Source of the DNA: Desulfobacula sp.
Lineage (GTDB): Bacteria; Desulfobacterota; Desulfobacteria; Desulfobacterales; Desulfobacteraceae
NCBI GenBank assembly: GCA_028280105.1
Contig: JANQML010000179.1
Span: 1 to 64,000, forward strand
Length of the DNA: 64,000 nucleotides
Direction: 5' to 3'
How positions within the stretch are numbered: the stretch's first letter is position 1; each line of letters opens with the position of its first letter. A program made the position numbers and the translations under genes. The notes beneath the pieces were generated by a model. The model ran no database searches. It was given only the letters and a program-made list of their open reading frames with translations, and was not told the origin of the DNA. Positions 1-64,000 of this stretch are shown here, piece after piece.

Positions 1-130
1 GCACCGCCTGCTACGTTGCCTGCGATCGTTCCTCCCTGCGGCGTATGAATGATACGCCTCACTCGTCACTCCTTGCCGCCTTGCATTCGGCACCTTGCTG
101 ATGGCCGGGGATGGTACGAAACCCATGACT
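1..130 (-). repeat. Dispersed repeat family 1, copy A (truncated by window start)
   Basis: Reverse complement caaggcggcaaggagtgacgagtgaggcgtatcattcatacgccgcagggagg...gcaggcggtgc aligns with 36932-37054; contains hairpin ggcgtat-cattc-atacgcc. Confidence 0.8.
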
Positions 131-227
131 TAAACCATATATACGAAAATTCGATGGTGGATTTGGGGCGGCTGAACCGGATTCCGGTTCAGCCTACTGT
201 TGTTTTACCTTTGATGCACCGGGTACT

Positions 228-1130
228 TTAACGGGCATACTCTTTTGCATAGGCTGCATTGTTATACATGGCTTCTCCGTACTCGGCCTTTCCATAATCC
301 CGGATAATGGCCTGGCCTTTATCTGAACCGAGAAAATCAATGAATGCCTCGGCTGCAGCCTGGGGCGGTGTGGCACCCTTTGGCTGGCAAAGTCCATGAT
401 AGGTATTGATCAGAACCGGATCTCCTCTGAACAGAACCGTCAAATGGTTGAGCTCTTTTTTTCCGGCAACCCAGGTGGAAGAATCGGTCATAAAATACCC
501 GTTCACGGTATTGGCTTTTTTAAGTGTGGCCATCATGAAGTCTTTGGTAATGACGTACCAGTCTCCCCGGGGATCGATTCCGGCGGTCTTCCATATTCCC
601 ATCTCTTTTTTATGGGTTCCGGAATTATCTCCGCGGGAGAGAAAATTGGCTTTGGCGTTTGCGATTCTGGTATAGGCATCGGCAGCGGAAGCCGCTTTTG
701 AAATACCGGCCGGGTCATCTTTCGGCCCGACAATATAAAACTCGTTGGAACCGATCAGGGAGCGGTTGATTGCCCAACCGTCGGCCACGGCTTTTTTTTC
801 GGCAGCAGGGGCATGGACCATGACGGCATCCACCTTTTTTTCTTTAAGAAGCCTCAAGGATTTTCCTGATCCGGCTTTTATCCAGCAGAGTGTGGCGGGG
901 TATCCGGTATGAAACGCTTCTGCCAGGGCGCTGAGCAGCCCCAATTCACCGGGGCTGCCGGTGGCAAGCCGAAAAACCGTCCCTGAATCTCCATAGCTTG
1001 CCTTACATTCTGCGGCCCGGGCCGTATGACCGGCCGCTGAGAGGCAGAAAAAAAAGAATACTGTAAAAATAATCCGTTTGTATGATCTCAATGGGTAAAC
1101 GAACGACATAAGAGAATCCTTTATCTTCAC
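228..1130 (-). CDS. Periplasmic substrate-binding protein, tungstate/molybdate (TupA/PstS-like) ABC transporter
   Basis: Signal peptide, then TTGSPGELGLL-like N-terminus and SRGDNSGTHKKEMGIWKTAGI motif typical of TupA-like proteins. Confidence 0.8.
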   Translation of the reverse strand: MKIKDSLMSFVYPLRSYKRIIFTVFFFFCLSAAGHTARAAECKASYGDSGTVFRLATGSPGELGLLSALAEAFHTGYPATLCWIKAGSGKSLRLLKEKKVDAVMVHAPAAEKKAVADGWAINRSLIGSNEFYIVGPKDDPAGISKAASAADAYTRIANAKANFLSRGDNSGTHKKEMGIWKTAGIDPRGDWYVITKDFMMATLKKANTVNGYFMTDSSTWVAGKKELNHLTVLFRGDPVLINTYHGLCQPKGATPPQAAAEAFIDFLGSDKGQAIIRDYGKAEYGEAMYNNAAYAKEYAR

Positions 1131-1426
1131 ATAATAAATAATCGGGTCTGCAACCTGTCTGCAGGGTGAGCGCCATTTTTAATCAACCCGGTCTCTCTTT
1201 GTCAATTCCCATCTTTAATTAAATGAAAATCCGCTGAAAACAGACCTGAAATAACCGATTCGTACAATTTGATTTTGGTTGGGGATATCTGGTATATGAA
1301 AAAAGAATTCAATAAAAATAAATCGATTTGATCATACAGGAATTCATACATACAATTTGACAAATTTACTGAAATACGATTAGAGTTGTTTCTATTAAAT
1401 TAACTATATAAGGATTCATTTTCACC

Positions 1427-2662
1427 TTGCTCACTTTAGAATTAACCCTGCTTATCATCTGTCTGTTTTTATCCGGTTTTTTTTCATCCTCTGAAACGGC
1501 CTTATTCTCAATTACCAAGGTCAAGGCGCTTCACATTGCAAAAGACGGTACCGGCACCGGTCAGTTGATTATGAACATGAAAGAAGATTCTCATACACTC
1601 TTAACCACCATTTTGATCGGCAACAATCTTGTGAACATCGGCGGGGCGGCATTGGCCACCTCTCTTTGCATTTCCCATTTTCAGTCCTATGCCGTCGGGA
1701 TTGCCACAGGAATCATGACCCTGCTGATTCTTGTTTTTGGTGAAATTTTTCCAAAGTCTTTTGCCAACCACAACAACGTCCTGGTGGCCCGTATTGTCAT
1801 CTTCCCGATTTACTGGCTTTCAAAGCTCTTTTTTCCATTGATTTTCATACTTAACATTATCCCCCGGCTCCAGGGCGCCCTGGATGCGGGTACGGAAACG
1901 GTTACCGAGGACGAACTGATGACCATGGTGGAGGTGGTGGAAGAAGAGGGAGAGATCAAAGAAGAGGAAAAGGAGTATATCTCCAATATTTTCGAGTTTG
2001 ACGATACCTGCTGTTCGGAAATCATGACCCCCCGGGCAGATATGTTCACGCTTGATGTCTCGGAACCCATGGATATTGACCGGATTCTGAAAACCGGGTT
2101 TTCACGGATTCCGGTGATTGAGGATACCATTGACAACATTATCGGGATACTTCATATCAAGGACCTTTTTGCCGGCTTTCACAAGGCATCTGAATCAAAA
2201 GAATTTAAACTGGATATCAAGCACCTGATTAAAAAGCCCTATTTTATACCGGAGTCCAAGAAACTGGATTCACTGTTACAGGATTTTAAACAGAAAAAGA
2301 ATCACATCGCCGTGGTGGTCGATGAACACGGCGGTGTTTCCGGGATTGTCACACTGGAAGATGTGGTGGAAGAGATTTTCGGAGAAATCGTTGACGAATC
2401 CGACCGGATGGCACCGGATGTGGTGAGATTAAAGGGGAACAAATGGCTGGTTACCGGCAAGATCGATATCGACCATCTCAACAAAGAACTGGATATCAAT
2501 ATTCCCGAGTCATCCACGTACGACACCTTTTCCGGCTATTTTCTTGAACAGATCGGGCATATTCCCACTGCCGGGGAATCCATTATCATTGACAGGTGGA
2601 AAGCCACGGTAAAGGATATGGACGGCAACCGCATTCAAAATTTTATAGTCATAAAAGAATAA
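1427..2662 (+). CDS. CNNM/CorC (DUF21-CBS-CBS-CorC_HlyC) membrane protein
   Basis: N-terminal DUF21 (SGFFSSSETALFSI), CBS region (MTPRADMFTLD), VVDEHGGVSGIVTLEDVVEEIFGEIVDE; TTG start. Confidence 0.9.
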   Translation: MLTLELTLLIICLFLSGFFSSSETALFSITKVKALHIAKDGTGTGQLIMNMKEDSHTLLTTILIGNNLVNIGGAALATSLCISHFQSYAVGIATGIMTLLILVFGEIFPKSFANHNNVLVARIVIFPIYWLSKLFFPLIFILNIIPRLQGALDAGTETVTEDELMTMVEVVEEEGEIKEEEKEYISNIFEFDDTCCSEIMTPRADMFTLDVSEPMDIDRILKTGFSRIPVIEDTIDNIIGILHIKDLFAGFHKASESKEFKLDIKHLIKKPYFIPESKKLDSLLQDFKQKKNHIAVVVDEHGGVSGIVTLEDVVEEIFGEIVDESDRMAPDVVRLKGNKWLVTGKIDIDHLNKELDINIPESSTYDTFSGYFLEQIGHIPTAGESIIIDRWKATVKDMDGNRIQNFIVIKE

Positions 2663-2720
2663 CTTGACATATCTCAAACCCGGGAGTAAGTATTTCACAT
2701 ACGATAAAAAGAGACGGAAC

Positions 2721-2795
2721 ATGATTACCAGTTCAATTAAATATTATTTTAGCTTTTTTAGGTATTTTTTTAACAGCTTCCACAGTCTGTGGTGA
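2721..2795 (+). CDS. Putative Phe/Tyr-rich leader peptide MITSSIKYYFSFFRYFFNSFHSLW (attenuator peptide)
   Basis: ATG at 2721, TGA at 2793; 7 Phe, 3 Tyr and 1 Trp in 24 codons; lies directly upstream of a terminator hairpin and pheA. Confidence 0.75.
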   Translation: MITSSIKYYFSFFRYFFNSFHSLW

Positions 2796-2827
2796 AGCGT
2801 ATTGTTCCTCAATATTTAACAAAGACG

Positions 2828-2866
2828 AAAAGCCGCAGCAGAAACAATCTGATGCGGCTTTTTCTA
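2828..2866 (+). terminator. Rho-independent terminator (candidate attenuator) upstream of pheA
   Basis: AAAAGCCGCA (2828-2837) / TGCGGCTTTT (2853-2862) stem followed by a T run; 36 nt before the pheA start. Confidence 0.85.
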
Positions 2867-2898
2867 TTGAATAACCAAAAAAACGGGATAAGATCGGG

Positions 2899-4002
2899 AT
2901 GAAAGAAAAAAAAGAGAACGATTTGGGCAGTTTGAGGCAGCAGATTGACGGTATTGACGCTAAGATCCTGGATTTGATCAACCACCGGCTTGAGATCGGC
3001 AAGCAGGTGGGAGATATCAAAAAAGTGACAGGATCTAAAATTTTAGACAAGTCCAGGGAAAGCAAGGTGATTAAAAACCTGCTGGAGATGAACCAGGGAC
3101 CGGCCACAAAAGAATTACTCCAATACATTTTTAATGTCATTATCACGGCTACCCGGGAAATCCAGCGGCCCCGGACCGTCTCCTTTTTAGGCCCCCAGGC
3201 CAGCTATACCCATATTGCCGCCCTCAGGCATTTCAATCATTTCGGTGATTTTCTAGAGCAACCCAATCTCTATGAAGTCTTTCGCCAGGTGGACCGGAAT
3301 GAAAGCCACTTTGGTGTCGTACCCATTGAAAACTCCACGGAAGGGGCTGTCAACCACACCCTGGATCTCTTTACGGAGTTTAGCCTCAATATCTGCGCGG
3401 AACATTATGAGCGGATTTCCCATGATCTGATTTCGCTGACCGGCGATCCTGCGGACGTAAAAACCATTATTTCCCATCCCCAGCCCATTGCCCAGTGCCG
3501 GACATGGATCCGGAACCGGTTTGGAAATGTGAAGATGATCGAAACCAGCAGTTCGTCCAAAGCCGCCATGATGGCATCTGAAGACAAATCCATTGCAGCG
3601 ATTGCCAGCCGGCAGGCCGCCCATCTGTACGGGCTGTTGACCATTGAATCCAAGATCGAGGACCAGTCCGGGAATATTACCCGGTTTCTGGTGATCGGGA
3701 AAGACCGGCCCACACCCACCGGAAACGACAGAACATCCATCATGTTTGCAACCCCTCACCTTCCGGGGTCGCTTTTTAAGGCGCTGGAGCCCATTGACCG
3801 GGCCGGTTTAAACATGCTTAAACTGGAGTCCCGTCCCAAACGCCATCAAAACTGGAGCTACTACTTCTTCGTTGATATCGCCGGGCACCATACAGAAGAT
3901 GCGGTTTCACAGACCATTGAGGAAGTGAGAGCCCATGCACTTTCCCTTAAGATACTGGGATCTTATCCCGTGGCTGAAAAACTGGAAGCAAATCATGATT
4001 AA
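2899..4002 (+). CDS. pheA: Bifunctional chorismate mutase / prephenate dehydratase
   Basis: N-terminal chorismate mutase (LRQQIDGIDAKILDLINHR), PDT motif (VSFLGPQASYTHIAA, GVVPIENSTEGAV), C-terminal ACT (LESRPKRHQNWSYYFFVDI). Confidence 0.95.
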   Translation: MKEKKENDLGSLRQQIDGIDAKILDLINHRLEIGKQVGDIKKVTGSKILDKSRESKVIKNLLEMNQGPATKELLQYIFNVIITATREIQRPRTVSFLGPQASYTHIAALRHFNHFGDFLEQPNLYEVFRQVDRNESHFGVVPIENSTEGAVNHTLDLFTEFSLNICAEHYERISHDLISLTGDPADVKTIISHPQPIAQCRTWIRNRFGNVKMIETSSSSKAAMMASEDKSIAAIASRQAAHLYGLLTIESKIEDQSGNITRFLVIGKDRPTPTGNDRTSIMFATPHLPGSLFKALEPIDRAGLNMLKLESRPKRHQNWSYYFFVDIAGHHTEDAVSQTIEEVRAHALSLKILGSYPVAEKLEANHD

Positions 4003-4825
4003 CGCCGAAACAGAACTATACTGTATTTTCGGCCGTCCGGTGGGTCATTCCAAAAGCCCGGTCATTCATAATGCCTCTTTTCAGTCGCTTGGCATCAATG
4101 CCGTATACCTGGCCTTTGAAACCGATGATATTAAAAAGGGGATGGATGCCGTGCGGTCCCTCAACATCAGGGGGGCCTCCGTAACCATCCCCTTTAAAGA
4201 GGATGTGATGGCATATCTTGACGAAATCGATCCGGAAGCCGAGCAGATCGGGGCGGTGAATACCATCCACCATACAAACGGACGTCTAACCGGGTATAAT
4301 ACGGATTCAAAAGCCGCAATAAATCCGTTAAACCCTGACGATATCGCCGGTAAACAGGTCTGTGTTATCGGTGCCGGCGGTGCCGCCCATGCCGTGGCGT
4401 ACGGGATAGCCAAACAGGGAGGCAATCTGCTGATTGTCAATCGAAGTGAAGAGAAAGGCCGTGGCCTGGCATCAAAATACAATGCCGGTTTTATTGCACA
4501 GGACCGGCTGGTCCGCATGGACAGGCTGGACGCGGATATTATCATCAACACCACATCCGTGGGCATGGCGCCCGATTCGGATCTGTCTCCTTTGGCCGGC
4601 CGCCTTCTCAATCCTGAGATGATTGTCATGGATGTGGTCTATACCCCGTTGAACACCCGGTTACTGGCAGATGCCCGGGCAACAGGCTGCAGAACCGTTG
4701 ACGGCCTGTCCATGTTTATTCACCAGGGGGCGGCACAATTTAAGATATGGACCGGAAAAGATCCGGATTTGGAAATAATGCGCAACGCACTGCTTAATGA
4801 GGACAGATATAATGAGGACAGATAA
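3995..4825 (+). CDS. aroE: Shikimate dehydrogenase
   Basis: CIFGRPVGHSKSPVIHNA, GAVNTI, GAGGAAHAV; ATG at 3995 overlaps the pheA end (ORF track start 3935 is too long). Confidence 0.95.
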   Translation: MINAETELYCIFGRPVGHSKSPVIHNASFQSLGINAVYLAFETDDIKKGMDAVRSLNIRGASVTIPFKEDVMAYLDEIDPEAEQIGAVNTIHHTNGRLTGYNTDSKAAINPLNPDDIAGKQVCVIGAGGAAHAVAYGIAKQGGNLLIVNRSEEKGRGLASKYNAGFIAQDRLVRMDRLDADIIINTTSVGMAPDSDLSPLAGRLLNPEMIVMDVVYTPLNTRLLADARATGCRTVDGLSMFIHQGAAQFKIWTGKDPDLEIMRNALLNEDRYNEDR

Positions 4826-6088
4826 TTGAAATTAAAAAAAATAAACCCCAAACCGATTGTTGATCAAAGCGTCACCATACCGGGTTCAAAAAGTATTTCC
4901 CACCGGATGCTGATATGTGCCTCCCTGGCAAAGGGATGGTCTGATATCGAAAACCTGCTGTTAAGTGAAGATATTCATTTGACCATGAAGGCCCTGACCG
5001 CCATGGGAGCGGTTATTGAAGATGTGGATCAGACCCTTTTCCGTGTCAAAGGATTTAACGGATTCCCCCAAAAAAGCGACACAGATATCTATTTGGGAAA
5101 CGCCGGCACATCCATGCGCCTTCTTGCCGGAATCGCCGGACTCGGATCCACCCGGTATACCTTAACCGGCGATGCCCGGATGTGTGAACGGCCCATGAAT
5201 GAACTGCTGGATGCACTCACCCAGTTAAACATATCAGCGGTCTCAGACAATGCCCAGGGCACCCCGCCGGTCCATATTACCGGATCCGACCGGACCGGCG
5301 GCAAGGTAAAGATCGACTGTTCCAAGAGCAGCCAGTACCTCTCTTCTCTTTTAATGATGGGGGCGCTGCTGGAAAACGGCCTGGATATCACCCTGGACAA
5401 TCCGCCGGTTTCATCCCCCTATATCGATTTAACCCTGGATATCATGAAAAAATTCAATGTGAACGCATCTCAATTGTCAGATGTCCATTACCGGGTTCAA
5501 GGGCGTCAAGCTTACGAACCCGGCCGGTTCACCGTTGAGCCGGATCTGTCCAATGCCGGTTATTTCTGGGCCATCGGTGCCGTCACAGGCAAAATGATCT
5601 TTGTTGAAAATATCAGCCTTGATTCTCTCCAGGGAGATCTCAACCAGGTGCGGATACTGGAACAGATGGGATGCCGGCTGCAGGTGGAGGAGAACCGGAT
5701 CGGCATCTGCGGCCAATCCCTTAAAGGGGTGGATGTTGATATGGCAGACACGCCGGATGCGGTTCCGGCAATTGCGGTTGTGGCCAGTTTTGCCGAGGGG
5801 ACGACGCGAATCCGGAACATCGGCCATTTACGGGTCAAAGAGTGTGACCGGATCGATGCTGTCTCCTCGCAGCTGATGAAACTGGGAATCACCGTCACCC
5901 AGGGGGACGATTATATGGAAATCAATGGCGGCACACACCACGGCGGCGCCATTGAAACCTTTAACGACCACCGGATCGCCATGGCCTTTTCGATTCCCGG
6001 GCTGCTTGTGGACGGCATTGAGATAGAAAATCCGTCCTGTGTTGAAAAATCCTTTCCCAATTACTGGGATATCTTTGAATCGCTTTAA
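4826..6088 (+). CDS. aroA: 3-phosphoshikimate 1-carboxyvinyltransferase (EPSP synthase)
   Basis: PGSKSISHRMLI, LGNAGTSMRLL, RVKECDRI, NDHRIAM. Confidence 0.96.
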   Translation: MKLKKINPKPIVDQSVTIPGSKSISHRMLICASLAKGWSDIENLLLSEDIHLTMKALTAMGAVIEDVDQTLFRVKGFNGFPQKSDTDIYLGNAGTSMRLLAGIAGLGSTRYTLTGDARMCERPMNELLDALTQLNISAVSDNAQGTPPVHITGSDRTGGKVKIDCSKSSQYLSSLLMMGALLENGLDITLDNPPVSSPYIDLTLDIMKKFNVNASQLSDVHYRVQGRQAYEPGRFTVEPDLSNAGYFWAIGAVTGKMIFVENISLDSLQGDLNQVRILEQMGCRLQVEENRIGICGQSLKGVDVDMADTPDAVPAIAVVASFAEGTTRIRNIGHLRVKECDRIDAVSSQLMKLGITVTQGDDYMEINGGTHHGGAIETFNDHRIAMAFSIPGLLVDGIEIENPSCVEKSFPNYWDIFESL

Positions 6089-6137
6089 CCCTGCCGGGTA
6101 AGGCGTGTATTAAACCATACTATAAGGAGAAGGGCAT

Positions 6138-7208
6138 ATGGACGGGTCTGGTTTTGGCAAGGCATTTCATATCACCACCTTTGGTGAATCTCACGGAAAA
6201 GGAATCGGGGTGGTGATCCAGGGCTGTCCGCCCGGCATCGCCATGAATGAAGCGGCGGTCCAGGCGGCATTGGATCGTCGAAAGCCGGGGCAGGGGATTA
6301 CCGGTACAAAACGAAAAGAACCGGATAAGGCCCGGTTTTTATCCGGGATATTCGACGGAAAGACCACAGGGACACCCATAACGATTTTTATTGAAAACAG
6401 AGATGCCAGATCAAAATCCTATGATGCCATTGCAAGGCTTTTCCGGCCCGGGCACGGGGATTATTCCTATCAGAAAAAGTACGGCATCCGGGATTACCGG
6501 GGCGGCGGCCGGTCCTCAGCCAGGGAAACGGCGGCCCGGGTGGCGGCAGGTGCGGTGGCCCAGTTAATCCTGGACCGGGAAAATATCCGGGTTACCTCCT
6601 TTACACTGGCCATCGGCGGTATCCGGGCAAAAGATACCCGGCAGCTTGAACGCAAAGAGGCCAACGGGCTGCAATGTCCGGACCCGGATGCGGTCCGGGC
6701 CATGGAGGAACGGATTGAGCAGGTGAAAGGCCAGGGCGACTCATTGGGCGGTATCGTGCAGATCATCGCCGAAAATGTCCCGCCGGGACTGGGTGATCCG
6801 GTGTTTGACAAACTGGATGCTGATCTGGCAAAGGCACTTATGGGGATCGGGGCGGTAAAAGCCGTTGAAATCGGTGCCGGCATTGATGCGGCTCAAAAAA
6901 CAGGATTTGAAAACAATGACCAAATTTTCCCGGACGGCTTTGAAACCAATCATTCCGGCGGCATCCTGGCCGGTATTTCCAATGGGGAGGATATTGTGGC
7001 AAGGGTCCATGTCAAACCCATTCCATCCATATCAAAAGAACAGGAGACCATTGATATGGATGGAAACCCGGCTAAAATATCAACCCGCGGCCGCCATGAC
7101 ATCAGTGCCATTCCAAGGATTAATAAGGTTTGTGAGGCGATGACGGCCATTGTTATTGCCGATCACCTGCTGCGTCAGCGGATGATCGATCCGGGCCCGG
7201 CGCGATAG
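6138..7208 (+). CDS. aroC: Chorismate synthase
   Basis: TFGESHGKGIGVVIQGCPPG, GHGDYSYQKKYGIRDYRGGGRSSARET, HSGGILAGISNGEDI. Confidence 0.96.
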   Translation: MDGSGFGKAFHITTFGESHGKGIGVVIQGCPPGIAMNEAAVQAALDRRKPGQGITGTKRKEPDKARFLSGIFDGKTTGTPITIFIENRDARSKSYDAIARLFRPGHGDYSYQKKYGIRDYRGGGRSSARETAARVAAGAVAQLILDRENIRVTSFTLAIGGIRAKDTRQLERKEANGLQCPDPDAVRAMEERIEQVKGQGDSLGGIVQIIAENVPPGLGDPVFDKLDADLAKALMGIGAVKAVEIGAGIDAAQKTGFENNDQIFPDGFETNHSGGILAGISNGEDIVARVHVKPIPSISKEQETIDMDGNPAKISTRGRHDISAIPRINKVCEAMTAIVIADHLLRQRMIDPGPAR

Positions 7209-7237
7209 GATTGCAATAAGGCTGGATATTTTATTAA

Positions 7238-7280
7238 AACAGGTCAGTATGAAAAAAATCAATCCTCATATTGACCTGTT
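7238..7280. terminator. Stem-loop between convergent genes; possible terminator
   Basis: aacaggtca-g-tatga ... tcata-t-tgacctgtt inverted repeat; no clear T tract. Confidence 0.4.
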
Positions 7281-7294
7281 CGGATAGGGTGGGT

Positions 7295-7609
7295 CTATTT
7301 TTTGATGATATCGGACTCTAACTTGTCTGCAATGCTGAGGGCGGTGTTCAACGTGTCATTGATGGTGAAGAGCTGAATTTTTAAGGTTTTTAACGATGCA
7401 GGGGTGGCTGAAATCTTTTCATCTCCTGAAAAGAGGGCGGCCAGGGTCTTTGATTTTTTTGCAAATTCTTCTATTTTTTCACTGAAACTGACTATTTCCG
7501 ACGCCCATTTGTTTCTCTCTTCCTGTGATAATTCCTCTTCGGCATTACCGGTTCCGTTAATCAAATGGTCGATCTGGTAATCTTCGGGGTTTGCTATGAT
7601 TTCATACAT
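7295..7609 (-). CDS. Hypothetical protein, predicted helical
   Basis: 104-aa ORF with good start context (gagagactc...); no family recognised. Confidence 0.55.
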   Translation of the reverse strand: MYEIIANPEDYQIDHLINGTGNAEEELSQEERNKWASEIVSFSEKIEEFAKKSKTLAALFSGDEKISATPASLKTLKIQLFTINDTLNTALSIADKLESDIIKK

Positions 7610-7719
7610 TGAGTCTCTCCTCTAAAACTTAAGGTTTCAGGTTAACGTCAATACCAATAGAATAGGTGAACAAAACGGCGAAGTCAAGCGTTGCTCTAAG
7701 AAAAACACTGAATTGCCAT

Positions 7720-9027
7720 TCAGGATTTCCGGCTGGAAAGAAACTCTAAAAGCTCTCCTTTTGTATATAAAATTCTAAGGACGGAAAGATAATAGGTGTA
7801 CTGGGCATCGGTTTTTCTTCTCTGGGCCGAGACAAGAAGCGTGTTGGCATCCACGACATCAAGATAATCCGCCATACCGTACTGCAATTGCATCTGAACC
7901 GCATTATAGGTCTCCTGGGCGGATTTGAGTTCATCTTCCAGATTGACAAGCGCTCTTTGGGAGGATTCATAGTCATAAAACGCATTTTTAGATTCAAGAA
8001 TGACCTCTTTTTCTGCCAACTCCAATGCATTTTTTGCCTGGCGCTGCTCAGCCATTGCCTGGCGGACGGTTGCCTTTCTAAGACCGCCGTCATAAAGGGT
8101 AAACACAAGTTCACCGCTTATATAGATGTCGTCTTCGTTGTTTTCAAAATCGAAACCGCTGTCCATGGGGTATTCCGTATCCACTTCCGTATATCCGGCT
8201 TCAAAAGAGAGGGTGGGCCAGTAATCCCCTTTATTAAAATCCACTGTTTTTTCGGCAATGATATAGTTTTTTTTGGCCTCTTTTATCTCCGCCCTCATCT
8301 TTAATGCCGTGGACTGGATATCATCTAGTTGAAACCGGTAACTTTCAATGCCATCCAATGTTTCCTTTTCAAGATCATATTCATCATCCACATCAACCAG
8401 ATTTCTGAGTACAGCCTTATTTTTTAAAATATTGTTTTGCGACACCACCTCTTCGGTCAGTGCCTTGGAAAGTTCGGCTTCCGCTCTGTAGAGATCGGTC
8501 CTGGTGACATTTCCAACGTTGAGTTTTTCCACCACCGAATCCCGGAATGCGGTCAGCCGCTCCACATCGGACAGGGCGATTTCATGAATTCTCTGGGCGC
8601 TTAATATATCGTAATACGCCTGGACAACGGCCAGCATGTACTGGGACCGTATACTTTCCAGAGAATAGCTTCTGCCCTGGATCGCTTCTTTGGTGATGTT
8701 AAGGGCGATCAGTTCTTTACCGTTCAATGTAAAGGACTGGGTCAATCTTCCGCCGTAGGTGACGGTATTGGGGGCGAACTGGCTGGGGTCTTTTCTTTCC
8801 AGTACACTGCCGAAAACCGTGGCCCGGGGAATCAGCACGGATAAAGCCCGCTGCTTTTCCTGTTCGGCAATAAAGAGATCATCCTGTGCGATTCTGATGT
8901 TCTGGCTGTGCATATCGGCAAGTTCGGTCAGATCGAACAGGGAATATACCGTTTTTGAATGAGCCGGAATGACGGTTAAGAACAATATAAAGGTCACGTT
9001 TAAAATCAAAGAGATTAATTTATACAT
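7720..9027 (-). CDS. TolC-family outer membrane protein
   Basis: Signal peptide plus heptad-rich OEP repeats (VVQAYYDILSAQRIHEIALSDVERLTAFRDSVVEKLNVGNVTRTDLYRAEAELSKA). Confidence 0.88.
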   Translation of the reverse strand: MYKLISLILNVTFILFLTVIPAHSKTVYSLFDLTELADMHSQNIRIAQDDLFIAEQEKQRALSVLIPRATVFGSVLERKDPSQFAPNTVTYGGRLTQSFTLNGKELIALNITKEAIQGRSYSLESIRSQYMLAVVQAYYDILSAQRIHEIALSDVERLTAFRDSVVEKLNVGNVTRTDLYRAEAELSKALTEEVVSQNNILKNKAVLRNLVDVDDEYDLEKETLDGIESYRFQLDDIQSTALKMRAEIKEAKKNYIIAEKTVDFNKGDYWPTLSFEAGYTEVDTEYPMDSGFDFENNEDDIYISGELVFTLYDGGLRKATVRQAMAEQRQAKNALELAEKEVILESKNAFYDYESSQRALVNLEDELKSAQETYNAVQMQLQYGMADYLDVVDANTLLVSAQRRKTDAQYTYYLSVLRILYTKGELLEFLSSRKS

Positions 9028-9243
9028 TTTAAAGGCCTCATGATGAATAAATCATAAAATTAAGGACTAAATATTACCATTTAAAAGACGCCGTCAAGCG
9101 TGTATAAAATTATTATTTACACTTGCCAGACTCTGCTGTTTTATAAAACAATTCTTTTAATTGCAAGATGGAAAAGCGACGGGTTATATGATATGAGAAC
9201 TTTTTACATATGCTATCTTTATTTTTAGTAAGCTGAAAAGGAT

Positions 9244-10137
9244 ATGACAATGACACCCATCCCCCAAACCGAATTTGACGATCTTTCACTGGTCCGCCAG
9301 GGCAAGGTGAGAGATATCTTTGATTCTGAAGACGGATTGCTGATGGTCACCACGGACCGGTTGTCCGCATTTGACGTTGTATTGCCGGATATTATTCCGG
9401 ACAAGGGAAAAGTGCTGAATCAGATATCTGTTTTCTGGTTCAATCATATGGCGTCCATTGTCGGCAACCATCTGATTACAACCGATCTGTCTCAATATCC
9501 GGATGAGTTCAAACCCCACAGCCAGGCCCTTGAGAAACGGTCCATGCTGGTGAAGAAAGCCCGGCCCGTGGCTGTTGAATGCATCGTCCGGGGATATATT
9601 TCCGGGTCTGGATGGCGGTCCTACCTCAAAGACGGGCATGTCTGCGGCATTGAACTGCCCAAAGGACTGAAAGAATCGGACAGGCTTGAATCCCCGTTGT
9701 TCACGCCTTCGACAAAGGCTGAAGTCGGGGATCATGATATCAATATCTCATTTGAACAGACCATTGATATTCTTGGAAAAGAAAAGGCGGAAAAACTGAA
9801 GGAACTGAGCCTTTCGCTTTATCAGAAAGGGGCGGAATATGCGCTGTCCAAAGGGATTATTATTGCAGACACCAAGTTTGAATTCGGAATGCTGGACAAT
9901 GAAATTATTTTAATCGATGAAATTCTGACACCGGATTCATCCCGTTTCTGGCCCCTGGATACCTATGAACCCGGCAAAGGCCAAAAGAGTTTTGACAAAC
10001 AATATGTGCGGGACTGGCTGGTGGCGTCCGGGTGGGATAAAAGACCCCCGGGACCCAGGCTGCCGCCGGATATCATCCAACATACCTCGGACTCGTACAA
10101 AGAGATATACAAACGGCTGACAGGTGAAGATGTCTGA
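9244..10137 (+). CDS. purC: Phosphoribosylaminoimidazole-succinocarboxamide synthase
   Basis: QGKVRDIF, TTDRLSAFDVVLPD, VECIVRGYISGSGW, ADTKFEFG, DEILTPDSSRFWP. Confidence 0.96.
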   Translation: MTMTPIPQTEFDDLSLVRQGKVRDIFDSEDGLLMVTTDRLSAFDVVLPDIIPDKGKVLNQISVFWFNHMASIVGNHLITTDLSQYPDEFKPHSQALEKRSMLVKKARPVAVECIVRGYISGSGWRSYLKDGHVCGIELPKGLKESDRLESPLFTPSTKAEVGDHDINISFEQTIDILGKEKAEKLKELSLSLYQKGAEYALSKGIIIADTKFEFGMLDNEIILIDEILTPDSSRFWPLDTYEPGKGQKSFDKQYVRDWLVASGWDKRPPGPRLPPDIIQHTSDSYKEIYKRLTGEDV

Positions 10138-11119
10138 TTCTTTTTGCCGGATTGACGTCTCTGATATTGATTTGACCGATCGCCGGTACGACATCGGCTC
10201 GACTCCTGGCGGTCAACAGAATCAAAAGATTGACAAAGCATACATAGAGACACTTTCCAGATCGATTCACGCCTTGGGCCCGGCGTCTCCCCCGATTGTC
10301 CGGCAGGAGGCGGACAGATATATTCTTATATCCGGATTTAACCGGGTGAAAGCCTTGTCTTTAAACAGCTCAAAAACCGTTTGGGTATTAAAAGTCGATC
10401 CTGAAATATCTGAACTGGATTGCCTGAAACGGGCCATTGCCGTCAAAGCATTTAACCTGCCCCTGTTACCGTTTGAACTGATCCGTGCCGTCACCCTGCT
10501 CTCTGGTTTTCTCTCCTCCCGGGAGATCTGCGATCAGGCCCCTTTGCTTTTTAATATGGTGTTAAACCGGGGATATATCGATCAGCTCAATGAGATTGCC
10601 GAGCTTCCGGACCCGGCATTGGCTCTGATTCAAGCCGACCGGTTATCGGTGAAAGCGGCCAAAAAATTATTGGATTTCCCCGGGGAGGAGATCCGGATAT
10701 TTTTATCGATTTTTGAATGCCTGAATGTTTCCAGCAGCAAACAGCTTGAGATGATTCTGTTTTTAAAGGAGATTGCGGCAAGGGATAAAATCAGCCTCAG
10801 GGATGCAAGTTTCCAATTGAACCTTTCGCAAATACTGGGTGACGGGTCGACAGACGCGGCAGCCAAGCTCCGTCAAATAAGGGAAAAATTGTATTCAGCG
10901 CGGTTCCCTGAATTATCAAAAAAATACACCCGTGTTCAACAGGCCGTCCAATCATTAAAACTGGGAAAGGGCATCAAATTCACACCGCCTGAAAATTTTG
11001 AACATTCCTCGTACACCCTCAGTTTTCAGTCGGACAGCCTGGAAGATTTTCTGGCAAAGGTTTCCCGGATCAGCCAATGTGCCAAGGGCGATGCCTTTAA
11101 AGAGATTTTTGACCCATGA
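10124..11119 (+). CDS. ParB/Sulfiredoxin-like N-terminal domain protein
   Basis: SRSIHALGPASPPIVRQEADRYILISGFNRVKAL resembles ParB N-terminal domain; overlaps purC and the next CDS. Confidence 0.7.
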   Translation: MKMSDSFCRIDVSDIDLTDRRYDIGSTPGGQQNQKIDKAYIETLSRSIHALGPASPPIVRQEADRYILISGFNRVKALSLNSSKTVWVLKVDPEISELDCLKRAIAVKAFNLPLLPFELIRAVTLLSGFLSSREICDQAPLLFNMVLNRGYIDQLNEIAELPDPALALIQADRLSVKAAKKLLDFPGEEIRIFLSIFECLNVSSSKQLEMILFLKEIAARDKISLRDASFQLNLSQILGDGSTDAAAKLRQIREKLYSARFPELSKKYTRVQQAVQSLKLGKGIKFTPPENFEHSSYTLSFQSDSLEDFLAKVSRISQCAKGDAFKEIFDP

Positions 11120-12225
11120 AGATTGAGACGCTTTTTATCGACCGGTCCATCCCGAGGGATGAAGAAGTTGACTATATTCTGTCCCGGCTGGCACCGGCGC
11201 CTCAAACCGTAGATTCCAGCCGGGTGGTTTACGATCATATCAATCAGGCAGCAGATCCGATTTTGACGGCTAAAAAGACCCTTTACATTACCCGGAACAG
11301 AGGGGCTGTGATTAAGGAATGCCCCGGGACCTGCGAATATACCTGCTGTGATTACACCATTCTCCATTCCGGCACCTTTTGCACCATGGACTGCTCGTAC
11401 TGTATTCTCCAGGCCTATTTTCATCCCCCGGTGCTCCGGTATTTTGCAGGTCTTGACATGTTGAAACAGGCGCTTGACCGGGTATTTAAACAGGAAAAGA
11501 TATTCCGGATCGGCACCGGCGAATATACCGATTCCCTGATCTGGGAACCGGTCAGCCTGCTGCCGCGGTTTCTGGTTGACACCTTTTCCGGGCAAGACAA
11601 CTGCCTGCTGGAACTCAAGACCAAGACCGTCCATATCGATTCTCTGCTGGGCCTGGATCATAACCGGAATACCGTATTGGCCTGGTCGGTGAACACACCG
11701 GAAATCATCCGGTCCGAAGAAAAGGGAACCGCCTCATTATCCGCCCGGTTGAAAGCAGCCCAAAAGGCGGAGGCTGCCGGGTATCCACTGGCATTCCACT
11801 TTGATCCGGTGGTGATCTACCCCGGATGTGAAACCGGTTATTTACGTGTCATCCGATCGATTTTCACCCATGTTAACCCTGAAAATATTGTCTGGATCAG
11901 CATCGGCACATTCCGGTTTATGCCGAAACTCAAACCGATTATTGAACAGCGGTTTCGCGATTCCACCATCTGTTACGGTGAATTCATCCCCGGGCTGGAC
12001 AATAAGATGCGGTATTTTAAACCCCTGCGGCTCTCCATTTATCAAGCAATGGTATCTGAAATCAAAAGAATCGCCCCGGATGTGTTTGTTTATTTTTGTA
12101 TGGAAGACCGTGAGATCTGGCAAAAAACGATGAACTTTTTTCCTGAAAACGACGGTGAGCTGGGATGTTTACTGGATAAAAGCGCAGCAAGGCATTGCGG
12201 CTTAAATAACCGGTATTTAAAATAA
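11116..12225 (+). CDS. SPL-family radical SAM protein (spore photoproduct lyase-like)
   Basis: CTMDCSYCILQAYF radical SAM CxxxCxxC cluster; RIGTGEYTDSL, FHFDPVV. Confidence 0.85.
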   Translation: MKIETLFIDRSIPRDEEVDYILSRLAPAPQTVDSSRVVYDHINQAADPILTAKKTLYITRNRGAVIKECPGTCEYTCCDYTILHSGTFCTMDCSYCILQAYFHPPVLRYFAGLDMLKQALDRVFKQEKIFRIGTGEYTDSLIWEPVSLLPRFLVDTFSGQDNCLLELKTKTVHIDSLLGLDHNRNTVLAWSVNTPEIIRSEEKGTASLSARLKAAQKAEAAGYPLAFHFDPVVIYPGCETGYLRVIRSIFTHVNPENIVWISIGTFRFMPKLKPIIEQRFRDSTICYGEFIPGLDNKMRYFKPLRLSIYQAMVSEIKRIAPDVFVYFCMEDREIWQKTMNFFPENDGELGCLLDKSAARHCGLNNRYLK

Positions 12226-12269
12226 AACCATGGTCAACACGCTGCTTTTTTTAATAATAAACCCATACC

Positions 12270-13001
12270 GTGATCCGAACGGGCAGGTGTGATGTGATCC
12301 GGCATGCTGTTTCCATTTTTCTCTGGGCCGTCGGGTCTCTATTCTTTATCCCTGTCTTTTTCATCGTTGTCTTATCAATTTTCTTTTTGCCGCGGAAAAA
12401 AACCGCTGACATCTCGCGAATTCTGTCCCGTATCCTGATCCGGTTGATGGGAATCCGGCTCAAGGTCTCCGGACAGGGGGGTATTCAACCGGGCCGCCGC
12501 TACCTGATCATGGGCAATCACCAAAGTCTTTTTGATCTCTTTGTTATTCCGGCTGCCATCCCGGTCTGTTTTGTCGGTGTTGAGGCGGCCCGTCATTTTT
12601 CTTATCCGATTTTCGGGTATCTGATCAAAAAATGGGGCAATATTCCGATCCAGAGAAAGAATTTAAAACAGGCCAGGGAGAGTCTCAGGATTGCCGCGAA
12701 AACCATTGAGGCGGGGATGAACATTGTTATTTTACCGGAGGGCGGACGAACGCTGACCGGTAAAATGAAACCGTTTAAAAAAGGTCCGTTCCATCTGGCC
12801 AAAGCGGCCGGAGCCGATATCCTGCCTTACGGGGTCAAGGGGCTCTATCAATACAATAAAAAGGGAAGTTATCTCTTAACCCCGGGTGAGGTGGTTGTTA
12901 CCATCGGTCCGCCGGTGTCCTACGAAAAGATTAAGGACTATTCAGTTGAAGAATTGCGGGATCTGATATTTGAAACCATAGAAGAGTTAAGCCGATCCTG
13001 A
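12270..13001 (+). CDS. plsC: 1-acyl-sn-glycerol-3-phosphate acyltransferase
   Basis: NHQSLFD (HX4D) and PEGGRT motifs; hydrophobic N-terminus. Confidence 0.88.
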   Translation: MIRTGRCDVIRHAVSIFLWAVGSLFFIPVFFIVVLSIFFLPRKKTADISRILSRILIRLMGIRLKVSGQGGIQPGRRYLIMGNHQSLFDLFVIPAAIPVCFVGVEAARHFSYPIFGYLIKKWGNIPIQRKNLKQARESLRIAAKTIEAGMNIVILPEGGRTLTGKMKPFKKGPFHLAKAAGADILPYGVKGLYQYNKKGSYLLTPGEVVVTIGPPVSYEKIKDYSVEELRDLIFETIEELSRS

Positions 13002-13040
13002 TGTTGCAAGACCTGATTGCAGCATCAGGGTGCAAAATAA

Positions 13041-13073
13041 AACCGGATTTGGAATTTAATCCCAAATCCGGTT
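13041..13073. terminator. Stem-loop between convergent plsC and EF-G-like genes
   Basis: aaccggatttgg-N8/9-ccaaatccggtt. Confidence 0.7.
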
Positions 13074-13142
13074 GTAATCAAATCAATGCGGTTGAATACG
13101 GTTTGGCTGTTTTGAATCGGTTAACGCAAATTCAAAACGGTT

Positions 13143-15218
13143 TTATTTTGCCTCTTCTTTTTCCGCATTCACCCGTTCAATGACTTTTTTGGCAAGGTCC
13201 GGCGGAACGGTATCATATTGTTCAAATTCCATGGTAAAGGTTCCCCGGCCGCCGGTCATCGAACTGAGATCCGGTGCATACCGAAGCATTTCCGCCATGG
13301 GAACATGGGCGTTAATGATCTGTTTGTCATCTTCGGAATCCATCCCCAGGACGCGTCCGCGCCGTGAATTCAGATCTCCCATGATATCCCCGGTGCTGTC
13401 ATCCGGTACCTTGACCGCCACCCGCATGATGGGTTCCAGAAGGGTTGCTTTGGCGTCTTGCGCGGCCTTTTTAAATGCCAGGATTCCGGCCATCTTAAAT
13501 GCCATTTCAGAGGAGTCCACCGAGTGGTAGGAGCCGAAGTCAACAATCACCCTGAAATCCACACAGGGAAACCCGGCCAGGATACCGGTCTGGGATGCTT
13601 CTCTGACGCCGGCTTCAACGGCAGGGATATAATTTTTGGGAATAACACCGCCCACGATTTCATCAACAAACTCAAATCCGGAACCGGTGACAAGGGGTTC
13701 AAGCCGGATCCAGCAGTCACCGTACTGGCCATGGCCGCCGGATTGTTTCTTGTGCTTGCCCTGAACCCGGACCTTTTTCTTAAAGGTTTCACGGTAGGCA
13801 ACCTTGGGGGTCTCAATGCTCATCCCCACATTGAATTTTCTTTGTATTTTATCTGCCGTTACCTCGATATGGACCAGGCCGCGTCCGGAGAGAACGGTCT
13901 GTTTGGTCTCTTCATTTCTTTCCAGCTTGAGGCCCGTATCCTCTTCAAGAATCTTTCGGATGGCTTCATGAATCTTATCTTCATCTGCCTTGGATTTGGG
14001 CGAGATGGCAAAAGAGATAACCGGCGGCATGGGCTGGGGTGCGGGAATCTGAATTTCCCGGCCGGCAGTGAGCGTATCACCGGTCAGGGTATTTTTCAGT
14101 TTGGCAACGGCAACAATGGAACCGGGTACGGCAGCGGTGATGTTCTTCTGTTCCTTACCCGCAATTTCAAGGAGTTGGGAGAACCGTTCCTTGCCGTCTT
14201 TGGTGACGTTGACGATATTGCCCTCTTTTCCCAATGTTCCGGAAATGACCCTGAAAAGAGAGAGCCTGCCGGCATAGGGATCGACAATGGTATTAAATAC
14301 AAACCCGCAGAATTCCCCATCCGGATCCGGAGAAATCACCACTTCTTCGCCATCGGCATCTGTTGCGATCCAATCCCCGCGATCCAGGGGAGACGGCATA
14401 AAGTCGTTTATAAAATCGGAAACAATGTCCACGCCGATCAGTTTAGTGGCGGACGCACAGATGGCCGGGTAGAACTCGGCATCAAGAATCCCCTGGCGGA
14501 AGGTGTTTTTTAATTCGTCTTCAGAGATCTCTTCGCCTTCCAGATATTTTTCAAGCAGATCATCGTTCAGTTCTGCGATATTTTCAACAAACTCTTCTTT
14601 GGCCATTTCAATATTTTCGGCCATATCTGCAGGAACGTCAACCTGGGAAGCGTTTCCGTCCGCATCATATTCAAAGGCTTTACCGGTGATAATATTGACA
14701 AATCCCTTAAAATTCTCTTCAGATCCGATGGGGTGGCATATGGGTACGATTTTCTTTTTCAGGGCGGTTTTGGACGCATCTACTGCCGTGTTAAAATCGG
14801 CGCGTTCGCGATCCAGTTTATTGATGATGGCAAACCCGGGCAGGTTGTATTCAATGGCACTGGCCGCCGCTTCTTCGGTCATTGCGGAAGGGCCGCCGAC
14901 CCCGTCGATGATAAATGCCATACAATCGGCGACAGGGAAACAGGTTTTTGCAGCTGAGAAAAAGTTCTGGTCACCCGGCGTATCCATCAAAGTAATCGTA
15001 TGCTTATTATGGGTAAACTTAATAAACGATGTATTAATACTCTGTTGCTTTTTGGTTTCTTCGGGTTGAAAATCCATGACGGTATTGCCTTCTTCAACCT
15101 TGCCAAGCCGTTTGGTAACGCCTGCTTTGAATAACATAGCCTCAGCAAGAGTTGTCTTGCCCGCACCTCCATGTCCGGCTAAAGCCACATTTCTCATGGT
15201 TTTAATCTCTTCGCTCAT
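13143..15218 (-). CDS. Elongation factor G family protein (EF-G paralog)
   Basis: GHGGAGKTTLAEAML P-loop, DTPGDQNF, NKLDRE, EF-G domains III-V (GHGQYGDCWIRLEP); no str operon neighbours. Confidence 0.9.
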   Translation of the reverse strand: MSEEIKTMRNVALAGHGGAGKTTLAEAMLFKAGVTKRLGKVEEGNTVMDFQPEETKKQQSINTSFIKFTHNKHTITLMDTPGDQNFFSAAKTCFPVADCMAFIIDGVGGPSAMTEEAAASAIEYNLPGFAIINKLDRERADFNTAVDASKTALKKKIVPICHPIGSEENFKGFVNIITGKAFEYDADGNASQVDVPADMAENIEMAKEEFVENIAELNDDLLEKYLEGEEISEDELKNTFRQGILDAEFYPAICASATKLIGVDIVSDFINDFMPSPLDRGDWIATDADGEEVVISPDPDGEFCGFVFNTIVDPYAGRLSLFRVISGTLGKEGNIVNVTKDGKERFSQLLEIAGKEQKNITAAVPGSIVAVAKLKNTLTGDTLTAGREIQIPAPQPMPPVISFAISPKSKADEDKIHEAIRKILEEDTGLKLERNEETKQTVLSGRGLVHIEVTADKIQRKFNVGMSIETPKVAYRETFKKKVRVQGKHKKQSGGHGQYGDCWIRLEPLVTGSGFEFVDEIVGGVIPKNYIPAVEAGVREASQTGILAGFPCVDFRVIVDFGSYHSVDSSEMAFKMAGILAFKKAAQDAKATLLEPIMRVAVKVPDDSTGDIMGDLNSRRGRVLGMDSEDDKQIINAHVPMAEMLRYAPDLSSMTGGRGTFTMEFEQYDTVPPDLAKKVIERVNAEKEEAK

Positions 15219-15299
15219 TACTGCTCCTTATCAACAATTAATAAAAAAGTTATAAATAGATAATCGAATTTTAATAAAATTCATAGTGTTATTTTAATT

Positions 15300-16040
15300 T
15301 TATTTGTATTTTAACCGAATCACGTATTCCCTGTTCCCCTTTGGCCCGAGAATCGGGGAAGGGATCACCGGACCGACGGCATAGCCGCTCTCTTTGAAAA
15401 AGGCGGAGATGTCGCTGATCACCTCTTTTCTGACTTCGGGATCTTTAATAACACCACCCTTGCCGATTTTGTCTTTGCCCGCCTCAAACTGGGGTTTGAT
15501 CAGGGCCAATATCAATGTCCCGGACCGCATAAACTTTTCAGCCGCCGGAATCACCGTTTTTAAAGAGATAAACGAGGTGTCTGCAACCACCAGATCCACC
15601 CGTTTGTTTATGGTTTCAAATGTCATATGCCGGATATTGGTCCGCTCGATAACCACCACCCGGGGATCCTGCCTCAACCGCCAGTCGAGCTGGCCATACC
15701 CCACATCCACGCTATAGACCTTTGATGCGCCGTATTGAAGCAGACAGTCGGTAAATCCCCCGGTGGACGCACCGATATCCAGGCATGTCATGCCGGCAAC
15801 ATCCACCGGCATCTCTTTTAATGCCGTTTCAAGTTTGAGACCGCCCCGGCTGACAAAGGGGTTGTCATCCTGCCTGACGATAATCTTCTGATCCGGATGG
15901 ATCCGGGTTCCGGGTTTGTCAATGACGGTCTCATCCACCAGGACTTTACCGGACATGATCATTGTCTGTGCCCGCTGCCTGGATTGGATCAGGCCCAGTT
16001 CCACCAGCAGGGTATCGATCCGCTTTTTTTTCTGTTTGGG
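15300..16040 (-). CDS. tlyA: TlyA-family rRNA 2'-O-methyltransferase / hemolysin
   Basis: S4 domain (KKKRIDTLLVELGLIQSRQRAQTMIMSGKVLVDE), CLDIGASTGGFTDCLLQYGA; homology extends upstream of the track ATG to near 16040, exact start unclear. Confidence 0.88.
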   Translation of the reverse strand, partial: PKQKKKRIDTLLVELGLIQSRQRAQTMIMSGKVLVDETVIDKPGTRIHPDQKIIVRQDDNPFVSRGGLKLETALKEMPVDVAGMTCLDIGASTGGFTDCLLQYGASKVYSVDVGYGQLDWRLRQDPRVVVIERTNIRHMTFETINKRVDLVVADTSFISLKTVIPAAEKFMRSGTLILALIKPQFEAGKDKIGKGGVIKDPEVRKEVISDISAFFKESGYAVGPVIPSPILGPKGNREYVIRLKYK

Positions 16041-16044
16041 CGGG

Positions 16045-17925
16045 TTAATCGGACAACCCTTTCATTTTCACGGCAGCCCGGATGATGGCGGTATGGTCGA
16101 TGCCGTATTCCTTTTGCAAGATCTTTTGGGGGCCGTGCTCGACAAATCTGTCTTCAATCCCGATCCGTTTCAGGCTGAAATCGGTCAGGCCGCCGTCAAT
16201 GAGGACTTCCAGTACCGCCGATCCAAAACCGCCGTCAAGAACATGTTCCTCAATGGTAATGATCTGTTTGATCTTTGAGGCATGGGCCAGAATCAGATCC
16301 GAATCAATGGGCTTGACAAACCGGGCATTGAGGATGGTGGCGCTGATTCCCTTTTCTTCCAGATCGTCGGCAGCCTTAATCGCCTCACAGACCGATTTGC
16401 CGATGCCGATCAACAGAATATCGTCTCCCTCCCGGACCACGCACCCTTTGCCGATTTCCACGGGACAGGGGCTGGGGTCAATCTGGGCGCCCATGCCGAT
16501 GCCCCGGGGATAACGGATGGCAGCCGGCCCGTCATGATCCAGGGCCGTGACCAGCATCCGTGCCAGTTCGTTTTCATCTTTGGGTGCCATAATGGTCATA
16601 TTCGGCATACACCGCAGGTACGAGTAATCAAAAAGGCCGTGGTGGGTGGGGCCGTCTTCACCGACAATGCCGCCCCTGTCCAGGGCAAAAACAACCGGGT
16701 AGGCATCGATACAGACATCGTGCAGGATCTGGTCAAAGGCCCGTTGTAAAAACGTCGAATAGATGGCCACAACCGGCCGCAGCCCTTTGGAAGCCAGGCC
16801 TGCCGCAAAGGTAACCGCATGCTGTTCCGCAATCCCGACATCAAAAAACCGGTCCGGAAACTCATTGGAAAACTCCACCAAGCCGGTTCCCTCCGGCATG
16901 GCAGCCGTAACGGCAACGATCTTTTCGTTGGTTCTCGCAAGTCTCAGCATCTGATGGCCAAAGACCTGGGTATATGTGGGGACCGGATTCAGGCTTTTCT
17001 GGCTCTTACCCGTTGCTATGCTGAATGCGCCCACACCGTGAAAGTAGACCGGATTTTTTTCCGCCGGGGGATACCCTTTTCCCTTTTTGGTTGTAACATG
17101 CAGGAGTACCGGATCCTTCGGGTCTTTAATGTTGGACAGGATATCGATCAGATGATCAAGGTTATGGCCGTCAATCGGCCCGAAGTAGTCAAAGTCAAAG
17201 GCTTCGAAAAGCATTCCGGGCGTGACAAAGGTTTTAAAGGATTCTTCGGAGCGTTTGGCAATTTGATAGATGTCATCCCCGATCTTTGGTAATGATTTTA
17301 AAAATGCACCGAACTGATTCCTCATGGTCTGCAGGTACCGGGCGGAGAAAGTGCGGCTCAAAAAGGAGGAGAGGGCGCCGACGTTTGGGGAGATGGACAT
17401 ATCATTTTCATTGAGAATGACAATGGCCCCGTGTTTCAGATCCCCGGTCTGATTGAGCCCCTCATATGCCAGGCCGGCCGTTAAAGACCCGTCACCGATG
17501 ACGGAAATAACATTGGCATCCTCCCGGTTTAAGTGGTTTCCGCAGCAGACCCCCAGTCCCGCGGATATGGAGGTGGAGGAGTGCCCCACGGTAAATCCGT
17601 CGTATTCACTCTCTTTGGTTTTTAAAAAACCAGAGATGCCCTTATGCTGTCTCAATGTATCAAAAGACGCATTTCTCCCGGTCAGAAGTTTGTGTGCATA
17701 GGCTTGATGCCCCACATCCCAGATCAGGGTATCTTTGGGCAGATCAAAGACATAGTGGATGGCAATGGTTAATTCCACGGCTCCCAGGCTGGAAGCCAGG
17801 TGACCGCCGGTTTTTGAAACCACATCGATAATTCTGTTTCGAATTTCCTGGGCAAGCTGCGGCAGTTCTGACCGTGATAATTGTTTAACATCCGCAGGTG
17901 TACGGATCTGTTCAAGAAAAGTCAA
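16045..17925 (-). CDS. dxs: 1-deoxy-D-xylulose-5-phosphate synthase
   Basis: ELPQLAQEIRNRI, GHQAYAHKLLTGR, GDGSLTAGLAYEGLN, GEDGPTHHGLFD. Confidence 0.96.
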   Translation of the reverse strand: MTFLEQIRTPADVKQLSRSELPQLAQEIRNRIIDVVSKTGGHLASSLGAVELTIAIHYVFDLPKDTLIWDVGHQAYAHKLLTGRNASFDTLRQHKGISGFLKTKESEYDGFTVGHSSTSISAGLGVCCGNHLNREDANVISVIGDGSLTAGLAYEGLNQTGDLKHGAIVILNENDMSISPNVGALSSFLSRTFSARYLQTMRNQFGAFLKSLPKIGDDIYQIAKRSEESFKTFVTPGMLFEAFDFDYFGPIDGHNLDHLIDILSNIKDPKDPVLLHVTTKKGKGYPPAEKNPVYFHGVGAFSIATGKSQKSLNPVPTYTQVFGHQMLRLARTNEKIVAVTAAMPEGTGLVEFSNEFPDRFFDVGIAEQHAVTFAAGLASKGLRPVVAIYSTFLQRAFDQILHDVCIDAYPVVFALDRGGIVGEDGPTHHGLFDYSYLRCMPNMTIMAPKDENELARMLVTALDHDGPAAIRYPRGIGMGAQIDPSPCPVEIGKGCVVREGDDILLIGIGKSVCEAIKAADDLEEKGISATILNARFVKPIDSDLILAHASKIKQIITIEEHVLDGGFGSAVLEVLIDGGLTDFSLKRIGIEDRFVEHGPQKILQKEYGIDHTAIIRAAVKMKGLSD

Positions 17926-17946
17926 TGGATTGCAACCCCATATAAT

Positions 17947-18849
17947 TTAATGGTCTCTGTTAATAATATAATCGGCTATCTGTATCAGCGGCCCGGCTGC
18001 TGCGTCAAACCGGGACAGGCAGTCCTTGGCCTCCGCCACCAGGCTGCGGGCGAATTTTTTGGACCGGTCCAGCCCGATGACGGCCGGAAAGGTCATCTTA
18101 TCATGGGCCCGGTCAGACCCCACTGCCTTGCCCAGGATTTTCGGATCCCCTTCCACATTCAGGATATCATCAGCAACCTGAAACGCCAGCCCTATTTTTT
18201 CTGCATAACCGACCAGGCTTTGAATCTGATCCTCCTGTGCTGAGACACTGACGGCACCGGATTCCACACTGACGATGATCATCTCCCCGGTTTTTTTTGC
18301 GTGTATCTGCTTGAGATGATCCAGTGCATCATCCCGGCTGCCGCTGTAGGACTGCATATCAAGCATCTGTCCTTCAACCATGCCGTGCAGGCCCGATGCC
18401 CGGGCCAGTTTTGAAATCAACTTCAGACGGACCGGTTCGTCCGGGTAATCGTCAAACAGGGAACCCGGGTCTGAAACAAGGGTGAATGCATGGGTCAGCA
18501 GGGCATCTCCGGCAAGAATGGCGACCGCTTCTGAAAATTGCCTGTGGCAGGTGGGCACTCCCCGCCGCAGATCATCATTGTCCATACCCGGCAGATCATC
18601 ATGGATCAGAGAATAGGTATGGACCATTTCAATGGCACATCCCACGGGCAGGGCAGGGCGGAAATCTTTCCCGCATGCCTGGGCCGCGGCAATGGACAGG
18701 ATCGGGCGCAACCGTTTCCCTCCGGCCATCAGCGAATGGCGCATGGCCCGGATCAGTATCCGGTCCCGGTCAAATTCATCCAAAATCCGTGTCAGGCAAC
18801 CATTGATCAGGTCCTGGTTCTTTTTGATATATGTTTTCAGATCAGCCAT
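17947..18849 (-). CDS. ispA: Farnesyl/geranyl diphosphate synthase (polyprenyl synthetase)
   Basis: DDLPGMDND (first Asp-rich) and QVADDILNVEGD (second Asp-rich). Confidence 0.94.
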   Translation of the reverse strand: MADLKTYIKKNQDLINGCLTRILDEFDRDRILIRAMRHSLMAGGKRLRPILSIAAAQACGKDFRPALPVGCAIEMVHTYSLIHDDLPGMDNDDLRRGVPTCHRQFSEAVAILAGDALLTHAFTLVSDPGSLFDDYPDEPVRLKLISKLARASGLHGMVEGQMLDMQSYSGSRDDALDHLKQIHAKKTGEMIIVSVESGAVSVSAQEDQIQSLVGYAEKIGLAFQVADDILNVEGDPKILGKAVGSDRAHDKMTFPAVIGLDRSKKFARSLVAEAKDCLSRFDAAAGPLIQIADYIINRDH

Positions 18850-18851
18850 TT

Positions 18852-19076
18852 TTATTCTTCAAACAGGGTTGGTTTGTCTGAAGACGTTTCTCCCGGTGTT
18901 AAGAGCGATATTTTTTTTTCGGTTTTATCCAGCAGATCGAGACAATATTTGGATTGTTTGATGCCGGCCTCATACTGCTTGACCGCCTCTTCAAGCGGCA
19001 GTTCCCCGGATTCCATCCGTTTGACAATCTCCTCCAGTTCCTTTAATGCCTGGTCAAATGTTTTCTTTTTAGCCAT
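18852..19076 (-). CDS. xseB: Exodeoxyribonuclease VII small subunit
   Basis: FDQALKELEEIVKRMESGELPLEEAVKQYEAGIK. Confidence 0.95.
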   Translation of the reverse strand: MAKKKTFDQALKELEEIVKRMESGELPLEEAVKQYEAGIKQSKYCLDLLDKTEKKISLLTPGETSSDKPTLFEE

Positions 19077-20409
19077 GTGATTCTTTTACCTCTGTTGTCA
19101 ATCTTCCCTTGTGCAGGATGATATCGATGATATCTTTTTTCTTTACATCTGCGGCACGGGTAATAATTTTTTTATCCTTTGTTCGCCTTGCAATGGCATA
19201 ACCGCGTTCCAAAACCTTTCCCGGGTTTAATGCCTCCAGTTTGTCGGTATGTGACGAAACCAGGGCCTGTTTACGCTCGACCATCATGGCAAGGCATTGT
19301 ACCAGCCGGCCGGTTAACGCTTCCACCGTCTGCCTTGACCGGATTAACCGGGCATGGGGATTTTGGGCGGTTAGTGCCTCATCGACCCATTTCAGCTTTT
19401 CAGCATGATACAGACAGGATTGCCTCATGCAGTTGTGGAGACGGTTTTCGTAATCGTCCAGCATGTACCGGTAGTTATATAATAAGGTTTCCGGCGATTT
19501 GAGCCGGCCCTGGTAATCCGTTATTCGTTCGCGGCAACCGGCAATTTGCTTGGCCACCGATCTGTTCAACCTGCGTGCCAGATTGGTAACGGCTGACAAT
19601 AAGGCGGATTTATCCTGGAATGCCAGTTCGGCTGCCGCCGACGGGGTCGGTGCCCTGACATCGGCAACAAAATCGGCAATGGTATAATCGGTTTCATGAC
19701 CGATGCCGGTCATAATGGGAAGATCGGAATGGTAAATCGCCTCTGCAACCGGTTCAGAGTTAAACGCGGCCAGGTCTTCCAGCGAGCCGCCGCCCCGGGC
19801 AAGAATGATTAAATCCGAGGACTGCCTGGTATTTGCCAGCTCAATGGCGCTGCAGATTTCCGGAACAGCCGATTCCCCCTGAACAGTCACCGGTATGATT
19901 TCGATGCACGCATTGGGAAACCGGCGTTGGGAGATATTTAACATATCCTGAAGCGCCGCACCCGACCTTGACGTAATAAGGCAGACGCATTCAGATAGAA
20001 ACGGAATCTGTTTTTTGCGGGATTCGTCAAAAAAACCGTTATCTGACAGCTTGGCTTTTAATTGTTCAAACGCGATTTGGGCTGAACCGGCCCCTTCCGG
20101 TTCAAGGTGCTCAAAGATAAGCTGATACGAGCCCCTGGGTTCATACAGGGAAATCCGGGCCAATCCAAAGACTTTCATCCCGTTTTCCGGGTTGAATTTC
20201 AATGACCGCTTCTGATTTTTAAACATGACCGCCTGGATAACCGACTGGCTGTCTTTTAAGGTAAAATAGGAATGGCCGGAAGCGGGCAGGGCATAGTTGG
20301 AAATTTCACCGGCAATCCACACAAAAGGAAAATTCTCTTCCAGCAGATTCTTAATCTGCCGGGTCAGTTTTGTAACCGTATATATATGTCCGTCTCTTTT
20401 CTCTGTCAT
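19069..20409 (-). CDS. xseA: Exodeoxyribonuclease VII large subunit
   Basis: YTVTKLTRQIKNLLEENFPFVWIAGEISNY, LIILARGGGSLEDLAAFN, GIGHETDYTIADFVADVRAPTPSAAAE; ATG at 20409 preferred. Confidence 0.95.
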   Translation of the reverse strand: MTEKRDGHIYTVTKLTRQIKNLLEENFPFVWIAGEISNYALPASGHSYFTLKDSQSVIQAVMFKNQKRSLKFNPENGMKVFGLARISLYEPRGSYQLIFEHLEPEGAGSAQIAFEQLKAKLSDNGFFDESRKKQIPFLSECVCLITSRSGAALQDMLNISQRRFPNACIEIIPVTVQGESAVPEICSAIELANTRQSSDLIILARGGGSLEDLAAFNSEPVAEAIYHSDLPIMTGIGHETDYTIADFVADVRAPTPSAAAELAFQDKSALLSAVTNLARRLNRSVAKQIAGCRERITDYQGRLKSPETLLYNYRYMLDDYENRLHNCMRQSCLYHAEKLKWVDEALTAQNPHARLIRSRQTVEALTGRLVQCLAMMVERKQALVSSHTDKLEALNPGKVLERGYAIARRTKDKKIITRAADVKKKDIIDIILHKGRLTTEVKESHG

Positions 20410-20568
20410 CACCTGAAACAAAAAAATAAAAAATATGCAAAGTCTGTATTTATAAAACAAACCTGTTTATTTAACAATAAATTTATTGCAGGGCCGGGGT
20501 AAAGAATCTCTTGTTTTTGAAGCTTTCGCATTCTTGCCCCGGTTATCGTCGACGCATTCATCTTTATA

Positions 20569-20735
20569 AACCTCATCGTTGCAAAAAGCGTGAAGGGTAA
20601 GAATTTCTGAAAAAAGATGAAATGGCGGAACCCACTTATGATGAAGTCATGAAAGCATCTCTAAATTCAAAGCGTTTGTTGTACCGCCAACTGATTTCAT
20701 CTTTTATGATAAAATCTTTATGCAACGTTGAGGTT
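20569..20735 (+). mobile_element. MITE-like element, copy 1
   Basis: 167 bp, about 90% identical by eye to the reverse complement of 54912-55078; TIR aacctcatcgttgca / tgcaacgttgaggtt; subterminal IR aaaagatgaaat / atttcatctttt. Confidence 0.85.
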
Positions 20736-20751
20736 AACCTGAACCGTTAGA

Positions 20752-21216
20752 TCACCAGGCAGCATACGGGTGTTTGACAAGGCTGGAATTAAAATATTTC
20801 GGATCGTCGGTCACCTCTTCACCGATCCATCCGGGTTTTTGAAAATGTTGATCTTCAGATGACAGTTCAATCTCGGCAACCACCAGTCCCCGGTTGTTGC
20901 CGTAAAATTCGTCTATTTCCCAGGTAAACCCTTTATAATCGATTGTATACCGTTTTTTTTCTATGATCGGTTTTTCAGCCAGATTCTCTAACATCTCACA
21001 CCCGTCTTTATACGGGATTTCATATTCGTATTCAGCACGCAAGGCGCCCCTGGCTATTCCCTTGATGGTTAAAACCGCCTTTTTATTAACGGTGCGAACC
21101 CGGACCGTTCTCTCTTTGTTACGGTTCAGATATCCCTGGCGGCAGTAAACGCCTTCAGCCAGTTTCCGCCATCCGTCATTGGTTAGAAGAAATTTTCTTT
21201 CGATTTCCATACCCAT
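20752..21216 (-). CDS. CYTH domain protein (class IV adenylate cyclase / triphosphatase-like)
   Basis: MEIERKFLL (ExExK) N-terminus, VRVRTVNKKAVLTIKG, WEIDEFYG; ATG at 21216 with aaggag. Confidence 0.88.
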   Translation of the reverse strand: MGMEIERKFLLTNDGWRKLAEGVYCRQGYLNRNKERTVRVRTVNKKAVLTIKGIARGALRAEYEYEIPYKDGCEMLENLAEKPIIEKKRYTIDYKGFTWEIDEFYGNNRGLVVAEIELSSEDQHFQKPGWIGEEVTDDPKYFNSSLVKHPYAAW

Positions 21217-21459
21217 TATCTTGCTCCTTATGATACGATTCCGCCGTGAATCGCTATTTTTCAGATTGGTTTCATATTGATCCCGTTCTTTAATTCTCAC
21301 GGGTATCATACAGTTCAAAAAGGTTAAAAAGAATTCTTTTTTAGCTATTTACCCGAATTTTTAAGAAAATACTGGAAAGTACGGCCAACATCAAGGTATG
21401 GTTCAATCAGCCGATGAAGATGGGCTTTCATCCGGCTCCGTATTGCAGACATAAGGGGA

Positions 21460-21781
21460 ATATTTAATGGTATTTCCTATACGGGGTTGTGGGGCGTTCC
21501 CTGTCTGAGGGAAGTCCACGGACTTTTAAGATCGGATGCTGCCGGATACCTGACCGCCATACTGTTGTCCTTTGCCGTGGAAGCGTTTTTTTTCGGCTGG
21601 TTTTCAGATCGCATGGGACGACCGTAAAAGTGTTTTTATTTCCGGCCTGATGGTGTATACCGTCTCCTGGCTCATGCTTATTTTGTCAACTGGCCGCCCG
21701 GTCTGTTCAGCCGTTTTTTTCGGTCTGATGGGGTTCTCAGGTGTGTCACCTGTTTTCACCTTTGAACCTGAAATTATTTAA
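21460..21781 (+). pseudogene. Remnant of an MFS transporter
   Basis: LWGVPCLREVHGL..TAILLSFAVEAFFFGWFSDRMGR in one frame continues as RKSVFISGLMVYTVSWLMLIL in another; no intact ORF. Confidence 0.7.
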
Positions 21782-21808
21782 ATTTTTTATGCAAGGTCAG
21801 GGTGTTAT

Positions 21809-24022
21809 ATGAAGAATGATTCAGGACTTGCCAAAAAACGCGTTCGTTATACGCTCATCACCGTTTATACCATTTCCATCCTCGCCGCCATGACATATTC
21901 GTATTACTCCAATTTCATCATGATCAACAAATATTCCCCGTTGGTTGATGCCACCATGGAGGCTAAATTTGAGGTGACGCTGGCCCACCTCTGGTTTGAA
22001 GAAAAGATGACCGGGGACCGGTACGAAGATTTTGACGAAATAATCAACCACATCCATCAGGCCATGTGGTACACAACAGCCATGCTGAAAGGCGGACAGA
22101 CCACAAAAGAAAAAATTATACCGCTTACGGATAAACGGCTCAGACAAGAGGTTTCCGAGGCCTTTCAGCTCCTGGAAGAATTTCTTGATATTACCCATAA
22201 ACGATATGGAGCCAAAGAGTTATCAGGTATCGGAACCAGGATCGATCAGCAATACGACGGCATCTTCAGGCGGTTTGTCAGTCAAATAGACGATGTTGGA
22301 ACACTGTTACAGCAAAAAATTGCACGGGACTATCAGAAACATAAAAATATCCAATTGATGCTTATTTTTGTTCTTGTTACTTCCGGGATATTCGGAATCT
22401 TCATTCAATACCGGTTTGACAAAAACCAGGAAATTTATATCAAAGAGTTAAGAGCGGCCAGACAGAAAGCAGAAGAGAGTGAGAACTGGCTGGTTACCAC
22501 AATGAACAGTATGGGAGATGGCGTTATCATTACGGATCACACCGGAAAAATAACGTATTTGAACCCGGTGGCCTCAAATTTAACCGGATGGCTGTTAAAT
22601 GATGCCGAAAACCGGGATATTACGGAAGTTTTTCATATTGTAAATGAATTTACCAAAGAACCGGTAAAAGATCCGGTAAAGACCGTGATCAAAAAAAATG
22701 TCGTTATCGGTCTTGCCAACCATACCGAATTGATATCCAAAGATGGAAAAGTCTGGCCTATATCCGACAGTGCCGCACCGATTTTTGATTCCCGCAAAAA
22801 CCTTCGGGGGGTTGTGGTCGTCTTTCATGAAATAACCGAGCAGAAAAAGGCCCAGGCGGAAAAAATAAATCTTGAAAATCAGCTTCGACAGGCGTTTAAA
22901 ATGGAAGCCATCGGTACCATGGCCGGCGGTATTGCACATGATTTTAACAATATTCTTGCCATTATTCTGGGAAATGCCGATATGGCGTATGATGATGTTC
23001 CCCGGGAAAATCCGGCAAAACATAATATCGAAGAAATTTTAACAGCCGCTCATCGGGCAAAGGAACTGATCAAGCAGATTCTGACATTCAGCCGGCAGGA
23101 AAAACATAAAAAAATACCCTGCTGTCTGAGCCGGATCGTCAAAGAGGGAATGAAATCGTTGCGGCCCACCATTCCGGCATCTGTCGAACAATGCATTGAA
23201 ATCGCACCTGAAGACGAAGATATCATCATCCTTGCCGATGCCATTCAAATCCATCAGCTGTTGCTTAATCTCTGTGTGAATGCCGTACAGGCAATGGATG
23301 AAAAAGGGCGATTGACGGTCGGGGTCACCCGTGTCACTGTTGGTGATGAATCTGATCCGGATAAAATAAAAATTAATCCGGGAGAGTATGGGTATCTGCG
23401 GTTTTCAGATAACGGACCGGGGATACGGTCCGAGTATATTGACCGGATTTTTGATCCTTTTTTCACCACAAAGGAGGTGGGTGAGGGAACGGGCATGGGG
23501 CTTTCCGTGGTCCATGGAATTGTTGAAAATCATCAGGGAAATATCTATGTGGAGAGTGAACCGGGTAATGGTGCTGTATTTCACATCTATTTTCCCATTA
23601 CACGTAAAAAGACCGTAGAAAAGATCACAAATACCGCCCCCCTGCCGACAGGGGATGAAACCATTCTGCTGGTTGATGATGAAAAGATGATCGCTGAAAT
23701 GGCAAAAGAGATGATCTCAAGGCAGGGATATACGGTTGTTGCCCTGACAGACAGTCTGAAGGCGCTGGAATTGGTCCAACGCTTTCCGGACCGGTTTGAT
23801 CTGGTCATCAGTGATCAGACCATGCCGAATCTGACAGGGGGAGAGTTGGCAGAAAGATTGTTGAAAAATCATCCTGACCTGCCGATCATTCTTTGCAGCG
23901 GTTACAGCAGTAAGATGGATGAAGCCCGCGCGCTTGAGATCGGTGTGAGCGCGTTTGCACAAAAACCGCTCAAAAGAAAGGAAATTCTTAATCTGATTCG
24001 TAATGTATTGGATAACACCTGA
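21809..24022 (+). CDS. Membrane hybrid sensor histidine kinase (PAS-HisKA-HATPase-REC)
   Basis: MAGGIAHDFNNILAIILGN H-box, FSDNGPGI, GTGMGLSVVHGI, receiver ILLVDDEKMIAEMAKEM...VISDQTMP. Confidence 0.92.
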   Translation: MKNDSGLAKKRVRYTLITVYTISILAAMTYSYYSNFIMINKYSPLVDATMEAKFEVTLAHLWFEEKMTGDRYEDFDEIINHIHQAMWYTTAMLKGGQTTKEKIIPLTDKRLRQEVSEAFQLLEEFLDITHKRYGAKELSGIGTRIDQQYDGIFRRFVSQIDDVGTLLQQKIARDYQKHKNIQLMLIFVLVTSGIFGIFIQYRFDKNQEIYIKELRAARQKAEESENWLVTTMNSMGDGVIITDHTGKITYLNPVASNLTGWLLNDAENRDITEVFHIVNEFTKEPVKDPVKTVIKKNVVIGLANHTELISKDGKVWPISDSAAPIFDSRKNLRGVVVVFHEITEQKKAQAEKINLENQLRQAFKMEAIGTMAGGIAHDFNNILAIILGNADMAYDDVPRENPAKHNIEEILTAAHRAKELIKQILTFSRQEKHKKIPCCLSRIVKEGMKSLRPTIPASVEQCIEIAPEDEDIIILADAIQIHQLLLNLCVNAVQAMDEKGRLTVGVTRVTVGDESDPDKIKINPGEYGYLRFSDNGPGIRSEYIDRIFDPFFTTKEVGEGTGMGLSVVHGIVENHQGNIYVESEPGNGAVFHIYFPITRKKTVEKITNTAPLPTGDETILLVDDEKMIAEMAKEMISRQGYTVVALTDSLKALELVQRFPDRFDLVISDQTMPNLTGGELAERLLKNHPDLPIILCSGYSSKMDEARALEIGVSAFAQKPLKRKEILNLIRNVLDNT

Positions 24023-24236
24023 TATCCGGACCAAATACGGTCTGATCAATTATAAGATCAGGAGGTTTCATCTTCTTTACATTTTTTTTATACAACGTTT
24101 GGGGTAGATATGGCGGTTTAAGCAAAAATTTAGTATAAAAATGGGTTTGATTTTAATAATGTAAAAATGTGGTGTTATCCATCCACGATTTAAAAAAACC
24201 ACGATGCAAAAAAAAACAGATGCAAAGGAAAAGCAT

Positions 24237-25376
24237 ATGATAAATTCACAGCGGCTGGGAGAGCTGTTTAAAACCCTTGTTGAGATTGATTCGATTTCCA
24301 GAAAGGAAAAACAGGTCGGCTTGGCACTTGAAAAGATACTGACCGGCATGGGTGCGGTCGTCCGTTATGATAACGCCGCCGAAAAGGTGAATGGCGACTG
24401 TTCCAACCTGGTTGCCAAGTTTAAAGGAACCGTAAAGGCGGATCCCCTGTTTTTATGCGGCCATATGGATACGGTTGAGCCAGGGGAGGGCATAAAGGTT
24501 ACGTTTAAGGACGGTGTATTTCGAAGCGACGGGACAACCATCCTGGGGTCGGACGACAAATCAGCCCTTGCCATCATCATAGAGGTGATGCAGGTTCTTC
24601 TGGAAAATAAGATCGATCATCCGCCGGTTGAAGTTGTCTTTACCGTCTGTGAAGAGATCGGCCTTTTGGGTGCCAAACACTTTGACTATAGCCTGATGGA
24701 TTCAACATTCGGGTACATTTTAGACTCTACAGATACCGAAGGGATTGTTACCCGGGCACCGGCTGCCAATAAAATCACCCTGAAGGTACACGGCCGGGCC
24801 GCCCATGCCGGTGCCGCACCTGAAAAGGGGATTGACGCCATTGCCGTGGCTTCTGCAGCCATTTCCAAACTGGCCCTTGGCCGCATTGACGAAGAAACCA
24901 CCTGTAATCTGGGAACCATTCACGGCGGTGTGGCAACGAATATCGTCCCTGAGTTTGTCGAAATCCATGGTGAAGCCAGGAGTCAGGAGCCGGAAAAATT
25001 AGAAGCGGTGACCCGCACCATTGTGGATGCGTTTAAAGCAGCCGCAAAATCCTTTGAAGACGGCTCCGGTTTTCCCAGAATTGATGTTCTGATTGAAAAT
25101 GATTTTTCAAATACCCGTATACCGGAAGATCACAGGGTGGTGACACTTGCCCGGCAGGCCGCCGAAAACCTGGGACAGGCCATGGAAAGCAAAACCATCG
25201 GAGGCGGTGCCGATGCCAATATCTTTTTTGGAAAAGGAATTATGGCCGGTGTCCTGGGGACGGGCATGACCGATGTTCACACCTTGAATGAATCCATCAA
25301 GCTGGACGATATGGTTCGTTCGGCCACATTGATCCTTGAAATTTTAAAACTTCATGCCCGGGAAAGTCGGCAATGA
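24237..25376 (+). CDS. M20/M42-family peptidase (PepT-like)
   Basis: LFLCGHMDTVEPG, GSDDKSALAIIIE, FTVCEEIGLLGAKH. Confidence 0.88.
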   Translation: MINSQRLGELFKTLVEIDSISRKEKQVGLALEKILTGMGAVVRYDNAAEKVNGDCSNLVAKFKGTVKADPLFLCGHMDTVEPGEGIKVTFKDGVFRSDGTTILGSDDKSALAIIIEVMQVLLENKIDHPPVEVVFTVCEEIGLLGAKHFDYSLMDSTFGYILDSTDTEGIVTRAPAANKITLKVHGRAAHAGAAPEKGIDAIAVASAAISKLALGRIDEETTCNLGTIHGGVATNIVPEFVEIHGEARSQEPEKLEAVTRTIVDAFKAAAKSFEDGSGFPRIDVLIENDFSNTRIPEDHRVVTLARQAAENLGQAMESKTIGGGADANIFFGKGIMAGVLGTGMTDVHTLNESIKLDDMVRSATLILEILKLHARESRQ

Positions 25377-26557
25377 TTGCCTATTTTGATCTGATTTCCG
25401 GTATCAGCGGGGATATGACACTGGGAGCACTGGTGGATATGGGAGTCCCGGTCCCGCACCTGAAAGAGCAATTATCACCGGTTTTAACCGGATTCGAAAT
25501 TGAGGCAAAACAGGTGTTTAAAAACCATCTGTCGGCCACGGATATCGATATCCGGGTAACGGAAGACCCGTCTGTATCAAGGAACTATAAGGATATCCGG
25601 TCGATGATCGAAACCGCTCCATTAAAAGACGGGGTAAAGGCAAACAGCCTGGCCGCCTTTGAAAGAATCGCCCGGGTTGAAGCAGCGATTCACGGTAAAG
25701 ATATCGATACGGTCCATTTTCACGAGATCGGCGGGGTAGACTCCATCGTCGATATTATCGGTTCGTTTCTGGCCGTCGATTATCTGGGCATCAAAACCAT
25801 TGTTGCATCGCCTGTTCCCCTGGGTTCCGGCTCGGTGAAGTGTGCCCACGGAAACATGCCTGTGCCGGTACCGGCAACCATTGCCATATTAAAAGGTATC
25901 CCGATCACTGCCTCTGACGCGAAAACGGAAATTGTCACGCCCACCGGAGCGGCCATCATTGCCGTTCTGGCCTCTTCATTCGGACCCGTGCCTGAAATGA
26001 AAGTCAAGCAGGTGGGGTATGGCGCCGGCAAACGGGAGACCGGGTCTTCGCTGCCCAATCTGCTCCGGGTGATTCTGGGAGAAGAAAGATCCGGCCCGGT
26101 TCGGAACGATGATCCGGATCTGCAAAACGAGAAGATCCTGGTGGTCAAAACCAATATCGACGATATGAGTCCTGAAGGCCTAGGTTTTTTAATGGCAGAC
26201 CTGTTTGAGAAAAAGGCGCTGGACGTCACCTTTATCCCGGTACAAATGAAGAAAAACCGGCCCGGCATCCAGGTGGAAGTGATCTGCCGGCATCCGGATC
26301 TGGAACCGGTCGTCCGCCTGATCCTGTCATCCACCTCCTCCATCGGCGTGCGGTATCGGGAATGGGACCGGATCTTTTTGAACCGCCGGATTGAAACCGT
26401 GTCCACCCGTTTCGGTAATATCGCGGTTAAAACAATCCTGAGGCCCGGCGGCCGGGTTGAACGGGTGCCGGAATATGATGTGGCGGCTAAAATTGCCAGG
26501 GAAAAAGGACTGGTCTTCAGAACGGTTTACAGTCAGATTCAAGCGGATGCCAATTGA
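25373..26557 (+). CDS. larC: Nickel pincer cofactor biosynthesis protein LarC (DUF111)
   Basis: FDLISGISGDMTLGALVDMG, VHFHEIGGVDSIVDIIG, TNIDDMSPE. Confidence 0.92.
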   Translation: MIAYFDLISGISGDMTLGALVDMGVPVPHLKEQLSPVLTGFEIEAKQVFKNHLSATDIDIRVTEDPSVSRNYKDIRSMIETAPLKDGVKANSLAAFERIARVEAAIHGKDIDTVHFHEIGGVDSIVDIIGSFLAVDYLGIKTIVASPVPLGSGSVKCAHGNMPVPVPATIAILKGIPITASDAKTEIVTPTGAAIIAVLASSFGPVPEMKVKQVGYGAGKRETGSSLPNLLRVILGEERSGPVRNDDPDLQNEKILVVKTNIDDMSPEGLGFLMADLFEKKALDVTFIPVQMKKNRPGIQVEVICRHPDLEPVVRLILSSTSSIGVRYREWDRIFLNRRIETVSTRFGNIAVKTILRPGGRVERVPEYDVAAKIAREKGLVFRTVYSQIQADAN

Positions 26558-26632
26558 TTAAAGCCGTTCCCCCGGGTTCTTAAAAAAAGCGGTGACTTGA
26601 CACGGAATGGCACAGGCTATAGAACTGCATAA

Positions 26633-27097
26633 ATGATCTTGAATCAAAAAATAATACTCTTTCTGGCCACCGGATTTTATACCGGGAAAAGTCCTTATGC
26701 GCCGGGTAGTTTCGGCACCCTTTGCGGAATTCCCTTTGCCCTTGTTTTCTGGATCATTCCCCCGCCGTTTTTCGGGGTCTATGTGGTGGGGCTGATCCTG
26801 GCAGCCATCTTTATCGCAGATCAGGCGGAAAAGGTTTTGGGGAAAAAAGATCCGGGGTGTATAGTTATTGACGAAATTGCCGGATATGTGGTGGCATTGT
26901 CCATCGTGCCCGTGAACGGAATAACCATTGTAGCCGGATTCATTATTTTCCGGTTTTTCGATATTGTTAAAATAGGGCCTGCCCGGTATTTTGAGAAAAA
27001 TTTTTCAGGAGGGGCAGGGGTGGTTCTGGACGATGTCATGGCCGGAATTATGACGGCTGTCGCCTTAAGGGGTCTTTACTTAGCGGGTATACTTTAG
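26633..27097 (+). CDS. pgpA: Phosphatidylglycerophosphatase A
   Basis: GKSPYAPGSFGTLCGIP, VIDEIAGYVVAL, FRFFDIVKIGPARYFE. Confidence 0.92.
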   Translation: MILNQKIILFLATGFYTGKSPYAPGSFGTLCGIPFALVFWIIPPPFFGVYVVGLILAAIFIADQAEKVLGKKDPGCIVIDEIAGYVVALSIVPVNGITIVAGFIIFRFFDIVKIGPARYFEKNFSGGAGVVLDDVMAGIMTAVALRGLYLAGIL

Positions 27098-27106
27098 GAG
27101 AAAAGA

Positions 27107-28141
27107 ATGGAAAAAAATTCCGACAAGGAAAAAGCGGTTCAAACCGCAATGAATCAGATTGAAAGACAATTTGGAAAAGGCTCTATCATGAAACTGGGCG
27201 GCAGGGAAATCGAAGCCGTACCCGTTATACGCACCGGTTCATTGGCTCTGGATAAAGCACTGGGTGTGGGCGGATATCCAAGGGGACGGGTCATAGAGAT
27301 CTATGGTCCGGAGTCGTCCGGTAAAACAACCCTGGCGCTTCATGCCGTTGCCCAGGCCCAGAAAAGCGGGGGAATTGCCGCTTTTATAGATGCCGAACAC
27401 GCACTGGACGTGGTCTATGCCAAACGCCTGGGCGTGGATTGTGACGAACTGCTGGTTTCCCAGCCGGATACGGGAGAACAGGCCCTTGAGATCGCCGATA
27501 TGCTGGTCCGTTCCGGGGGAATCGATATCATGGTGGTGGACTCGGTCGCCGCCCTGGTGCCCCGGTCCGAGATTGAAGGGGAGATGGGGGATTCCCACAT
27601 GGGACTTCAGGCCAGGCTGATGTCCCAGGCACTGAGAAAGCTCACCGGCACCATTGGCAAAACCCAGACCACGATCATCTTTATCAACCAGATTCGTATG
27701 AAAATCGGTGTGGTTTACGGCAATCCCGAGACCACCACCGGCGGCAATGCCCTGAAATTCTATTCATCCATGCGGCTTGAAATCAGAAAGGCGTCCGCCA
27801 TTAAAGACGGCCAGGATGTGGTGGGCAACCGGACAAAGGTCAAAGTGGTCAAAAACAAACTGGCCCCTCCGTTTAAAAATGTGGAATTCGATCTGATGTA
27901 CGGCGAGGGCATCTCAAGAACCGGTGATCTCCTCGATATGGGAGTTGAACTGGATATTGTGGATAAAAGCGGATCCTGGTATTCATTCGGCGGAGAGAGA
28001 ATCGGGCAGGGCAGGGAGAATGTCAAACTCTTTTTAATCGACAACCCGGATATATTTGACAGCATAGAGACAAAAGTCAGGGATACCCTGGGTATTGGCG
28101 ACCCCTCAAAAAAAAGCAAAGACGTAAAAAAAACCGCATAA
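27107..28141 (+). CDS. recA: Recombinase A
   Basis: [44 protein letters not shown]. Confidence 0.98.
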
Positions 28142-28174
28142 TCGATTCGGCGCACAGTGATTTAGGAGTGTAAC

Positions 28175-30796
28175 ATGAACGGCAATGATGCCAGAAAAAT
28201 TTTTGTAGAATATTTTAAAAAACACGACCACCAGCATGTCAGATCCTCTTCCCTGGTCCCCCAGGACGACCCGACCCTATTGTTTGTCAATGCCGGCATG
28301 GTACAGTTCAAACGGGTCTTTACCGGAGATGAAAAACGGGACTACACCACCGCCGTCACCCATCAAAAATGTGTCCGGGCCGGCGGTAAACACAATGACC
28401 TTGAAAACGTGGGGTACACGGCACGGCATCATACCTTTTTTGAAATGCTGGGAAATTTTTCCTTTGGAGATTATTTTAAGGAAAAAGCCATTGCATTTGC
28501 ATGGGATCTGCTCACCAACGGGTATGGGTTTGATCCGGAAAAACTGTGGATATCTGTTTTTGAAACCGATGATGAAGCCGCCGATATCTGGCACAAACAG
28601 GAGGGGATTCCGCTGGAACGAATTGTGCGGCTGGGTGAGGAAGACAATTTCTGGGCCATGGGAGACACCGGTCCCTGCGGTCCCTGTTCCGAGATTCACA
28701 TCGACCGTGGCGTTGAATTCGGCTGCGATGACCCGGCCTGTGCCGTGGGTTGCGACTGCGACCGGTGGCTTGAATTGTGGAACCTGGTCTTTATGCAGTT
28801 TGAACGGGATGAATCCGGCCATATGGAACCCTTGCCCAAACCCAGTATTGATACCGGGTTGGGGCTGGAACGGGTGATCTCCGTTCTCCAGGGCGTGGCC
28901 ACCAACTATGACACCGACCTCTTTATCCCCATCATGGAAAAAGTCGGAGAGCTGGCAGATAAAAAACGGCACGAATCCGACCAAGTGGAAGTGGCCATGA
29001 AGGTGATTGCCGACCATTCAAGAGCCACCGCCTTTTTGATTTCCGACGGGGTCCTGCCGTCCAACGAGGGTCGGGGATATGTGCTTCGCCGCATCATGCG
29101 CCGGGCCATCCGTTATGGGAGGAGCATCGGCCTGGTAAAACCGTTTCTGCATGAAACGGTGCAGACCGTTTTCGGCATTATGGAAGAGGCCTATCCCGAA
29201 CTTAAGGATTCAGGTGCATTTATCATCAATGTGGTGAAAAATGAAGAGGAAAAGTTCCTTGAAACCCTGGGAACCGGGATGAAGCTTTTGGAGGCGACCA
29301 TTGAAACCCTCCGGAAGGAGAATAAAACCGTCATTCCCGGCGACGTGATTTTTAAGCTATATGATACCTTTGGCTTTCCCGTGGATATCATCGTGGATCA
29401 CATCAAAGAGACGGAGATTGAACTGGATATGGATGGATTTGATGCGGCCATGGCAGAACAGAAGGCCCGTTCCAAATCCAAAGTCAAATTCAACGGTGTG
29501 GGCACGGCCTATCGGGAACTGACGTCGGCAGGTGTCAAAACTCCGTTTAACGGCTACGATAGAACCCGGGAGGAATCCGATATCCTGATCCTTGTCAGGG
29601 ATGACAAAGCGCTTGAATCGGCAGATCCGGGAGACCGGATTGAAATCGTCACGGCATCCACGGTCTTTTATGCAGAGTCCGGCGGCCAGGCCGGGGACAG
29701 CGGCATCTTTGAAAATGAAAACTGCCGGATAAAAATCGAGGATACGGTAAAAGACCCCACCGGCCTGATCATCCATAAGGGCGTTGTTGACAGAGGATCG
29801 GTCCGAAAAGGGGATAGGTTTACCTTAAAGGTGGATGAAACCAAACGCAGACAGACCGCTTTAAACCACACTGCCACCCATATTCTTCATTCAGCGCTGA
29901 GAACCGTTCTGGGAGATCACGTGAAGCAGTCCGGCTCCCTGGTGACCGATACACGGCTGCGGTTTGATTTTACCCATTTCAGCGCGGTTACGCCGGAAGA
30001 GATCAAGGCCATTGAGACCGAAGTCAATTTTAGAATTCGTGCCAACTATGCCGTTGAAACCAAAGAAATGGATATGGATGAAGCGGTGAAAGCCGGGGCC
30101 ACGGCCCTGTTTGAAGAAAAGTACGGGGATGTGGTCCGGGTGGTTTCCCAGGGAACATTCTCGTCAGAGCTTTGCGGGGGCACCCATACGGATCGTTCCG
30201 GCGATATCGGTCTGTTCAAGATTTTAACCGAAGGCGGGATTGCCTCCGGTGTCCGGCGTATAGAAGCCGTGACCGGTGAAACCGCGCTTGAATATGTCCA
30301 TAAAGATGAAGGTGTCCTTGCATGCACCGCCTCCCTGTTAAAAACCGGCAAAGACGGGCTTTCGGCCCGGGTGGAGACCCTTTTAAAAGAGAAAAAGGAA
30401 CTGGAAAAAGAACTGGAATCCCTGAAAGCTCAAATGGCTTCCAGGTCGGTTGACAATATCGGCGACGCCATCCGGCAGGTCAACGGGGTAAACGTCATCT
30501 CCCAACGGGTGAATATTGAAAATCCGTCCCAGCTTCGCGATCTTGCGGATAAGTTTAAAGCCAAAATCAAGTCCGGCGTGATATTGCTGGGTGCGGAATC
30601 CAACGGAAAAGCACTTTTAATCTCGGTGGTTACCGATGATTTGACCAAACAGTATAAAGCCGGGGATATCGTAAAAGCGGCGGCAGCCGTTGTGGGCGGC
30701 GGCGGCGGCGGCCGGCCGGACATGGCCCAGGCCGGGGGCACCCGGCCGGAACACCTTGAACAGGCCCTGGAATCTGTCTTTAAAACGATGTCATGA
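28175..30796 (+). CDS. alaS: Alanyl-tRNA synthetase
   Basis: FVEYFKKHDHQHVRSSSLVPQDDPTLLFVNAGMVQFK, HTATHILHSALR, CGGTH, C-terminal GGGGGGRPDMAQAGG. Confidence 0.98.
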   Translation: MNGNDARKIFVEYFKKHDHQHVRSSSLVPQDDPTLLFVNAGMVQFKRVFTGDEKRDYTTAVTHQKCVRAGGKHNDLENVGYTARHHTFFEMLGNFSFGDYFKEKAIAFAWDLLTNGYGFDPEKLWISVFETDDEAADIWHKQEGIPLERIVRLGEEDNFWAMGDTGPCGPCSEIHIDRGVEFGCDDPACAVGCDCDRWLELWNLVFMQFERDESGHMEPLPKPSIDTGLGLERVISVLQGVATNYDTDLFIPIMEKVGELADKKRHESDQVEVAMKVIADHSRATAFLISDGVLPSNEGRGYVLRRIMRRAIRYGRSIGLVKPFLHETVQTVFGIMEEAYPELKDSGAFIINVVKNEEEKFLETLGTGMKLLEATIETLRKENKTVIPGDVIFKLYDTFGFPVDIIVDHIKETEIELDMDGFDAAMAEQKARSKSKVKFNGVGTAYRELTSAGVKTPFNGYDRTREESDILILVRDDKALESADPGDRIEIVTASTVFYAESGGQAGDSGIFENENCRIKIEDTVKDPTGLIIHKGVVDRGSVRKGDRFTLKVDETKRRQTALNHTATHILHSALRTVLGDHVKQSGSLVTDTRLRFDFTHFSAVTPEEIKAIETEVNFRIRANYAVETKEMDMDEAVKAGATALFEEKYGDVVRVVSQGTFSSELCGGTHTDRSGDIGLFKILTEGGIASGVRRIEAVTGETALEYVHKDEGVLACTASLLKTGKDGLSARVETLLKEKKELEKELESLKAQMASRSVDNIGDAIRQVNGVNVISQRVNIENPSQLRDLADKFKAKIKSGVILLGAESNGKALLISVVTDDLTKQYKAGDIVKAAAAVVGGGGGGRPDMAQAGGTRPEHLEQALESVFKTMS

Positions 30797-31815
30797 CCGC
30801 CTATTTTATACGACGTTTACTGCTGGTGATACCGACCTTTCTGGGTATCACCATCATGGTGTTTACCATCACCCGCTTTGTGCCCGGCGGTCCCATTGAG
30901 CGGATTATTTCGGAAACCCGTTCACTCCAGGCCGGGTCATCGGCAGGGACTTCCGGACCCGGTGGGGCTCAGCCCCTTTCCGACGAACAGATTAAAGCAC
31001 TTGAGGCATACTATGGATTTGACAAGCCGGTTTTTACCGCCTATCTGATCTGGCTGGGCAAGGTTTTAAAAGGGGATTTGGGACAATCCACCCGATACTA
31101 TGATCCGGTCTGGGAGATGATACGGGAAAAGATTCCCATATCCCTGTATTTCGGAATCCTGACGCTTCTGCTGACTTACGGGGTCTGTATTCCCCTGGGC
31201 ATGGCCAAGGCCATTCGCCATAAGACCGGGTTTGACAATATTACCTCGGTCATTATTTTCATCGGGTATGCCATTCCCGGTTGGGTGGCAGGTGTTTTAA
31301 TGCTGGTGGTCTTTGCCTCCCACTATGACGTCTTTCCTTTGGGTGGGATGGTTTCGGATATGTTTGACGAGATGACCCCGGCCCAAAAAATCCTGGATAT
31401 TGCCCGGCATACGGCACTGCCGCTGTTTGCCTATGTGATCGGGTCCTTTACGGTGATGACGCTGTTGATGAAGAATACACTCATGGACAATCTGTCGTCC
31501 GACTATATCCGGACCGCCATTGCAAAGGGGCTGCCATTCAAAAAAGCCGTACTCAACCATGCCATGAGAAACAGCCTGATTCCCATTGCCACCAGTTTTG
31601 GAAACAATATCTCCATTATCCTCACCGGTTCGTTTCTGATTGAAAAGGTTTTCAACATCAACGGCATGGGACTGCTGGGGTATGAGTCGGTTCTGGACCG
31701 GGATTATCCCGTGGTTATGGGAATTCTTGTTATTTCTTCCCTGCTCTTTCTCATCGGAAACATACTTTCCGATCTCTGTGTGGCATGGGTCGATCCCAGG
31801 GTGAGGTTTAAATGA
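30793..31815 (+). CDS. Peptide-type ABC transporter permease, YejB/OppB-like
   Basis: Six-TM permease, LPFKKAVLNHAMRNSLIPIATSFG EAA loop. Confidence 0.9.
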   Translation: MTAYFIRRLLLVIPTFLGITIMVFTITRFVPGGPIERIISETRSLQAGSSAGTSGPGGAQPLSDEQIKALEAYYGFDKPVFTAYLIWLGKVLKGDLGQSTRYYDPVWEMIREKIPISLYFGILTLLLTYGVCIPLGMAKAIRHKTGFDNITSVIIFIGYAIPGWVAGVLMLVVFASHYDVFPLGGMVSDMFDEMTPAQKILDIARHTALPLFAYVIGSFTVMTLLMKNTLMDNLSSDYIRTAIAKGLPFKKAVLNHAMRNSLIPIATSFGNNISIILTGSFLIEKVFNINGMGLLGYESVLDRDYPVVMGILVISSLLFLIGNILSDLCVAWVDPRVRFK

Positions 31816-32858
31816 TTCACTTAAGTCCGGTCACCCTGAAAAAATTAAAGCGGTTTTACTCCATTAAGCGGGGATTCTGGTCGTTTGTCATTATTATGGC
31901 CATGATTTTGATTTCACTTTTTGCAGAGGTCTTTATCAATTCACGGGCCCTGGTGGTTAATTACAATGGAAATTTTTATTTTCCCACCTACGGGCGGATG
32001 ATTCCGGGCACCACGTTCGGACTGGATTATTCCTATGAAACCAATTACCGGGACTTAAAGAAGATATTTGACCGGGCAGATTCCGGCAATTGGGTCCTGA
32101 TGCCCCCGGTGCCGTTCAATCCCTATGAAAATGATTTAAAACTTGATGCGTTTCCGCCCTTCCCGCCGTCATTCAAGGACAAACATTTCTTTGGCACAGA
32201 CAATGCGGGCAGGGATATCCTGGCCCGGCTGGTCTACGGATTTCGAACCGCCATTGGATTTTCCGTGGTTCTTTTGCTGGTGACCTATACGGTGGGAATC
32301 GCACTGGGGTGTTCCATGGGCTATTTTGGCGGCAAGTTTGATCTCTTTTTTCAACGGATCATCGAAATATGGACCAATATTCCGGTTCTCTATGTCATTA
32401 TTATTATTGCATCGGTCCTGATCCCCAACTTTATGGTGCTGCTGCTGATCATGTCCTTTTTCGGCTGGACCGGCATGACCTGGGTCATGCGCACCATGAC
32501 CTACAAGGAAAAGGAAAAGGAGTATATCCTTGCGGTGAAATCGTTGGGAGCCTCCCACGCACGGATTATTTTCAACCACATCATCCCCAACACCATATCC
32601 GTGATCGTCACCTATGCACCCTTTGCCATATCCGGCGGCATTGTGTCGCTGACATCTCTGGATTATCTGGGATTCGGCCTTCCCGCACCCACCCCGTCCT
32701 GGGGAGAGCTGCTTGCCCAGGGATGGCAGAATATGAATGCCTGGTGGATTGTTTCATCCGTGGTAACGGCCATGATTATCACACTCATGACCGTTACTTT
32801 TGTGGGAGAAGGGATCCGCGAAGCCTTTGATCCCAAGCTTCATACGATTTATGAATAA
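31812..32858 (+). CDS. Peptide-type ABC transporter permease, YejE/OppC-like
   Basis: Long YejE-like N-terminal insertion (NYNGNFYFPTYGRMIPGTTFG), FFGTDNAGRDILARLVYGFRTAIGFS. Confidence 0.9.
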   Translation: MIHLSPVTLKKLKRFYSIKRGFWSFVIIMAMILISLFAEVFINSRALVVNYNGNFYFPTYGRMIPGTTFGLDYSYETNYRDLKKIFDRADSGNWVLMPPVPFNPYENDLKLDAFPPFPPSFKDKHFFGTDNAGRDILARLVYGFRTAIGFSVVLLLVTYTVGIALGCSMGYFGGKFDLFFQRIIEIWTNIPVLYVIIIIASVLIPNFMVLLLIMSFFGWTGMTWVMRTMTYKEKEKEYILAVKSLGASHARIIFNHIIPNTISVIVTYAPFAISGGIVSLTSLDYLGFGLPAPTPSWGELLAQGWQNMNAWWIVSSVVTAMIITLMTVTFVGEGIREAFDPKLHTIYE

Positions 32859-32980
32859 GAGAGGCATGGCAACCGGCCTATTTCGACTGATCTCCGGGGG
32901 TTCTTTCAAATTCCGGACTTCGGGCTGAAGCCGCTTAAAATCGGAATTTGAGACCGACCGTAAGCGGATCAGACATCGTA

Positions 32981-35536
32981 TCAGGCATGGCTGTTTCCCA
33001 AAAGGGTGAGCGGCTTTGAGTCCATGACCTTTTTAGAGGCGAAAAGAGCCGTACCCATACAGATACCGGTGGTAAAAAACAGGATTAAAACCGACAGGAC
33101 CGGGTGGATCTGCCAGAGATTGTCAAAAAAGTACCAGGAAGCTGTCCATGAAAACAGGTAGCTGAGTCCGACGGCAAAAAAAGATGCCGTAAAACCGATA
33201 AAACCGAATTCAATCAGGGTAATTGCCCGGATATCCGGAAAACCGGAGCCCAGTACTTTTAAAAGATTGATCTGGTTTTTGTTTTTTCTGGCTTCGTGCC
33301 GGGCAATGGAAAAGATGGAGATGAGCCCGGCGGCAATGGCCAGCCAGGCCATGAACCGTATGGAAAGGGACAGTTTGTCCGTAATATCCAGAAGGGTGCC
33401 GGCCATCCGGGTGACGTCAATTACCGAAACGTTGGGAAAGGCATCGACAATTTTATTCTTCAATGCCTGCCTTTTGTCTGCAGGCACACCGGATACGGCA
33501 CTCAGGTAGGTTTTAGGGGCATCATTGAGAACCCCGTTTTGAAAGAGGAGAAAAAAATTGGGCTGAAAACTGTTCCAGCGGACCTTTCTGAAATTTTTCA
33601 CCCGGCCGGTAAAGGGGATCCCCTGGATTTCAAATTCCAGTAAATCGCCCATGTCAATGCGGAACCGCTCGGCAAACGATGCTTCGACAGAGATTTCAAA
33701 CGGCTGTTGAGATGTGTAGTCCCACTGCTCTTCAGACAGGGGTCGCCCCCGGACAATGGTTTCGGATTTGTCCAGGTCTGTGCGAAAAGAGAAATTAAAC
33801 TCCAGCCGCCGGCCCGTACCCCTGGGTCTGCCCCCGGATCTGGTCGGTTGATCATGAAAAGGCTGCCGGTTTTTTGTCATGATCCGTCCCCGGACCATGG
33901 GAGAGAGATTGGCAATCTCTCCCTCGTTGCCGTTCATAAACTCGATAAACGCCGTCTTTTGCTCTTCCTGGATATCCACCAGAAAAAAGATGGGAATTTT
34001 AAGCCCTTCCGGCCTAACGATTTCATCCTGCAATCCTTTTTGAACCTGGGGAATCAGGGAGATGAGAAAGACACCCATGGCAATGGTTACAAAACAGGAA
34101 AGAGAGGCCCACTTATTCCGGTACAGATTCCGAAATGCAATCTTTCGGGCCGGATTCCGGGTGTTGGACAGCCGGTTGCAGGCAGAAAGAAGAATCCAGC
34201 CCGCAACCGATAAAAAGGTGAGTGCAACGGTAAAGCCGGAAACAAAGATGATGCCGGTCTTAAGATCGCCTGCCGCATAAACCGAGATCAGCAAAAAGGC
34301 GATCAGTCCGGGAAGGACGCCGGCTGCCTGGCGGATTCTGTTTTGAAACCGGTGACGGGGAGCGGACGGCATTTTTCTTAAAAGCATCAATGGTTTTATA
34401 TAGAAAATCCGGACAAAAACCGGCAGACAGAAAATCTGGCTGCCGGCCATCCCCAGGCCCAGGGCTAGAAGGACGGTGGCAGGATCGGTTCTCAGGGAAA
34501 CCTGATCCGGTATCAGGCCCTGAAAGATAACGGGAAAGGCCGGAACCAGGACCAGGGATAAAAGGGTCGCTAAGATGGCGGCCAGGGTACCCAGGAGAAT
34601 GAGCTGAAAACTGATATAGAGCCAGATCTCCCGGCGTTTGGCACCAATGCTCATCAAGACCGCAATCTCCTGTTGCTTTAGATCCAGATATCCCCGGAAG
34701 AGATAGGCAGTGGCAATGCCTGCCAAAAAAAGGGTAACCACGCTGACCAGTCCCATGTAACCGGTAAAGTACCCGGTGAGCCGGCCCAGGTTTTGATTGA
34801 CATCCCGGCTGTCGTAAATGTTCACCCGCTGTTGATCCGGATAGGCTGCGGCAAATTCGCTTCGAAGGCGCTGAACCAGGCCGGGCACATCTGTATCCGG
34901 GCCGAACCGGTAATATCTTGAATACCATACCCGGCTGCCGAATTGAATCAGGCCGGTTCCGGCCAATCGGTCAATCCCCATATAGATTTTCGGTGCCAGT
35001 TCAAGTGCGGTCAGGGACCTGTCCGGATCGGAGAGAATAAAATCACTCACATTAAAGACTGTTTCACCCAGGGTGACCGGACGGTTTGGTTTCCGGATGC
35101 CCAGTGCATATGCCGAATCCCGTGTGATGAACACATCCGGGTTCTGATGGAGTGCTTCAGGGGTTGAATCGTTTTCAAGGGAAAATCCGCCGTAGAGCGG
35201 ATACGCGTCGTCAATGGCCATCACCCGCATCAGGCGGGTATTGCTGCCGGCCCGGACCATGGTATAAAAACTGATCAGCCGGGCCTGGCTCTTCTCCGGT
35301 CCAAGCACCCGGTCTATCCGCGCCAGATCTTCCGGTTCCAGGGCCTTGTTTGAAGAGATGACCATATCGGCGGTTAAAATCTCTTTTAAGTTTGCATCCA
35401 AATGGGAATTTAAAGATCTGCCAAAGGAATGGATGGCGATAAACCCGGCCAGCCCCAGGGTCAGGTTAAGGATAAAGAAAAGGGCAAACCCCCTGTTTTT
35501 TATAAGCTCCTTAAATCCAAGCCGTATCCAGAGCAT
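32981..35536 (-). CDS. FtsX/MacB-like ABC transporter permease (lipoprotein-export/YbbP-like)
   Basis: LGFKELIKNRGFALFFILNLTLGLAGFIAIHSF; multiple TM with two FtsX-like modules. Confidence 0.88.
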   Translation of the reverse strand: MLWIRLGFKELIKNRGFALFFILNLTLGLAGFIAIHSFGRSLNSHLDANLKEILTADMVISSNKALEPEDLARIDRVLGPEKSQARLISFYTMVRAGSNTRLMRVMAIDDAYPLYGGFSLENDSTPEALHQNPDVFITRDSAYALGIRKPNRPVTLGETVFNVSDFILSDPDRSLTALELAPKIYMGIDRLAGTGLIQFGSRVWYSRYYRFGPDTDVPGLVQRLRSEFAAAYPDQQRVNIYDSRDVNQNLGRLTGYFTGYMGLVSVVTLFLAGIATAYLFRGYLDLKQQEIAVLMSIGAKRREIWLYISFQLILLGTLAAILATLLSLVLVPAFPVIFQGLIPDQVSLRTDPATVLLALGLGMAGSQIFCLPVFVRIFYIKPLMLLRKMPSAPRHRFQNRIRQAAGVLPGLIAFLLISVYAAGDLKTGIIFVSGFTVALTFLSVAGWILLSACNRLSNTRNPARKIAFRNLYRNKWASLSCFVTIAMGVFLISLIPQVQKGLQDEIVRPEGLKIPIFFLVDIQEEQKTAFIEFMNGNEGEIANLSPMVRGRIMTKNRQPFHDQPTRSGGRPRGTGRRLEFNFSFRTDLDKSETIVRGRPLSEEQWDYTSQQPFEISVEASFAERFRIDMGDLLEFEIQGIPFTGRVKNFRKVRWNSFQPNFFLLFQNGVLNDAPKTYLSAVSGVPADKRQALKNKIVDAFPNVSVIDVTRMAGTLLDITDKLSLSIRFMAWLAIAAGLISIFSIARHEARKNKNQINLLKVLGSGFPDIRAITLIEFGFIGFTASFFAVGLSYLFSWTASWYFFDNLWQIHPVLSVLILFFTTGICMGTALFASKKVMDSKPLTLLGNSHA

Positions 35537-36198
35537 CAGGCAAGGCTCCCCTGGTCAAGTTTCATGGGTTTAGAGCATCTGGCGGCCAGGTCCGGGTTGT
35601 GGGTGACTAAAATCAGGCATCTCTTTTCTTTTCCCACCAGATCGAACAGAAGAGCGGCGATTTTCTCTCCGGTGCCGATATCCAGATTACCGGTGGGTTC
35701 ATCGGCCAGCAACAGGGCGGGTTTTATAATCAAGGCCCTTGCAATGGCCACCCGCTGGCACTCACCGCCGCTCAGCTGTCCGGGCAGATGATGCTGCCGG
35801 TCCTGCAGCCCGACTTTCTCAAGCATCTCATCCACCGGATCTGCAATGGTTCTCTGTTTGAGGATCTCAAGGGGCAGGCTGATGTTCTCCCGGGCCGTTA
35901 AGTGGGGCATCAGGTGGAATTGCTGGAAGATTATCCCTATTTTCACGGCCCTGTACCGGGAGAGCCGGTCCTCGTTCATGGTGCACAAATCCTCTCCATC
36001 CAGGAGAATCCTGCCTTTGTCCGGGCTGTCCAGTCCGGCAATCAAGGAGAGCAGGGTGGTTTTCCCGCTGCCGGAATGCCCGGTTACGGCGCAGGTTTCA
36101 CCCGTGTCAAGACTGAAACTGATATCCTTTAGCACATCAATGGTTCCGGACCGGGGCTGGTTAAAGGATTTGCAGACATGGTTAACCTCAAGTATCAT
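35536..36198 (-). CDS. ABC transporter ATPase (LolD/YbbA-like)
   Basis: GHSGSGKTTLLSLIAGLD Walker A, LSGGECQRVAIARAL, LLLADEPTGNLD. Confidence 0.95.
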   Translation of the reverse strand: MILEVNHVCKSFNQPRSGTIDVLKDISFSLDTGETCAVTGHSGSGKTTLLSLIAGLDSPDKGRILLDGEDLCTMNEDRLSRYRAVKIGIIFQQFHLMPHLTARENISLPLEILKQRTIADPVDEMLEKVGLQDRQHHLPGQLSGGECQRVAIARALIIKPALLLADEPTGNLDIGTGEKIAALLFDLVGKEKRCLILVTHNPDLAARCSKPMKLDQGSLA

Positions 36199-36848
36199 AG
36201 ATGCTCCATTAATACGGGAAAAACCGTTTCAGCGATGATTTTATGGCCTTGGACATTGGGATGAATCCCGTCGGCCTGATTCAGGGCCGGTCTGCCTGCC
36301 ACGTTTTTCAAAAGAAACGGTATAAAAGGCAGATCATGTTTTTCGGACAATTCTGCAAATGAATTTTCAAATGCCTGTGCATAATCAGGGCCGTAATTCG
36401 GGGGGAGTCTCATTCCGGCCAGAATCACCGGAATATGATTATCACTGGCAAGTTCCACCGCTTTTTCAAGATTTTGGCGCATCAGATCCACAGACAGCCC
36501 CCGGAGTCCGTCATTGGCTCCCAGGGCCAGGACAAGCAGATCCGGCTTGGCTCTTAAATACCATTTCAGACGGGAGTAGGCCCCTGCACTTGTTGATCCG
36601 CTGATGCTGCCGTTGATAATATTAATCCCGTCTTTTCCATTTTCTGCCAGTTTATTTTGAAGCAGGGACGGATACGCCTGCTCCGGTGCCACACCAAGGC
36701 CTGCTGAAAGCGAATCGCCTATAATCAGAATGGTTGTCCGGTCGTCCTCTGCAAATAGAGAAGAAAGATGGGCGGAAAAAAATAAAAAGGCAAAAATCAG
36801 AACAATTGGAAGTATCCGTACAGTGCTGTCTTTTTTCATTCTCTTCAA
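36195..36848 (-). CDS. GDSL arylesterase/lysophospholipase (TesA-like)
   Basis: ILIIGDSLSAGLGV, ALGANDGLRG, DGIHPNVQGH. Confidence 0.93.
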   Translation of the reverse strand: MKRMKKDSTVRILPIVLIFAFLFFSAHLSSLFAEDDRTTILIIGDSLSAGLGVAPEQAYPSLLQNKLAENGKDGINIINGSISGSTSAGAYSRLKWYLRAKPDLLVLALGANDGLRGLSVDLMRQNLEKAVELASDNHIPVILAGMRLPPNYGPDYAQAFENSFAELSEKHDLPFIPFLLKNVAGRPALNQADGIHPNVQGHKIIAETVFPVLMEHL

Positions 36849-36931
36849 TATCCTTGTCAGATTGTTTAATGAAGAATCTGATGCTTAATATGGGTATTGA
36901 ATTCACCGGTGTAAAGTTAAAAAGAAGTCTT

Positions 36932-37054
36932 GTGTACCAAGACCGTCATCAAAGTGCCTGATCCAAGGCGGCAAGGAGTGACGGGTGAAGGTGTATTAAT
37001 CATACTCCGCAGGGAAGAATGGCCACAGGTAAAGCAGCAGCCGGTGCTGTATGA
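36932..37054 (+). repeat. Dispersed repeat family 1, copy B
   Basis: caaggcggcaaggagtgacgggtgaaggtgtattaatcatactccgcagggaagaatgg... aligns with reverse complement of 1-130. Confidence 0.8.
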
Positions 37055-37182
37055 TGGGCCAGGGGTTTCACGGAGTGAAAATATCCGGCAGGTATGGTAA
37101 AAATCAGGGATCTGTAGTATTCGTTTAACATTGGGATCAGACAGGGGAACAGAGCCGATGATGAAAGGAAAAAAGAGAGTTG

Positions 37183-38589
37183 ATGAATGAAAATATACCG
37201 TCAATGCAGGCCCGGATTCTGGTCGTGGATGATGATGAAGCCATCAGGGACGCATTAAGACTGATCCTTGAAGACGATTATGAGGTGTTTTGTGTTGACA
37301 GTGGCGTCAAGGCATTGGAAAAAATACAAAAACAGGCATTTGATCTTGTCTTTCTGGATGTCATGATGCCGGAAATGGACGGGATTGAAACCCTTAAACG
37401 GATCCGGGCCTATGATAAACAACTGGACGTCATCATGGTATCGGCTGTTGACCGCGCACAGGAGGCCACCTATTCCATCAAACTGGGGGCTTACGATTAT
37501 ATTACCAAACCCTTTGACCATGAAGTCATATTGAACCGGGCGGAAAAGGTGGTTGAGAAACGGAGCCTGACCAAGGAGGTGAAGTTTCACAGATCCCAGG
37601 CAGCCACCGACTCATGGAAAAATACGATCATCAGCAATTCAAAAAAGATGGCCAATGTATTCGACCGGATATCAAAGGTGGCGGAAACATCCAGCAATGT
37701 ACTCATCACCGGTGAGAGCGGAACCGGGAAAGAACTGATTGCCAAGGCCGTTCACACGGCAAGCCTTCGCAAGGATCATCCCTTTGTCGCCATCAACTGT
37801 GCCGCGATTCCGGCCGAGCTTTTGGAGGCGGAACTGTTCGGCCATGAAAGAGGATCTTTTACCGGGGCCCATAAACAGACCATCGGCAAGTTTGAATTTG
37901 CCCACCAGGGCAGTATCTTTCTCGATGAAATCTCCAGCCTGAAATTCGAGTTTCAGGCCAAGCTGCTTCGGTTTATCCAGGAACGTGAATTTGCCCGTGT
38001 GGGCAGCCACCAGACTATCAAGGTCGATGTCCGGATCATTGCCGCCACCAATACCAGCCTTGAAGATATGGTCAAGGAGGGGACCTTTAGGGAAGATCTT
38101 TTTTTCAGGCTCGATGTGGTGCCGATATTGCTGCCGCCGCTCCGTCATCGCGAAGGGGATGTCCGGCTGCTGGCCGATTTTTTCCTGGAGCGGTTCAGCC
38201 GCCAGATGAACAAGACGGTTAACGGATTCACACCTGAAGCCGTTGAGGTTCTGGAAGCTTACCCCTGGCCCGGCAATATACGCGAACTGGAGAACCTGGT
38301 GGAACGGATGGTTGTTCTGGGATCGGAAAAACGGCCCATCGATGAAAAGGACCTCCCCTTTGACCTGCTGTTCCACAATGAGTCGCTTTCAGATGCCCAG
38401 GGGGACCGGGACGAGAATAAAGGGCTGATGCAGGCCAGGCAGTCTTTTGAAAGGCTCTATATCCTGCGGGCTCTCCAGAACTGCCGGTGGAACCAGACCC
38501 GGGCTGCCGACCTGCTCGGAATCCACAGAAATACCCTGATCCAGAAAATGAAGACAATGAGCCTGAACCGGGAAAAACCCGAGGAATAA
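37183..38589 (+). CDS. NtrC-family sigma54-dependent response regulator
   Basis: REC (ILVVDDDEAIRDALRLIL), AAA+ (GESGTGKELIAKAVH, ELFGHERGSFTGA), Fis-type HTH (NQTRAADLLGIHRNTLIQKM). Confidence 0.95.
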   Translation: MNENIPSMQARILVVDDDEAIRDALRLILEDDYEVFCVDSGVKALEKIQKQAFDLVFLDVMMPEMDGIETLKRIRAYDKQLDVIMVSAVDRAQEATYSIKLGAYDYITKPFDHEVILNRAEKVVEKRSLTKEVKFHRSQAATDSWKNTIISNSKKMANVFDRISKVAETSSNVLITGESGTGKELIAKAVHTASLRKDHPFVAINCAAIPAELLEAELFGHERGSFTGAHKQTIGKFEFAHQGSIFLDEISSLKFEFQAKLLRFIQEREFARVGSHQTIKVDVRIIAATNTSLEDMVKEGTFREDLFFRLDVVPILLPPLRHREGDVRLLADFFLERFSRQMNKTVNGFTPEAVEVLEAYPWPGNIRELENLVERMVVLGSEKRPIDEKDLPFDLLFHNESLSDAQGDRDENKGLMQARQSFERLYILRALQNCRWNQTRAADLLGIHRNTLIQKMKTMSLNREKPEE

Positions 38590-38592
38590 GAA

Positions 38593-38613
38593 AAGCACGG
38601 TTAGAAGGTGCTT
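38593..38613. terminator. Short stem-loop between convergent RR and HK genes
   Basis: AAGCAC-N9-GTGCTT. Confidence 0.45.
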
Positions 38614-40474
38614 AAGAGAACGTTGGCAGACGGATTGAAAAACAGGCACCGTCTCCTTCCTTGCTTTCTGCAGAGATCTGTCCCTTATGCTCTGAAACCA
38701 CTTTATGGGTGATGGCAAGTCCCAGTCCCGTCCCCTTGGCTTTGGTGGTAAAAAACGGGTGAAAGATATTGGCTGCCAGCTCTTCTGAAAAACCATGGCC
38801 TGAATCTTTAAAATGAATATGGATCGACGCATCCCCGGCTTTGGCACGGATGCTCAGGTTGCCCCCCTCGGGCATGGCCTGGGCGCTGTTTTGAATCAGA
38901 TTGATAAATACCTTTTCAAGCTGGTTGGCATCGGCCATGACCAGGGGCAGGTCCGGGGCAAGAATACTTTGGCATTCAATACGGTTTCGGTTCAGATCTG
39001 CCGACATCAGTTCGATGCAATGGGTCAGCAATTCTGCGATATCGGTTTGTCTGAATTCATACTTGGGCTGTCTTGCCAATTCCAGCAGCTCTTCAATCAG
39101 GGCATTGAGCCGGTTGATCTCCCGTTGGACCGTTGTTTGGAATTTGTCCATAAAACCGGGCTTTGAAATTTTATGAGGCAGCAGGTCCACAAAGGTCTTA
39201 ATGGCAGACAAAGGATTCCGGATTTCATGGGCCATCCCGGCTGCAAGCGTTCCAAGGTCAGCCAGCCGCTGGGTCTGGCGCACCTCTTTTTCAAGCTCCT
39301 TTAGAATGGTGATATCACTGAGGTTGAATATGATCTGCCTGGGGGTGTTGGGAGCTGCATCCAGCAAACTGGCGCGGACTAAAATGTTCCGGGTTTCATT
39401 GTCTTTAAGGTGATGGATCTCTTGCTGGTCGGATCCGGACCAGGTTTTAAGTGCATCCTGGATATAGTCTGAAACCCGGGTGTTTGAATCGATCAGTTCC
39501 CGGACCGGGCTGCCCTTTACATCCCGGCCGGTGTCAATGTCCAGGATGGCCCGGGCAGCCGGATTGATTGCGGCAACCATACCGTCCATATCAACGGCCA
39601 GAAGGCCGTCACCCATGGTTGCCAGGATCTTTTCCGCGTACTGCTGTAACCGTTTTATCTCTTCCAGCTGATCTTTTAATTGCAGTTTTTGGGCAAGGAC
39701 TTCCCGGATCATAATGGAAAAATTCGATGCCAGGATCTCAACTTCATCCCGGGTCTGAATGGAGAATGTCTGATCCAGATTTCCCCGGGCTGCTTCAACA
39801 CTCGCATTTACAAGGGTCTCCAACGGCCGGGTCACCCGCTGGGCTGTCCAGTTGGAAGTCAAAATCCCCACTCCCAGTGCCATGAAACCCAGGAGAAGAA
39901 TACTCCATAGTGTCTGGCGAAACTGCTCATACATCGGTTCAAGGGAGAGGCAGACCCGGACGGTTCCCCACCGGTCCCCGGAATCGGCAAGAATCACCGG
40001 TGTGGACACATCCATCACTTTTGACTCTCCTGGCTCAGGGCGATGGATTTTGATCAAAGGGGCGGCTGCCTCAACCGCTGCCGTGCTGACCGGGTCGGTC
40101 AGGGTTTGATATTGCAGATCCGGCCTGTTGCTGTATCCGGCCACCCTGCCTTCTTTATCATGGATGGCAACATATATGATATCCGGGTTATGAACCGCCT
40201 GGTTGGCCATTCTTTCCAGTGCAATATAATTGTAGGTGAGCAGGTATTCAATGGAAATATCTGCCAGGTATCTGGAGAGCCCGATTCCCTGGTTTTCAAT
40301 CCGTTCCCGGATGGTCCGGGTCTGCAATACGCTTAATACGGCCGTCAGGATCGACAGCAGCAATAAGAGCATAATGGATGTAATCAGGATAAACCGGTAC
40401 CGGAGCGGCATAAATCCGGACCTTTTCAATACCTGGCTGATTTTTACCGGCATGTTGTTAGATCTTTTTTTCAA
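38612..40474 (-). CDS. Membrane sensor histidine kinase (periplasmic domain-HAMP-PAS-HisKA-HATPase)
   Basis: Two TM segments, HAMP (RVTRPLETLVNASVEAARGNLDQTF), MAHEIRNPLSAIKTFVDLL H-box, GTGLGLAITHKVV. Confidence 0.93.
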   Translation of the reverse strand: MKKRSNNMPVKISQVLKRSGFMPLRYRFILITSIMLLLLLSILTAVLSVLQTRTIRERIENQGIGLSRYLADISIEYLLTYNYIALERMANQAVHNPDIIYVAIHDKEGRVAGYSNRPDLQYQTLTDPVSTAAVEAAAPLIKIHRPEPGESKVMDVSTPVILADSGDRWGTVRVCLSLEPMYEQFRQTLWSILLLGFMALGVGILTSNWTAQRVTRPLETLVNASVEAARGNLDQTFSIQTRDEVEILASNFSIMIREVLAQKLQLKDQLEEIKRLQQYAEKILATMGDGLLAVDMDGMVAAINPAARAILDIDTGRDVKGSPVRELIDSNTRVSDYIQDALKTWSGSDQQEIHHLKDNETRNILVRASLLDAAPNTPRQIIFNLSDITILKELEKEVRQTQRLADLGTLAAGMAHEIRNPLSAIKTFVDLLPHKISKPGFMDKFQTTVQREINRLNALIEELLELARQPKYEFRQTDIAELLTHCIELMSADLNRNRIECQSILAPDLPLVMADANQLEKVFINLIQNSAQAMPEGGNLSIRAKAGDASIHIHFKDSGHGFSEELAANIFHPFFTTKAKGTGLGLAITHKVVSEHKGQISAESKEGDGACFSIRLPTFS

Positions 40475-40501
40475 TTTGCCGTGCCTGTTTTAAAAAAGAA
40501 C

Positions 40502-42148
40502 TCATTTGTTGATGGTGGCATCCAGCCATATCTGATTCAGTCGGGTGGCCTGGGTACCGAAAGCACCTATACTGATGGATTGAACATGGGGCTGATAGAC
40601 CCGGTTCACATTCATATAAAAAAGAGGGATCACCGGAGTTAAATCCAGGATGGCCGTCTCAATTTTCTGGTACATCTTTGCCCGGTTTACCGGGTCGACA
40701 ATCTCCCGTGCAGCCGTTAACATGGCATCAATTTCCTGATTTTTCAAGTTCATAAAGTTATGAGCGGAACCGGAAAAAAACAGAGAGGATAAAAAACTGT
40801 CCGGATCAGGCATGTCTGCATACCATGCCAATCTGTAGATTTGTGCGGCCCCGGTTTTTAAATAAGATTGAAATTCTTTCCAGTTGGTAATGTACTTGGG
40901 CCTCACTTTTACGCCCAAAGGAGCCCAGAGTTGCTGAATCAGTTCCATTTCTTTTTCAACTCTGGGAGTCATAGCCGCCGATACAATTTCCAGTTCGAGC
41001 TTTTGCATGTGAAAACCGGGTGTTTTAGTATTCGATTCAATCCATCGTTGCACTGATTTTGGAGTGGTATCTTTTATGGGGTCAAGACGTTGATATCCGG
41101 CCATTCCCGGCGGCAAGATGGTTTTCGTCTCCTGATGTCTTCCATCATAGATGTTATTGATTAGTGCATTACGGTCAATCGAATCAGACAATGCCTTTCG
41201 AAGATCAGGATTTAAAAGATGGGGGTGACGGATATTTAGACCGTAGAAGAACAGGTTCATTGAGGAACGATGAAACCATTGAAGTCCTTTTAACCCGGCA
41301 AGCTCTTTCTCTATATTTGCGTATACGGTCATCTCTTTCAGCCGGTTCTGTTTAAAATCATTCAGTTTAAGTTGGCTTTGTCCTCCTGGATAAATACGGT
41401 AAAGAATTTCATCAAGGTAAGCCGGTCTTCCATAATAATGTTTAAACCGACGAAGTCGAATGACTTTAGTGTCTTCCCAGGAAACAAACTGAAACGGGCC
41501 GCTTCCCACGGGATGCTTTCCAAACGCATCCCCCATTTGTGATACCGCTTTCTCAGGAACGATTGCCGTCTGATACATTCCCAGAGCGGTTAAAAACGGT
41601 GCATGGTTTTTTTTCAAGTGAATAGAGAATTTTTTTTCATTTTCAATTTTAATTCCCGTAAGGGTGTCGAGGAGTTTCATCCGGTATTCATCGGCTCCCG
41701 TGATTTTCAACAGGTGCTGCAATACGGCACTGGGCGGTTCTGTCCGCAGTAGCCGTTTGAGGGTGAATTCAACATCTCCGGATGTGACAGGGGCATGGTT
41801 GTGAAAAACAGCTTCTTTTAATTTGAATCGATATACTCTTCCCTTCTCGGTCACCTCCCAGGTCTCTGCTAATGCAGGTACAACAGACAGATTAGAATCA
41901 AATCTTACAAGCCTGTCAAATACCTGCTGACTTACTGATCCACTGTATTTGTCTTGGGCGTAGGCCGGATCAAGGGTCGTGGGGTTATGGTCTAATGGTT
42001 TTTGATAAATGCCGCCATATGTGGGTGTTTTTTGGGGTAAGGCCGGTAGTGTGGATATCTTTTCTTCAGAATCTGAACAGCCTGAAATAAAAAGGCAAAA
42101 AAAAGATATACAGATGAAACAGATACCGGACAGTCCTAAACGATTCAT
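40502..42148 (-). CDS. Family-5 extracellular solute-binding lipoprotein (paralog 4 of 4)
   Basis: Lipobox ISGC; SBP_bac_5 features (DPAYAQDKYSGSVSQQVFDRLVRFD, VGSGPFQFVSWE); ATG at 42148 with gagga SD. Confidence 0.92.
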   Translation of the reverse strand: MNRLGLSGICFICISFFCLFISGCSDSEEKISTLPALPQKTPTYGGIYQKPLDHNPTTLDPAYAQDKYSGSVSQQVFDRLVRFDSNLSVVPALAETWEVTEKGRVYRFKLKEAVFHNHAPVTSGDVEFTLKRLLRTEPPSAVLQHLLKITGADEYRMKLLDTLTGIKIENEKKFSIHLKKNHAPFLTALGMYQTAIVPEKAVSQMGDAFGKHPVGSGPFQFVSWEDTKVIRLRRFKHYYGRPAYLDEILYRIYPGGQSQLKLNDFKQNRLKEMTVYANIEKELAGLKGLQWFHRSSMNLFFYGLNIRHPHLLNPDLRKALSDSIDRNALINNIYDGRHQETKTILPPGMAGYQRLDPIKDTTPKSVQRWIESNTKTPGFHMQKLELEIVSAAMTPRVEKEMELIQQLWAPLGVKVRPKYITNWKEFQSYLKTGAAQIYRLAWYADMPDPDSFLSSLFFSGSAHNFMNLKNQEIDAMLTAAREIVDPVNRAKMYQKIETAILDLTPVIPLFYMNVNRVYQPHVQSISIGAFGTQATRLNQIWLDATINK

Positions 42149-42170
42149 TTTTGTCCTCACAAAGAACGAT

Positions 42171-43787
42171 TTATTTATTTAAGTTTTTATCCAGCCATAT
42201 TTTATTCAATTTTGTGGCATGGGGACCTATGGCATTTATGTTGATCGATTGAACATGGGGCTGATAGACCCGGTTTGTATCCATATTAAATAATGGAATG
42301 ATCGGAGCGGCTGCCAGGATACGGGTTTCGATTTTCCGGTAGATCTCTGTCCGTTCTATCGGATCGAGAATTCCCCGGGCGTCTGACAGCAGGACGTCAA
42401 TCGTTTCATCATTCAAATTCATATGGTTATGGGCGGCATCAGACGAAAAAAGAGAGGAGAGAAAGCTGTCCGGATCAGGCAGATCCGCATGCCAGCCGTA
42501 CCGGTAGATTTGAACGGCATCAGACCTTATATAAGATGTAAATTGTTTCCAGTCCATGATGTATTTGGTCTGAATGGTGATGTTCAAAGGCGCCCAAAAT
42601 CTTTGTATGAGTTCTATTTCTCTTTTAACCCTGGGCGATTTTCCAGCCGATACAATTTCAATCTCCAGCGGTTGCCGCTGCAAAGAGGATGACGGATAGG
42701 AAGCTTTTACAGGATCAAAGCGCTGATGTCCATCCATCCCCGGCGGCAGGATGGTTTGGGTCGCCTGGTATTTTCCGCCGTAGACCGTGTTGACAAGGGT
42801 CTGGCGGTCAATTACGGCAGATAACGCGTTTCGAAGGCCGGGATCCTCAAGATGGGGATAACGGATGTTGATGCCGTAGAAAAAAAGACTCATTGAAGGC
42901 TTATGAATCCATTGCAGCCCTTTAAATCCGGCAAGTGCCTCCTGGGCATTCCCAAATACTGTCATTTCATCCAGTCGGCTATTCTTAAAATCGTTCAACA
43001 CAGCCTGGTTTAGCCCGTCGGGGTAGATACGGAAGTAGATTCCATCCAGACGGGCCGGTCCCCCATAATAGGCGTTGAACCGGTGGAGCTGAATAGCCCG
43101 TTCATCTTCCCATGAAACAAATCTGAACGGGCCGCTTCCCACGGGGTTATTACCAAAGGTATCTCCCAGCCGCATGACGGCATTTTCCGGAACAATGGAC
43201 ACCTGGTACATGCCCAGTGCGGTTAAAAAAGGCGCATGGGGTTTTATAAGATGAATCGAAAAGTTTTTCTCACTCTCAATCTGGAACCCTGGAAGGGTGT
43301 CGCGGGTTTTATTCCTGTACTCAACAGCTCCGTCTATTTTCAGCAGGTGTTGTAAAACAGCACTGGGCGGCTCTGCCCTCAGCAGTCGCTGGATGGAAAA
43401 ACAGACATCATCGGCAGTCACCGGTTCCTGGTTATGAAAAACAGCATCTTGCCTCAATTTGAAGGTATAGCGCGTTCCCTTCTTTACCTCCCAGGTCTCT
43501 GCCAGAGCCGGTAAAATGGACAGATAGGGGTCGAACCGCACAAGTCCGTCAAAGACCTGGTGAACCACAAACTCGCCAAAATTGTCTTGCACATAGGCCG
43601 GGTCAAGGGTAATCGGGTTGCCTCTTAGTGGAATCCGGTATATTCCGCCATGAACAGGTGGTTTTTGTGGGGGAACTGCCTGAAGTCCAACTCCCTCAAT
43701 CTCTTCCGGATTTGAACAGCCCTGGAGCAAAGGTAAAAGAAAGAATAGACTGACAAAACAAATAAAGGATTGTTTAAGAGGGTTCAT
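42171..43787 (-). CDS. Family-5 extracellular solute-binding lipoprotein (paralog 3 of 4)
   Basis: Lipobox LQGC; closely similar in sequence to the neighbouring SBPs. Confidence 0.92.
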   Translation of the reverse strand: MNPLKQSFICFVSLFFLLPLLQGCSNPEEIEGVGLQAVPPQKPPVHGGIYRIPLRGNPITLDPAYVQDNFGEFVVHQVFDGLVRFDPYLSILPALAETWEVKKGTRYTFKLRQDAVFHNQEPVTADDVCFSIQRLLRAEPPSAVLQHLLKIDGAVEYRNKTRDTLPGFQIESEKNFSIHLIKPHAPFLTALGMYQVSIVPENAVMRLGDTFGNNPVGSGPFRFVSWEDERAIQLHRFNAYYGGPARLDGIYFRIYPDGLNQAVLNDFKNSRLDEMTVFGNAQEALAGFKGLQWIHKPSMSLFFYGINIRYPHLEDPGLRNALSAVIDRQTLVNTVYGGKYQATQTILPPGMDGHQRFDPVKASYPSSSLQRQPLEIEIVSAGKSPRVKREIELIQRFWAPLNITIQTKYIMDWKQFTSYIRSDAVQIYRYGWHADLPDPDSFLSSLFSSDAAHNHMNLNDETIDVLLSDARGILDPIERTEIYRKIETRILAAAPIIPLFNMDTNRVYQPHVQSININAIGPHATKLNKIWLDKNLNK

Positions 43788-44025
43788 CTTTTCCTCGTTC
43801 TGTTTTTTACGACCTCATATCTCAAGAAACGCGGGCTCTCGGATGGAATCGGCCCGCTTTATTATTTTACGGCTGTTTGCCGCACGAACCGCCCGGTTAA
43901 CCCTAATTCATATCAAACCGGACGGGAAAAAATCAATTCAGTTGATACGTGATACAGTCATGTTTTGTTTCGGCACCTGACCATGGTGTACATTGTATTT
44001 ACCATGCCGGGCGGTTTAAAAAAAA

Positions 44026-45693
44026 TCATTTTCGTAAACCCGGATCCAGCCATATCTGATTCAACTTTGTGGTATGGGGACCCAGTGCACTGATACGCGC
44101 GGATCTGACATGGGGTTGATAGACCCGGTTTTCATTCATATAAACCAAGGGAATGATCGGAGTGGCTGCAAGAATTTCAGCCTCAATTTTTTGATAAACC
44201 TCTGCCCGTTTTATCGGATCAATAATTTCCCGGGCATGTGACAACCGGGTGTCAATCGCTTCATCTTTCAGGTTCATAAAGTTATGGGCTGCATCGGATA
44301 GGAATAGAGAGGACAAAAAACTGTCCGGATCAGGCATGTCCGCATGCCAGCCATACCGGTAGATTTGAACGGCATCAGATCTTAAATAGGATTGAAATTC
44401 TTTCCAGTCGGTAATGTATTTGGGCCGAACAATGATGCCCAAAGGGGTCCAAAATTTTTGTATAAGTTCTAATTCTTTTTCAACCCTGGAAGTTTTTACA
44501 AGCGATACAATCTCAATTTCCAGCTTTTTTTGATGCAATGGGGATGATTCTATATATGGTTTCAAAAAATTTTGTGAAGAAACCGAATGTTTTTTTTTTA
44601 CAGGGTCAAAACGCTGGTGTCCGGTCATCCCCGGCGGCAGGATGGTTTGGGTTACCTGGTATTTTCCGTCATAGACCTTGTTAACAAGGGTATGGCGGTC
44701 AATGGCTGCTGATAATGCCTTTCGGAGTCCGGAACTCTCAAGACGGGGATGGCAGATGTTGATACCGTAAAAAAATAGGCTCATTGAAGGCTCATGAAAC
44801 CACTGAAGCCCTTTTAATTCTGATAGTTCCTCCTGGTCATTCCCAAATACCGTTATTTCATCCAGCCGGTTGTTTTTAAAATCATTTAAGATGGCCTGGT
44901 TTTGTCCGCCGGGATAGATACGAAAAAGGATTTCATCCAGGTAAGCCGCCTCCCCATAATAGGCATTGAACCGGTGGAGCTGAATAGCCTTTTTGTCATC
45001 CCATGAAACAAATCGGAACGGACCGCTTCCCACGGGATGCCTGCCGAAGGCATCTCCCAATCGCATGACCGCTTTTTCAGGGACAATGGATGCCTGGTAC
45101 ATGGCCAGGGCGGTTAAAAAAGGCGCATGAGGGGTTAAAAGGTGAATCGAAAATTTTTTTTCAGTTTCAATTTTGAATCCTGAAAGGGTGTCCCGGGTTT
45201 TATTCCTGTACTCAACAGCACCTTTTATTCTCAACAGGTGCTGTAAAACCGCACTGGGCGGCTCCATCCGTAACAATCGTTTGAGGGTAAACCTGACATC
45301 TTTGGCAGTAACCGGGTCCTGGTTATGAAAAACAGCGTTTTGTTTTAATTTAAAAGTATAAACTTTTCCATTGTTTACCTCCCAGGTCTCTGCCAGTGCC
45401 GGCAAAATAGACAGATAGGGGTCAAACCGCACAAGGCCGTCAAAGATCTGATGAACCACAAACCCGCCATAAGTACCCAAAACATAAGCCGGGTCAAGGG
45501 TAATCGGGTTGTTTGCCAGTGGAATCTGATAACTACCACCATGAGCAGGAATCTTTTTGGTTGGGGGCGTGTTTGATTCCTTTTTATTTTCTTGGTTTGA
45601 ACAGCCTGGAATCAATTTGCAAAGAAACAATAGAGCAATAAAGCAGAAAAAAAGCCGTTTGATACTGTTTATTTTTTTTATACGATTTTTCAT
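44026..45693 (-). CDS. Family-5 extracellular solute-binding lipoprotein (paralog 2 of 4)
   Basis: Lipobox IPGC; closely similar in sequence to the neighbouring SBPs; internal ATG at 45693 preferred. Confidence 0.92.
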   Translation of the reverse strand: MKNRIKKINSIKRLFFCFIALLFLCKLIPGCSNQENKKESNTPPTKKIPAHGGSYQIPLANNPITLDPAYVLGTYGGFVVHQIFDGLVRFDPYLSILPALAETWEVNNGKVYTFKLKQNAVFHNQDPVTAKDVRFTLKRLLRMEPPSAVLQHLLRIKGAVEYRNKTRDTLSGFKIETEKKFSIHLLTPHAPFLTALAMYQASIVPEKAVMRLGDAFGRHPVGSGPFRFVSWDDKKAIQLHRFNAYYGEAAYLDEILFRIYPGGQNQAILNDFKNNRLDEITVFGNDQEELSELKGLQWFHEPSMSLFFYGINICHPRLESSGLRKALSAAIDRHTLVNKVYDGKYQVTQTILPPGMTGHQRFDPVKKKHSVSSQNFLKPYIESSPLHQKKLEIEIVSLVKTSRVEKELELIQKFWTPLGIIVRPKYITDWKEFQSYLRSDAVQIYRYGWHADMPDPDSFLSSLFLSDAAHNFMNLKDEAIDTRLSHAREIIDPIKRAEVYQKIEAEILAATPIIPLVYMNENRVYQPHVRSARISALGPHTTKLNQIWLDPGLRK

Positions 45694-45754
45694 ATATACA
45701 GCTGAATCTTGTTTTTGGTTTAACATACCTGCGAGGTAAATTTATTTTTTCAAC

Positions 45755-47395
45755 TTATTGATCCAGCCAGATTTGGTTCAATTTCACTGTATGATGGCCC
45801 AATGCACTCACATTGATGGATTGAACATAGGGTTGGTAAACCCGGCTCACGTTCATATGAAAAAGAGGGATTACCGGGGTGACAGCCAGAATATCTGTCT
45901 CAATTTTTCGATACATCTCAGCCCGCTTTATTGGGTCGGAAATTCCTCGGGCAGTCGACAACATGTTGTCAATATTTTTATCTCTCAGGTTCATGAAATT
46001 GTGGGCGGCGTCGGATAAGAAGAGAGAGGAGAGGAAACTGTCCGGGTCCGGCATATCGGCAAACCATGCGTACCGATAGATTTGGGCAGATCCGGATTTT
46101 AAATAGGATTGGAATTCATTCCAGTCAGTAATGTATTTGGGCCGGACGGTTATGCCCAGCCGAGCCCAGAACCCCTGAATGATGGCAATCTCTTTTTCAT
46201 CCCAGGGTGTCTTTGCGGCTGATGCAATCTCTAATTCCAGATTCTGCGGATCTCCACCCACTGTTTGGCCATCCTGTTTCAGTAAAGTTTGTACTAAACT
46301 TGTTTCTTTATTGTCTTCAGCAGGAGAATTAGGTTGATACCCTGGCATCCCTGGTGGCAGAATTGTTTTGGTCACTTGGTATTGGCCGCCAGTTAGTGTA
46401 TTTACAAGTTCAATGCGGTCAATGGAATTAAAAAGTGTTTTTCGAAGATCCGGGTCAGTAAGGCGGGGATGACGGATGTTTATACCATAGAAAAACAAAC
46501 TTAGCGAGGGGCGCTGAAACCATTGAAGATCTTTCAATTCGGAAAGTTTCTTTTTTTCATCTCCGTGTGCGGTCATTTCTTCGAGACGTTTGGCTCTGAA
46601 ATCATTTAAGATAGCCTGGTTTTGTCCCCCAGGATAGATACGAAAAAGGATTTCATCAAGGTAAGCTGTTCCGTCATGGTAGTTTTCGAACCGATGAAGC
46701 CGTATAGATGCTTTGTCCTCCCAGGAAGTCAATTGGAAAGGTCCGCTCCCTACGGGATTCTTTCCAAAAGCCTCCCCGAGCATTTTGACGGCTTTTTCAG
46801 GTACAATGGAAGCCTGATACATTCCCAAGGCAGCTAAGAACGGGGCGTGAGGTTCCAAAAGATAGATGGAGAAAGTTTTTTCATTTTCAATTTTAATACC
46901 TGAAAGGGTGTCACGGATGTTCATTTTATATTCGTTTGCTCCATCGATTTTCAACAGATGGGGTAACACGGCACTGGGTGGATCCACCCGCAGTAGCCGT
47001 TTGATGGAAAACAGGACATCTTCTGAAGTGACAGGCTCTTTGTTGTGAAAAACTGCATTGTCTTTTATTTTGAATTTATAAACTGTCCCTTTTTCGGTTA
47101 CCTCCCAGGTCTCTGCCAATGCCGGTAAGATAGATAGGTAATTGTCAAACCTGACAAGCCCGTCAAAAATTTGGTGAACTACAGATTCTCCAAAATTATC
47201 ATGGACATAGGCAGGATCAAGGGTAGCAGGGTTACCCTTTAGGGGAATTCGATAATTGCCGCCATAGAAAGGTGTGCTTTTTGATGAAACCGCTGTTGCA
47301 TTTTCATTCTCTTCCTGGTTTGAACAACCCGGGAGTAGTACGTTAAGAAAAAACAGGCTAACAAAACAGAGGCATGACAACTTAAAACGGTTCAT
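45755..47395 (-). CDS. Family-5 extracellular solute-binding lipoprotein (paralog 1 of 4)
   Basis: Lipobox LPGC; MNRFKLSCLCFVSLFFLNVLLPGCSNQ start at 47395 preferred. Confidence 0.92.
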   Translation of the reverse strand: MNRFKLSCLCFVSLFFLNVLLPGCSNQEENENATAVSSKSTPFYGGNYRIPLKGNPATLDPAYVHDNFGESVVHQIFDGLVRFDNYLSILPALAETWEVTEKGTVYKFKIKDNAVFHNKEPVTSEDVLFSIKRLLRVDPPSAVLPHLLKIDGANEYKMNIRDTLSGIKIENEKTFSIYLLEPHAPFLAALGMYQASIVPEKAVKMLGEAFGKNPVGSGPFQLTSWEDKASIRLHRFENYHDGTAYLDEILFRIYPGGQNQAILNDFRAKRLEEMTAHGDEKKKLSELKDLQWFQRPSLSLFFYGINIRHPRLTDPDLRKTLFNSIDRIELVNTLTGGQYQVTKTILPPGMPGYQPNSPAEDNKETSLVQTLLKQDGQTVGGDPQNLELEIASAAKTPWDEKEIAIIQGFWARLGITVRPKYITDWNEFQSYLKSGSAQIYRYAWFADMPDPDSFLSSLFLSDAAHNFMNLRDKNIDNMLSTARGISDPIKRAEMYRKIETDILAVTPVIPLFHMNVSRVYQPYVQSINVSALGHHTVKLNQIWLDQ

Positions 47396-47501
47396 TTTTT
47401 CTCCTTGTTCGATAAATTTTAGAAGAAAGTTATCATAAGGAGTTGTTGTTAGCAAGAAATGGCGTTTAGTGAAATTGATGTTGAAAATATAGGAAGACTG
47501 T

Positions 47502-47544
47502 AAACTAAAAAACACGGCAATGATTCTGCCGTGTTTTTTAGTTT
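47502..47544. terminator. Strong bidirectional terminator
   Basis: Perfect inverted repeat aaactaaaaaacacggca / tgccgtgttttttagttt. Confidence 0.9.
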
Positions 47545-47582
47545 TTAAAAAATCACTTTTTTATATTGGCTTCAAATACAGT

Positions 47583-47693
47583 TTAAGGGTATGAACTGCC
47601 GCTGGCGGAAGCCAATACCGGCAAGGCATGTCCGGCAACAATCAAGCCAGTAACGAATGCGGAAATCATAAAATTTTTAATAGTCTTTTTCAT
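47583..47693 (-). CDS. 36-aa putative secreted micropeptide precursor MKKTIKNFMISAFVTGLIVAGHALPVLASASGSSYP
   Basis: aaggag SD 6 nt before ATG; Lys-rich n-region, hydrophobic core, VLA-SA/ASA-SG cleavage-like sites; followed by a strong terminator; below the ORF-track cutoff. Confidence 0.7.
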   Translation of the reverse strand: MKKTIKNFMISAFVTGLIVAGHALPVLASASGSSYP

Positions 47694-47780
47694 GGTTTTT
47701 CTCCTTTGTTTGTTAACAGATGAATTTTCTGATAACGGTTTAAATTTATTCAGTTTTTTGCTTTATGGCCTATATAATTA

Positions 47781-47795
47781 GCAAAAGGAGGACCA
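47781..47795 (-). promoter_or_regulatory. Candidate sigma54 (-24/-12) promoter for the micropeptide gene
   Basis: Minus strand TGGTCC-N5-TTGC with exact GG-N10-GC spacing, 88 nt upstream of the ATG. Confidence 0.5.
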
Positions 47796-47892
47796 TGGTT
47801 ATTTTTTTTTTAAAAAAAAAATTAAGTATTTGAAAAATAAGAACTATTTTTTTACTACGGGTTGAATGGCAAGAAAGAGTAAGTATTCGCAA

Positions 47893-47910
47893 TGCACAGG
47901 CTTATGTGCA
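47893..47910. promoter_or_regulatory. Palindromic activator-site candidate (UAS 1)
   Basis: TGCACA-ggctta-TGTGCA. Confidence 0.6.
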
Positions 47911-47993
47911 GCTATTTTTTATTAGTTTAGAAAAGAGTAATTCATTTACTCCAAATAAAAGGTATGGGATTTTAAAAATTATGTTTTTTTGAT

Positions 47994-48013
47994 TTGCACA
48001 TTTAAATGTGCAA
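47994..48013. promoter_or_regulatory. Palindromic activator-site candidate (UAS 2)
   Basis: Perfect 20-bp palindrome TTGCACATTTAAATGTGCAA; same half-sites and N6 spacing as UAS 1. Confidence 0.7.
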
Positions 48014-48210
48014 TTTGTTTTAAATTCTATGCAATAATTATTTTTTAATTATTTCAATATATTAGTTGTAATTTAGCCTGATTTATCACATATGAGCCCA
48101 TAATCATAGGCAAAATAAAAATAGCCATTGCAAAGAGGAGATGCATGATTTAATTGAAATTTTATTTTAATTTCAGTAGGTTAAAAACGCTGGCTTGTTT
48201 TTTGAAAAGA

Positions 48211-48225
48211 TGGCACATTTATTGC
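48211..48225 (+). promoter_or_regulatory. Sigma54 (-24/-12) promoter
   Basis: TGGCAC-attta-TTGC, matching the consensus TGGCAC-N5-TTGC. Confidence 0.8.
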
Positions 48226-48347
48226 CCATTTTTATACAATATTTTAATATTTTTGATTTGAAAGCAGTTTAGCCCAAAAACGGTTCTTTATGGTACGGTT
48301 TTAACCCTGGTCACAATTTTTAACTGATTTAAAAAGGATAAAATCAG

Positions 48348-48524
48348 ATGAATGATTCTACATCAGAACAAAAGGTTGGGGTGGCGGTAAATACTGATAG
48401 CCGGAGAGACAGGGCTCAATCCCACGCAAACCCGTTACATGAAAATGGATTCTCTCTGGCATTGAAAGATTATTTTGACTTTCTTAGAAAAGAGGAAACA
48501 CCTCCTGAGAACCAGGCTGTTTAA
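48348..48524 (+). CDS. 58-aa sORF with DYFDFLR motif shared with the downstream kinase N-terminus
   Basis: MNDSTSEQKVGVAVNTDSRRDRAQSHANPLHENGFSLALKDYFDFLRKEETPPENQAV; 120 nt downstream of the sigma54 element; upstream aaaaagga. Confidence 0.65.
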   Translation: MNDSTSEQKVGVAVNTDSRRDRAQSHANPLHENGFSLALKDYFDFLRKEETPPENQAV

Positions 48525-48685
48525 CAGCAACCTTAGATTCACAATTTTGACTGAGGTTTCACCCTTGGTAAAGGGATTTCTGTTTTTTCAGACAGGTGAT
48601 AAACAAACATTTGAACGGATGATAACCGGATGAATAGCATCCCATTGGGACAGGATGTCTTTGATGGTAAACATGTAAGGATACT

Positions 48686-50323
48686 GTGAAAAATAAGAAC
48701 GTCGATTTTTTAAACCCGCCTGTTGAGTGCAAACCGCCGACTCCGTTGATGAACGATTATTTCGACTTTCTCAGAGAATCACAGGCCGGAGAATACGACC
48801 ATTTACCCTTTGGATTTATCACTCTGAGTAAAAAAGGCATTGTAAAGTACGTTAATACGGCCGCCTCCAAGCTATTGCAGGTGGAGAAGCGCCACTTGAC
48901 AAACAACCGGTTTTATCCGTACGTACATGCGGATGACCTGGAAAAAATCAAATACAATAAACAATCCAGGAACCTGGATTTTCCAAAAACCGCAGACATC
49001 CGGTTGATCTGCAGGCATGCTGTATTGTTGACAAGAATGAGTATTTCCTATGATCCTTATTTCAAATCTGCATACGGACCGATTCAGCTCAGTTTTTGTG
49101 ATATCACTGAGGTAAAACCCGTAGCACCGGAAAAAAAGGAATCAGATCAAGATCAGACCCCGGATCAAAAATCGGATCAAAAATCGGATCAAAAAAAAGC
49201 GGCCGTCGGCGTATTCTCAAATAATATGGCCCGTGATTTTAAGACGATTCTAAATTCGATCATTGCCAATATAGATACCGTCATTAACGAGACATCCGGC
49301 CATCCGGAGGTCCGGAAAACGCTGGATGAAACAGTAGCAGCTGCCAAAAGAGCCGGTGAAATGGCCACACAGATTTTCAGCTTGACCCATCCGCCCGGTT
49401 ATGATGCCTCTCCGGTCAGGGTTCAGGAGATTGTGCGGGAGGTGATCCACGTATACCGGGATATGGAATCAAAGAATATCATTATGATTCAGGTTATTGA
49501 TGATGAATGCGGACCGGTCATGGCCAATCCCACCCATATTTACCAAATTGCAATGAACCTGGTCACAAACGCGATTCAGTCAATGGCACCGCAAGGGGGA
49601 ATGCTTGATATAATGGTAAAACAGGTGGTTCCGGCACGGGAAGTTGTAAAAAAGACAGATTTGACTGCCGGACCTTATTGCTGTCTGACTGTCCAGGACA
49701 CAGGAGCGGGTATTGATGATACCATTCAGGACAAAACGCTTGATCCGTTTTTTGCACCCAAAAAGAATACAGACGGGGAAACCAGGGGGCTTAGCTTCTA
49801 TGTCATTTCCGATATTGTTAAAAATAACGGCGGTGACATTTGGTTAACCAGTGAACCGGGAAAAGGAACACGGTTTGATGTTTACCTGCCGTTGTCCGGA
49901 GATTCAAAAGCACGAAACACTTGTACAGATAAAAAAAAGAAACCCTTTTCCGGAGATGAATCCATCCTCTTTATCGACGATGATCCGGCAATTGTAAAGG
50001 TCCAAAAAAGAGCGCTGGAAGGGTATGGATACCGTGTTACCACCCATACGGACACGCGGGATGCCCTGGTTGATTTCAAGTCCGGTGCCCAGACCTTTGA
50101 TATTGTCATCTGCGATATGACCATGCCGGTATTGAACGGATTGAAATTTGCCCGGCTTGTCAAAGATATCCAACCGGATTTACCCGTGATTATCAGCACG
50201 GGTTTCAGCCCGGAGATTAACGAAGACAACTACCGGGAAATGGGGGTTGACGGGTTTTTAATGAAACCGGCCAGCAAAGACGAATCCCTCAGGCTCATCC
50301 GCCATATCTTGGATCAAAAATAG
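48686..50323 (+). CDS. Cytoplasmic hybrid histidine kinase (PAS-HisKA-like-HATPase-REC)
   Basis: GTG start with aagga SD; ATPase (VTNAIQSM, VQDTGAGIDDTI), receiver ILFIDDDPAIVKVQKRALEGYGY...VICDMTMP. Confidence 0.88.
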   Translation: MKNKNVDFLNPPVECKPPTPLMNDYFDFLRESQAGEYDHLPFGFITLSKKGIVKYVNTAASKLLQVEKRHLTNNRFYPYVHADDLEKIKYNKQSRNLDFPKTADIRLICRHAVLLTRMSISYDPYFKSAYGPIQLSFCDITEVKPVAPEKKESDQDQTPDQKSDQKSDQKKAAVGVFSNNMARDFKTILNSIIANIDTVINETSGHPEVRKTLDETVAAAKRAGEMATQIFSLTHPPGYDASPVRVQEIVREVIHVYRDMESKNIIMIQVIDDECGPVMANPTHIYQIAMNLVTNAIQSMAPQGGMLDIMVKQVVPAREVVKKTDLTAGPYCCLTVQDTGAGIDDTIQDKTLDPFFAPKKNTDGETRGLSFYVISDIVKNNGGDIWLTSEPGKGTRFDVYLPLSGDSKARNTCTDKKKKPFSGDESILFIDDDPAIVKVQKRALEGYGYRVTTHTDTRDALVDFKSGAQTFDIVICDMTMPVLNGLKFARLVKDIQPDLPVIISTGFSPEINEDNYREMGVDGFLMKPASKDESLRLIRHILDQK

Positions 50324-50551
50324 CCCGGACAGGGGGAAGGGCCCTCCAACAGGGGTTACTTAGAAGAAGAAGAGCTTAAGGTTAATTCTTTTGATATGAT
50401 TTTTGTCTCCGGCAATTTTTTAACCTGGCGGACCGCCTGAATTAAAACAGCCTTATCTTCATTTGCCAGTTTTTCAACACCTTGTAATACTGCCGGGAAA
50501 ATAATTCCGGAAAACTCCTTTTCCAAAAAGAACAGGGCACCACTCCTGCCA

Positions 50552-51799
50552 TCAGAATCTGCCCACTGAATAGGGGGACAGATCAATATCTGTTCTTCCG
50601 TGGCAGACCAGATCCGAGACCGCTTTGCCGGTTCCGGTTGCCATGGTCAGACCCAGCATGCCGTGGCCCGTGGCAAGAAAGAGATTGTCCTGTAAAGGAG
50701 AGCGGTCGATAACGGGCAGGTCGTCATAGGTCATGGGCCGCAATCCGGCCCACTCTTCAACAATCACATGTTCGGCGGAATCCCGGAGATACTCGGTGGC
50801 GCCGGATATCAGCCTGTTCAGCCGTTTCTTGTTCAAAATGTCGTTAAACCCTGAAAATTCCATGGTTCCCCCCAGCCGGTATCCCGACTGCCAGGGGGTG
50901 GCCACCATATTGCGCTCATACAACAGACAGGGGATTTGGGGGCAGACCGCCGGTTTTTCCATGGTCAGGGAATACCCTTTTCCCGGCTGGACCGGAATCT
51001 TTAAATCAAGCTGCTGTTTGACGCCGGCTGACCAGGCACCGGTGGTCAGAATGAACGTATCAGCCGATAATTGACCAATGCCGGTATTTGCATGTACAAC
51101 CCTGTTGCTTTTTATTCCAAAATCCAAATGCTTACAGTTTTCTATGATTTGAACCCCTTTGCCGGCGAGGCACTTTTTCCAGGCCGAGACCAGCATATCC
51201 GGCCGGACATGCCAGTCATGATCATTGAACCAGCCGCCCACAACCCTCTCATTTACGGCCGGTTCCAGCTCCCTGACCGCATATCTGTCAAGACGGACCG
51301 CTCCAAAATCATACTGATCCAGAAAGGCGCTGGTCTGTGCATATTTTTCAAAATAAGCCTCGTCCTTAAACAGATAAAGCACCCCTTTTTTTTCAAGGTC
51401 ACAGGCCAGGGGTTCCGTTTCAAACAAGGTATTGAACAGATCAAACGAATAACGCATGATCTCGCTTTTGGCTGTGGATGCCCCGGTCATATGACTGGAA
51501 TTACAAGAGGCGGCAAATCTGATCAGCCACTTGTAAAGATCGATATCTGTGGTGGGTTTGATGTAAAGCGGAGACGTTCCCTTTAAAAACCGGGTGATTT
51601 CATGTTTGACCGTTCCGGGTGAGCACAACGGAATGACCCCTGAAAAATGGAGCAGTCCGCAATTGCCGTGGGAGGCGCCGGATCCGATCCGTCCCTGGTC
51701 GATCAGGGCAACGGTTTTATTTTCTTTTGACAGGTAATATGCACAGGCCAGACCGATAATTCCGCCGCCGATAACAACCACATCTTGGTGAGAGCGCAT
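50552..51799 (-). CDS. FAD-dependent D-amino acid dehydrogenase (DadA-like)
   Basis: VVVIGGGIIGLACAYYLSKENKTVALIDQ dinucleotide fold; EEWAGLRPMTYDDLPVIDRS, ATGHGMLGLTMATGTGKAVSDL. Confidence 0.92.
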   Translation of the reverse strand: MRSHQDVVVIGGGIIGLACAYYLSKENKTVALIDQGRIGSGASHGNCGLLHFSGVIPLCSPGTVKHEITRFLKGTSPLYIKPTTDIDLYKWLIRFAASCNSSHMTGASTAKSEIMRYSFDLFNTLFETEPLACDLEKKGVLYLFKDEAYFEKYAQTSAFLDQYDFGAVRLDRYAVRELEPAVNERVVGGWFNDHDWHVRPDMLVSAWKKCLAGKGVQIIENCKHLDFGIKSNRVVHANTGIGQLSADTFILTTGAWSAGVKQQLDLKIPVQPGKGYSLTMEKPAVCPQIPCLLYERNMVATPWQSGYRLGGTMEFSGFNDILNKKRLNRLISGATEYLRDSAEHVIVEEWAGLRPMTYDDLPVIDRSPLQDNLFLATGHGMLGLTMATGTGKAVSDLVCHGRTDIDLSPYSVGRF

Positions 51800-51804
51800 C
51801 TGAA

Positions 51805-53010
51805 TTACTCCATGTTCAACATTTTTTTTGCCGCCGTTAACCGGTCATTCATCTGCCCGTCTTCAAGCGCTTCAGCCGCAATTTCAAGCATATCGGGAAT
51901 GGGGATATTCTGGGGGCATTTGTCCAAGCAGTCCCCGCACCGGATACAACCGGACGCATATCCGTTTTCGTCACTGCCGCTTAAAATGCCGCTGCAGCGG
52001 ATAACATACATAAACTTGGATTCCTTTTCGTTTTTATACAATTTGAGCCGGTTCAGGATTTCAAGCGCCCCCGGGATATTGACATTCTCAGGACAGGGCC
52101 TGCAGTACTCGCATCCCGTACAATCGACCATCATCAATTGCTTATATGTCCGGGCCGCCTGGCCGATCAATGACAGCTCTTGGCCTGAAAGGGAATTCGG
52201 TTCAGCCTGGCCTGCAATCTGAATATTTTCTTCAATGTGGGCTTCTTCATTCATTCCCGAAAGCACCGTGGTGACTTCGGGCCGGTCCATGACCCAGCGA
52301 AGGGCCCACTCAACCGGGGTCCGTTTCTGACCGGCCCTGTTCCAGATCTCTTTAATATCCGGCGGCGGCTCCGGCATCCCCAGGCTTCCCCCGCGCAGGG
52401 GCTCCATCACAATAACACCCAGATCCTTATCTGCCGCATATTCAAGACCTGCTGTGCCGGCCTGGTATTTTTCATCCAGATAATTGTACTGGATCTGGCA
52501 GAACTCCCATGGATAATCATCCACGATGGTTCTAAAATCATCAAAGAGCCCGTGAAACGAGAAACCGGCATAACGGATCCGGCCGCTCTCTTTGGCTCTG
52601 TCCAGAAAGTCAAGCACCCCCATCTGTTTGAGGCGGTCCCACATCGGTCCGGCCAGGTTATGGATCAGATAAAAGTCAACAGTTTCGGTTTGAAGTGATT
52701 TTAGCTGTTCATTGAGAAAAAAGTCCATATGCACCCGGTCCTTGACCATCCAGGACGGCAGCTTGGTTGCGATATAAACCTTGTTCCGGTATCCGTCATC
52801 CAGTGCTTTGCCCAGAAGGGGCTCGCTTTTACCGCCATGGTAAGGCCAGGCCGTATCAAAGTAGTTGACCCCGTTATCAACGGCATATCGAATCTGTTTG
52901 ATGGCGCGTTGCTCGTCAATGGACCGATCTTTATTCACCGGCAGGCGCATGCACCCGAAACCGAGAACAGACAGGTTTTCTTTTATTTTCGGCATGGTTC
53001 GATAGAGCAT
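51805..53010 (-). CDS. Aldo/keto reductase with C-terminal 4Fe-4S ferredoxin domain
   Basis: AKR motifs (NYFDTAWPYHGGKSEPLLGKAL), Cys clusters CTGCEYCRPCP and CIRCGDCLDKCP. Confidence 0.93.
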   Translation of the reverse strand: MLYRTMPKIKENLSVLGFGCMRLPVNKDRSIDEQRAIKQIRYAVDNGVNYFDTAWPYHGGKSEPLLGKALDDGYRNKVYIATKLPSWMVKDRVHMDFFLNEQLKSLQTETVDFYLIHNLAGPMWDRLKQMGVLDFLDRAKESGRIRYAGFSFHGLFDDFRTIVDDYPWEFCQIQYNYLDEKYQAGTAGLEYAADKDLGVIVMEPLRGGSLGMPEPPPDIKEIWNRAGQKRTPVEWALRWVMDRPEVTTVLSGMNEEAHIEENIQIAGQAEPNSLSGQELSLIGQAARTYKQLMMVDCTGCEYCRPCPENVNIPGALEILNRLKLYKNEKESKFMYVIRCSGILSGSDENGYASGCIRCGDCLDKCPQNIPIPDMLEIAAEALEDGQMNDRLTAAKKMLNME

Positions 53011-53211
53011 ATTATCTTATCCTTTGAATGAAACCGTATTTTTGTTGTATACTCAAACGTTGGTGTATATATTACAAAAATAAGATCAAAATAAAAGCGA
53101 TAATCGGTTATCTCATAAATATAATAATGATTCGCTCCATTTAAAAAAGAATGCTGATGGTATGATTATCTCTCTTTTAGATCGGGGCGAAGATTTTTAT
53201 CTTAATAGAGG

Positions 53212-53691
53212 TTGGGAACCATGCATGACAACGAACTGATCGATCACCCCGAAGGCGGGCGGTTTAAGGAGGTCTACCGGTCCCGGGACAGCGTCACCCA
53301 AGGCGGCCGCAGACGGGATGCGCTGACCCATATCTATTTTTCTCTAAAAAAGCATGAGGTGAGCCGGTTCCACAAAGTCGGCAGTGATGAGGTCTGGAAC
53401 CTTTATGAGGGCAGGGGGCTGACACTCTACCTGTGGGATGATGAAACCGGTATAATGAAGCAGGTTGAATTGTCTGCCGAAAAAAGGGAGTATTGCTGTG
53501 TGGTGCCTGCAGGGCTTTGGCAGGCAGCCGTTCCTTGTGACGATATTCTGGTCGGGTGCTCGGTCTCACCGGGATTTGAATTTGATGATTTTGAACTGAT
53601 AGATCCGAAAACCGAAACCGCTCAAATGATTTTAAGCCGGTTTCCCGGTTTGGGCCGTCTGATATATCCTGATCCGGAATTATCCGGATAA
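53212..53691 (+). CDS. Cupin_5 (DUF985) protein
   Basis: HPEGGRFKEVYRS, THIYFSLKKHEVSRFHKVGSDEVWNLYEG. Confidence 0.9.
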   Translation: MGTMHDNELIDHPEGGRFKEVYRSRDSVTQGGRRRDALTHIYFSLKKHEVSRFHKVGSDEVWNLYEGRGLTLYLWDDETGIMKQVELSAEKREYCCVVPAGLWQAAVPCDDILVGCSVSPGFEFDDFELIDPKTETAQMILSRFPGLGRLIYPDPELSG

Positions 53692-53726
53692 ATTAAACCC
53701 AAACAATCCACTGGAAATGAATCCGA

Positions 53727-54137
53727 ATGATAACAGGAATGAACCATATTACACTGGCTGTGACCGATATTGAAACGTCTTTTCAGTTTTATGCCGGTAT
53801 ATTGGGGTTAAAGCCGGCTGCAAAATGGAAAACCGGCGCATACTTCACTGCCGGCGATATCTGGTTTGCATTAAATCAGGATCCGGCAATCCTGGAATCA
53901 AAACGGCCGGACTATTCCCATATCTCATTTACCTGTGAACAATCTGAATTTAACGGGCTGAAAAAGAGGCTCACTGAGTTCGGGTGTACAAAATGGTCGG
54001 AAAATGAGTCAGAAGGAGAGTCATTCTATTTTCTTGACCCTGACGGCCATAAACTGGAAATTCATGTGGGTGATCTGCTGTCCCGGTTAAAGGAAATGAG
54101 AGACAACCCATGGGATGAATTTGAATTTTTTATTTAA
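53727..54137 (+). CDS. Glyoxalase-fold / FosA-like VOC protein
   Basis: MNHITLAVTDIETSFQFYAGILGLKPAAKWKTGAYFTAG; FYFLDPDGHKLEIHVGDLLSRL. Confidence 0.88.
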   Translation: MITGMNHITLAVTDIETSFQFYAGILGLKPAAKWKTGAYFTAGDIWFALNQDPAILESKRPDYSHISFTCEQSEFNGLKKRLTEFGCTKWSENESEGESFYFLDPDGHKLEIHVGDLLSRLKEMRDNPWDEFEFFI

Positions 54138-54173
54138 TATTAAAAAAACGATGATGCTTGAGGTTGTTAACAG

Positions 54174-54908
54174 GTGAAGATGGCTGTCATAGCCGATATA
54201 CACGGCAATTATGAAGCTGCTGCCCGCGTGATTGAGGATATTGAAAAACAGGGGGTGGATACTGTTATCTCCCTGGGAGATAATATCGGTTACGGTGCTG
54301 ACCCGGAAAAGGTAATCCAGCTTGTTAAAAAGAACCGGATCATTTCTGTGCTGGGCAACCACGAACTGGCCTTGCTGGATGAGAAAGTGAAAGCCTGGTT
54401 TAAAAAGGACGGGGCAAAATCCGTTGAATATACAATCAACCATCTGTCAATGGATTCACAGGCCTTTATCCGGTCTTTTAAATTGAATCTATCTTTTCAT
54501 GACTGCTTTTTTGTACATGCATTTTATCCGGATTCGGTGCGGTTTTATGTTGACGAACTGGATGATTCCCAATTGCTGGACGCATTTAACCGGATGAACG
54601 AATCCGTCTGTTTTGTCGGCCATACCCATAAACGGCTGCTGGTTTACCCGGAACAGGGTCGGATTCATCTGGAAAAACTAAATCCCGGGAAAAAAACCTT
54701 ATCGCGAAATAAAAAATATTTTATCAATGCCGGAAGCGTCGGCCAGCCAAGAGACGGCTCATCCGGTGCCGCTTACCTGATCTGGGATACGGAACGATTT
54801 GAGGTTGAAATCAGGTCTGTGGCATATGATGTGGCAGCAGCCGCAACAAAAATCCGGAACGCCGGTCTGCCTGAAAGGTACGCCCGCATCCTTGAAGGGG
54901 AGGCCTGA
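54174..54908 (+). CDS. Metallophosphoesterase (YfcE/MJ0936-like)
   Basis: VIADIHGNYEAA, SLGDNIGYGADP, LGNHE, GHTHKRL, INAGSVGQPRDG. Confidence 0.93.
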   Translation: MKMAVIADIHGNYEAAARVIEDIEKQGVDTVISLGDNIGYGADPEKVIQLVKKNRIISVLGNHELALLDEKVKAWFKKDGAKSVEYTINHLSMDSQAFIRSFKLNLSFHDCFFVHAFYPDSVRFYVDELDDSQLLDAFNRMNESVCFVGHTHKRLLVYPEQGRIHLEKLNPGKKTLSRNKKYFINAGSVGQPRDGSSGAAYLIWDTERFEVEIRSVAYDVAAAATKIRNAGLPERYARILEGEA

Positions 54909-54911
54909 TTT

Positions 54912-55078
54912 AACCTCAACGTTGTATAAAAATTTTATCATAAAAGATGAAATCAGTTGACGATAAAACAAAAGCTTTGAATTTAAAGACGCCTTCAAGA
55001 CTTCAGCATAAGTGGGTTCCGCCATTTCATCTTTTTTTACAAATTCTTACCCTTCACGCTTTTTGCAACGATGAGGTT
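54912..55078 (-). mobile_element. MITE-like element, copy 2 (inverted relative to copy 1)
   Basis: 167 bp; TIR aacctcaacgttgta / tgcaacgatgaggtt, extendable to gatttaacctc/gaggttaaatc; begins 3 nt after the upstream stop codon. Confidence 0.85.
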
Positions 55079-55175
55079 AAATCCGTTGCCAGACAATCAC
55101 CCCGATTCATGCGTCCATGTAAACCAAGGATTTTCACGAACAATACGTCCTTTGAACTCAGTTAAAATCAATGGG

Positions 55176-55409
55176 TTATTCCGCCCCAAAACTTTTTCTT
55201 GTTCGAGACTCCTTAACCGCATCGAGAATATCCTTAGTCGTCGCTTTTGTTTTTATACCGGCAACATCAAAAGGCGATTTGGAAGATTTTGAGAATACAA
55301 TTTTAAATGTCTCTCCTCCCCGCCGTTTGATAATAACCTCTTCGGATTTTGCAAGATCAAGAACAGTGGCAAGCTTTTGCCGTGCTTCTGAATACGTATA
55401 AACCTTCAT
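55176..55409 (-). CDS. Phd/YefM-like antitoxin
   Basis: MKVYTYSEARQKLATVLDLAKSEEVIIKRRGGETFKIV. Confidence 0.85.
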   Translation of the reverse strand: MKVYTYSEARQKLATVLDLAKSEEVIIKRRGGETFKIVFSKSSKSPFDVAGIKTKATTKDILDAVKESRTRKSFGAE

Positions 55410-55804
55410 TTGTCCACCTCAATGATATCAATACTTAAATCCCTGGCGACTTCAATCATGCGTTGGTCAAGAGTCAACAATGGGCTGCGTTGCGAAAGAG
55501 CGCAGATCAAGAAATAGGCATCATATGCATATATGTTGAATTTAGATGCTGTTTTTAATGCATCACGGATATCAACCGTGCGCAAATCAACAGGAATTTG
55601 CTGTATCGAATCCCAAACAACGAATATATCTTCAGGTGATAGCCGTCCCCTTTTGAGCATTGCAGACAATGCGTTTCCAATTTCAAAAGGTAAAATTTCA
55701 GGGGCAATTAAATCAGCCCCCTGAGTAAGCCTGATTATCTCGTCTCGTTCTGCTTTAAAAAGAGTAACCGCCAAAAAGATATTTGTATCTGCTATAATTT
55801 TCAT
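55406..55804 (-). CDS. PIN-domain toxin (VapC-like)
   Basis: ADTNIFLAV, EIGNALSAM, YDAYFLICA, LLTLDQRM; start MKIIADTN at 55804. Confidence 0.88.
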   Translation of the reverse strand: MKIIADTNIFLAVTLFKAERDEIIRLTQGADLIAPEILPFEIGNALSAMLKRGRLSPEDIFVVWDSIQQIPVDLRTVDIRDALKTASKFNIYAYDAYFLICALSQRSPLLTLDQRMIEVARDLSIDIIEVDK

Positions 55805-56001
55805 AGGTACAATTGTACGCTTGATTAAAATATCTGTCAAGAAAAATTGTTTATTCGGATAGCTGCCACAAAGGAAATCAGAAATGCTAAGGTACGCACG
55901 ATGGTATAAAAGCGTACCAGGCTGATTTTGAAAAAGTCAGTTCTGGCAGAAGCAATGTTGGCTATTGGTGTTCAGTATATATAGAAAGTCTTTAAAATTT
56001 T

Positions 56002-56391
56002 TTATTCCCCGGTTTTAAGATCTGAAATGATGAGATCAATTGTTTTGGAAAGCAAGGGGATATCTTCTTTACACGTATTAAATATTTCTACGGCATCAAT
56101 ATTGAAATAATCGTGGACCACAATATTTCGCATTCCCTTTATCTCAACCCATGGAATTTCCGGGTATTCTTTGAGTAGCGAGTGATTCGTAATTTTATCA
56201 ATTTTTTTTACAAGCTCTCCTATCACAATCAGCGGCATGCATAACAGATCAAGCCGCTCTGCACCGGTGGGAGAGTCTGTTAAATCGTAAACAGAATTGA
56301 TGGATTGAAATCTGATTTGGATGCTATTTACGGAATCCTGTAATTTTTGCAATAAATCTAAAAGGATTTCATGGTCATACATAAATGACAT
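56002..56391 (-). CDS. HepT-like HEPN ribonuclease toxin (DUF86)
   Basis: RNIVVHDY = Rx4HxY HEPN motif. Confidence 0.92.
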   Translation of the reverse strand: MSFMYDHEILLDLLQKLQDSVNSIQIRFQSINSVYDLTDSPTGAERLDLLCMPLIVIGELVKKIDKITNHSLLKEYPEIPWVEIKGMRNIVVHDYFNIDAVEIFNTCKEDIPLLSKTIDLIISDLKTGE

Positions 56392-56668
56392 CCTTCTTGA
56401 TGCGTTCTTTTAAAAGAGGGCTTAGATTTTCCCGGTAGGAGACAATGTCGACGGATTCTCCAAGAAATGTCTCCAGGCTCATTTTTAGCCCGATCCTGTT
56501 TAAAAGATTTCGTTTGCTGAGCTCAACAACAATGTCGATGTCACTGTTTTTCATAGCTGTTCCCCTGGCTGCAGAGCCGAAAACCCCCATTTTTGTTACA
56601 CCGAATCGTGCGGCTTGCTTTTGTTTGTACTCTTTTAGAAGTGTGATAATCTGTTCTTGATTCAGCAT
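56375..56668 (-). CDS. MntA-like minimal nucleotidyltransferase antitoxin
   Basis: GVFGSAARGTAMKNSDIDIVVEL (GSxxRGxxxxxSDxD); overlaps the HepT gene. Confidence 0.92.
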   Translation of the reverse strand: MLNQEQIITLLKEYKQKQAARFGVTKMGVFGSAARGTAMKNSDIDIVVELSKRNLLNRIGLKMSLETFLGESVDIVSYRENLSPLLKERIKKDVIYV

Positions 56669-56986
56669 TTGTTTTATCCTGGTCTTTTATGAGCTGTATT
56701 GACCCGCCACTGGAAGAAGAAATAAACGCCAATCCAGCAGGGACTATAGAGGTATTTGATTATAAACATAGTCCGGGGTTATAAATTACTTAACCTCTTC
56801 TTCCTTTTAATTGTTTCGAGGTGCTTAAAATTTTGATATATTTATTAATTTTATAACTTTGGAGTAGCATGGTAATAAATAAAACACTGCTTGTTTTTAT
56901 AATGCATCGTTTTTAAAGGTAAATACACTTTTAAATTGTGCTATTTAATTCAGCACAATACCTTTAAAATTCAAATTAAAATAAAC

Positions 56987-57247
56987 TTAATCACCTTGTG
57001 ATTGATAAAAGACTCCGTTTTTCCATAGTTCGTATTCACTGATATCGATCATCTCATTCCAATAGACAGCATAGCCGCCCGGTTCCACCTTAATATTTTT
57101 AAAAAAGGCATGATCTTTGAGAGGTGAGAATATATCATTGCTTAGCAATCTGCTGACATCATAAAGCTTGACCTCACCATTATCAAAAGTCACAACGATC
57201 GTTTTTTGATCAGCAACGACTGCAGCTTTAATTTTTGGTACAACCAT
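56987..57247 (-). CDS. DUF2442 protein
   Basis: VTFDNGEVKLYDVSRLL...FKNIKVEPGGYAVYWNEMIDISEYELWKNG. Confidence 0.88.
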   Translation of the reverse strand: MVVPKIKAAVVADQKTIVVTFDNGEVKLYDVSRLLSNDIFSPLKDHAFFKNIKVEPGGYAVYWNEMIDISEYELWKNGVFYQSQGD

Positions 57248-57255
57248 TTTGCAGA

Positions 57256-57503
57256 TTACTCCAAAGGTGGTAGCTTTTTAAATTCCTGAGATTCCCATAT
57301 GGTCTTCAAATCCACTTGATAATTTTTAGCCCATTCTACAACAAGTTTTCGAGCTCTTACCGGAAGATCTCCCTCGATAACTTCCAAAGTATCTATATCA
57401 AAAAGGGTGATATATTTCCGTAAACAGCATGGAAATGCGGTGGTGGATGGTCCCCAAAAAAGAGCTTGATGATGATTCCATAAAATCTGGTGATTTCAGG
57501 CAT
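57256..57503 (-). pseudogene. DUF4160 protein, frameshifted
   Basis: MPEITRFYGIIIKLFFGDHPPPHFHAVYG then, after a 1-nt frame change, YITLFDIDTLEVIEGDLPVRARKLVVEWAKNYQVDLKTIWESQEFKKLPPLE. Confidence 0.8.
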
Positions 57504-57629
57504 TTTTATTCCCTATTCGCCTCTCAGTTTTGTTTGTAATGATACTTTGAATCCGTTTCTTTTTCAATTCTTTTGATCCTTCTGATAATTTTAATTTCCA
57601 AATAATTCGTAGAAGAACGGAACCTGTTG

Positions 57630-59078
57630 CTATGGCGGCAAACTGCAAACCCCCTTAACAAAATAGCCATCCAGGATATCGGAAGAAGTGACAAAACCCA
57701 TCTCGATATTGACCAGCCAGAACGCCTTGAAAGACCGGGCATCACCGCTCCAGATGGTGTTCTGGATGAAAGAGAAGACCGGTTCGAGGCAAAAGTTTTC
57801 CCCGGGCGGCGGGGGATTGAGCAGGGATAAGAGTTCATTGACCGTGGGCAGCCGCCAGGTGTCAAATCCGCCGTGTCTCTCTTTTTTCAGTCGCTCAATA
57901 TAGGCTGTCGCAGCGTTTAAGTCCATCGGATACCGGGACCCGGATTGCTGCCAGACAAGTCCCGTGGCCTGGTCGGTAACGGTGCTGCTTCCTGAGATTT
58001 GAAAATTGTTTGCCAGGTATCTGTTGGGACGGTCCAGTTCGTCTATGTCAAATACCGACCGGGCCCTTCTTGCAATAATCCGCTGGGCTGTTGACCGAAG
58101 GGTCAACGGCGGCGGTGTTGAAAAGTGTTTCAAGGACGGAGAGGTCCGGGAACCGGCGGACCGTTTGCATTCCTCATCCTTTTTGATCCGGTATCTTTTA
58201 AAAACGGAATCAGCCGCGCCGGCCATGTCTGGCGCCGTTTTAAAGCGGTCACCGGGTTCAGTTGCCATGGATTTGGCGATAAACCCATCCCAGGTCTCAT
58301 CCAGCTCCGGGTTTAACAGACTCGGCTGTTTGTATTTTTTTACCCGGGGAAGCCTGCCGGTCAGCATGCGGTACATCAATACGCCGCCGGAGTAAAGATC
58401 GGCCCTGTGGTCTGCGTTTTCCGGTGATTTGACCTGTTCCGGAGCGGCATAATGCTTTGTACCGATAAAGAGGTCTTCTTTTTTTGCACCGTCCCTTGAG
58501 ACACGGGGCTCCCCTCTTTTTTTCGACAGGCCGAAATCGGTAATTTTAACATTGCCTTCATGGGTGAGCATTATATTGAACGGTTTAATGTCCCGGTGAA
58601 CAATCCCTGACCGGTGCAACCGACCAAGCCCGTTCAGAATTTGAATGAGGAGCCGGGTCGCTCTTTTTACCGGAACTGTTCTTGATACCGCATCTGCCCA
58701 ATAGGTCTCTTTTAAATCGGTCCCCAGGTTGTGAGGGAAAAATTCCATGAGATAAAACATGGGATCGTTTTCCGATTCAAATCTGAAAACATCAACCACG
58801 TGTGGATGGTGGATGTTAGATATGACGGATGCCTCATTCATGAATCGATCGCGAACCCATTTGAAGCCCATTTTTTCAACGAGTTTGGGGCTGGGGTCCA
58901 GAATCTTTAATGCGGCGATTTTATGGGTTTCGGGCATCAACACTTTATATACCGACCCCATTGAACCTTTGCCGAGTCTTTCGCGTATGGTGTATGGCCC
59001 TATGGTTTTCAATCTTTCCCCACTCTCATCCGGGTCGTTAGGGACCCATCCCGGATGACGGTTAATTTTATTGGGCAT
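57630..59078 (-). CDS. Ser/Thr protein kinase with C-terminal DUF1566 domain
   Basis: RERLGKGSMGSVYKV, GIVHRDIKPFNIML, DFGLSKKRG; GLVWQQSGSRYPMDLNAATAYIERL..FDTWRLPTVNELLSLL. Confidence 0.9.
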   Translation of the reverse strand: MPNKINRHPGWVPNDPDESGERLKTIGPYTIRERLGKGSMGSVYKVLMPETHKIAALKILDPSPKLVEKMGFKWVRDRFMNEASVISNIHHPHVVDVFRFESENDPMFYLMEFFPHNLGTDLKETYWADAVSRTVPVKRATRLLIQILNGLGRLHRSGIVHRDIKPFNIMLTHEGNVKITDFGLSKKRGEPRVSRDGAKKEDLFIGTKHYAAPEQVKSPENADHRADLYSGGVLMYRMLTGRLPRVKKYKQPSLLNPELDETWDGFIAKSMATEPGDRFKTAPDMAGAADSVFKRYRIKKDEECKRSAGSRTSPSLKHFSTPPPLTLRSTAQRIIARRARSVFDIDELDRPNRYLANNFQISGSSTVTDQATGLVWQQSGSRYPMDLNAATAYIERLKKERHGGFDTWRLPTVNELLSLLNPPPPGENFCLEPVFSFIQNTIWSGDARSFKAFWLVNIEMGFVTSSDILDGYFVKGVCSLPP

Positions 59079-59281
59079 CTATATTAAATATTAAGGATAA
59101 TGAGAAAGCAATCTCTTTCAGTTTCCAATTCAACTCTGTTAAAGGGCCAGGGCCCAAGGTTTGGGTTTACACTGTTTTAAAATATTGTTAAAGAGTTACA
59201 CGGCAAAAACAGAATACGTATCGGGATATTAAAGAATCATAAAACATTATCCATTCGGAAAGAGACTGACAAGGATAGACC

Positions 59282-60202
59282 ATGAACCAGAGAACGGTAA
59301 CCACCGTAATTGACCCTGAAAAATGTATCGGCTGCGGTGCCTGTGTGCGTGTCTGCCCCTCTGATACCATCACCGTTGTTGACGGGACTGCCCGTGTCAC
59401 CGGTGATAAATCGTTATCCTGCGGCCATTGCATGGGAGTCTGCCCTGAAAATGCCGTCTGCGTGAAGGCACTGGATACGGAGATGAGCCGGTTTGATACC
59501 TTTGATCTGAATCCGGACTGGATGGGGTTTGGCGAGTTTTCCACCCCGGATCTGGTCCGGCTCATGGCTTCCAGGCGGTCCTGCAGAAATTTTAAAGACA
59601 AGCCGGTTGAAAAGGAGGTGCTCAACGATCTGATTAAGGCAGGTGCTTTGGCGCCATCCGGAACCAACAGCCAGGCATGGACCTTTACCTGCCTGTCCGA
59701 CCGGAAAGCAGTACTTGATTTTGCCGGACTGATAAAGGACTTTTTCATAAGGCTTAATAAAAAAGCGGAAAACCCGTTACTGAGAAAAGGGCTTCGTCTC
59801 CTGGGCAAGACCGAATTGGACGATTATTACAACGAATATTACGAATCAACCCAAACAGCCATGGAAGAGATGGAAACCTGTCAAAGAGACCGCCTGTTCC
59901 ACGGCGCACCTGCCTGCATTCTTATCGGCTCCGATCCGACGGCCAGCTGTCCCAGTGAAGATGCGCTTCTGGCGGCATCACATATCCTTCTTTCCGCCCA
60001 CGCCATGGGGCTGGGGTCGTGTCTTATCGGGTTTGCCGTTGCCGCCATGAAGTCAGACCGGCAGATTCAGAAAAAGATGAATATCCCGGGAAAAGAAAAT
60101 ATCTATGCCGTTATTGCTTTGGGATATCCGGATGAATCCTACTTACGGATCACAGGCAGGAAAAAACCGGTTGTCCGGTTCAGACCGACCCCCGAGGTAT
60201 GA
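59282..60202 (+). CDS. Ferredoxin-nitroreductase fusion
   Basis: CIGCGACVRVCP and CGHCMGVCP clusters; MASRRSCRNFKDKPVEKEVLNDLIKAGALAPSGTNSQAW. Confidence 0.93.
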   Translation: MNQRTVTTVIDPEKCIGCGACVRVCPSDTITVVDGTARVTGDKSLSCGHCMGVCPENAVCVKALDTEMSRFDTFDLNPDWMGFGEFSTPDLVRLMASRRSCRNFKDKPVEKEVLNDLIKAGALAPSGTNSQAWTFTCLSDRKAVLDFAGLIKDFFIRLNKKAENPLLRKGLRLLGKTELDDYYNEYYESTQTAMEEMETCQRDRLFHGAPACILIGSDPTASCPSEDALLAASHILLSAHAMGLGSCLIGFAVAAMKSDRQIQKKMNIPGKENIYAVIALGYPDESYLRITGRKKPVVRFRPTPEV

Positions 60203-60235
60203 CAGGGCATTTATGAATAAAAACAGCAGACTCCC

Positions 60236-61012
60236 ATGACCCGGTTCATCGGAATTGACGGGTGTAAAAAAGGATGGTTTTTTGTTTGCCTGGATCAAAA
60301 CCGCTCCTGTGAATGGGGAATCCTGGAGACCATCGGCGCGCTCTCTTCCTTATCAACAGAGGATGATGTGATCTTGATCGACATACCCATTGGATTAAAA
60401 GAGATCGATACCCGGGAGAGGCAATGTGATCGGCTGGCCCGAAAACTGTTGAAAAAAAGAGCGTCCAGCATATTCCCGGCACCGTCACGATTGGCCGTGA
60501 AGGCACCGGATTACAAAACGGCATCCGGCTTGAATTTTAAATACACGGGTCGAAAATTGTCCAAACAATCCTATTTTATTATGCCGAAAATAGACCAGGT
60601 GGATCAATTTATCCGGCAAACCGGCAAGGGGTTCAACATCAGGGAATATCATCCGGAACTCTGTTTTCTGGCACTTAACCGGTTTGCCCCCCTTTTATAT
60701 TCCAAAAAGCAGAAACTGGGACAAAAGGAGAGGGTGGATATCCTGGCCCGGTATCTTGAATCTGCACAGGATATCATTGCGGAAGCCGGAAAAGACATCC
60801 TGAAAAAAGACGCGGCAACAGATGATATCATAGATGCGCTGGCCGGGGCTGTAACCGCTGAATTTAATCACCGGGTCGTTTCACTACCCGATCCTCCGGA
60901 AATGGATAACAAGGGGATTCCCATGGCAATCACCTATCCCCAGGTGCCGGGGGATAGGGAACCGGGTGCAAAGACGTTACGGGATTCGGTCATAAATTCC
61001 AGACGGCATTAA
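60236..61012 (+). CDS. DUF429 protein
   Basis: FIGIDGCKKGWFFVCLD, LIDIPIGL, RRA-like ...RASSIFPAPSR, HPELCFLAL, DDIIDALAGAVTA. Confidence 0.87.
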   Translation: MTRFIGIDGCKKGWFFVCLDQNRSCEWGILETIGALSSLSTEDDVILIDIPIGLKEIDTRERQCDRLARKLLKKRASSIFPAPSRLAVKAPDYKTASGLNFKYTGRKLSKQSYFIMPKIDQVDQFIRQTGKGFNIREYHPELCFLALNRFAPLLYSKKQKLGQKERVDILARYLESAQDIIAEAGKDILKKDAATDDIIDALAGAVTAEFNHRVVSLPDPPEMDNKGIPMAITYPQVPGDREPGAKTLRDSVINSRRH

Positions 61013-61028
61013 AAAAAAGGTGGAAAAA

Positions 61029-61718
61029 ATGAAACCGGAATCTTTTGAGATCCCTTTTGATCATCATCGCCTCAAAGGGGATATGTGGGATAAGAAATGC
61101 CGTGCCATTGTTTTACACGGGGCAGGCCAGTCTTCACGGGAACGGTTCTCAAGACTGCGGGATCATTTAAACAACAGGGGATTACCTAGTGTGGGGTTTG
61201 ATTTCATCGGGCACGGTGAAACCGGGGGACGGTTGACCGGAAGCAGCCTTTCCAGCCGGACAGAGCAGGCAACAGCCGTTATCCGGCAGACCTGCAAAGA
61301 GCCGTTGACCCTGATAGCGGCCAGCATGGGCGCCTATACGGCAATACGGCTGACCCGGGTATTCAGGGTAACCAATCTGGTGCTGCTGGTTCCGGCCGTA
61401 TATGCTTCCCGGGCCTATCACCTGCCTTTCGGGCCTGAATTTTCAGCCGCGATTCGAACCCCATACAGCTGGAAAGATTCGGATGCGTTCGGCATTTTAG
61501 AGGCGTTTACAGGAAATCTTCTGGTTGTTGCCGCAGAGAACGATTCCGTCATTCCGGAAGCGGTGATCGATATGATCCGTCAATCGGCAGTACTGGCCCG
61601 GTCCAGACATGTTTACACCGTTCCGGGATCAGCGCATTTACGGCTCTTCCCCAGGGACGGGGATTTTGATTCCGTCATTGATTTGATCATCAGCATGTGC
61701 GCTTTTAACGGAACCTAA
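61029..61718 (+). CDS. Alpha/beta hydrolase
   Basis: VLHGAGQSSRERF, FDFIGHGETGG, AASMGAYTAIRL nucleophile elbow-like. Confidence 0.85.
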   Translation: MKPESFEIPFDHHRLKGDMWDKKCRAIVLHGAGQSSRERFSRLRDHLNNRGLPSVGFDFIGHGETGGRLTGSSLSSRTEQATAVIRQTCKEPLTLIAASMGAYTAIRLTRVFRVTNLVLLVPAVYASRAYHLPFGPEFSAAIRTPYSWKDSDAFGILEAFTGNLLVVAAENDSVIPEAVIDMIRQSAVLARSRHVYTVPGSAHLRLFPRDGDFDSVIDLIISMCAFNGT

Positions 61719-61798
61719 TCCTTTGTTGACGTTTTACGGTTTTAAACGGCCGGACACGAATTATAATAATAATGCTTTTTACATGAAAGACGGAACAG

Positions 61799-61996
61799 AT
61801 GACGGATGGAAAAAAAAGAGCCGGTATTAAACCCGGCCAAATCGTTTCAATTGTGTTGAAAAAAGACCAGCGGACGGGACAACTCACCAAAGGCAGGGTC
61901 AAGGCCCTTTTGACCAAATCACCGTTCCACCCCCATGGAATAAAGGTCCGTTTAGACAACGGCCTTGTGGGCAGGGTAAAGGTCATCCATGAATAA
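61799..61996 (+). CDS. YwbE family (DUF2196) protein
   Basis: GIKPGQIVSIVLKKDQRTGQLTKGRVKALLTKSPFHPHGIKVRLDNGLVGRV. Confidence 0.93.
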   Translation: MTDGKKRAGIKPGQIVSIVLKKDQRTGQLTKGRVKALLTKSPFHPHGIKVRLDNGLVGRVKVIHE

Positions 61997-62050
61997 TGCC
62001 GGGATCATGCTAAACCATATCAGGAGCTTTAAAATTGGAAGGAAGGGCGT

Positions 62051-62707
62051 ATGGCAGTTGATATATCCCGCTTTATTGAAATTTTGAAAAAGGAAGTGGC
62101 ACACTACCAGGTACCGGTGATTGACCTGATGGCGGCTCAAACCCGGTCGCCGTTTAAAATACTGGTGGCAACGATTTTATCGGCCCGGACCAAGGACGAA
62201 GTTACGGCCGCAGCTTCGGAACGGCTTTTCAGGCTTGCGCCGGATCTGGAGGGGCTTGGACGGTTATCCCGGGAAAAGATTCAGTCGCTGATATATCCGG
62301 TGGGGTTTCACAATTCAAAGGCCAAATACCTGTCCGGACTTCCCAAAGCGTTGGAAGCCTTTGGCGGACAGGTTCCTTCGGCCATAGAAGATCTGGTGAC
62401 CCTGCCCGGGGTCGGACGAAAAACAGCCAATCTGGTCAGATCGGTGGCATTTGACAAGGATGCCGTCTGTGTGGATACCCATGTCCACCGGATCATGAAT
62501 ATCTGGGAGTATGTAAAAACCAACACCCCGTTGGAAACGGAACAGGCGTTGCGAAAAAAACTGCCCAGAAAACACTGGAAAGAGGTGAACTGGATACTTG
62601 TGGCATTTGGCCAGGGAACCTGCCGTCCGGTGTCTCCCCACTGCGACCGGTGTGTCCTCACCCGGCTCTGCCCTAAAAAAGGGGTGACGCCCCGGCGCCT
62701 TAAATAA
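62051..62707 (+). CDS. nth: Endonuclease III
   Basis: LPGVGRKTANLV HhH, VDTHVHRI, C-terminal Cys cluster CRPVSPHCDRCVLTRLCP. Confidence 0.95.
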   Translation: MAVDISRFIEILKKEVAHYQVPVIDLMAAQTRSPFKILVATILSARTKDEVTAAASERLFRLAPDLEGLGRLSREKIQSLIYPVGFHNSKAKYLSGLPKALEAFGGQVPSAIEDLVTLPGVGRKTANLVRSVAFDKDAVCVDTHVHRIMNIWEYVKTNTPLETEQALRKKLPRKHWKEVNWILVAFGQGTCRPVSPHCDRCVLTRLCPKKGVTPRRLK

Positions 62708-62773
62708 CCGGAAGATCTTGAAGATATTTGATCATCAACCGTTTTAAAACAGATAAGGAGATGGTTATCAGAT

Positions 62774-64000
62774 ATGAAAATCGGGGTGCTTGAGCTCTTA
62801 TGCGACGATGTGAACCCGGGTATTCTGAACCTTCCCCATCACCTGTTTGTGCTGAAACAATCCGCCGGTATCATGCCCCAGGCCGTCAGTGCCTGGTGCC
62901 GCAGGCTGGGGCATGATGTCTGTTATGCTGTTTATTTCGGATGTCATGCACCGGAAAAACTGATGCCCGATGACCTGGACGTGATCTTTATCTCCTGTTT
63001 TTCCAGGGGAAGCGGCCTGGCCTATGCCCTGGCCAGATTGTTCCGGCAAAAGTCACCCGGGATTCTAACCGTTCTCGGCGGCCCCCATGCCAAGCAATTC
63101 TCCCGGGATGCGATCCGTTTTTTTGATGTGGTGGTAAAAGAATGCGATTTCCGGCTGATCCAAGAGATACTCACCGATTTTCCAAGGGGCTGTATCGTAT
63201 CCAGCGGCCGGAAGTTAACCGATCTGCCCGGTATTGAAGAACGTCTGCCGGAGATTCGAAACACCTCTTTCTGGCAGGGAAAACCTGCTCCCTTTGTCTT
63301 TGTTCCGGTTCTTTCCAGTCTGGGATGCCCATATGCCTGTGATTTTTGCGTGGACTGGAAAACCCCTTACCATCTTTTATCATTGGATCGTCTGAAACAG
63401 GATCTTCAATTTGCGGCCCGGCATTTTCCACAGGTTAAAATCAATTTCTATGATCCCAATTTCGGGGTTGAATTTGATCGGGTGATGGATGTGATAGAGT
63501 CCATAAACCACCCCAGAAGAAGATGGTTTCTCACCGAAGGATCCCTGGATTCCCTCACTGACGACCGTTTGAATCGTATGGACAAAGCCGGCTGCCTCTG
63601 TGTGATCCCCGGTATTGAGTCCTGGAACGCCTATACCAAAAAAACCGGTATCGGAACACCGGGTTCGGCCCGGGAAAAGCTGGGCCGGATCGTTGAACGG
63701 TTTAATGCCATCCACCGGCATATTCCCATCACTCAGGCCAATCTGATGTTTGGCCTGGATACGGATAAAGGTGATGAACCGGTCACCCTCAACAAGAGAT
63801 TTATCTCGAAAACCCCCTGGGTCTCCCATTCCCTGAACATCCCGGCGCCGTTCGGCGAAACCCCTTTGTTCAAAAGATATCTGAAAAAAGGCAGGTTCCA
63901 TAAATCCTTGCCCTTTACCTTTTATTGCAAGCCGTATCTGGCAACGACACTCCGCCATTATTCACCCGTGGAGTTTTATGAAAAGCTGATTGATACCTTT
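62774..64000 (+). CDS. B12-binding-domain radical SAM protein (3' truncated by window end)
   Basis: Manual translation MKIGVLELLCDDVNPGILNLPHHLF...GGPHAKQFSRDAI...SSLGCPYACDFCVDWKTPYHLLS (CxxxCxxC); open to the last base, so absent from the ORF track. Confidence 0.9.
   Translation, partial: MKIGVLELLCDDVNPGILNLPHHLFVLKQSAGIMPQAVSAWCRRLGHDVCYAVYFGCHAPEKLMPDDLDVIFISCFSRGSGLAYALARLFRQKSPGILTVLGGPHAKQFSRDAIRFFDVVVKECDFRLIQEILTDFPRGCIVSSGRKLTDLPGIEERLPEIRNTSFWQGKPAPFVFVPVLSSLGCPYACDFCVDWKTPYHLLSLDRLKQDLQFAARHFPQVKINFYDPNFGVEFDRVMDVIESINHPRRRWFLTEGSLDSLTDDRLNRMDKAGCLCVIPGIESWNAYTKKTGIGTPGSAREKLGRIVERFNAIHRHIPITQANLMFGLDTDKGDEPVTLNKRFISKTPWVSHSLNIPAPFGETPLFKRYLKKGRFHKSLPFTFYCKPYLATTLRHYSPVEFYEKLIDTF

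Follow-up and report, generated by a model that had tools for sequence, protein, structure and literature searches.

The window, the whole 64,000-nucleotide stretch of Desulfobacula sp. DNA analysed here, carries a small gene whose product may well be a secreted signal sensed by the products of its neighbours. We give a probability of roughly 0.6 to the explanation that the peptide is exported by the Sec pathway, induces its own synthesis and is sensed through a solute-binding protein (SBP), a kinase and a regulator, a scheme in which we infer the binding and the sensing. As read from sequence alone, the locus has a conserved and apparently translated ORF, linked to SBP, kinase and regulator genes, and a sigma-54 promoter architecture with paired palindromes. 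The parts of the peptide gene in the window are as follows.

47583 to 47693, minus strand: 36-residue peptide precursor MKKTIKNFMISAFVTGLIVAGHALPVLASASGSSYP, with a Shine-Dalgarno sequence, homologues and purifying selection
47701 to 47707, minus strand: Shine-Dalgarno sequence AAAGGAG, kept in relatives too
47502 to 47544, minus strand: intrinsic terminator between the peptide gene and the SBP genes, found at the same place in relatives

The sequence-only reading had reported this ORF with a Shine-Dalgarno sequence, a strong terminator of its own and a position upstream of four binding lipoproteins, and all of this was borne out. Re-checking the sequence gave exactly the same 36-residue frame, AAAGGAG lies 7 nt before the ATG, the terminator has an MFE of -31.5 kcal/mol (z -5.8, with 0 of 200 shuffles as good), and an array of four SBP_bac_5 lipoprotein genes begins with the next gene on that strand. 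The likely start of this first SBP is the ATG at 47395 rather than the mechanically called GTG at 47515, which probably leaves 187 nt between the peptide stop and the SBP start. Inspection by eye showed a lysine-rich n-region, a hydrophobic core and P-V-L-A, a putative n-h-c signal sequence. Searches of Pfam and NCBIfam gave nothing usable, with one weak PtrA match (E 0.07) below the cut-off, and Rfam gave no family above threshold, only sub-threshold matches from AT-rich sequence. The peptide gene thus belongs to no protein-family library searched, and annotation probably missed it owing to its small size. No second copy was found in the window's own genome.

Comparisons with other genomes showed that the ORF is real and more than chance, one divergent member of a family new to the libraries searched. 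Of the 97 relatives' genomes searched by BLAST with the window peptide as sole query, 21 (the window's own among them) contain homologues of 30-37 residues, and inspection added two further relatives. The family consensus is MKKLxVxLFVIGVLVAGYAxPVLA followed by xGGGGP(x); the copies from the 97 relatives all have a strong Shine-Dalgarno sequence and differ little in sequence (MKKLxVxLFVIGVLVAGYAMPVLA, then xGGGGP and sometimes one more residue). Because the query has no GGGGP, the search could not have picked these relatives for their tail. Scanning one genome from each of 84,980 species with a pattern gave 25 loci, among them Desulfocicer vacuolatum DSM 3385 and Desulfobacula and Syntrophobacteraceae MAGs. 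Profile searches at phylum and class level brought in four more families, with tails such as CGGGGD, CGGGGN and QGGGGA; one family has the tails EGGGY, EGSGY, EGGGW, ESGGW and TGGGW. Judged by these matches, the peptide family spans at least five families of Desulfobacterota. Several lineages carry two or three copies in tandem. About a quarter of the copies have Cys at +1 (PVLAC), which resembles a weak lipobox; the other copies have S, G, N, T, E or R there, so lipidation cannot be general.

The coding region bears the marks of selection on a protein. Across 35 copies pN is 0.20 against a pS of 0.68 (pN/pS 0.30), and pN is smaller than pS in 595 of 595 pairs. The four Gly codons are interchangeable across copies, showing synonymous variation. 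The pN of the tail itself is biased downward because part of the copies were collected with the tail pattern; the signal-sequence part alone gives 0.21 against 0.68. Alignment of 16 close copies showed conservation of the promoter, Shine-Dalgarno sequence, coding region and terminator but not of the UTRs. By this codon-level comparison, the peptide ORF appears to be translated and is under purifying selection.

The peptide gene is embedded in a conserved neighbourhood, which in the window comprises the following genes.

45755 to 47395, minus strand: first SBP, a family-5 solute-binding lipoprotein starting at ATG 47395
44026 to 45726, minus strand: SBP paralogue (SBP_bac_5)
42171 to 43787, minus strand: SBP paralogue
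40502 to 42160, minus strand: SBP paralogue
38612 to 40474, minus strand: histidine kinase with sCache_3, HAMP, PAS, HisKA and HATPase domains, its orthologue following the SBP in relatives
37180 to 38589, plus strand: NtrC-type response regulator with REC, sigma-54 AAA+ (GSFTGA) and Fis HTH domains, with an orthologue in relatives
48686 to 50323, plus strand: divergent PAS-HisKA-HATPase-REC hybrid kinase sharing the enhancer region

The regulator has the full NtrC-type set of REC, Sigma54_activat with a GAFTGA-like loop (GSFTGA) and Fis HTH; in the window it is convergent to the SBP and kinase genes, and the hybrid kinase is divergent. A conserved SBP gene adjoins a kinase and a regulator, as in three-component systems. 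Nearly all loci examined show the gene order regulator-peptide-SBP-kinase, or a version of it in which the regulator is placed at the opposite end, and truncated contigs account for the gaps. An SBP orthologue, defined by at least 45% identity, is present in 25 of the 97 relatives. The peptide is found in all 23 of these that have upstream DNA present, the contigs of the other two ending there, and in 0 of the 72 relatives lacking the SBP (Fisher p 3e-20, not corrected for the kinship of the genomes). Among apparent SBP-only relatives, G059 and G076 proved to carry the peptide, the contigs of G011 and G036 end at the gene, and the SBP of G067 belongs to another subfamily and lies beside an HD-GYP protein. 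The patchy presence even within the genus suggests that the peptide and SBP are gained and lost as a pair. Lack of conservation with the SBP cluster had been named beforehand as a ground for abandoning the signal proposal, which came through this comparison strongly: the linkage holds across at least five families, and among the 97 relatives the peptide never occurs without the SBP. The sole exception to the linkage is an extra tandem pair in G096, a genome that also has the standard locus. The pair (L236, 7242-7337 and 7452-7547) consists of orphan family peptides ending in GGGGPW and sits between a PEP-CTERM-like protein gene and pilT genes, with no SBP or kinase nearby.

In relatives, a conserved AAATTTGG..ACTTGCATATAA lies 3' of the peptide terminator and before the SBP start, and is likely a separate promoter of the SBP and kinase genes. 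In the window, a 58-residue ORF (48348-48524, plus strand) ends in DYFDFLRKEE, which resembles the N terminus of the hybrid kinase at 48686; it is perhaps a truncated duplicate of that kinase under the divergent sigma-54 promoter.

The region between the peptide and the hybrid kinase contains the following control elements.

47780 to 47795, minus strand: sigma-54 promoter (-24/-12) of the peptide, TGGTCCTCCTTTTGCT, the same element lying 76-104 nt upstream of relatives' peptides
47820 to 47838, minus strand: AT-rich, tentatively IHF-like element between enhancer and promoter, TTTCAAATACTTAA; a similar ATTTCAAATAGTTAT in most relatives
47893 to 47910, no strand assigned: enhancer palindrome TGCACAGGCTTATGTGCA
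47995 to 48012, no strand assigned: enhancer palindrome TGCACATTTAAATGTGCA
48211 to 48225, plus strand: divergent sigma-54 promoter TGGCACATTTATTGC toward the hybrid kinase gene

Of the 38 first copies with enough upstream DNA, 34 have a -24/-12 element TGG(T/C)-N7-TTGC at 76-104 nt before the ATG, and two more have one 209-236 nt upstream. Upstream of the promoter there are typically two palindromes TGCACA-N6-TGTGCA, ~100 bp apart, and seven relatives also have the divergent enhancer-promoter pair toward the hybrid kinase gene in the same region. A generic scan had scored the palindromes near the peptide as terminator-like; they look like sigma-54 enhancer sites instead. The exact palindrome occurs one to three times per genome in 13 of 14 whole genomes and eight times in G078, with one or two of the occurrences at the peptide in nearly all of the 14; a reversed control pattern occurs in none. 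Since the palindromes are nearly unique in each genome, the main target of the regulator appears to be the peptide together with the divergent hybrid kinase. From position and co-conservation we infer that the regulator binds the TGCACA-N6-TGTGCA palindromes. The peptide, with a sigma-54 promoter and palindromic enhancers upstream, appears to be the regulator's principal predicted target, whether it is a signal or a mere output.

Most extra matches to the enhancer and promoter patterns lie in coding sequence and look like chance rather than a wider regulon. In G078, large secreted FG-GAP-repeat proteins (L127 and L133) have sigma-54 sites upstream, each preceded by TGCACA-N6-TGTGCA at a distance of ~200 bp; at L125 the palindromes are farther off, with no strict promoter found. 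These proteins are a possible surface-protein output of the module in that genome. In G002 (L126, 7174-7400 and 6279-7007, minus strand), an enhancer and a sigma-54 promoter precede a radical SAM gene with an apparently truncated frame.

The SBP models as a peptide binder of the DppA/OppA type. It matches Pfam PF00496 with E 1.5e-70 and has the fold of that family, and its closest solved structures by sequence are DppA proteins. Structural comparisons of its AlphaFold model (pLDDT 86.6) gave peptide complexes as the nearest folds, among them STSA-bound H. pylori DppA and B. subtilis OppA bound to a tetrapeptide or to the PhrE pentapeptide, together with MppA and PrgZ. D487 is the equivalent of OppA-Asp419/DppA-Asp408, the Asp that anchors the ligand α-amino group, and is kept in 40 of 41 SBPs. 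No ABC permease or ATPase genes are linked in the relatives' clusters examined; thus, the SBP is probably one part of a sensor, a role like that of CuaD (PMC10384115) and of the chitin-binding protein of Vibrio (PMC10667598). In the window, oppB/oppC-like permease genes lie ~8 kb beyond the SBP array (30793-32858, plus strand), a placement not linked in relatives.

The window copy is atypical. The mature tail proposed from the window, SGSSYP or SASGSSYP, is indeed present there, but it is an exception, nearly all relatives having xGGGGP, xGGGGD/N/A or EGGG(Y/W). The window tail SASGSSYP, not GGGGP, appears to be derived from S-GGGG-PY, and the start codon is shifted four codons upstream relative to relatives. 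The four window SBPs form one clade (100/100) with a long stem inside the genus, and both lineages with changed tails (the window and f53) lie on long SBP branches; the long-stem clade and the new tail fit a ligand and receptor changing together. For the window the SBP/regulator divergence ratio is 1.81-1.97, compared with 1.59 in other pairs; the excess is only modest, since the module as a whole has diverged there. Window pairs give pN 0.34 against pS 0.63; relaxed selection on the window peptide is possible, and its tail may be decaying.

In the proposed mechanism, the precursor would be exported by Sec and cut by signal peptidase I behind PVLA (for the window copy, behind VLA or ASA). The cut would release a peptide of 5-8 residues, ~430-600 Da in typical forms and small enough for porins. 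The orphan family-5 SBP would bind the peptide and touch the Cache-domain kinase, which would phosphorylate the NtrC-type regulator; on TGCACA-N6-TGTGCA, the regulator would activate transcription by sigma-54 of both the peptide gene and the divergent hybrid kinase gene, and this hybrid kinase would pass the output on. The window lineage has a changed tail and a quadruplicated SBP. Because the regulator would activate the peptide gene, the loop is probably autoinducing, a population- or diffusion-sensing circuit. The sequence-only reading had proposed a precursor of a signal sensed by the SBP, kinase and regulator; the linkage and the sigma-54/enhancer circuit, which it had not seen, lend this partial support, with the tail that it named being the exception.

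The near-invariance of the GGGGP tail over great distances counts against a signal, since most private quorum peptides are not so constrained. The causal direction could run the other way, with the peptide as no more than the output of a system sensing a different cue. In this main rival, the SBP and kinase would sense another ligand (e.g. environmental oligopeptides or murein peptides), and the induced peptide would act elsewhere, perhaps on other cells or the envelope. The peptide's place as main predicted target, the murein-peptide SBP MppA among the closest folds, and the few other genes of G078 and G002 with the same enhancer and sigma-54 site all suit it. However, a mature product of 5-8 residues leaves little room for another function, and the strict peptide/SBP linkage and the long SBP branches of the changed-tail lineages argue against it; we consider this reading unlikely.

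Still less likely is that the product stays uncleaved, as a small membrane protein with a single pass and a periplasmic GGGGP tail that would modulate the kinase directly. Other bacteria do have small membrane proteins that regulate kinases, and the hydrophobic stretch of the peptide is itself conserved across the family, but the near-invariant P-V-L-A agrees with cleavage by signal peptidase I (Pro -4, Val -3, Ala -1), and the orphan SBP would be left without explanation. A predicted short monocistronic transcript with its own terminator 5' of the SBP recalls the similar control layout of the Vibrio Qrr sRNAs, so the transcript might function as a small RNA dependent on sigma-54, or as a leader or attenuator for the SBP genes, with the ORF secondary. 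The codon pattern and the conserved coding region between unconserved UTRs argue against any RNA or attenuator; together with the pN/pS of 0.30, the lack of an Rfam family at threshold and conservation of the protein rather than the RNA sequence, they make this very improbable. A chance ORF or a remnant of a larger gene would agree with a length of only 36 residues and no library match; homologues, synteny, the promoter and purifying selection leave it scarcely credible for the window, and conservation rejects a chance ORF for the family as a whole.

The signal reading combines features of several known systems. In Vibrio LuxP/LuxQ-LuxO-Qrr, an enzyme produces AI-2, the Qrr RNA is non-coding and LuxP comes from another SBP family. 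That system shares with the present locus a periplasmic binding protein, a kinase, an NtrC-type regulator and a very small gene under a sigma-54 promoter, whereas the small gene here is protein-coding. DppA, OppA and AppA (SBP_bac_5) share the fold and the Asp that anchors the peptide N terminus; however, the relatives' clusters have no ABC transporter, and the SBP precedes a kinase. CuaDSR of Ruminiclostridium cellulolyticum is a sugar-sensing SBP-kinase-regulator system (PMC10384115), and the Vibrio chitooligosaccharide-binding protein is a sugar-sensing SBP working with ChiS (PMC10667598, PMC7564644). In both, an SBP works with a histidine kinase to report a ligand, as proposed here, but they have no peptide gene, whereas this locus includes a tiny Sec precursor and a sigma-54 activator as regulator. 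The RRNPP quorum systems of Firmicutes (SHP/Rgg, PrgQ/PrgX with PrgZ, Phr/Rap; PMC10075063, PMC7564271) likewise use a short linear peptide from a tiny precursor gene beside the receptor system, and the family-5 SBPs PrgZ and OppA bind such peptides. Their receptors are cytoplasmic and need Opp import, whereas here no permease is linked and a periplasmic SBP with a kinase is proposed, in a Gram-negative. No RRNPP-type cytoplasmic HTH/TPR receptor lies beside the propeptide gene, the neighbours being the SBP, the kinase and the NtrC regulator. No description of the module was found in the papers searched.

Peptide quorum sensing is the textbook Gram-positive mode. We rate at slightly better than even the broader proposal that Gram-negative Desulfobacterota share peptide signalling across the phylum, with a Sec-made oligoglycine peptide (xGGGGP and variants), an orphan SBP and kinase, sigma-54 autoinduction, and a nearly shared 'language' over large distances with lineage-specific switches such as that of the window. 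If true, sulfate reducers and their relatives, ecologically central anaerobes, would gain a peptide signalling channel through an autoregulated precursor-SBP-kinase-regulator module, one that would be testable with cheap synthetic 5-7mers.
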